Source: a virus
Reading direction: 5' to 3' (one strand)
DNA length: 23,112 nucleotides
IMG/VR virus record: IMGVR_UViG_3300017788_001699
Span: 1 to 23,112 of that record
Below, piece by piece: positions 1 to 23,112 of this stretch (position 1 is its first letter; each line of letters opens with the position of its first letter). The position numbers and the translations under genes were made by a program. The notes below the pieces were generated by a model. It was not told the origin of the DNA. It did no database searches and was given only the letters and a program-made list of their open reading frames with translations.

Positions 1-1
1 T

Positions 2-379
2 AAAGAATTATATTTGAGTGGTGATTTAGATTTATCGGATGAAGATATTACATTCATTTATGAAAATGAATATGGACCAATCGAAGAAACTAATTACGAA
101 GTCACAGACCTTTTAAACGAGGCAGAATATCAGGGAAGAAAGGTACAACTTGGAAAAATTATGCAGGGTGATATTAAGAAATTTAAAGTTTATGTTAAGA
201 ATGATAAAGGAAAAGTGGTAAAAGTAAATTTTGGGTTTGGTGGTAAATCTGCAAAGGGTAAAGTAATGAAAATTAAAAAGAATAATCCCGAAAGAAGAAA
301 ATCATTTAGAGCTAGACACAATTGTGATAATCCAGGACCAAGATGGAAAGCAAGATATTGGGCTTGTAGAACTTGGTAA
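2..379 (+). CDS. Virion-type protein, C-terminal part (5' end outside window)
   Basis: The reading frame is open to the left edge (codons from base 2), so the gene most likely begins outside the window. A TTG at 14 is the only internal start that keeps most of the protein, and I do not trust it. The visible part is acidic at first, then strongly basic. It ends in a conserved-looking Arg/Cys/aromatic tail: RRKSFRARHNCDNP followed by WKARYWACRTW, within the last 30 residues. From memory, similar tails (RKxFRxRHxC...YWxCxxW) end assorted head-associated proteins of T4-like cyanophages and pelagiphages, so a structural or packaging-associated role is an inference. The paired Cys and His could bind metal. 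Its stop codon directly abuts the stop of the convergent dCMP deaminase gene. No clear terminator hairpin lies between them. Confidence 0.6.
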   Translation, partial: KELYLSGDLDLSDEDITFIYENEYGPIEETNYEVTDLLNEAEYQGRKVQLGKIMQGDIKKFKVYVKNDKGKVVKVNFGFGGKSAKGKVMKIKKNNPERRKSFRARHNCDNPGPRWKARYWACRTW

Positions 380-820
380 TTAATAATAATTAACAACAAC
401 CCCACATTCAAGGAGAAGTTGGAGTGATTTCTTTTGAGATTCTTCCCACTTCTCCTTATTTTTTGTGGTACATACCTCTTTACAGTAAACAGTTTTAATT
501 CCACTATTTACTATACCCCTAGCACAGTCCATACATGGTAACCCTGAAGTAAGATATATTGTAGAACCTTTTAGTGGTGTCCCTACACGAGCTGCGTTAT
601 AAATTGCATTACGTTCCGCATGTTCAAACCAGAAGTATTTTTCAGGTCTTTCCTGACGTTCTAATTTAGAATCATCCATTCCCCTTGGAAATGAATTATA
701 ACCCGTAGAAAGGACCTCATTATCCTCTCCAACGATAACTGCACCAATCTGTGTAGACCGGTCTTTTGATTTAAGTTTAACTTGTTCTGCTAATCCTAAA
801 AAATATTCTATCCAATTCAT
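380..820 (-). CDS. dCMP/cytidine deaminase family protein
   Basis: This 146-residue zinc-dependent deaminase probably converts dCMP to dUMP, feeding thymidylate synthesis during phage DNA replication in the cytoplasm. The zinc site is intact: HAE at residues 67-69 (zinc-binding His, catalytic Glu) and PCMDC at 95-99 (two zinc-binding Cys). The early motif GYNSFPRGMDD (40-50) is typical of the deoxycytidylate deaminase branch rather than tRNA or guanine deaminases. Length is normal for a single-domain phage enzyme. The ATG overlaps the TGA of the upstream gene (ATGA), implying translational coupling. The motifs do not settle dCMP versus a related nucleotide as substrate. Confidence is high for the family and moderate for the exact substrate. 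Confidence 0.9.
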   Translation of the reverse strand: MNWIEYFLGLAEQVKLKSKDRSTQIGAVIVGEDNEVLSTGYNSFPRGMDDSKLERQERPEKYFWFEHAERNAIYNAARVGTPLKGSTIYLTSGLPCMDCARGIVNSGIKTVYCKEVCTTKNKEKWEESQKKSLQLLLECGVVVNYY

Positions 821-1131
821 ATCAATTTGTTAGGTACCCAATACCAAACTCTATTTTCAGAGTATCGATTTAAGGATTTACCTTCTTTTTTTTCTATTAT
901 TCTACTCACTTGTAAAAGATGTTCTCTATTCCTCAAGTCTATTCCTACATTATAACCTTCACCATCTTTAATGTAAATGGTTTCTCTCTGTGGTTCACGA
1001 TATTTTCCCTCGTCATATAGAATTAACATTTTAACCATTTCGTCCTTTTTCATTTTACACTCAATACCTCTTTGATGTATGAGTTTCTGAAGGACATCTA
1101 ACCTTAGTTTACTATAATCTATTTCCGACAT
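817..1131 (-). CDS. Small SAP-like domain protein
   Basis: About 104 residues starting at the ATG at 1131. A longer frame from a TTG at 1167 exists, but a good Bacteroidota promoter (-7 element at 1144-1137) lies inside that extension, so the downstream ATG is preferred. Residues about 5-40 (LRLDVLQKLIHQRGIECKMK, then KDEMVKMLI) resemble a SAP/HeH helix-extension-helix fold, which commonly binds nucleic acid. The C-terminal half has Lys/Arg and aromatic residues and ends in RVWYWVPNKLI; I do not recognise it. The gene overlaps the dCMP deaminase start by 4 bases and lies just downstream of the gp23 terminator, so the two form a small separately promoted unit. A DNA- or RNA-binding accessory role is inferred only. 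Confidence 0.7.
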   Translation of the reverse strand: MSEIDYSKLRLDVLQKLIHQRGIECKMKKDEMVKMLILYDEGKYREPQRETIYIKDGEGYNVGIDLRNREHLLQVSRIIEKKEGKSLNRYSENRVWYWVPNKLI

Positions 1132-1136
1132 AGAAG

Positions 1137-1168
1137 CAAAAATAAAGAATAATTTGGAATATACCAAA
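1137..1168 (-). promoter_or_regulatory. Bacteroidota-type promoter for the SAP-like/dCMP deaminase pair
   Basis: On the minus strand TTTG (1168-1165) is followed by 20 nt and TATTTTTG (1144-1137), a full match to TAnnTTTG. Transcription would start only a few bases before the ATG at 1131, giving an almost leaderless mRNA. It lies immediately downstream of the gp23 terminator. Confidence 0.6.
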
Positions 1169-1169
1169 A

Positions 1170-1203
1170 ATAAAAAACCCCCGATTTCTCGAGGGTTTTT
1201 ATA
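1170..1203 (-). terminator. Rho-independent terminator after gp23
   Basis: The arms AAAAACCC (1173-1180) and GGGTTTTT (1193-1200) pair, extended inward by CGA/TCG across one mismatch, with a TTTC loop. On the minus strand the hairpin is followed by a T-rich tract. It sits 14 bases past the gp23 stop and would insulate the abundant capsid transcript from the genes beyond. Confidence 0.85.
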
Positions 1204-1217
1204 TATTAAGACAATGA

Positions 1218-2945
1218 TTATCTTAAAGTGTCCAAACTGAATGTAGTCAAACCTTTTACATCAATCACACCAAAGTAACGGTTGTTAACCATCTTCTTAG
1301 CGTATCTAGTCATGATACCCTTGATTGGAGTGAAGTTGAAAGGATTATACATTGTTGGAGTCAATTGTAAAGGCACATACGGTGCGTAAATGTAACCAGC
1401 GTCTAACAATGACTTACCTTTGTGACCGATAAGGATTTTACCAGATGGGAAGTAAGGATCACGATAAACTTGATATCTACCTGCAATTGAACCAATTTTC
1501 TCAATACCCATGTTGTACTGATCTTGCTCAGGATGAGCGTTTGATACGTGGAAATACTCTAAATCATCGAATACTGCAGATACTTCTGAAGAACAAACGA
1601 TCCAGTTAGCACCACCTCTCAAAGTAGTTTTATGGATTTGAGCTGAAACTTGGTTAATCTTAGTGATTAACGTTTGGTTCCAGTCTTTTTGAGTGTAACC
1701 TACTAAAGTAGCACCAGAAGCACCACCGTATTTCCACTCATTATAGTCCCACTTAGCTTTCCAAGCGGCACCTTTTCTTAAATCACGTAAGATTTCACGG
1801 TCAACCTCAGCCGCGATTTGCTCAGATAACAATGCAGTTAACTCAGCTTCAGCGTCGATGTTGTGGAATGCACTTACGTCTTGAGCCAATTCAGGAGACC
1901 AGCTAGCTCTTAACTTTCTTTCAGTAACAGATACTGTTACAGAAGATAAGTCGAAAGATACTTCACCGATTTCTTCTTCAAACTCAAGTGTTTCGTATTG
2001 ACGATAAGTAATTACGAAGTCAGCACCAATTAGTGTTGAACCTGCAACTGTATGGTCTGAGAAACCTGCACTTGAAGAATAGGTTTGAAGGTCTATGTTT
2101 AAATAGATTGCACCTTCTTCATCACAAATGTCATCAAATCTGCTTAGACCTGAACCACCTTTTTGACCATACTCAACAATACCTTTACCGTATTTTTGAG
2201 TTACGATATTGAATGGTAAAGAAGCACCAGACTGAACTTGTGCAGAAGAAACTTGTAATGAAGCTAAGAACTCTTCAGTATCCATTTCATTACCGTTTGC
2301 ACCACTTAATTTACCTTGACCGGTTTTTGTAAAACCAGTTACTTTCAAGATTACACTTGATAAAGTGCTACCTGTTGCATGAACAACAGCAGCACCAGCA
2401 TCACCATTTGAGAATGAGTGAAGAGAAGTACCAGTTAAAGAGATTGAACTGAAAGCTCCTTTTGAGTAATCGAACAAACCTTGGTCTGCGTCGTCACCAC
2501 CTTCGTAGAAACGATCATAAAGACTTCTTGGTTCTGAGTTATAACCTGCAGTTACTGCGTCGGTTGTGTTAGGATATCCGAATGGTGCATAGTGTGCTCC
2601 ACTGCTTCTTTCCTGAATTTTAGGTACAAAATAGAACAATTTACCGATTGGTAAGTTCATTGCTTGTACTGATACGATGTCGTTTGCTAACAACTTAGAG
2701 AAAACACGACGGATGATTGGGAATACCACTGTCTCGAAAGAACCACTAGCATCAGAAACTGCTGCTTCGTTGATTAAATAAGACGCTTGGTTTTCATACA
2801 ACTGTGCGATGTTATCTTTTTGGTGACCCTCTAATCCTTCAAGGAATCCGAGGTCATCCCATTTTTTAATGGTATCTTCTTTGATAACACGAAGGTGCTT
2901 AAGACCGATGTTACCAACCATACCTGATTCTAATAATGCTCCCAT
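1218..2945 (-). CDS. 23: Major capsid protein, T4 gp23-like
   Basis: This 575-residue protein forms the hexameric lattice of the phage head. The N-terminal arm (1-60) is followed by the gp23-type region RRVFSKLLANDIVSVQAMN and IGKLFYFVP (about 79-108). The C-terminus has the characteristic TRYAKKMVNNRYFGVIDV stretch. A likely prohead-protease site, INE|AAV, lies after Glu60, close to where T4 gp23 is cut (residue 65), so the mature chain would be about 515 residues. The middle section (about 110-330), rich in Gly/Ser/Thr, differs from T4 and may be an insertion or surface domain. It lies directly downstream of the scaffold and protease genes, as in T4, and ends at a strong terminator. The leader before the ATG is A-rich with no Shine-Dalgarno sequence. 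Assignment is secure. Confidence 0.95.
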   Translation of the reverse strand: MGALLESGMVGNIGLKHLRVIKEDTIKKWDDLGFLEGLEGHQKDNIAQLYENQASYLINEAAVSDASGSFETVVFPIIRRVFSKLLANDIVSVQAMNLPIGKLFYFVPKIQERSSGAHYAPFGYPNTTDAVTAGYNSEPRSLYDRFYEGGDDADQGLFDYSKGAFSSISLTGTSLHSFSNGDAGAAVVHATGSTLSSVILKVTGFTKTGQGKLSGANGNEMDTEEFLASLQVSSAQVQSGASLPFNIVTQKYGKGIVEYGQKGGSGLSRFDDICDEEGAIYLNIDLQTYSSSAGFSDHTVAGSTLIGADFVITYRQYETLEFEEEIGEVSFDLSSVTVSVTERKLRASWSPELAQDVSAFHNIDAEAELTALLSEQIAAEVDREILRDLRKGAAWKAKWDYNEWKYGGASGATLVGYTQKDWNQTLITKINQVSAQIHKTTLRGGANWIVCSSEVSAVFDDLEYFHVSNAHPEQDQYNMGIEKIGSIAGRYQVYRDPYFPSGKILIGHKGKSLLDAGYIYAPYVPLQLTPTMYNPFNFTPIKGIMTRYAKKMVNNRYFGVIDVKGLTTFSLDTLR

Positions 2946-2975
2946 TTTTGTATTTTTTGGTTTTTTTATTTTTTA

Positions 2976-4148
2976 TTATTTTATTTTACTCATCAAATCT
3001 TTCATTCTCTTGAATTGTGGATTCTCATATGCTTTTGATTCCGCCAATACTTCTTGAGAACTTGATGTTTGAGGAGTTGAAGAGATTTTCTCAACTACAC
3101 TCTCAGTAACTGATTTTTTTGTGTTTAATTCAGTTTTGATTGTGTTGAACAAACCTTTAGATTCATTCATAGTTGAAACTGAATCAAATCTCTTAAGAAT
3201 ATTCAATTTCTCCTGTTTTGTTGTCGAATGTTCGGTGAATAAACGAGTAGCATACGCAAGATTTGCGTTAAACACTGCAACTTCATTAAGTTTCTCTTTG
3301 AATAATACTAACGCTTTCTTATATTCAGAGTTTTGTTTTTTCAAAGTTTCAACTTCTTCGTTCATTTCCTTACGACCAGATTTGTATTTTTTACCTTGGT
3401 TCGCAGGTTTTCTTACGTCGTTAGCGAATGTTCTAGCCGCTTCTGTTGCTTCCACTTCTTTTGGTTCTTCACCTTCAGATGTTTCTCCTTCAGAATCTTC
3501 TTCATCTAACTCGATTTCATAGATTGCTTCTTCATCGGCTTTTACTTCTTCTTCAACCTCAGAATCACCTTCTTCGTCAAGTTTAATGATATACTCATCA
3601 CCATTCATGTCCAATTCAATATCGTCTCCGTCTTTCTTAACAACAATACCATCTTCTGGTTTCATTGCCTTGAATACTTTTAATACTTCATCGTCAGATG
3701 CACCTGTCATATCCATAACATCGTCATCATCAGATGGCATATCTCCCATACCCATATCATCAGATGGTTCTGGCATTTCTTCACCATCTTCTGAGTCCAT
3801 AGAATCGATACCTTTCATTGGATCTTCATTATCGAGGTCGTCTATATTTTCTTCATCATCCCCAGCCTCATCTTCAGATTCTTCATCATCAGATTCGTCT
3901 TCAGGTTGTTCAGACACATCTTTTTCCTCTTCTTTAGGTTCATCGGACTCTTTAACGTCTTTCATAGGAGGAACATCCCCCTCAGACACCTCTTCGTCTT
4001 TTTGACCCTCTTCTTCTGACTCTTTCAGCAATTCATTAAGTTCTTCCTTCATAGTAGAAGCAAGTATACCTTTTGCATTTTGCTTAACTGCTTCTTCAAG
4101 TGTTTGTACTTGAAGTAACGCTTGTTCTAAAATTGATTTTTCAGTCAT
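2976..4148 (-). CDS. 22: Prohead core scaffolding protein, gp22-like
   Basis: This 390-residue protein should form the internal core on which the capsid assembles, and then be degraded by the gp21 protease. The order is: helical N-terminus (1-50), a very acidic disordered section (about 50-230) built mostly of Asp/Glu/Ser, then a basic linker and a long helical C-terminal half (about 250-390) likely to form coiled coil. The stretch LKEKLNEVAVFNANLAYATR is the kind of segment conserved in T4-like scaffolds. A candidate cleavage site LAE|S lies near the C-terminus. Position between protease and capsid genes supports the call strongly. The acidic insert is much longer than in T4 gp22 (269 residues). 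Confidence 0.88.
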   Translation of the reverse strand: MTEKSILEQALLQVQTLEEAVKQNAKGILASTMKEELNELLKESEEEGQKDEEVSEGDVPPMKDVKESDEPKEEEKDVSEQPEDESDDEESEDEAGDDEENIDDLDNEDPMKGIDSMDSEDGEEMPEPSDDMGMGDMPSDDDDVMDMTGASDDEVLKVFKAMKPEDGIVVKKDGDDIELDMNGDEYIIKLDEEGDSEVEEEVKADEEAIYEIELDEEDSEGETSEGEEPKEVEATEAARTFANDVRKPANQGKKYKSGRKEMNEEVETLKKQNSEYKKALVLFKEKLNEVAVFNANLAYATRLFTEHSTTKQEKLNILKRFDSVSTMNESKGLFNTIKTELNTKKSVTESVVEKISSTPQTSSSQEVLAESKAYENPQFKRMKDLMSKIK

Positions 4149-4167
4149 TTGATTTGTTTTATTATCT

Positions 4168-4175
4168 TATAAATA
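4168..4175 (-). promoter_or_regulatory. TATTTATA octamer upstream of gp22
   Basis: The minus strand reads TATTTATA, 19 bases before the gp22 ATG. The same octamer precedes gp21, the first gene of the head module, and the KTSC gene. It is a candidate phage-specific (late) promoter core. On its own this copy is weak evidence, because the DNA is AT-rich. Confidence 0.3.
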
Positions 4176-4229
4176 TTATGATTTTATAAAAAAATCGAGC
4201 TGTTATTATTAAAAACAGAATAAAACTTT

Positions 4230-4913
4230 TTATTTAGATAAAAATCTATCTAAATTTCCCATAAGTTTTCTCATTCTATTGTCAACAATTGGTTTTTCTT
4301 CTAAGGATTCTTGGTATTGGTCTCTTTCAGATGGGTCTAAAAAAATATAAGCACCCGGTGTGGACGGTGAAGAGACTAAATCAAAACACACCAATTCAAA
4401 ATCTTCTTGTACAACATTTTGACCTTTTACGTTTTTTAAAGAACCCACACCACGAGAGGAAATACCCAATGTAGCACCATTCATTATCAACATGGCCGCT
4501 TGATCACCTTTAGTAGATACTATACCCATTTTTTTCCAACCAGGTGATGTAAACAATTTAATTTTACCCATTAACATTTTACCATCCCACCAAGTTTCCA
4601 TAATAGAATGAGAAACCCTATCGAGATCAATTAGTGAAGATGATGGGTGATTTAATTCATTAAGAGCCCCTCCCTTTTTAATAATATTTTGGTATTTTTC
4701 ATTTTCTCTTTTAAGAATAATCTCAGGATATATTCTCCCATTTTTGTTTGGGGTATCGTATTTTTGTAAAACAGCATAAAGAATAAGGTCTTCAGAGAAG
4801 TCCATATTCTTCATTTCAGAAATAATTTTCTTATTATCGTCAGGTGAAACATGACCGGCATCATACTCAATCAAAATTCCTTTGCCGGTTTCATTTGGTC
4901 CTAATATCTTCAT
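4230..4913 (-). CDS. 21: Prohead maturation protease, gp21-like
   Basis: This 227-residue serine protease matures the prohead by cutting capsid and core proteins after (I/L)xE motifs. The fold resembles the herpesvirus-type assemblin family. The catalytic His is most likely His89 in GGALNELNHPSS. The nucleophile is in LGISSRGVGS (Ser152 or Ser153). Asp178 in CFDLVSSPS follows the usual spacing and sequence. An early motif, NKNGRIYP (57-63), is typical of phage prohead proteases. Length is close to T4 gp21 (212). It sits between a small unknown gene and the scaffold, matching T4 order 21-22-23. The gene is preceded by the extended TATTTATA element at 4934-4953. High confidence. Confidence 0.93.
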   Translation of the reverse strand: MKILGPNETGKGILIEYDAGHVSPDDNKKIISEMKNMDFSEDLILYAVLQKYDTPNKNGRIYPEIILKRENEKYQNIIKKGGALNELNHPSSSLIDLDRVSHSIMETWWDGKMLMGKIKLFTSPGWKKMGIVSTKGDQAAMLIMNGATLGISSRGVGSLKNVKGQNVVQEDFELVCFDLVSSPSTPGAYIFLDPSERDQYQESLEEKPIVDNRMRKLMGNLDRFLSK

Positions 4914-4933
4914 TTATATAATTAATTATACTA

Positions 4934-4953
4934 TATAAATACATCGATATATA
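4934..4953 (-). promoter_or_regulatory. Extended TATTTATA element upstream of gp21
   Basis: On the plus strand TATAAATACATCGATATATA; only one base differs over 20 from the element at 13599-13618, which precedes the first gene of the head module. On the transcribed (minus) strand the core is TATTTATA, 20 bases before the gp21 ATG. It is a candidate late promoter or regulator site, inferred from repetition and position. Confidence 0.5.
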
Positions 4954-4955
4954 AG

Positions 4956-5381
4956 TTATTTTTTGTTTTTATTAAAGTTGAATAAGTTTTTATCAGATAA
5001 ACCCGTTTCTACTATCCTTTCAATAATGTCCTTGACTAATGATTTGGTATTTTTTGATTTAACATCAAATTGCTTTTCAATAAACAAAGTGACCTCTAAA
5101 TTCATAAAAGATCTTTTTTCAATCTTTATACCTCTCGTCTTTATGTCTAAATCCACAATACATTGCGGTTTAAAATTTTCGTTTTTTAAATTATAAACCA
5201 TCTCTTTAATTGTTCTTCTTGTTTTGTTTATTAGATAGTCAAAATCGTCTTCATTGTTTTCTGGTTGAACCCAAGAATTAAGTTTTAGATATATTGTTTT
5301 TAAATTTTTAAAATCTACTGTACCATATCCAATTTTAACATTCCTGTAATCTCCTAATGAGATGTACTTTCCGTTTTTCAT
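4956..5381 (-). CDS. Unknown head-module protein (141 aa)
   Basis: I do not recognise this protein. It is 141 residues, mildly basic, with no signal peptide or membrane segment. The N-terminal half (about 8-60) looks beta-rich, with VKIGYGTVDF and LKTIYLKLNSWVQP. The remainder alternates helix (NKTRRTIKEMVYNL) and strand (RGIKIEKRSFMNLEVTLFIE), and the tail is Asn/Lys-rich. In T4 the slot between portal and protease holds gp67 and gp68, small prohead core proteins; T4 gp68 is also 141 residues. I see no convincing sequence match, so a core or assembly role is only positional. The gene begins about 100 bases from the divergent bS21 gene. Confidence 0.7.
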   Translation of the reverse strand: MKNGKYISLGDYRNVKIGYGTVDFKNLKTIYLKLNSWVQPENNEDDFDYLINKTRRTIKEMVYNLKNENFKPQCIVDLDIKTRGIKIEKRSFMNLEVTLFIEKQFDVKSKNTKSLVKDIIERIVETGLSDKNLFNFNKNKK

Positions 5382-5436
5382 TACTTTATTACATATTTCA
5401 TAATTTTATGGTGTAAATAAAAAATAAATAAAATTA

Positions 5437-5467
5437 TTTGAAATAAAAAATATTTTCAGTATATTTT
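5437..5467 (+). promoter_or_regulatory. Promoter for the bS21 gene
   Basis: TTTG (5437-5440), a 19-nt spacer and TATATTTT (5460-5467) match the Bacteroidota consensus except for the final G. The predicted leader is about a dozen bases, purely A/T apart from one C, with no Shine-Dalgarno sequence. Confidence 0.5.
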
Positions 5468-5484
5468 TAATATACTTATATATT

Positions 5485-5670
5485 ATGTTAATAGTAAACG
5501 TCGATAAAAGTATTGAGTACGCTTTGAAACTTTATAAGAGTAAAGTTCAAAAGACAAAACAAATTCAAAAACTCAGAGAGAGACAAGAATTTGTAAAACC
5601 TTCAGTAAAAAGAAGGGAAGAAATAATGAAAGCTCAATATGTTGAAAAAATCAAAAATGGTCTTGACTAA
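5485..5670 (+). CDS. rpsU: Ribosomal protein bS21 homologue
   Basis: This 61-residue basic protein aligns along its whole length with small-subunit protein bS21. After a short N-terminal strand (MLIVNVDKS) comes the helix ALKLYKSKVQKT, then the signature FVKPSVKRR (36-44), equivalent to the bS21 EKP(S/T)xxR segment. The C-terminal tail has Tyr52, where Bacteroidota bS21 also carries a Tyr as I recall it. In Flavobacterium ribosomes bS21 helps mask the 16S anti-Shine-Dalgarno sequence, so a phage copy could alter initiation preference on infected-cell ribosomes; that is inference. It is the only plus-strand gene within the head module. Its last codons form half of a 14-bp palindrome shared with the convergent gene. 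Confidence 0.85.
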   Translation: MLIVNVDKSIEYALKLYKSKVQKTKQIQKLRERQEFVKPSVKRREEIMKAQYVEKIKNGLD

Positions 5671-5684
5671 TCAAGACCATTTTT
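5653..5684. terminator. Bidirectional terminator formed by two coding 3' ends
   Basis: AAAAATGGTCTTGA (5653-5666) and its perfect complement (5671-5684) form a 14-bp stem with loop CTAA. A-tracts and T-tracts flank it, so it can terminate in both directions. The loop holds the stop codons of the bS21 gene (TAA, 5668-5670) and the convergent gene (TAG, 5669-5667). As a consequence both proteins end in KNGLD. Confidence 0.85.
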
Positions 5685-6404
5685 TAATTCTACTAATCTA
5701 TAGTAATTAATTCTCGAGGACTTCTTACTGTTTACCTCATCTTTGACATTACTTAATTTATATTTCATCTCTTCGTCAGATGATTCTATTAACAATGAGT
5801 CTATTTTTTTTATCAAAGATTCTTTTAACTCATTAGTTTTATATTCGAGGTCATTTGTTGGAATTGATAATATATCTTTTAAAGTTTGTTTCTGTTCTTC
5901 ACTTAAATTGTTATTATATAGAACGTTAAAATTATTCACCAAAACAGCATGTAAGAGGTTTTCATTCTGTGTATGTAAAACCTTATCGGATTCTTTAATC
6001 TCTTTCTTAGTTATTAAATGTTCGTATAATTTCTTTTTTGCAATAACTTTTTTATCTAAGTTATTCAATGTATCTTCTTCTGATAATTGGTCTAATACTG
6101 AATATAAATCATTATCCTGAACATCCACATCTTTTAGTGTTTCATTCAAAGACTTACAAAAGTCTTTAATTTTTTTTGATTTAACCTTTAACACTGATGA
6201 TAGTTCCTCAACAAATAACTTGGCAACGTCCTTATCATCAAAATACTTGTTTTCAACTTCCTCGTAAAAAAGATACATATCCTTAAAGTCTTCATTTTCT
6301 TTTATTGTTTTAAGGATTTTCTTCATCTCAGTTTTATTCTTTGATGAATAGGATTCTGTTAATTTACCTAATATTTTTGTTTTTATTTTTCCGAAACTGT
6401 TCAT
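5667..6404 (-). CDS. Probable prohead core/internal head protein
   Basis: A 245-residue, almost entirely helical, Lys/Glu-rich protein with no recognised domain. It begins with a short basic segment ending KILGKLTE|SYSS. LTE at 15-17 fits the (I/L)xE cleavage rule of T4-type prohead proteases, and removable N-terminal targeting peptides of this size are known on T4 internal head proteins. It lies 2 bases after the portal stop, in the slot that T4 uses for core proteins gp67/gp68. A core or packaged internal protein is therefore likely but unproven. Its last five residues, KNGLD, are identical to those of the convergent bS21 protein because they are encoded by opposite arms of one palindrome. 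Confidence 0.75.
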   Translation of the reverse strand: MNSFGKIKTKILGKLTESYSSKNKTEMKKILKTIKENEDFKDMYLFYEEVENKYFDDKDVAKLFVEELSSVLKVKSKKIKDFCKSLNETLKDVDVQDNDLYSVLDQLSEEDTLNNLDKKVIAKKKLYEHLITKKEIKESDKVLHTQNENLLHAVLVNNFNVLYNNNLSEEQKQTLKDILSIPTNDLEYKTNELKESLIKKIDSLLIESSDEEMKYKLSNVKDEVNSKKSSRINYYRLVELKNGLD

Positions 6405-6406
6405 TT

Positions 6407-8221
6407 TTAATCGTTTAAAATGTCTTTTATTTTATTTTCTATTTCATAAATATTCTGTTGTGCTTTGTTCATGTCAAATAAATCATTAAAATCTAATTTT
6501 TCTTCACCCAACATACCCAATATTTTTGATTTCCTACTTTCACTTAGTGGTTCCGATCCTCCCGCCGCTGATTCTGGTGAAGGTGGTGATCCTCCCATTG
6601 CTCCACCCATATCTCCTCCGGCTGATGCGGTTTGTCCACTTTCTTCTGCGGCCTTTCTCTCATCTTCAGATATACCATATTTTGCATCGACATCGTCAAA
6701 CACACCGGAACGCTTAATAACATTCTGAGTATTCTGTAATTCAAATCCCATTGCTCTTTCAAGTCTTTGTTGTTGTAAATCAAGAATAACTTCACTATCA
6801 CTCATACCAAGGATATTTTTCTTAGCCCATGTATGTGATACAGGAAGAATACCAACTTGAGATTGATCGGATGTTGCATCTTTATAAAGAGTAACCTTTT
6901 CTTTCCATTGTTCAATTCTTAATAAATCAGATTGGGCCGATGGGTTAGTTAAAGACAATGAGAAATTACCTAACTCATCCTCAAGTCCAGATAGATAAAG
7001 ATGAATTAAAGCAATCTTATTTAGTTCCTGAATTAATGATTTTTGTATTCTATTAATTGTTCTTGCGAAACGAATATCCATTAAGGCTAAAGTTTTACCT
7101 TCACCCACAACTTCTTCAAAACCTAAGAATGCTTTAGGAATTCTTAAAGCCGCTAATAATTTCTTTTGAATGTATTCAATATCCGCAATTTCACCCAAGT
7201 TTTGTGCACCAGCCAATGTTTCAATTGGGTTAGTTTGTGAGGGGTCACGAACAGGTATAAAATAATCTTGGTCAACCGCCATTTGATTATATCTCATATC
7301 AACTTGTCCATTTCTTGGGTCCGCTATTTGGTCTCTTTTAAATTTATTTGCAACTCTTTGTACATAAGCCTCGATATCTTTGTCATCCATGTTACCAACA
7401 AATACTTTAAACACCCTTCTTTCCGGTGCTCTTGATGTTCTGTAGATTAACATAGCGTCCTCCGCTAAAAGAAGTTGTTTCCATATTCTTCTTATCTTAT
7501 CTAACATTGAAGTACCATATGGAAGTTTTCTGTCGTCACCTAACAATCTAAAATGTGCAATTTCCCAAGATTGAAATTCCATTTCTTTATTTTTCCATTG
7601 GAATCTCAATTCTCTCGACGGTAATTTTAAATCTTTTTCATTACCTGGTGTTTTTGTTGATGCACCTTCAATTCTCTCAATTTCAATATTTGGTAATTGT
7701 TGACAACCGACAATACCTTTTTCGGGGTCCACTTTTAAATAAACAAAGTTATCTCCGTATTTACACAAACCACGAGCCCACATTTGAAGGTTAGTATTGA
7801 TATCTAATTTTTCTTTAAACAAATCTTCTAAAATATTTTTAACTCTATCTGATTCAGAATATATTGTTAGAATTTCACCTTTTTCGGATAATGTAGTTGA
7901 TTCTTCTGCATATATATCGAGAGACGCAGATATTTCAGGAGTGAACTCCATAGATTCATAATCATAATATGCCGCTAGTCTGTTTGGTTCGTAATATACC
8001 GATTGATTATAAAGAGATTGGTCTAATTTTGTCCACTTATCTGCAATGTACTGACTTTGTTGAGCTTGTAACATTGCCTTTTCATATTCTTCTCTACTAT
8101 CGGTTTTTAAAAGTTCATCTTTTGAGAAATTGAAAGAGGGTGCATTCTCGGGTTTTGTTCTACCCGGAAAACCAAATACTCTTGTTAATTTCTGAAATAC
8201 TGTGAGATTATTATCGGCCAT
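6407..8221 (-). CDS. 20: Portal vertex protein, gp20-like
   Basis: This 604-residue protein forms the dodecameric ring at one capsid vertex through which DNA is packaged and to which the neck attaches. T4-type portal features include YESMEFTPEISASLDIYAEE near residue 90 and the region ILTIYSESDRVKNILEDLF. Further on come IWKQLLLAEDAMLIYRTSRA with PERRVF, and IPKAFLGFEEVVGEGKTLAL in the clip and stem portions. The C-terminal tail (about 520-604) is Gly/Ser/Pro-rich and then charged, with possible protease sites LSE|S and LGE|E. T4 gp20 is 524 residues, so the excess is mostly in this tail. It follows the terminase gene after 46 bases. Unlike T4, no tail sheath or tube gene separates them. High confidence. 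Confidence 0.95.
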   Translation of the reverse strand: MADNNLTVFQKLTRVFGFPGRTKPENAPSFNFSKDELLKTDSREEYEKAMLQAQQSQYIADKWTKLDQSLYNQSVYYEPNRLAAYYDYESMEFTPEISASLDIYAEESTTLSEKGEILTIYSESDRVKNILEDLFKEKLDINTNLQMWARGLCKYGDNFVYLKVDPEKGIVGCQQLPNIEIERIEGASTKTPGNEKDLKLPSRELRFQWKNKEMEFQSWEIAHFRLLGDDRKLPYGTSMLDKIRRIWKQLLLAEDAMLIYRTSRAPERRVFKVFVGNMDDKDIEAYVQRVANKFKRDQIADPRNGQVDMRYNQMAVDQDYFIPVRDPSQTNPIETLAGAQNLGEIADIEYIQKKLLAALRIPKAFLGFEEVVGEGKTLALMDIRFARTINRIQKSLIQELNKIALIHLYLSGLEDELGNFSLSLTNPSAQSDLLRIEQWKEKVTLYKDATSDQSQVGILPVSHTWAKKNILGMSDSEVILDLQQQRLERAMGFELQNTQNVIKRSGVFDDVDAKYGISEDERKAAEESGQTASAGGDMGGAMGGSPPSPESAAGGSEPLSESRKSKILGMLGEEKLDFNDLFDMNKAQQNIYEIENKIKDILND

Positions 8222-8267
8222 GTATATAAATAGTTTTGATTATAATATAAACATTTATTCTTAATTA

Positions 8268-10046
8268 TTAAAGGTTTTTCTTCTTACCAAATAACCAAGA
8301 ATATTCTTGATATGCGGATTTTGAATTATTCATTGGGTTATTTTGATGAAAAAACGAGGGGTCTGTCTGAATAGATCCTATCGGGTCTAATGAAGTTCCA
8401 TACGAATAAAAGGTCTTATTTGGTTCGTAAGTTCTTTCGGACATCGCCCAAGATTCTAACATTGCTTTATTTTTTGTATCATTTCTTTGTAATTGATTAA
8501 AACAGATGTCACCGGCATATAGGGCCATAGAAAGACTCATGATTGAATCGTCGTGTGCACCTTTCATGTGGTCGGGTCTTCCATTAATATAAACAAAAGT
8601 GTTTAACTCATTTAATAATCTAGTAGAACGTATTGCAAATCCCTTTCTAACTTGTTCTTCAAACGCGGCCACAATTTGAGTTCTTTTGTTATTAAAATTT
8701 AAACCTGGAATTTTTTCCATTACCTTCTTATTATAATTCCATATATTTTGGGTATTAATACCATCAATATATAGGTTCCTATAATTCATTTCTTGTAACT
8801 TACGAGAAGTTGCAATACCCATACCTCCGGTGATATCAATCACAATAAATGCATCATATAATATACCCCATTTATATGCAATTGCTGCTAAATCATCTGG
8901 TGGTATTTTACCTATGTACTCAACAACCTGCTCTCTATCATCAAAATCCACAATGTTTATTGATGAAAAATCTTCACTATCTCCTCTACTAACATCTACA
9001 CCCATGATATAACGATGTCCCTCTACTGGTTCTTTCCATTGCCAAAAAGTCCCTTGCATATATTTTTCCTTGGGTTGTCTAATCATATTCTTAGCAATGT
9101 TTTCCTGAATTTCACCAGGAATTACACCATCACCTGAACCTAAAAAGTCACACTCTAATTCTTGAGCAATTTTACGTCTATCGTATTTGAATTTTTTTGA
9201 CATTGACTCAAACCAAGACGAGAATGGTTTATAACCCTGCTCAACATATTCTTGATATTTTTCAATATCGAAGTCGTACATAACAACTTCGTCATCATTG
9301 TATTGTTCTCTATTCAACATGTAATGACATATATCATTACACTTAACCCAACGCAAGTCTTTTGTATAACGAGGATCCTTAAACCATCTTAAATCGGTTA
9401 TATGGAAATCGTTTACTCCACGAATTGCTTGGTCATATACACCATAATAAATTGGGTCATAACCATTTGGTGTTGAGATGAGAATAATTTTACCACCCGT
9501 TGATAGGGACGCCATAGATGCGGCCCAAAAGTCGTCACCCGCTTCAATGTATGCCGCTTCGTCAAATATAAGTATAGTTGGTGTATAACCACGAAGTGCA
9601 TCCGCGGATGTAGCAACGGCTTTTACCTCACAACCATTATTTAATCTAAATCTACTTTCAGAATTCTTATCAGGATGAAACCCCACGTTAATCCAATCTG
9701 GCCATTGTTCCAAGAAGTGTCTAACCTTGTTGGCCATTTCAACGGCCGTGTCTCGTTTGTTTGCAATTAAAAGTACTCTATCAGGATTTTCCGGTTTTGC
9801 AAATTGTAATCTTTTAGAAATCCAAGCCGCTGTAACTGTTGTAACACCAGCTTGTCTATATTTTCTAGTTATGTTTTCATTATAATTTTCATAATCATTT
9901 AATAATTGAATTTGATCAGGAAATAATTCTAATGGTACATATTTTTTTTGTGTATTATCGAATGTTTGTAGATATGTCTTAAGAGCATAAGGTGTATCCT
10001 TAATAATCTTAGCATACTCTTTTAATTGTTCTAATTTCGAATTCAT
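8268..10046 (-). CDS. 17: Large terminase subunit, gp17-like
   Basis: The 592-residue packaging motor comprises an N-terminal ATPase and a C-terminal RNase H-like nuclease. The Walker A equivalent is KYRQAGVTT (62-70). The usual P-loop Lys of T4 (SRQLGKTT) is replaced by Val, with upstream basic residues Lys62 and Arg64 available. Walker B and catalytic Glu are in ILIFDEAAYIE (Asp162, Glu163). ISTPNG (190-195) is the coupling motif. Nuclease acids are seen in MGVDVSRGD (Asp351), IVIDITGGMG (Asp404) and GAHDDSI (Asp499/500). Length is near T4 gp17 (610). A terminator hairpin separates it from the upstream gene, so it may have its own transcription start. No small terminase (gp16) gene was recognised here. 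Confidence 0.96.
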   Translation of the reverse strand: MNSKLEQLKEYAKIIKDTPYALKTYLQTFDNTQKKYVPLELFPDQIQLLNDYENYNENITRKYRQAGVTTVTAAWISKRLQFAKPENPDRVLLIANKRDTAVEMANKVRHFLEQWPDWINVGFHPDKNSESRFRLNNGCEVKAVATSADALRGYTPTILIFDEAAYIEAGDDFWAASMASLSTGGKIILISTPNGYDPIYYGVYDQAIRGVNDFHITDLRWFKDPRYTKDLRWVKCNDICHYMLNREQYNDDEVVMYDFDIEKYQEYVEQGYKPFSSWFESMSKKFKYDRRKIAQELECDFLGSGDGVIPGEIQENIAKNMIRQPKEKYMQGTFWQWKEPVEGHRYIMGVDVSRGDSEDFSSINIVDFDDREQVVEYIGKIPPDDLAAIAYKWGILYDAFIVIDITGGMGIATSRKLQEMNYRNLYIDGINTQNIWNYNKKVMEKIPGLNFNNKRTQIVAAFEEQVRKGFAIRSTRLLNELNTFVYINGRPDHMKGAHDDSIMSLSMALYAGDICFNQLQRNDTKNKAMLESWAMSERTYEPNKTFYSYGTSLDPIGSIQTDPSFFHQNNPMNNSKSAYQEYSWLFGKKKNL

Positions 10047-10060
10047 ATATAATAAATATG

Positions 10061-10084
10061 AAAAAAGGTGGATTAACCACCTTT
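10061..10084 (-). terminator. Terminator upstream of the terminase gene
   Basis: AAAGGTGG (10064-10071) pairs with CCACCTTT (10077-10084) around loop ATTAA. Read on the minus strand the hairpin starts 2 bases after the stop of the 453-aa gene and is followed by a T-run, so it should end or attenuate transcription before gp17. Confidence 0.75.
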
Positions 10085-10086
10085 GT

Positions 10087-11448
10087 TTATCTTACGGGAA
10101 CTAACTCACCACCATCATCTTCATCTTCATCTTCATCGTCGTCAAAATTAATTGACCCACTAATACCTATTGACCTTAAATAACTATCCATATCACCGTC
10201 TTCAGTTTCTTCTGTTGCGTCTTCTAAATCATCTCTAAACATTGCAACTGACTCTTCATACTCTTGGTCATTAAACATTTTATTAATACCATCCATTAGT
10301 TGATTCATCATTCTTTTACCTCTATCAGAACCACCTAAAACCTCTTTCATAAAAACTAAAAACTTTTTAGCTGGTAATTTAAAAATCTCAACAAGTAAGT
10401 AGTTTTGTAATTCTATTTTATTTTCATCTGTAAAAATATCTTCAGGAAACTGTCTTCTAATTCTATCCCAAATCGCGGGACCTAATCTTAAATCCCACAT
10501 TTCTTTTTCTAAGGTGTCTTCTGTATCTTCAATATCTGTAAAATCACCCTCAGGTCTACCTTGTAGAGCAAATAATTCTAATGTTCCTTTAATTAATTCG
10601 TGTACTAAAACAGGAAAATTAATACCTCTTGCAACAACTTTTCCAGGTCCACCTTCTTCCTCAGGTCCTTCTGCACTTTCTTTACCTGCAGCAGATCCAC
10701 CTAAGTTTTTAATCATTTGATCACTAATCTGCCAATAAGTAATATCATTTATTGACATTAATGTTCCGTATAAATTAAGAATGTTTGGATTACCTGTAAT
10801 TTGTTCTAATCTTTCTGGTACCAAATGAAACATATAGTGACCTTTTTTAGAAGCTCCTTGAATGATAGCATTTATCATTCTTCTTTTAGCCTTTTCTAAA
10901 TCTAAATTTTGTAACTCATTAAAAATTTCTATCTCATTTTCAACATCAACCTGTTCGGGATTTTCTTCATTTTCTTCGTCATGTCCAAAATCTTCCATGT
11001 CGATTTCACCCATACCAACTATCTTTGCATCAAATTCTATTGCTCCTTCGGGTATACCCATTTCTTTCATCACCAATTCCACAGCTAATTGTTCTAACTC
11101 TTCTCTATGATTAGATTCAATTTGGACCACAGTATTGTGAGCATTCATTAATGTTTGTTGAAGTTGCATTACCCCTTCCATTCCTCTTTGTACAGGGGTT
11201 CTATCACCAAGATATCTTCTAAGATTTTCTACTACTTGTCTATATCTTTCTGAAGCCAAAACTTCTTGAAAATTCTTATTTGGTTCTTCTCCAGTAGTTG
11301 GTAATGGGGTTTTTTTCAAAGGCGTATCTCCTTGTGATAACTTGTCCTGTAAACCTTGATCGGGTCTGTCAGGTGTATCGAAATCCATTGCCATTTCTTT
11401 AATATTGTTTTCTATTAAAGATAACAAATTTTTCTTACTTATTTGCAT
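10087..11448 (-). CDS. Large acidic head-module protein, function unknown
   Basis: A 453-residue acidic protein with no enzyme motif that I can name. A short basic N-terminus (MQISKKNLLSLIENNIKE) ends in IKE at residues 16-18, a possible prohead-protease site like those of T4 internal proteins. Charged helical stretches follow, with a Glu-rich patch around 155-170 and a Gly/Glu-rich linker around 250-270. A more conserved-looking section is INFPVLVHELIKGTLELFAL. HELIK resembles but does not complete a HExxH metalloprotease motif. The C-terminus is strongly Asp/Glu-rich (DDDEDEDEDDGG). It overlaps the preceding gene by 14 bases. Composition and location suggest a virion-internal or assembly protein. 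Confidence 0.75.
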   Translation of the reverse strand: MQISKKNLLSLIENNIKEMAMDFDTPDRPDQGLQDKLSQGDTPLKKTPLPTTGEEPNKNFQEVLASERYRQVVENLRRYLGDRTPVQRGMEGVMQLQQTLMNAHNTVVQIESNHREELEQLAVELVMKEMGIPEGAIEFDAKIVGMGEIDMEDFGHDEENEENPEQVDVENEIEIFNELQNLDLEKAKRRMINAIIQGASKKGHYMFHLVPERLEQITGNPNILNLYGTLMSINDITYWQISDQMIKNLGGSAAGKESAEGPEEEGGPGKVVARGINFPVLVHELIKGTLELFALQGRPEGDFTDIEDTEDTLEKEMWDLRLGPAIWDRIRRQFPEDIFTDENKIELQNYLLVEIFKLPAKKFLVFMKEVLGGSDRGKRMMNQLMDGINKMFNDQEYEESVAMFRDDLEDATEETEDGDMDSYLRSIGISGSINFDDDEDEDEDDGGELVPVR

Positions 11449-12124
11449 CCTTCTTCTCTTTTAATGCCTTTGGTTTAGATTTTTCACCTGGTTTAGGAGA
11501 ATAAGGTGTTCTTGGTTTTGTACCTGGATCAACTTTAGGTTTTGTTGGTGCGGGTTTTGTTGTTGGTGAGGCCTCTTTTACTTCCGTATTTGAAATTGCA
11601 TCATAACTCATAAATTCAGGAACACCATTGTGACCTTTTCTAACATTAGGACCAACCTCAACCTCATTTAATTTAGTTTGAATTAATTCCATTATTTCAC
11701 CTTTTGAAGTCATAGAATGAAAATTATCTTCAGCAATTGTTTCTAACCAATTTTTAACTTCTACATTTTCTTTTTTAACAACAGCACTTTTCTTTTTGTT
11801 TTTTAATTCTTTGTCAAAAAATTTAATCACACCTTCTTCTCCACCTAAATCTTTAAGTGCCTTATCGTATATGGTTTCTTTTTTCTTTTTCTTTTTTGAT
11901 TCATCGATGTCACCCTCTTCACCAACAACTCTTATTGGAGTATTTGGGTCTTTAGCTGCGGCTTGTAAGGTTGGACTTTTTTTAATATCAGCCATAGTTG
12001 CGGTCAGTGCCTCACCTAACATTCTTTTGGATAAATCACCTAATTGTTTATCTGATAGATTTACCAATGTTTTTTCTGATAAACCTTCATTTATAAGTTT
12101 TTGGACTAATTCAAACCTTTTCAT
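11435..12124 (-). CDS. Lys-rich probable internal head protein
   Basis: A 229-residue, largely disordered, very Lys-rich protein that I do not recognise. The N-terminal 38 residues form a compact helical segment (MKRFELVQKLINEGLSEKTL ... LSKRMLGE) ending LGE|A, a good match to the (I/L)xE rule for gp21-type cleavage. The C-terminal 50 residues are Pro/Lys/Thr-rich (TKPAPTKPKVDPGTKPRTP). Such proteins in T4-like virions are often packaged with DNA or act in the core. The ATG overlaps the upstream stop (ATGA) and the 3' end overlaps the next gene by 14 bases, so it is translationally coupled on both sides. Confidence 0.72.
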   Translation of the reverse strand: MKRFELVQKLINEGLSEKTLVNLSDKQLGDLSKRMLGEALTATMADIKKSPTLQAAAKDPNTPIRVVGEEGDIDESKKKKKKETIYDKALKDLGGEEGVIKFFDKELKNKKKSAVVKKENVEVKNWLETIAEDNFHSMTSKGEIMELIQTKLNEVEVGPNVRKGHNGVPEFMSYDAISNTEVKEASPTTKPAPTKPKVDPGTKPRTPYSPKPGEKSKPKALKEKKDANK

Positions 12125-12522
12125 GATTCTTTAAATTTTATTTCTTCTTTTAATAAGTGATAATTTCTTTGTTTTAATTTTTTGGTTACAGACTCAACAG
12201 ATTCACCAAACCTAAATGATAATCTATCAAATTCACCATCAAAATCAAACTTTTCCCAAGCTAATGCAATTACATTATCCACAGCATCAATAACTCCGAA
12301 ATAATCGGAGTTTTGAACTAATTCTAAATCTAAATCTGTATTTTTCAATAAACCAACCAAATCAACATATTGAATGTCTGGTGATTTACTTTGTTGAGTT
12401 GATGATGCGGGTATAACAAACCATTCCTCTACGTCAAGATCAGTTGATTTACTGAAGATAAATTCGTACTGTTTTTGACCTTTGTAATCTGAACCGATTT
12501 CATTAACATAGATTAATACCAT
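12121..12522 (-). CDS. Hypothetical 133-aa head-module protein
   Basis: Not recognised. It is an acidic 133-residue protein without signal peptide or membrane helix. It opens with a beta-type segment (MVLIYVNEIGSDYKGQKQYE) and then FIFSKSTDLDVEEWFVIPAS. A mixed middle section follows (DYFGVIDAVDNVIALAWEKF), and the basic tail has KKLKQRNYHLLKEEIKFKES. The fold may be a small alpha/beta domain. It sits 2 bases after the preceding gene and overlaps the next by 4, so it belongs to the four-gene set expressed ahead of the terminase. A structural or assembly role is positional inference only. Confidence 0.7.
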   Translation of the reverse strand: MVLIYVNEIGSDYKGQKQYEFIFSKSTDLDVEEWFVIPASSTQQSKSPDIQYVDLVGLLKNTDLDLELVQNSDYFGVIDAVDNVIALAWEKFDFDGEFDRLSFRFGESVESVTKKLKQRNYHLLKEEIKFKES

Positions 12523-12524
12523 TA

Positions 12525-13565
12525 TTAATTAAAATATTTACTTAGTGTCTCACCAACAGCTTGGTTAATACTATTTTTTATTTCATCTAAATCAATCTCT
12601 TTCTCTTCGTCCATTTGAGGAGTCTCATCTATATCTGCATATTTTCTTAATTCATCATCTTCACCCATTTCACCAACCATATCAACTGGAGTATCAATAA
12701 AAGACTCTAAAGCCGCCATAGCGTCTATTTCACCTAAATCTTCTTCTGGTGCAGGTTCCTCTGCGGGAACTTCTTCGTCACCCATTGATGGTTCTTCAGC
12801 TGGAACTTCTTCCTCTCCTCCCATTTCATCTTCTTCTCTTTCGAACTTCTTACCTATTTCCTCAATATCCTCGTCTTCCAATTTATCTAAATCAACGGCC
12901 GAAATAACCATATTAAGAACATACTTAATATCATCACTCTCCATTTTATCTTTTTGATCTCTTAATTCTTGACCTAACTTACCAGCGAATTTTTGAACTT
13001 CAGCCATGTAGTCAGAACGTTTTGATTCACCACCTTCCTCTCCTTCAGGACCCATAGATGGTTCTTCCGTTGAACCCACTTCAGGTGATTCCATATCGGG
13101 TGCGGGTGAATCTGCAGAAGGTTCTGTTGCCATAGGAGGTAACTCACTAGCCGAATCAGAAGGAGCTGCAGGTGGTAAATCCATCGGAGGTTCAGCCATC
13201 GGGGCCTCTTCCTGAGATGGTTTTGTTTTTAAAACATATTTTGTTGCTTCTTGTAATTCTTCTTGACCCTTTAAAAGTTCCAATCTCTTAAGTGCTTCAG
13301 AATATGATGAAAACTTATTCTTATTCTTCATAAACATACCACCTATATAATCTAATGATTGTTCATTTAGACCTCTTTTTACATAGTATCCATCCTTTTC
13401 TCTTACAATACCATATACACCACCGGTTTTAGCTTCTGACACCAATTCAGGTGAAGTTTTTGTGGATTTATTATTCGAGTTCTTGTAGTATGTTAATTCG
13501 AGGATTCTTTTTAGTTTGTCATCACCCGATAACTTTTCACTACCTATTGGTTTTAAATCTGCCAT
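12525..13565 (-). CDS. Acidic probable head core/accessory protein, first gene of the head module
   Basis: A 346-residue protein of unknown family. Residues 1-110 are folded-looking and basic, with EAKTGGVYGIVREKDGYYVK, a small beta-type unit repeated in style by RGLNEQSLDYIGGMFMKNKN. The rest is disordered and rich in Pro, Glu, Ser and Met. Repeated PAEEPSMGDEE/PAEEPAPEED motifs occur around 250-280, followed by an acidic helical tail. LQE|A at 104-107 marks a possible protease boundary between the folded and disordered parts. The scaffold gp22 has the same acidic style, so a core role is plausible. It is the promoter-proximal gene of the head module, 33 bases downstream of an extended TATTTATA element. 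Confidence 0.72.
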   Translation of the reverse strand: MADLKPIGSEKLSGDDKLKRILELTYYKNSNNKSTKTSPELVSEAKTGGVYGIVREKDGYYVKRGLNEQSLDYIGGMFMKNKNKFSSYSEALKRLELLKGQEELQEATKYVLKTKPSQEEAPMAEPPMDLPPAAPSDSASELPPMATEPSADSPAPDMESPEVGSTEEPSMGPEGEEGGESKRSDYMAEVQKFAGKLGQELRDQKDKMESDDIKYVLNMVISAVDLDKLEDEDIEEIGKKFEREEDEMGGEEEVPAEEPSMGDEEVPAEEPAPEEDLGEIDAMAALESFIDTPVDMVGEMGEDDELRKYADIDETPQMDEEKEIDLDEIKNSINQAVGETLSKYFN

Positions 13566-13598
13566 TTTTTAAAAATTAAGATTGACTTATTCTTATCC

Positions 13599-13618
13599 TA
13601 TAAATACATAGATATATA
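13599..13618 (-). promoter_or_regulatory. Extended TATTTATA element upstream of the head module
   Basis: On the plus strand TATAAATACATAGATATATA; on the minus (coding) strand it ends in TATTTATA, 33 bases before the first ATG of the module. It is 19/20 identical to the element upstream of gp21. Best explained as a phage promoter, possibly recognised by a phage-encoded or modified sigma factor. Confidence 0.5.
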
Positions 13619-13635
13619 GAAAAAAATAAGTCTAT

Positions 13636-14409
13636 TTATTGTGTTATGGACAATTTTTTGTCCGTTATTGTGTTTTTTAAATCTAATAGTTTCTTGATGT
13701 ACCCGTTTCTTCTTAATAATTTAAACGTTAGATTCTCATATGAATACTCCCCACCACTCTCTAAACCACTTTGTCTAAATTTTTTGATTTTTTTTCTTAA
13801 GTCTTCAATCTTTAATAAAACATTTTCTTTTTCATCAGAATTAACAAGACCATCGATTTTTTTAGCGAATTCCTCACCCTTATCTAAAATCTTTCTATCA
13901 TCAATATTAGGTGTTTCTTTCTTGGGTTGAATAATCCAATCATCGTTTAACACAGAATAAACCCCTGAGGAAATGTGTGGTTCATTGACATCTTGAACAT
14001 AAAGTTCAACATCAAGACCCTTAATTTTAATATTATGTTTTTCATTCCATACATTTTTTTTCGCATCGAAAAACTCCTTCATTATTGAATGTAATGCGAT
14101 TGAATCTTTTTTATTATCTTTATCTAATTCATCTAAATCGATTAAAACATGTAAATCAACATCAGAGTATTCAGACCAATTGTAATTTGCTAATGAGCCA
14201 GTGAGGACTATATCGTGTATGAAAAATTCAACACCTAAGGAGTCAATAAAGTCATCAGATATTTGTAATAACCTTTTTCTGACATCCTCCCTCATTTTTA
14301 AGGTTGGTCTATGAAAAATCAATGAACATAGTGTATCCTTTGTTTTAAAAGATTTTACTATCTTTTCATCTCCTTCCCTATCCTCAATCAATTCTTCAAA
14401 TAAACTCAT
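13636..14409 (-). CDS. Polymerase-beta-type nucleotidyltransferase
   Basis: A 257-residue protein with the minimal nucleotidyltransferase signature LTGSLANYNWSEYSDVDLHV. This supplies the GS pair (71-72) and the two metal-binding acids of DxD (Asp83, Asp85). A third acid is likely Glu135 in GLDVELYVQD. The C-terminal 100 residues are helical and basic (DLRKKIKKFRQSG), perhaps the nucleic-acid or partner-binding part. Such enzymes transfer an NMP to RNA, protein or small molecules; the target cannot be read from the sequence. Related stand-alone versions are frequent in T4-like phages of other hosts. The start overlaps the KTSC gene stop (ATGA), so the two are co-translated. Confidence 0.82.
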   Translation of the reverse strand: MSLFEELIEDREGDEKIVKSFKTKDTLCSLIFHRPTLKMREDVRKRLLQISDDFIDSLGVEFFIHDIVLTGSLANYNWSEYSDVDLHVLIDLDELDKDNKKDSIALHSIMKEFFDAKKNVWNEKHNIKIKGLDVELYVQDVNEPHISSGVYSVLNDDWIIQPKKETPNIDDRKILDKGEEFAKKIDGLVNSDEKENVLLKIEDLRKKIKKFRQSGLESGGEYSYENLTFKLLRRNGYIKKLLDLKNTITDKKLSITQ

Positions 14410-14651
14410 CCTACTTTGGTATATTTGTAACTTCTTGAGATATTCTCGTTGAAGTATTTTCCTTGGGATTTAGCCATTCTAAATTTTGTAAACATTTCCC
14501 ACGGAACATTATTATATTCATAAATAGCACCACTATTAAAAGTCACCGATAAATCCTTAGATTCGGTGTTGTAAGATGCGGACTTCAAGTTCGAGGATTC
14601 AATAATCACCTCAATCATGTTACCCTCAATTTTTTCTGATAAAATAGCCAT
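14406..14651 (-). CDS. KTSC-domain protein
   Basis: The ATG at 14651 gives an 81-residue protein; an in-frame TTG at 14687 would add 12 hydrophobic residues and is less likely. Nearly the whole chain is one KTSC domain (the domain also found at the C-terminus of some lysyl-tRNA synthetases). It has the SSNLKSASYN motif, then GAIYEYNNVPWEMFTKF, then AKSQGKYFNENISRSY. The domain is predicted to bind RNA or protein, but no firm function is established. Small stand-alone KTSC proteins are common in phages. It overlaps the nucleotidyltransferase gene by 4 bases, suggesting linked roles, possibly in RNA metabolism. A TATTTATA octamer lies 24 bases upstream. Confidence 0.85.
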   Translation of the reverse strand: MAILSEKIEGNMIEVIIESSNLKSASYNTESKDLSVTFNSGAIYEYNNVPWEMFTKFRMAKSQGKYFNENISRSYKYTKVG

Positions 14652-14675
14652 AGTCTTTTTATGAATAATATAACA

Positions 14676-14683
14676 TATAAATA
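14676..14683 (-). promoter_or_regulatory. TATTTATA octamer upstream of the KTSC gene
   Basis: The minus strand reads TATTTATA, 24 bases before the preferred ATG at 14651 and just past the Hsp20 terminator. It is a candidate promoter core shared with the head-module elements. Confidence 0.3.
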
Positions 14684-14689
14684 TCAAAT

Positions 14690-14714
14690 AAAAAACCCCA
14701 CATAAGTGGGGTTT
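14690..14714 (-). terminator. Terminator after hsp20
   Basis: AAACCCCAC (14693-14701), loop ATAA, GTGGGGTTT (14706-14714): a 9-bp perfect stem. Read on the minus strand it is followed by a T-run, 5 bases after the Hsp20 stop. Confidence 0.85.
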
Positions 14715-14718
14715 AGTT

Positions 14719-15090
14719 TTAATTTAGAGAAATTAGTCTCTCTAAACTTTTTTTCTTGTCTTTTGGTAATATCAGTTCCAATATCCCATTCTCAACTTTA
14801 CCTACAATGTCTTTTTCTTTGACATCATCTGGTAATATGTAAGATTTTCTAAAACTACTTACAAATTGCGTTTTATCTGTTTTCTCTTCTGTTTCAAAAG
14901 AAATAGTTAAAACACTATCCTTTGTAGTGATTTTTATGTCTTCTTTTGTGAGACCAGGAACACTCATCAATACTTTGTAATCATTTTCTGTTTTACTAAT
15001 ATTGATTTGAGGTATTGATGTACCAACATAAGATGTTTCGAAAACCTTATCGAACACATCAAACAACGGATCTTTAAATAATGTTATCAT
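14719..15090 (-). CDS. Small heat-shock protein, Hsp20/alpha-crystallin family
   Basis: A 123-residue ATP-independent holdase. The alpha-crystallin domain spans about 25-115. It contains VPGLTKEDIKI (conserved P-G near the second strand), FRKSYILPDDV and ENGILELILPK, the family's near-invariant GxLxxxLPK-type motif. The C-terminal ISL triplet could serve as the I/L-x-I/L oligomerisation motif. The N-terminal arm is short (about 25 residues), so small oligomers are expected. Hsp20 genes occur in T4-like cyanophages. Here it is divergent from a ClpC-like unfoldase gene, sharing a 157-bp control region with repeats, which suggests a jointly controlled proteostasis unit. It may protect host proteins or assist folding of virion proteins made in bulk. 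Confidence 0.9.
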   Translation of the reverse strand: MITLFKDPLFDVFDKVFETSYVGTSIPQINISKTENDYKVLMSVPGLTKEDIKITTKDSVLTISFETEEKTDKTQFVSSFRKSYILPDDVKEKDIVGKVENGILELILPKDKKKSLERLISLN

Positions 15091-15131
15091 ATGTTTTTAA
15101 TTTTGAAAATTTATAAACAATTTTTTTACCA

Positions 15132-15188
15132 AATGTCTAAAACTGACATTTAGACATTCGTTAGACATTTTTTTAGACATTTTGTCTT
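15132..15188. promoter_or_regulatory. Phased TTAGACATT repeats between hsp20 and clpC
   Basis: Three direct copies of TTAGACATT begin at 15150, 15161 and 15173, about one helical turn apart. An exact inverted copy (AATGTCTAA) lies at 15132-15140 and a partial inverted one (TTTGTCTTAA) follows at 15181. They end just before the -33 box of the clpC promoter, a position typical of activator or co-operative repressor sites. No regulator gene is identified in this window. Confidence 0.65.
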
Positions 15189-15190
15189 AA

Positions 15191-15222
15191 TTTGTTTTTT
15201 TAGAGTTTTAGTATTATATTTG
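15191..15222 (+). promoter_or_regulatory. Promoter for the clpC-like gene
   Basis: TTTG (15191-15194), 20 nt, TATATTTG (15215-15222): a full match to the Bacteroidota TTTG/TAnnTTTG consensus. The predicted leader is about 20 bases, A/T-rich, without Shine-Dalgarno sequence. The TTAGACATT repeats lie immediately upstream. Confidence 0.75.
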
Positions 15223-15247
15223 TAATAACAAAACAATTTTTAAAAAT

Positions 15248-17266
15248 ATGCCAGTGGATTTCTTTGAAGATGGACAAACAACAAACCCAAAACGTGTACG
15301 TAAGGGTTCAGAAACACCAATACTTGATAACTTTAGTAGGGACTTAACAAAACTTGCAGAAGAGGGTAAAATTGACCCCGTTATTGGTAGAGATAAAGAG
15401 GTAAAAAGAATTGCTCAAATTTTATCGAGGAAAAAGAAAAATAATGCGGTAATTGTTGGTGATGCGGGTGTTGGTAAATCTGCCTTGGTGGAAAAATTAG
15501 CTTTATCCATCAAAGAAGGTAATTGTCCATCAAGCCTTATTGACAAAAGAATTGTGTCACTTGACTTAACCTCATTGGTTGCCGGTACAAAATACCGAGG
15601 ACAATTTGAAGAAAGAATAAAGGCGATTTTAAATGAATTACAAGAAATTAAAAATATTGTAATCTTTATCGACGAATTACACACTATGATTGGTGCCGGT
15701 AACGCAAGTGGATCTATGGATGCCGCTAATATTCTTAAACCCGCTTTGGCTAGAGGTGAGATACAGTGTATTGGTGCAACCACTTTTGATGAGTATAAAA
15801 AACATCTCGAAAAAGATTCCGCTTTAGTTAGAAGATTTCAAAAAATTATTTTATCAGAACCAACAGAAAAGGAAACGATTGACATTTTAACTAATCTTAA
15901 AAAATCTTATGAAGATTATCATAAGGTTGTTTATGGTGACAATGTAATTGAAACAATTGTAAAACTTTCAAAACGATTTATCACCGATAGACAATTTCCT
16001 GATAAGGCAATTGATATTATGGATGAACTTGGTTCTGAAAAAAAGATATCAAATAAAACCCCCGATTCAATTGAAAAGTTGAAAAAAGATGTTGATGATA
16101 TTAGAGAGAAAAAAATCATGGTGGTAAAATCCCAAGATTATGAACAAGCGGCTAAATTAAGAGATGAAGAAAAAAAATTAAATCTCAAATTAGAAAGTGA
16201 AAAGAAAAAGTGGATTGATAATTTGAAAAATAATAAAGTACCAATCTCCTTAGATGATGTATACGAAATAGTTACACAAATAACAGGTGTACCTATTACA
16301 AAATTAGATGATAAAGAAACTGAAAAACTATTGAAGTTAGAGGAAGTTCTTACATCAAAAGTGATAGGTCAAGATGAGGCTATTGGTGTTATATCCAAAT
16401 CAATTAGAAGAAATAGGGTTGGAATTAAAGATACTAGTCGACCTATTGGTTCTTTTATTTTCTTAGGATCTACCGGTGTTGGTAAAACTTTCTTAGCAAA
16501 ATCAATTGCAGAAATTTTATTTGGTGACCCCGAAAAAATCATTCGTGTTGACATGAGTGAATTTATGGAAAAACACAACGTTTCAAAGTTAATTGGTTCT
16601 CCTCCCGGATATGTTGGTTATGATGAAGGTGGTCAATTAACAGAAAGAGTTAAAAACAACCCATTCTCTGTAATTCTTTTTGATGAAATTGAAAAAGCAC
16701 ACAGAGATGTCTTCAATATATTATTACAAATTTTAGATGAAGGACATTTAACAGATTCATTTGGTAGGAAAGTAAATTTTACAAATACCATAATCATCAT
16801 GACATCAAATGTGGGTGCAAAAAAAGTATCTGACTTTGGTGGAGGGGTTGGATTTTCCACATCTTCTTCTGAACAACAAAAGTATGAGGTTAGAAAATCC
16901 ATAATTCAAAAGGCGTTAAAACAACAATTTAATCCCGAATTCCTAAATCGTATTGATGATGTAATTTTATTTAATCATTTAAATGAAGATGTTCTTAAGA
17001 AAATCGTATTAATCGAAATTGGTAAACTGATTAAAAGATTAAACGAAAAAAATTATAAAATCTCGTTCGACAAATCGGTTATAAATAGGATATTTGAATT
17101 AAATTCACAAGAAGAATATGGTGCAAGACCAATCAAAAGAATAATTCAGAATCTTTGTGAAGATTTTCTAAGTGAAGAGATTTTAAAAGGTAATATTATT
17201 GAAAGTCAACAGATTTCGATAAAATGGAAAGACGATAAATTGAATATTGTAAAAAAAATATTGTAA
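15248..17266 (+). CDS. clpC: ClpC-like AAA+ unfoldase lacking the N-domain
   Basis: A 672-residue two-ring Hsp100 ATPase. D1: Walker A GDAGVGKS (71-78), Walker B VIFIDELH (138-145), arginine finger in LVRRF (193-197). A short UVR-type hairpin (DYEQAAKLRDEEKKL, 297-311) marks ClpC and rules out the long ClpB middle domain. D2: Walker A GSTGVGKT (407-414), pore loop GYVG (454-457), Walker B VILFDEIEK (475-483), sensor-2 GARPIKR (625-631). VGF at 534-536 matches the ClpP-docking loop, so it could feed substrates to host ClpP. Normal ClpC is about 810-850 residues. The missing part is the N-terminal adaptor-binding domain; only about 20 unrelated residues precede D1. It is divergently controlled with Hsp20. 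Capture from a Bacteroidota host is likely. Confidence 0.93.
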   Translation: MPVDFFEDGQTTNPKRVRKGSETPILDNFSRDLTKLAEEGKIDPVIGRDKEVKRIAQILSRKKKNNAVIVGDAGVGKSALVEKLALSIKEGNCPSSLIDKRIVSLDLTSLVAGTKYRGQFEERIKAILNELQEIKNIVIFIDELHTMIGAGNASGSMDAANILKPALARGEIQCIGATTFDEYKKHLEKDSALVRRFQKIILSEPTEKETIDILTNLKKSYEDYHKVVYGDNVIETIVKLSKRFITDRQFPDKAIDIMDELGSEKKISNKTPDSIEKLKKDVDDIREKKIMVVKSQDYEQAAKLRDEEKKLNLKLESEKKKWIDNLKNNKVPISLDDVYEIVTQITGVPITKLDDKETEKLLKLEEVLTSKVIGQDEAIGVISKSIRRNRVGIKDTSRPIGSFIFLGSTGVGKTFLAKSIAEILFGDPEKIIRVDMSEFMEKHNVSKLIGSPPGYVGYDEGGQLTERVKNNPFSVILFDEIEKAHRDVFNILLQILDEGHLTDSFGRKVNFTNTIIIMTSNVGAKKVSDFGGGVGFSTSSSEQQKYEVRKSIIQKALKQQFNPEFLNRIDDVILFNHLNEDVLKKIVLIEIGKLIKRLNEKNYKISFDKSVINRIFELNSQEEYGARPIKRIIQNLCEDFLSEEILKGNIIESQQISIKWKDDKLNIVKKIL

Positions 17267-17270
17267 ATAC

Positions 17271-17300
17271 TTGACTTTTTTCTAAAATCATATATATTTA
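17271..17300 (+). promoter_or_regulatory. Promoter-like sequence after clpC
   Basis: TTG (17271-17273), 19 nt, TATATTTA (17293-17300), one base off TAnnTTTG. It starts 4 bases after the clpC stop. It also contains TATTTATA (17295-17302), the octamer found before the minus-strand head genes. It would drive the small transcript described next. Confidence 0.45.
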
Positions 17301-17304
17301 TATC

Positions 17305-17409
17305 CTTAGAGGTTCTCTTTGTCGATTACCTTTTCGTTTTTTTTCATAAGTAAGTGGGGTTGAACCCACCGAAAGACCTTAAACCCCGACATCCTTGTTG
17401 GGGTTTTTT
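17305..17409 (+). ncRNA. Candidate small RNA with terminator
   Basis: This non-coding stretch of about 105 bases lies between a promoter-like sequence and a strong terminator. It can fold into AGAG/CTCT (17308-17318), GTGGG/CCCAC (17354-17369, loop GTTGAA) and the terminal hairpin. GGGGTT (17356-17361) could instead pair with AACCCC (17382-17387), the 5' arm of the terminator, so an antiterminator/terminator switch is possible. No known riboswitch class was recognised and no convincing reading frame lies within it. It may be a stable sRNA or a regulated leader of the lipoprotein gene. Confidence 0.35.
17381..17409 (+). terminator. Strong terminator after clpC/sRNA
   Basis: AAACCCCGAC (17381-17390), loop ATCCTT, GTTGGGGTTT (17397-17406): a 10-bp stem with one G-T pair, running into TTTTTT. 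Confidence 0.9.
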
Positions 17410-17427
17410 ATTTTCAGAATATTTTTG
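17398..17427 (+). promoter_or_regulatory. Promoter of the lipoprotein gene, overlapping the terminator
   Basis: TTG (17398-17400), 19 nt, TATTTTTG (17420-17427), a full TAnnTTTG match. The -33 box lies in the 3' arm of the preceding terminator. The predicted leader is under 10 bases. Confidence 0.55.
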
Positions 17428-17440
17428 TATATTTACACTT

Positions 17441-17632
17441 ATGAAGAAATACATTTTATTCTTGATTGCTATTGCAACATTTGCAATGGTGTCCTGTGGT
17501 TCAGGGTCAACCACAACTGAAACAACTGACTCTGCGGCGGTAGAAGTTGATACAACATCATCTGTTGTGGATTCAACTAATGTCGAAGCACCGGCTGGTG
17601 GTGGTTCTGCTACAGAACAACCAATTAAGTAA
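17441..17632 (+). CDS. Small secreted lipoprotein
   Basis: 63 residues starting at the ATG at 17441, chosen because it begins a proper signal peptide; an upstream in-frame extension crosses the terminator and is rejected. MKKYILFLIAIATFAMVSC is a type-II signal sequence with lipobox MVSC and lipidated Cys19, followed by GSGS. The mature 45-residue part is low-complexity Thr/Ser/Val/Glu/Gly (TTTETTDSAAVEVDTTSS) and probably unstructured. It resembles the many tiny lipoproteins of Bacteroidota in style, but I recognise no family. It has its own promoter and terminator, typical of a moron gene. A role in blocking superinfection or altering the cell surface is a reasonable guess, not shown. Confidence 0.8.
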   Translation: MKKYILFLIAIATFAMVSCGSGSTTTETTDSAAVEVDTTSSVVDSTNVEAPAGGGSATEQPIK

Positions 17633-17637
17633 AATAT

Positions 17638-17664
17638 GGGCCGGTACAACACCGGCCCTCTTTT
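17638..17664 (+). terminator. Terminator after the lipoprotein gene
   Basis: GGGCCGGT (17638-17645), loop ACAAC, ACCGGCCC (17651-17658), then TCTTTT. A perfect GC-rich stem in AT-rich surroundings, starting 6 bases after the stop. The kinase gene begins only 12 bases beyond it, with no obvious promoter in between. Confidence 0.93.
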
Positions 17665-17676
17665 AAATTATTTAAA

Positions 17677-18096
17677 ATGGAATATGTTGGTGATTTAATA
17701 TTATTAAGAGGTTTACCAGGTAGTGGTAAATCAACTTTAGGTGAAGTTATTCTACATACATATGGATTGAACAATACCAATAACGTTTTATCCGCAGATG
17801 ATTTTTTTGTCGATGAAAAAGGTAATTATAATTTTGACGTTACAAAATTAAAAGAGGCTCATAATAGTTGTCAATTGAAATGTGCGGAAAGAATGAAACT
17901 ACAGTTATCAAAAATTGTGGTTGCAAATACTTTTACACAAGATTGGGAAATGCAATCTTACTTTGATATGGCCGAGAGATATCATTATAGAGTTCATTCA
18001 ATTGTTGTAGAAAATAGACACGATGGTAAAAATATCCATGATGTACCCGAAGATAAACTTCAAATAATGAAAGATAGGTTCAACATTAAATTGTGA
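17677..18096 (+). CDS. P-loop polynucleotide-kinase-like protein
   Basis: A 139-residue single-domain P-loop kinase of the PNK/N4BP2-like type. Walker A is LLRGLPGSGKST (residues 9-20). LSADDFF (38-44) carries the acids that in this family bind the acceptor 5'-OH or magnesium. IVVANTFTQDWEM (80-92) and VENRHDGKNIHDVPEDKL match the rest of the family pattern, including a basic lid-like segment. There is no phosphatase domain, unlike T4 Pnkp (301 residues). The RNA ligase gene follows 48 bases later in the same operon, so the likely role is phosphorylating 5'-OH RNA ends before sealing. Substrate specificity is inferred from context. Confidence 0.85.
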   Translation: MEYVGDLILLRGLPGSGKSTLGEVILHTYGLNNTNNVLSADDFFVDEKGNYNFDVTKLKEAHNSCQLKCAERMKLQLSKIVVANTFTQDWEMQSYFDMAERYHYRVHSIVVENRHDGKNIHDVPEDKLQIMKDRFNIKL

Positions 18097-18144
18097 TGAG
18101 CAAATTTTTTACTTCTTTTTATAACGCAACTCATTTACAAAAAA

Positions 18145-19194
18145 ATGGTAACAGAGTTTTTAAATACATTAGAAAAATATTATCAAGATGGTTTGTTACT
18201 AAAACAAACCCACCCAAACTATGATTTAACTATTTGGAATTATTCACCAAAAGTTCAATATGATAGATTGTGGGATGATATTACAATACAATGTAGGGGG
18301 TTAGTTACCAATTCAGAAGGTAAAATTATTGCTAGACCATTTAAAAAATTCTTTAACTACGAGGAACACAAACCAGAAGACATTCCAAATGAAGAATTTG
18401 TTGTCTATGAAAAATTAGATGGTTCACTAGGTATACTTTTTAATTATAAAGATGAATGGATTCTTGCAACAAGAGGTTCATTCACATCACCACAATCAAT
18501 TAAAGGAAAAGAAATTCTTGATAGACATGACATAAGTGCGTGGAGAAAAGACAACACTTATTTGTTTGAAATTATTTATCCTGAAAATAGAATTGTTGTT
18601 GATTATGGTAATGAAGAGAAGTTGGTTGTCATTGGTGGTATTCATACAGATACAGGTGAAGAAATACCCGATAGTAGTTTATTTTGGACACAAGATTCTG
18701 GATTTGAAGTTGTAACAACATACAAGACTTGGGGTGAGGGTTATGATTTACTAAAAGAAGAAATCAGTAAAGATAAAGAAGGTTACGTGATTCGTTTTAA
18801 GAACGGATTTCGCATGAAAGTTAAGGGAGAAGAGTACAAACGATTACATCGAATCTTAACTAATATATCTAATAGAGATATTTGGGAATACCTTAAAGAG
18901 GGGAAACCATTTGATGAAATATTAGATAAAGTTCCTGATGAATTTTATAATTGGGTAAAAGATACTGCACGTGATTTAACTGTTAAATTTGAAGACATTG
19001 ATGATGAATATAACAATATTTTTAATTCAATATTTTCATTAATAGAAACAAAAAAAGAATTTGCAGAAAAGGCTAAACAATATCCACATTCTTCATTGTT
19101 ATTTGCAATGTACGATGGAAAACAAACACATAAAATAATTTGGAAACTATTATACCCAAATTATTCTAAACCATTTAAAAAGGACGATGAATAA
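18145..19194 (+). CDS. T4 Rnl1-type RNA ligase
   Basis: A 349-residue ATP-dependent RNA ligase. Upstream of the active site is CRGLVTNSEGKIIARPFKKF, the Rnl1-family lead-in. Motif I is EKLDGSL with nucleophile Lys90. Motif Ia region is TRGSFTS (109-115), motif III is LFEIIYP (140-146), motif IV is KEGYVIRF (211-218), and motif V is MKVKGEEY with Lys225 and Lys227. The C-terminal third is helical and family-specific, as in Rnl1 (374 residues). It should join 5'-phosphate and 3'-OH RNA ends, such as cleaved tRNA anticodon loops. It follows the kinase and overlaps the SGNH-like gene by 8 bases. The ATG at 18145 is the correct start because the conserved region begins shortly after. Confidence 0.93.
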   Translation: MVTEFLNTLEKYYQDGLLLKQTHPNYDLTIWNYSPKVQYDRLWDDITIQCRGLVTNSEGKIIARPFKKFFNYEEHKPEDIPNEEFVVYEKLDGSLGILFNYKDEWILATRGSFTSPQSIKGKEILDRHDISAWRKDNTYLFEIIYPENRIVVDYGNEEKLVVIGGIHTDTGEEIPDSSLFWTQDSGFEVVTTYKTWGEGYDLLKEEISKDKEGYVIRFKNGFRMKVKGEEYKRLHRILTNISNRDIWEYLKEGKPFDEILDKVPDEFYNWVKDTARDLTVKFEDIDDEYNNIFNSIFSLIETKKEFAEKAKQYPHSSLLFAMYDGKQTHKIIWKLLYPNYSKPFKKDDE

Positions 19195-19807
19195 TTTGTA
19201 CGTATGTGGGGACAGTTTTGTTGATTGGGATTTACCTGAAATACATTGGGTAGATTATTTGTCTAATCATTTTAATGTTATAAAATTAGGTAAATATGGT
19301 TCCGACAATCATTCCATCATATATCAAACTGGTTTGATTCCTAATTATTTAGAAGGAGATAGAATTATTATTGTGTTTACTGCACCCGGTAGATTTCCAA
19401 GGAGATATTTTGGTGAGAGGGAAATTAATCAGGATGTAAAATACATATCATGGGAATGGTATAAAAATAAAGAATTCGCGAAACAACTTATGGAATTACG
19501 AATTTTAGAAACAGAAAGATGGTTAAACGGTGAAAGAGATTCAGAAATTAAGTTTTTAAAAAAACTTAAATTATTTTATGGTGATTTTGAACCTGTTTTT
19601 GTGACATGGAACGAAGACTTTTATAAAATGACAAGTGATTTTGTAGAATTAATAAATGTAACATCTATATCTGATGAAGGTGGTGACAAAAATGATTGGC
19701 ATCCAGGTTGGAGAGGTTGTTATGAGTTTTATAAAAAACTACATCAATTATTACATATAAAAGAGAATGTTGTAAGTTATGTTGATAAAATTGATAAACT
19801 ACTATGA
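19187..19807 (+). CDS. SGNH-hydrolase-like protein in the RNA-repair operon
   Basis: 206 residues with an SGNH/GDSL fold pattern. Block I is YVCGDSFVDW with Ser10. GKYGSDNHSI supplies the Gly/Asn oxyanion residues (about 38-41). The terminal NDWHPGWRGCYEFYKKL provides Asp170 and His172 of the catalytic DxxH-type site, although here Asp and His are separated by a single residue. IIIVFTAPGRF is the central strand. No signal peptide is present, so it acts in the cytoplasm. SGNH enzymes remove acyl or other ester groups. Its place between ligase and oxygenase, overlapping both neighbours, suggests that it edits an end group or a modification linked to the repair reaction, but the substrate is unknown. 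Confidence 0.75.
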   Translation: MNNLYVCGDSFVDWDLPEIHWVDYLSNHFNVIKLGKYGSDNHSIIYQTGLIPNYLEGDRIIIVFTAPGRFPRRYFGEREINQDVKYISWEWYKNKEFAKQLMELRILETERWLNGERDSEIKFLKKLKLFYGDFEPVFVTWNEDFYKMTSDFVELINVTSISDEGGDKNDWHPGWRGCYEFYKKLHQLLHIKENVVSYVDKIDKLL

Positions 19808-20322
19808 GGTTATCTAACGAAGAAATAAATTTTTTACTAAACGAATTATCTAATTCAACCTTAATGGATGAGGATGAGATAAAGTATATAATGAAAGCAC
19901 ACCCACAACTATATTACACCTTAGATGGAAAAAGAGAAGAAGGGGTATCATTATTAACAGAAAAAAGTTACATTTATAGTTTAAGTAATAAAAATTTAAA
20001 AAAATTTTTATCAGACAAATTCAACGAAGATGTGAATAATGTTTATTCTATACATAAACTAATTTATGGTGTTGGTGGTGTTGCTAAAAGACACAGGGAT
20101 AGATTTACCACACACAAGACAGTAAGTATTATTTTATCTGATAAATTTAAGGGTGGTGATATGTATGTAAATGATGAATTTGTAGAGATGAATTCTTTAG
20201 GGGATTATGTAATATTTGATGGGGCGAAAGATGTACATGAAGTAAAAGAAATAACCGATGGTAAAAGGGAAGTACTAATAATATGGTTTTCAAAAAAACC
20301 GGCAAAATTTAATTTAATATAA
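19804..20322 (+). CDS. 2-oxoglutarate/Fe(II)-dependent oxygenase
   Basis: A 172-residue dioxygenase of the prolyl-4-hydroxylase-like superfamily. The metal triad is His97 and Asp99 (KRHRDRF) with distal His145 (DVHEV). Arg155 (GKREVLIIWF) is ten residues later, correctly placed to bind 2-oxoglutarate. Between them, VSIILSDKFKGGDMYV and LGDYVIFDG form the expected jelly-roll strands. The N-terminal 85 residues are helical and may bind substrate. Related enzymes are frequent in T4-like marine phages and hydroxylate proteins, nucleic acids or small molecules; the target cannot be assigned here. It overlaps the SGNH gene by ATGA and touches the cREC gene by TAATG, so it is part of the same translational unit. 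Confidence 0.87.
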   Translation: MRLSNEEINFLLNELSNSTLMDEDEIKYIMKAHPQLYYTLDGKREEGVSLLTEKSYIYSLSNKNLKKFLSDKFNEDVNNVYSIHKLIYGVGGVAKRHRDRFTTHKTVSIILSDKFKGGDMYVNDEFVEMNSLGDYVIFDGAKDVHEVKEITDGKREVLIIWFSKKPAKFNLI

Positions 20323-20804
20323 TGGAAACACAAAAAAAGAGACTTTATTTAGATGATGTTAGAACACCGACAAACGAAGATTGGATAATTGCACGTGATT
20401 ATGATGAATTTGTAAAACAAGTTAATTTATATGGTTTGGAGTCATTTGATGTGATTTCTTTAGATCATGATTTAGGTGAAGGTGCAATGGTTGAGTATTA
20501 CACAAATGTAAAAAACAACTTTACATTAGATTATAAAAACATTGAGGAAAAAACTGGTATGGATTGTTGTAGATTTTTAGTTAGTTTGAGTATGACTAAA
20601 AACATACCACTTCCACAAATATATGTTCACTCCGCAAACCCAATTGGTAGTGCAAATATGATGGGATATATAAACAATTATTTAATGAATTGTCATCTAC
20701 CACAAACCTGTATAAGAGTAACAATAGAACATACAATACATGAGAGTCATCTTATTTCACCCGAATTAAGAAAGGCTAAATGGGATAGAACTATAAAAAA
20801 ATAA
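20322..20804 (+). CDS. Cyclic-phosphate-processing receiver (cREC) protein
   Basis: 160 residues matching the cREC family, a receiver-like fold proposed to process 2',3'-cyclic phosphate ends in RNA repair. Signature motifs in order: LYLDDVRTP (Asp11, Asp12, Arg14), ISLDHDLGEG (Asp48, His49, Asp50), TGMDCCRFLV and IYVHSANPIGSANMMGYI (His103, Asn106, Met113). This is not an ordinary response regulator, because the DHDLG and HSANP motifs are diagnostic. About 25 extra residues (53-78) sit between DHDLG and TGMD. It is the last gene of the operon with kinase and RNA ligase, where it would remove the 3'-end cyclic phosphate that the phosphatase-less kinase cannot. Family membership is confident; the activity is predicted. 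Confidence 0.87.
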   Translation: METQKKRLYLDDVRTPTNEDWIIARDYDEFVKQVNLYGLESFDVISLDHDLGEGAMVEYYTNVKNNFTLDYKNIEEKTGMDCCRFLVSLSMTKNIPLPQIYVHSANPIGSANMMGYINNYLMNCHLPQTCIRVTIEHTIHESHLISPELRKAKWDRTIKK

Positions 20805-20844
20805 TCATTATATTTTTAGTTGAAAAAAATGTCATTATTTTTTT

Positions 20845-20874
20845 TTTGACTTCTCGAAAAAAATTCTAATTTTG
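20845..20874 (+). promoter_or_regulatory. Promoter for the 105-aa gene
   Basis: TTTG (20845-20848), 18 nt, TAATTTTG (20867-20874), a full -7 match. The leader of about 25 bases is A/C-rich with no Shine-Dalgarno sequence. Confidence 0.65.
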
Positions 20875-20902
20875 TTAACAACAAAACTTAAAACTTACTA
20901 AC

Positions 20903-21220
20903 ATGCCAAGAACTAAAATTTTTAAGGAACTCGTCTTCAAAAAGAAGTACAAGTCCTACCACGAATTCCACAACGAAAACAAAGAAAAAATTTACAAATC
21001 AATAGTTGAATTATTTTCTGAATTTCAAAGAGTTAGAAACAAAACCTTATCTATTACAATAAGCGCTAAAATTGAAAATATTGATTGGACTACGGAGCTG
21101 CTTTTCAAAGAAAATGAAGTTGACATTTTGAAAAAAGATTTGATGGGTTATTTTGAAGACATTGAAGATTATGAGACTTGTTCTACAATAATTTCTTTAT
21201 CAAATGACTTGACAAAATGA
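20903..21220 (+). CDS. Hypothetical 105-aa protein
   Basis: Not recognised. The first 25 residues are strongly basic (MPRTKIFKELVFKKKYKSYH). Then comes a helix (KEKIYKSIVELFSEFQRVRN), a beta-like segment (TLSITISAKIENIDWTTEL) and an acidic helical tail (YFEDIEDYETCSTIISLSND). There is no signal peptide or membrane helix. It has its own consensus promoter and ends before a strong terminator, so it is expressed separately from the RNA-repair operon. Size, basic head and strong promoter fit an early host-takeover protein, but nothing specific supports that. Confidence 0.75.
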   Translation: MPRTKIFKELVFKKKYKSYHEFHNENKEKIYKSIVELFSEFQRVRNKTLSITISAKIENIDWTTELLFKENEVDILKKDLMGYFEDIEDYETCSTIISLSNDLTK

Positions 21221-21226
21221 CAAATA

Positions 21227-21250
21227 TTACTTATATTATAGTATAAGTAA
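21227..21250. repeat. 9-bp inverted repeat
   Basis: TTACTTATA (21227-21235) and TATAAGTAA (21242-21250) are perfect complements around TTATAG. It lies 7 bases after a stop codon, downstream of TTGAC (21209-21213). It may be a weak hairpin or a protein-binding site. Confidence 0.5.
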
Positions 21251-21311
21251 ATCTATCGAAAGGTACTTTTATTTATTTTGTCCCCCCCTCTGTTCTCGGA
21301 GGGGGTTTTTT
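21243..21311 (+). ncRNA. Candidate second small RNA or 3' UTR
   Basis: About 70 non-coding bases ending in a terminator. It shares with the 17305-17409 candidate the order ATAAGTAA, CGAAAG, C-rich/G-rich terminator, and a TTGAC box upstream. It may simply be the 3' UTR of the 105-aa gene. Confidence 0.22.
21284..21311 (+). terminator. Terminator after the 105-aa gene
   Basis: CCCCCTC (21284-21290), loop of 8, GAGGGGG (21299-21305), then TTTTTT. The T-run overlaps the stop codon of the convergent gene (21312-21310). No T-run follows on the minus strand, so it serves the plus strand. Confidence 0.9.
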
Positions 21312-22725
21312 ATAATATCAATCTCGACCCGATTAAAAAGTTATGTAAAACCGGTATACCTTTAGTTGTGTTTACGTTTGCTTTATAATTAAAACCAAAA
21401 CCAAATCTTTTACTGATTTTATAGTCAAAACTACTACCAATTAAAAATCCTAAATTCCTATTTACATTTGTGTATCCACTACTTGGATCAAAAGATATCG
21501 GGGATGTCATGATAAAAACCTGTGGTGATAAAGATAATTTTTTTGAATACTGATACGGCTTTGTCCAAAAAGCAACAAACGATGATGATAAATTAAAATT
21601 TCTTTTATCTTCAATACCTTTTGTTAGTAAACCAATAGAACCAACGTTGAATCCATATGTTCCATATTTAATGTGTGGTTTTACATACGTGTAAGATGTC
21701 AAAAGCATCCAAGCACCTTTTAAATAACCAACCGAAGCACCATAGGAATGTATACTATTTAATTTCCCCTCTTCAAATTTCATTTTGGTATAGTTTGATG
21801 AAACAGCATATTGGTCTAATGTTGACCAAATCATTGCATTTGCTCCATATGACACATCCCCCGCCATAGATGATTTACTAACACCCATAGATAATATTGC
21901 ACTATACCTACCATCGAGACTTTGTGCTGTTGTTAAATCTGATGCTAACAACAATGGATTTAAATTTTGTTGTTTCTTTTTATCCTCTTTTTTCTCATCT
22001 TTCTTTTCTTCCTTTTTTTCTTCTTTAGATTCTTCCTTTTTCTCCTCCTTTTTTTCTTCTTTACTTTCTGATTTACTTTCCTCTTTCTTTTCCTCAGATT
22101 TACTTTCAGATTTTGACTCAGATTTATTTTCAGATTTTGATTCGCTACTTCCTCCACTTTTGCTTTCTGAAGAAGAACTACTTGATGAGGAACCACTTGA
22201 TGAGGAACTATTACCCGTTGTTGAACCCGATGACGAACTTGTGGCGGAACCTGCAGATGAACTAGCGGCTGAACCTGTAGATGAACTAGCGGCTGAACCT
22301 GCAGATGAACTAGCGGCTGAGGATGCAGATGAACTAGCGGCTGAGGATGCAGATGAACTTGCGGCGGCACTTGCAGCGGATGATGCGGCGGACGACGCCG
22401 CTTGTGACGCCGCTTGTTGTGTTGCCTGTTGTGTGGCTTGTTGTACTGCTTGTTGAACTACCGGATTAGTTGCACACGATAAATTGGCATATGTGTTATA
22501 TACACTTAATAACCATGTTTGCATTGCCCCACTTTGTACCTCGATAGGTGTGAAAACCCTTATTTGATTATAAAATGAAACAACTGCATTACCATTAACA
22601 TAATTTATTGTTGCAACTTTGGTTTCACCAGTACATTTATCAACAAAGGTTTGTGTAATAACTTGTCCATTCACATCTATGGCAAACATTACTAGTAAAA
22701 ATAAAACACCAAACCATTTTTTCAT
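21310..22725 (-). CDS. Exported protein with Ala/Ser and Ser/Glu/Lys tracts and a beta-barrel-like C-terminus
   Basis: 471 residues. A signal peptide (MKKWFGVLFLLVMFAIDVNG) probably ends at Gly20|Gln21. Residues 21-88 form a small folded region with two Cys. Then come a Gln/Ala segment (89-110), an Ala/Ser tract (105-185), and a Ser/Glu then Lys/Glu tract (185-250). The last 220 residues alternate polar and aromatic beta strands (ISKRFGFGFNYKANV, SSFVAFWTKPYQYSK) and end in LIGSRLIL, suggesting an outer-membrane barrel. Part of the Ala/Ser tract is a 24-bp tandem repeat. I recognise no family. The gene follows another barrel-like gene by 3 bases. Phage receptor masking, surface display or host-derived cargo are possible roles. 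Confidence 0.8.
   Translation of the reverse strand: MKKWFGVLFLLVMFAIDVNGQVITQTFVDKCTGETKVATINYVNGNAVVSFYNQIRVFTPIEVQSGAMQTWLLSVYNTYANLSCATNPVVQQAVQQATQQATQQAASQAASSAASSAASAAASSSASSAASSSASSAASSSAGSAASSSTGSAASSSAGSATSSSSGSTTGNSSSSSGSSSSSSSSESKSGGSSESKSENKSESKSESKSEEKKEESKSESKEEKKEEKKEESKEEKKEEKKDEKKEDKKKQQNLNPLLLASDLTTAQSLDGRYSAILSMGVSKSSMAGDVSYGANAMIWSTLDQYAVSSNYTKMKFEEGKLNSIHSYGASVGYLKGAWMLLTSYTYVKPHIKYGTYGFNVGSIGLLTKGIEDKRNFNLSSSFVAFWTKPYQYSKKLSLSPQVFIMTSPISFDPSSGYTNVNRNLGFLIGSSFDYKISKRFGFGFNYKANVNTTKGIPVLHNFLIGSRLIL
22229..22372 (-). repeat. 24-bp tandem repeat, six units
   Basis: Six contiguous 24-bp units start at 22229, 22253, 22277, 22301, 22325 and 22349. The consensus on the plus strand begins GCAGATGAACTAGCGGCTGA with a variable last 4 bases. 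The middle four are nearly identical and the outer two diverged. Each encodes eight Ala/Ser/Gly/Thr residues of the exported protein. Unit number is likely to vary by slippage. Confidence 0.9.
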
Positions 22726-22728
22726 TTA

Positions 22729-23112
22729 TCAAAAGTTCAAACCTAACCCAAATTGAGAATATCCTCTTATTGGTTCATGGTCAAATTTTAAAGTAAAGTT
22801 TTTGAAATCTCTCATTGCTCCAATCTTAATTGATGCAAACTCATTATAAGATTTAGGAAATGTTATTAGTCCTAATTTATCTTTTCCTCTATATCTAATA
22901 ATTTCTTTTCCAAAACCTATCATAGTATGAACACCGGTTCTTCCAAATCTTTTACCTGCTCCCAAATATATGCTTCGGGTTTTGACTAAATCGTTTATTA
23001 ATGGAAAATCTACTTTATCAATAGTTCCATATGGAAAAAATGTTGAACGGTCTATTTCATAAGTTGAACTGAAGTCCATTACAAAATATCCTCTATTACC
23101 AATTGTAAAGAA
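22729..23112 (-). CDS. Outer-membrane beta-barrel-like protein, C-terminal part (5' end outside window)
   Basis: The frame is open to the right edge, so the ATG at 23079 is probably internal. The preceding residues FFTIGNRGYFV have the same beta character. About 127 residues are visible. The alternating pattern YLGAGKRFGRTGVHTMIGFG, then SIKIGAMRDFKNFTLKFDHE, then YSQFGLGLNF is typical of outer-membrane barrels, and the terminal Phe fits the BAM-recognition signal. Its stop is 3 bases before the start of the low-complexity exported protein, so they share a transcript. I cannot name the family. The pair may modify the host envelope during infection. Confidence 0.7.
   Translation of the reverse strand, partial: FFTIGNRGYFVMDFSSTYEIDRSTFFPYGTIDKVDFPLINDLVKTRSIYLGAGKRFGRTGVHTMIGFGKEIIRYRGKDKLGLITFPKSYNEFASIKIGAMRDFKNFTLKFDHEPIRGYSQFGLGLNF

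Follow-up and report, generated by a model that had tools for sequence, protein, structure and literature searches.

Five intact open reading frames at 17677-20804, encoding a kinase, an RNA ligase, an SGNH-like protein, a 2OG-Fe(II) oxygenase and cREC (a cyclic-phosphate-processing Receiver-like protein), raise the question of whether they form a single functional operon for RNA repair, as the original prediction proposed. They lie in a virus record of 23,112 bases (the window), which comes from a T4-like phage that infects aquatic bacteria. Packaging and head genes of T4-like type (terminase, portal, protease and major head protein) occupy the minus strand of the window, and the repair unit is on the plus strand, preceded by genes for Hsp20 and a Clp-type ATPase. 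Judged from the nearest isolates, which are Flavobacterium and Tenacibaculum phages, the host is probably a member of the Bacteroidota. Our answer, to which we assign a probability of about two in three, is that the kinase, the Rnl1-type ligase, cREC and a further gene at 20903-21220 constitute an RNA end-healing-and-sealing operon of a T4-like phage, into which the SGNH and 2OG genes were inserted once. The gene content, motifs and linkage behind this reading, the confinement of the insertion to one clade and the purifying selection are direct observations.

Reading of the sequence confirmed the five genes with their coordinates and overlaps (Table 1). The ligase and SGNH genes overlap by 8 bp (ATGAATAA), the SGNH and 2OG genes by 4 bp (ATGA), and the 2OG and cREC genes by 1 bp (TAATG); the kinase and ligase are spaced by 48 bp, and a terminator-like site is absent from that gap. 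Pairwise dN/dS values of 0.035-0.19 for all genes of the locus indicate purifying selection. The hairpin 5' of the kinase is the probable upstream border of the unit. Downstream, the unit extends past cREC to the gene at 20903-21220 and up to the second hairpin, so that the extent first proposed was right in its genes and overlaps but missed this conserved gene. No tRNA genes were found within the window. Outside these borders, a small lipoprotein-like gene (17441-17632) lies 5' of the kinase and is kept in 24 of 36 cREC clusters (defined below), and the minus strand at 21310-22725 encodes a Ser/Ala-rich, secreted-looking protein of 471 aa that has an equivalent position in most relatives.

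Table 1. Features of the repair locus; coordinates are those of the window.
Feature	Coordinates	Strand	Length	Basis or remark
Terminator-like hairpin	17638..17658	both		just 5' of kinase; consensus scan and sequence
P-loop polynucleotide-kinase-like protein	17677..18096	+	139 aa	PF13671 (E 4e-11); phrog_2071 (4e-36)
43-codon ORF	18096..18227	+	43 codons	starts in kinase stop (TGATG), overlaps ligase start; by-eye comparison, weak
T4 Rnl1-type RNA ligase	18145..19194	+	349 aa	PF09511 (E 4e-18); phrog_562 (E 1e-72)
Divergent SGNH-like protein	19187..19807	+	206 aa	motifs; profile alignment with GDSL-like family
2OG-Fe(II) oxygenase, prolyl-hydroxylase type	19804..20322	+	172 aa	PF13640 (E 4e-5); phrog_2297 (3e-12)
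cREC	20322..20804	+	160 aa	PF20274 (E 2e-21), over cut-off
Conserved protein, no family	20903..21220	+	105 aa	55 distinct homologues
Terminator-like hairpin	21284..21305	+		closes unit; consensus scan

Four of the five original family assignments were good, and the SGNH protein is a divergent member identified by motif and profile only. The kinase matches phrog_505 over its kinase half alone, and Pfam and PHROG profile searches found no HAD phosphatase domain; as predicted, it is a kinase without the phosphatase domain of T4 Pnkp, in which a HAD 3'-phosphatase is fused to the kinase. The ligase matches the T4 Rnl1 structure 2c5u (E 7e-14); its nucleotidyl Lys lies in a KLDG sequence at residues 90-93, which corresponds to motif I (KxDG), and its EGYV at 212 aligns with 2c5u as motif IV. 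As for the C-terminal tRNA-specificity domain, the phrog_562 profile aligns with residues 14-346 of 349 and the pairwise alignment with 2c5u ends at 279. The cREC protein bears a C-terminal extension of ~40 aa and matches the Receiver-like profile with its two-Asp active site; the motifs LDD, DHDLG and HSAN are invariant or nearly so among 23 sequences, and a search of the PDB by sequence gave no significant match and no solved relative. The 2OG protein scored 2 bits below the curated cut-off of PF13640, but the family assignment is good because the metal and cosubstrate residues are intact (H97-x-D99, the distal H145 and the 2OG-binding R155).

The SGNH protein had no match in Pfam or PHROG and no significant match by sequence in the PDB. 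Its motifs GDSF (8-11), GSDN (38-41) and DWHPG (170-174) were aligned by hhalign with those of a GDSL-like family from phages, at a probability of 96%. With respect to blocks I, II, III and V, the Ser, Gly and His are present, and TAPGR stands where the block III Asn is not evident. An AlphaFold model was of low confidence (pLDDT 51) and was discarded, and no cellular homologue was confirmed in a search of one genome per species.

Relatives of the ligase, cREC, SGNH and 2OG proteins were taken from IMG/VR, as contigs that are metagenomic fragments, and their gene orders were compared. Grouping at 85% identity the cREC proteins that had 3 kb or more of upstream sequence gave 36 clusters. Kinase and ligase were both present in 24 of the 36, and 23 had the gene at 20903-21220 nearby as well. 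Among 69 distinct cRECs, 43 were directly preceded by the ligase; in 11 of the 36 clusters, no ligase was near cREC. Linkage of Rnl1, cREC and kinase had been described before, with healing and sealing of RNA ends as its predicted role (PMC7824862, PMC9503650). The RNA-repair interpretation is thus supported for these three, which are linked elsewhere, but not for the SGNH and 2OG genes, which lie outside the conserved core; a conserved five-gene unit was rejected on the neighbourhood counts.

The gene at 20903-21220 is a further core gene and a previously unrecognised part of the repair operon. Its predicted fold is confident (pLDDT 89) and has no significant structural match; a Rai1-like fold was considered, with Rai1 giving the best PDB rows, but Z values of 6.3 or less and a Foldseek E of 0.18 at best are below trust. 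A different small gene, encoding 80 aa, lies between the kinase and the ligase in 11 of the 36 clusters of relatives, and the 43-codon ORF of the window, which by eye resembles its N-terminus (MSxF..SF), is possibly a remnant of it.

The SGNH and 2OG genes occur inside the operon in only four distinct sequences (the window, L004, L006 and L191/L192). In the cREC tree, these carriers group as a single clade (support 99/90), and the SGNH tree splits by genomic context (support 100/99), with the four operon carriers again a clade; monophyly in both trees argues for one gain followed by inheritance under purifying selection. Elsewhere, SGNH resides in a separate dense cassette, mostly with the same 2OG gene directly 3' and the ends overlapping. 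The pairing is not absolute, since another gene follows SGNH in L226/L227, L231 and L232. Neighbours in this home cassette include more 2OG oxygenases, a second SGNH-like family, a radical SAM protein (E 2e-4, below the cut-off) and proteins that on visual inspection alone resemble sulfotransferases. A tryptophan halogenase (E 1e-94) is present in some of the loci, and the cassette may encode a modification pathway. Two such cassettes, L167:4324-12612 and L186:378-7130, each hold several 2OG oxygenases, radical SAM and SGNH-like proteins, the former also the tryptophan halogenase and the latter a conserved 46-aa peptide. One 217-kb contig carries both an operon without the pair (L013) and, ~190 kb away, a 70% relative of SGNH (L227). 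The most likely interpretation is that SGNH-2OG is a passenger pair that moved in with a single jump from elsewhere in the genomes of such viruses.

Other inserts were found at the same junction. Between ligase and cREC, L018 and L051 carry a different SGNH-like protein (F115), and L109 and L114 a GIY-YIG/NUMOD1 endonuclease (L109:6221-6994); the ligase itself is interrupted by endonuclease-like ORFs at L065:3033-5358. The variety of inserts indicates that the ligase/cREC junction behaves as an insertion hotspot. F115 was considered as direct kin of the window SGNH and rejected, there being no detectable relation except via family F13. In L006 (3367-3520), the ligase core seems to be missing and the first ~27 ligase residues are joined in frame to SGNH; identity to the window shifts there from 94% to 80%, which fits recombination and misassembly equally.

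One could argue instead that all five genes are one repair unit, in which SGNH would strip damaged RNA or tRNA of an acyl group or a similar adduct and a base modification would be removed or added by the 2OG enzyme, so that a cut, modified tRNA could be resealed. The stop/start overlaps are preserved in the carriers, and both added genes, under the purifying selection described above, were retained across ~20-30% protein divergence. SGNH-like genes have also entered or flanked the operon more than once (in the window clade, as F115, and as F13 before the kinase), and this repeated gain could reflect a functional link rather than chance. However, some relatives have many such genes (one 336-kb contig gave 21 matches) and others none, and where they are so numerous, chance entry is likely. 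The pair is confined to a single clade, most relatives have the operon without it, and most SGNH relatives lie away from the operon in a cassette that indicates another pathway. We therefore consider a five-gene unit unlikely. Its extension, in which SGNH-2OG and the recurrent SGNH-like genes would add chemical reversal (adduct removal, then oxidation) for cut, modified tRNAs and the gene at 20903-21220, given the weak resemblance of its fold to Rai1, would act on 5' ends by trimming or inspecting them, is very unlikely.

The operon might also act on phage RNA or nucleotide signals rather than on host-cleaved tRNA, with cREC degrading an immune cyclic nucleotide or ADP-ribose and the kinase and ligase working on phage transcripts. 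Published predictions do assign to cREC the processing of ADP-ribose or cyclic nucleotide signals, and the clusters in which cREC has no nearby ligase agree with this, but its tight coupling to Rnl1 and the polynucleotide-kinase-like protein in most relatives, and the assignment of the same domain to RNA repair in the literature, make such a role rather improbable. That the kinase, ligase and cREC are adjacent merely through gene crowding, with no joint function, is highly improbable: phage accessory regions do pack many kinds of small genes, but here order and coupling are kept over diverse relatives, and the three co-locate in distant Streptomyces phages.

For the end-healing-and-sealing operon, we infer the following substrates, reactions and order of steps, with a host defence as the target. 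The kinase would phosphorylate the RNA 5' end, cREC would open the cyclic phosphate, a phosphatase from elsewhere in the genome (HAD_SAK or calcineurin-like in the relatives) would take off the remaining phosphate, and the ligase would seal the RNA. A putative counter-defence against host anticodon nucleases is plausible. Opening of cyclic phosphates is the reaction predicted for cREC (PMC7824862, PMC9503650), which is described as experimentally uncharacterised (PMC9503650); our open-access literature search found no demonstrated activity for any cREC.

The proposal that cREC supplies the missing phosphatase proved too simple. In Streptomyces phages, cREC neighbours a kinase that bears a HAD_PNKP phosphatase, which points to cREC as a complement to a phosphatase and not a substitute for one. 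Other phosphatases are encoded elsewhere in the relatives: stand-alone HAD_SAK enzymes in 8 of 15 large contigs, calcineurin-like phosphatases in 13 of 14 large relatives (12 over the cut-off), and PNK3P, as a partial match, in one of 14. Calcineurin-like phosphoesterases are often beside cREC in ligase-less loci (e.g. L074, L076, L079, L083 and L063); the 15 large contigs yielded no 2H phosphoesterase. Given a kinase without phosphatase, no 2H enzyme and common calcineurin-like and HAD_SAK proteins, cREC together with a separate phosphatase is the economical reading.

In jumbo and V5-like phages, the cREC neighbourhoods (PMC7824862; PMC9503650, section 3.7.3) share cREC, a T4-like RNA ligase and a nucleotide kinase with the window, and sometimes include a calcineurin-like phosphoesterase. 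Compared with them, the window operon is without sirtuin, MazG and Nudix genes (a sirtuin was found in only one of 15 large relatives) and adds the gene at 20903-21220 and the SGNH-2OG insert; SGNH is not mentioned in the jumbo-phage survey. The name of cREC, its predicted reaction and its linkage to RNA ligase and kinase were thus known, whereas the compact operon in this phage group, the extra core gene and the insert are new as far as the open-access literature shows. The 5' kinase and a ligase that matches the Rnl1 family over almost all of its length (via phrog_562) are in common with the Pnkp/Rnl1 tRNA repair of phage T4, but in the window the phosphatase-less kinase gene is adjacent to the ligase gene and cREC is added. 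Bacterial Pnkp-Rnl-Hen1 (PMC4411300) shares the kinase/phosphatase/ligase logic of end healing and sealing; the window, by comparison, has no Hen1 methyltransferase, and its ligase is of the Rnl1 family. A compact kinase-ligase-cREC unit that is conserved repeatedly and has no fused phosphatase offers a good test bed for the role of cREC, and the ligase/cREC junction illustrates passenger uptake by phage repair operons. In Samistivirus (Streptomyces phages Braelyn and Paradiddles), cREC, Rnl1 and polynucleotide kinase lie within ~5 kb, as in the window, but with looser, non-contiguous spacing, HAD_PNKP on the kinase, and a region rich in tRNA genes and tmRNA. The Samistivirus cREC genes (L239:2195-2500 and L240:2259-2582; PF20274, ~1e-21), near Rnl1, PNKP, tRNAs and tmRNA, are unlabelled.
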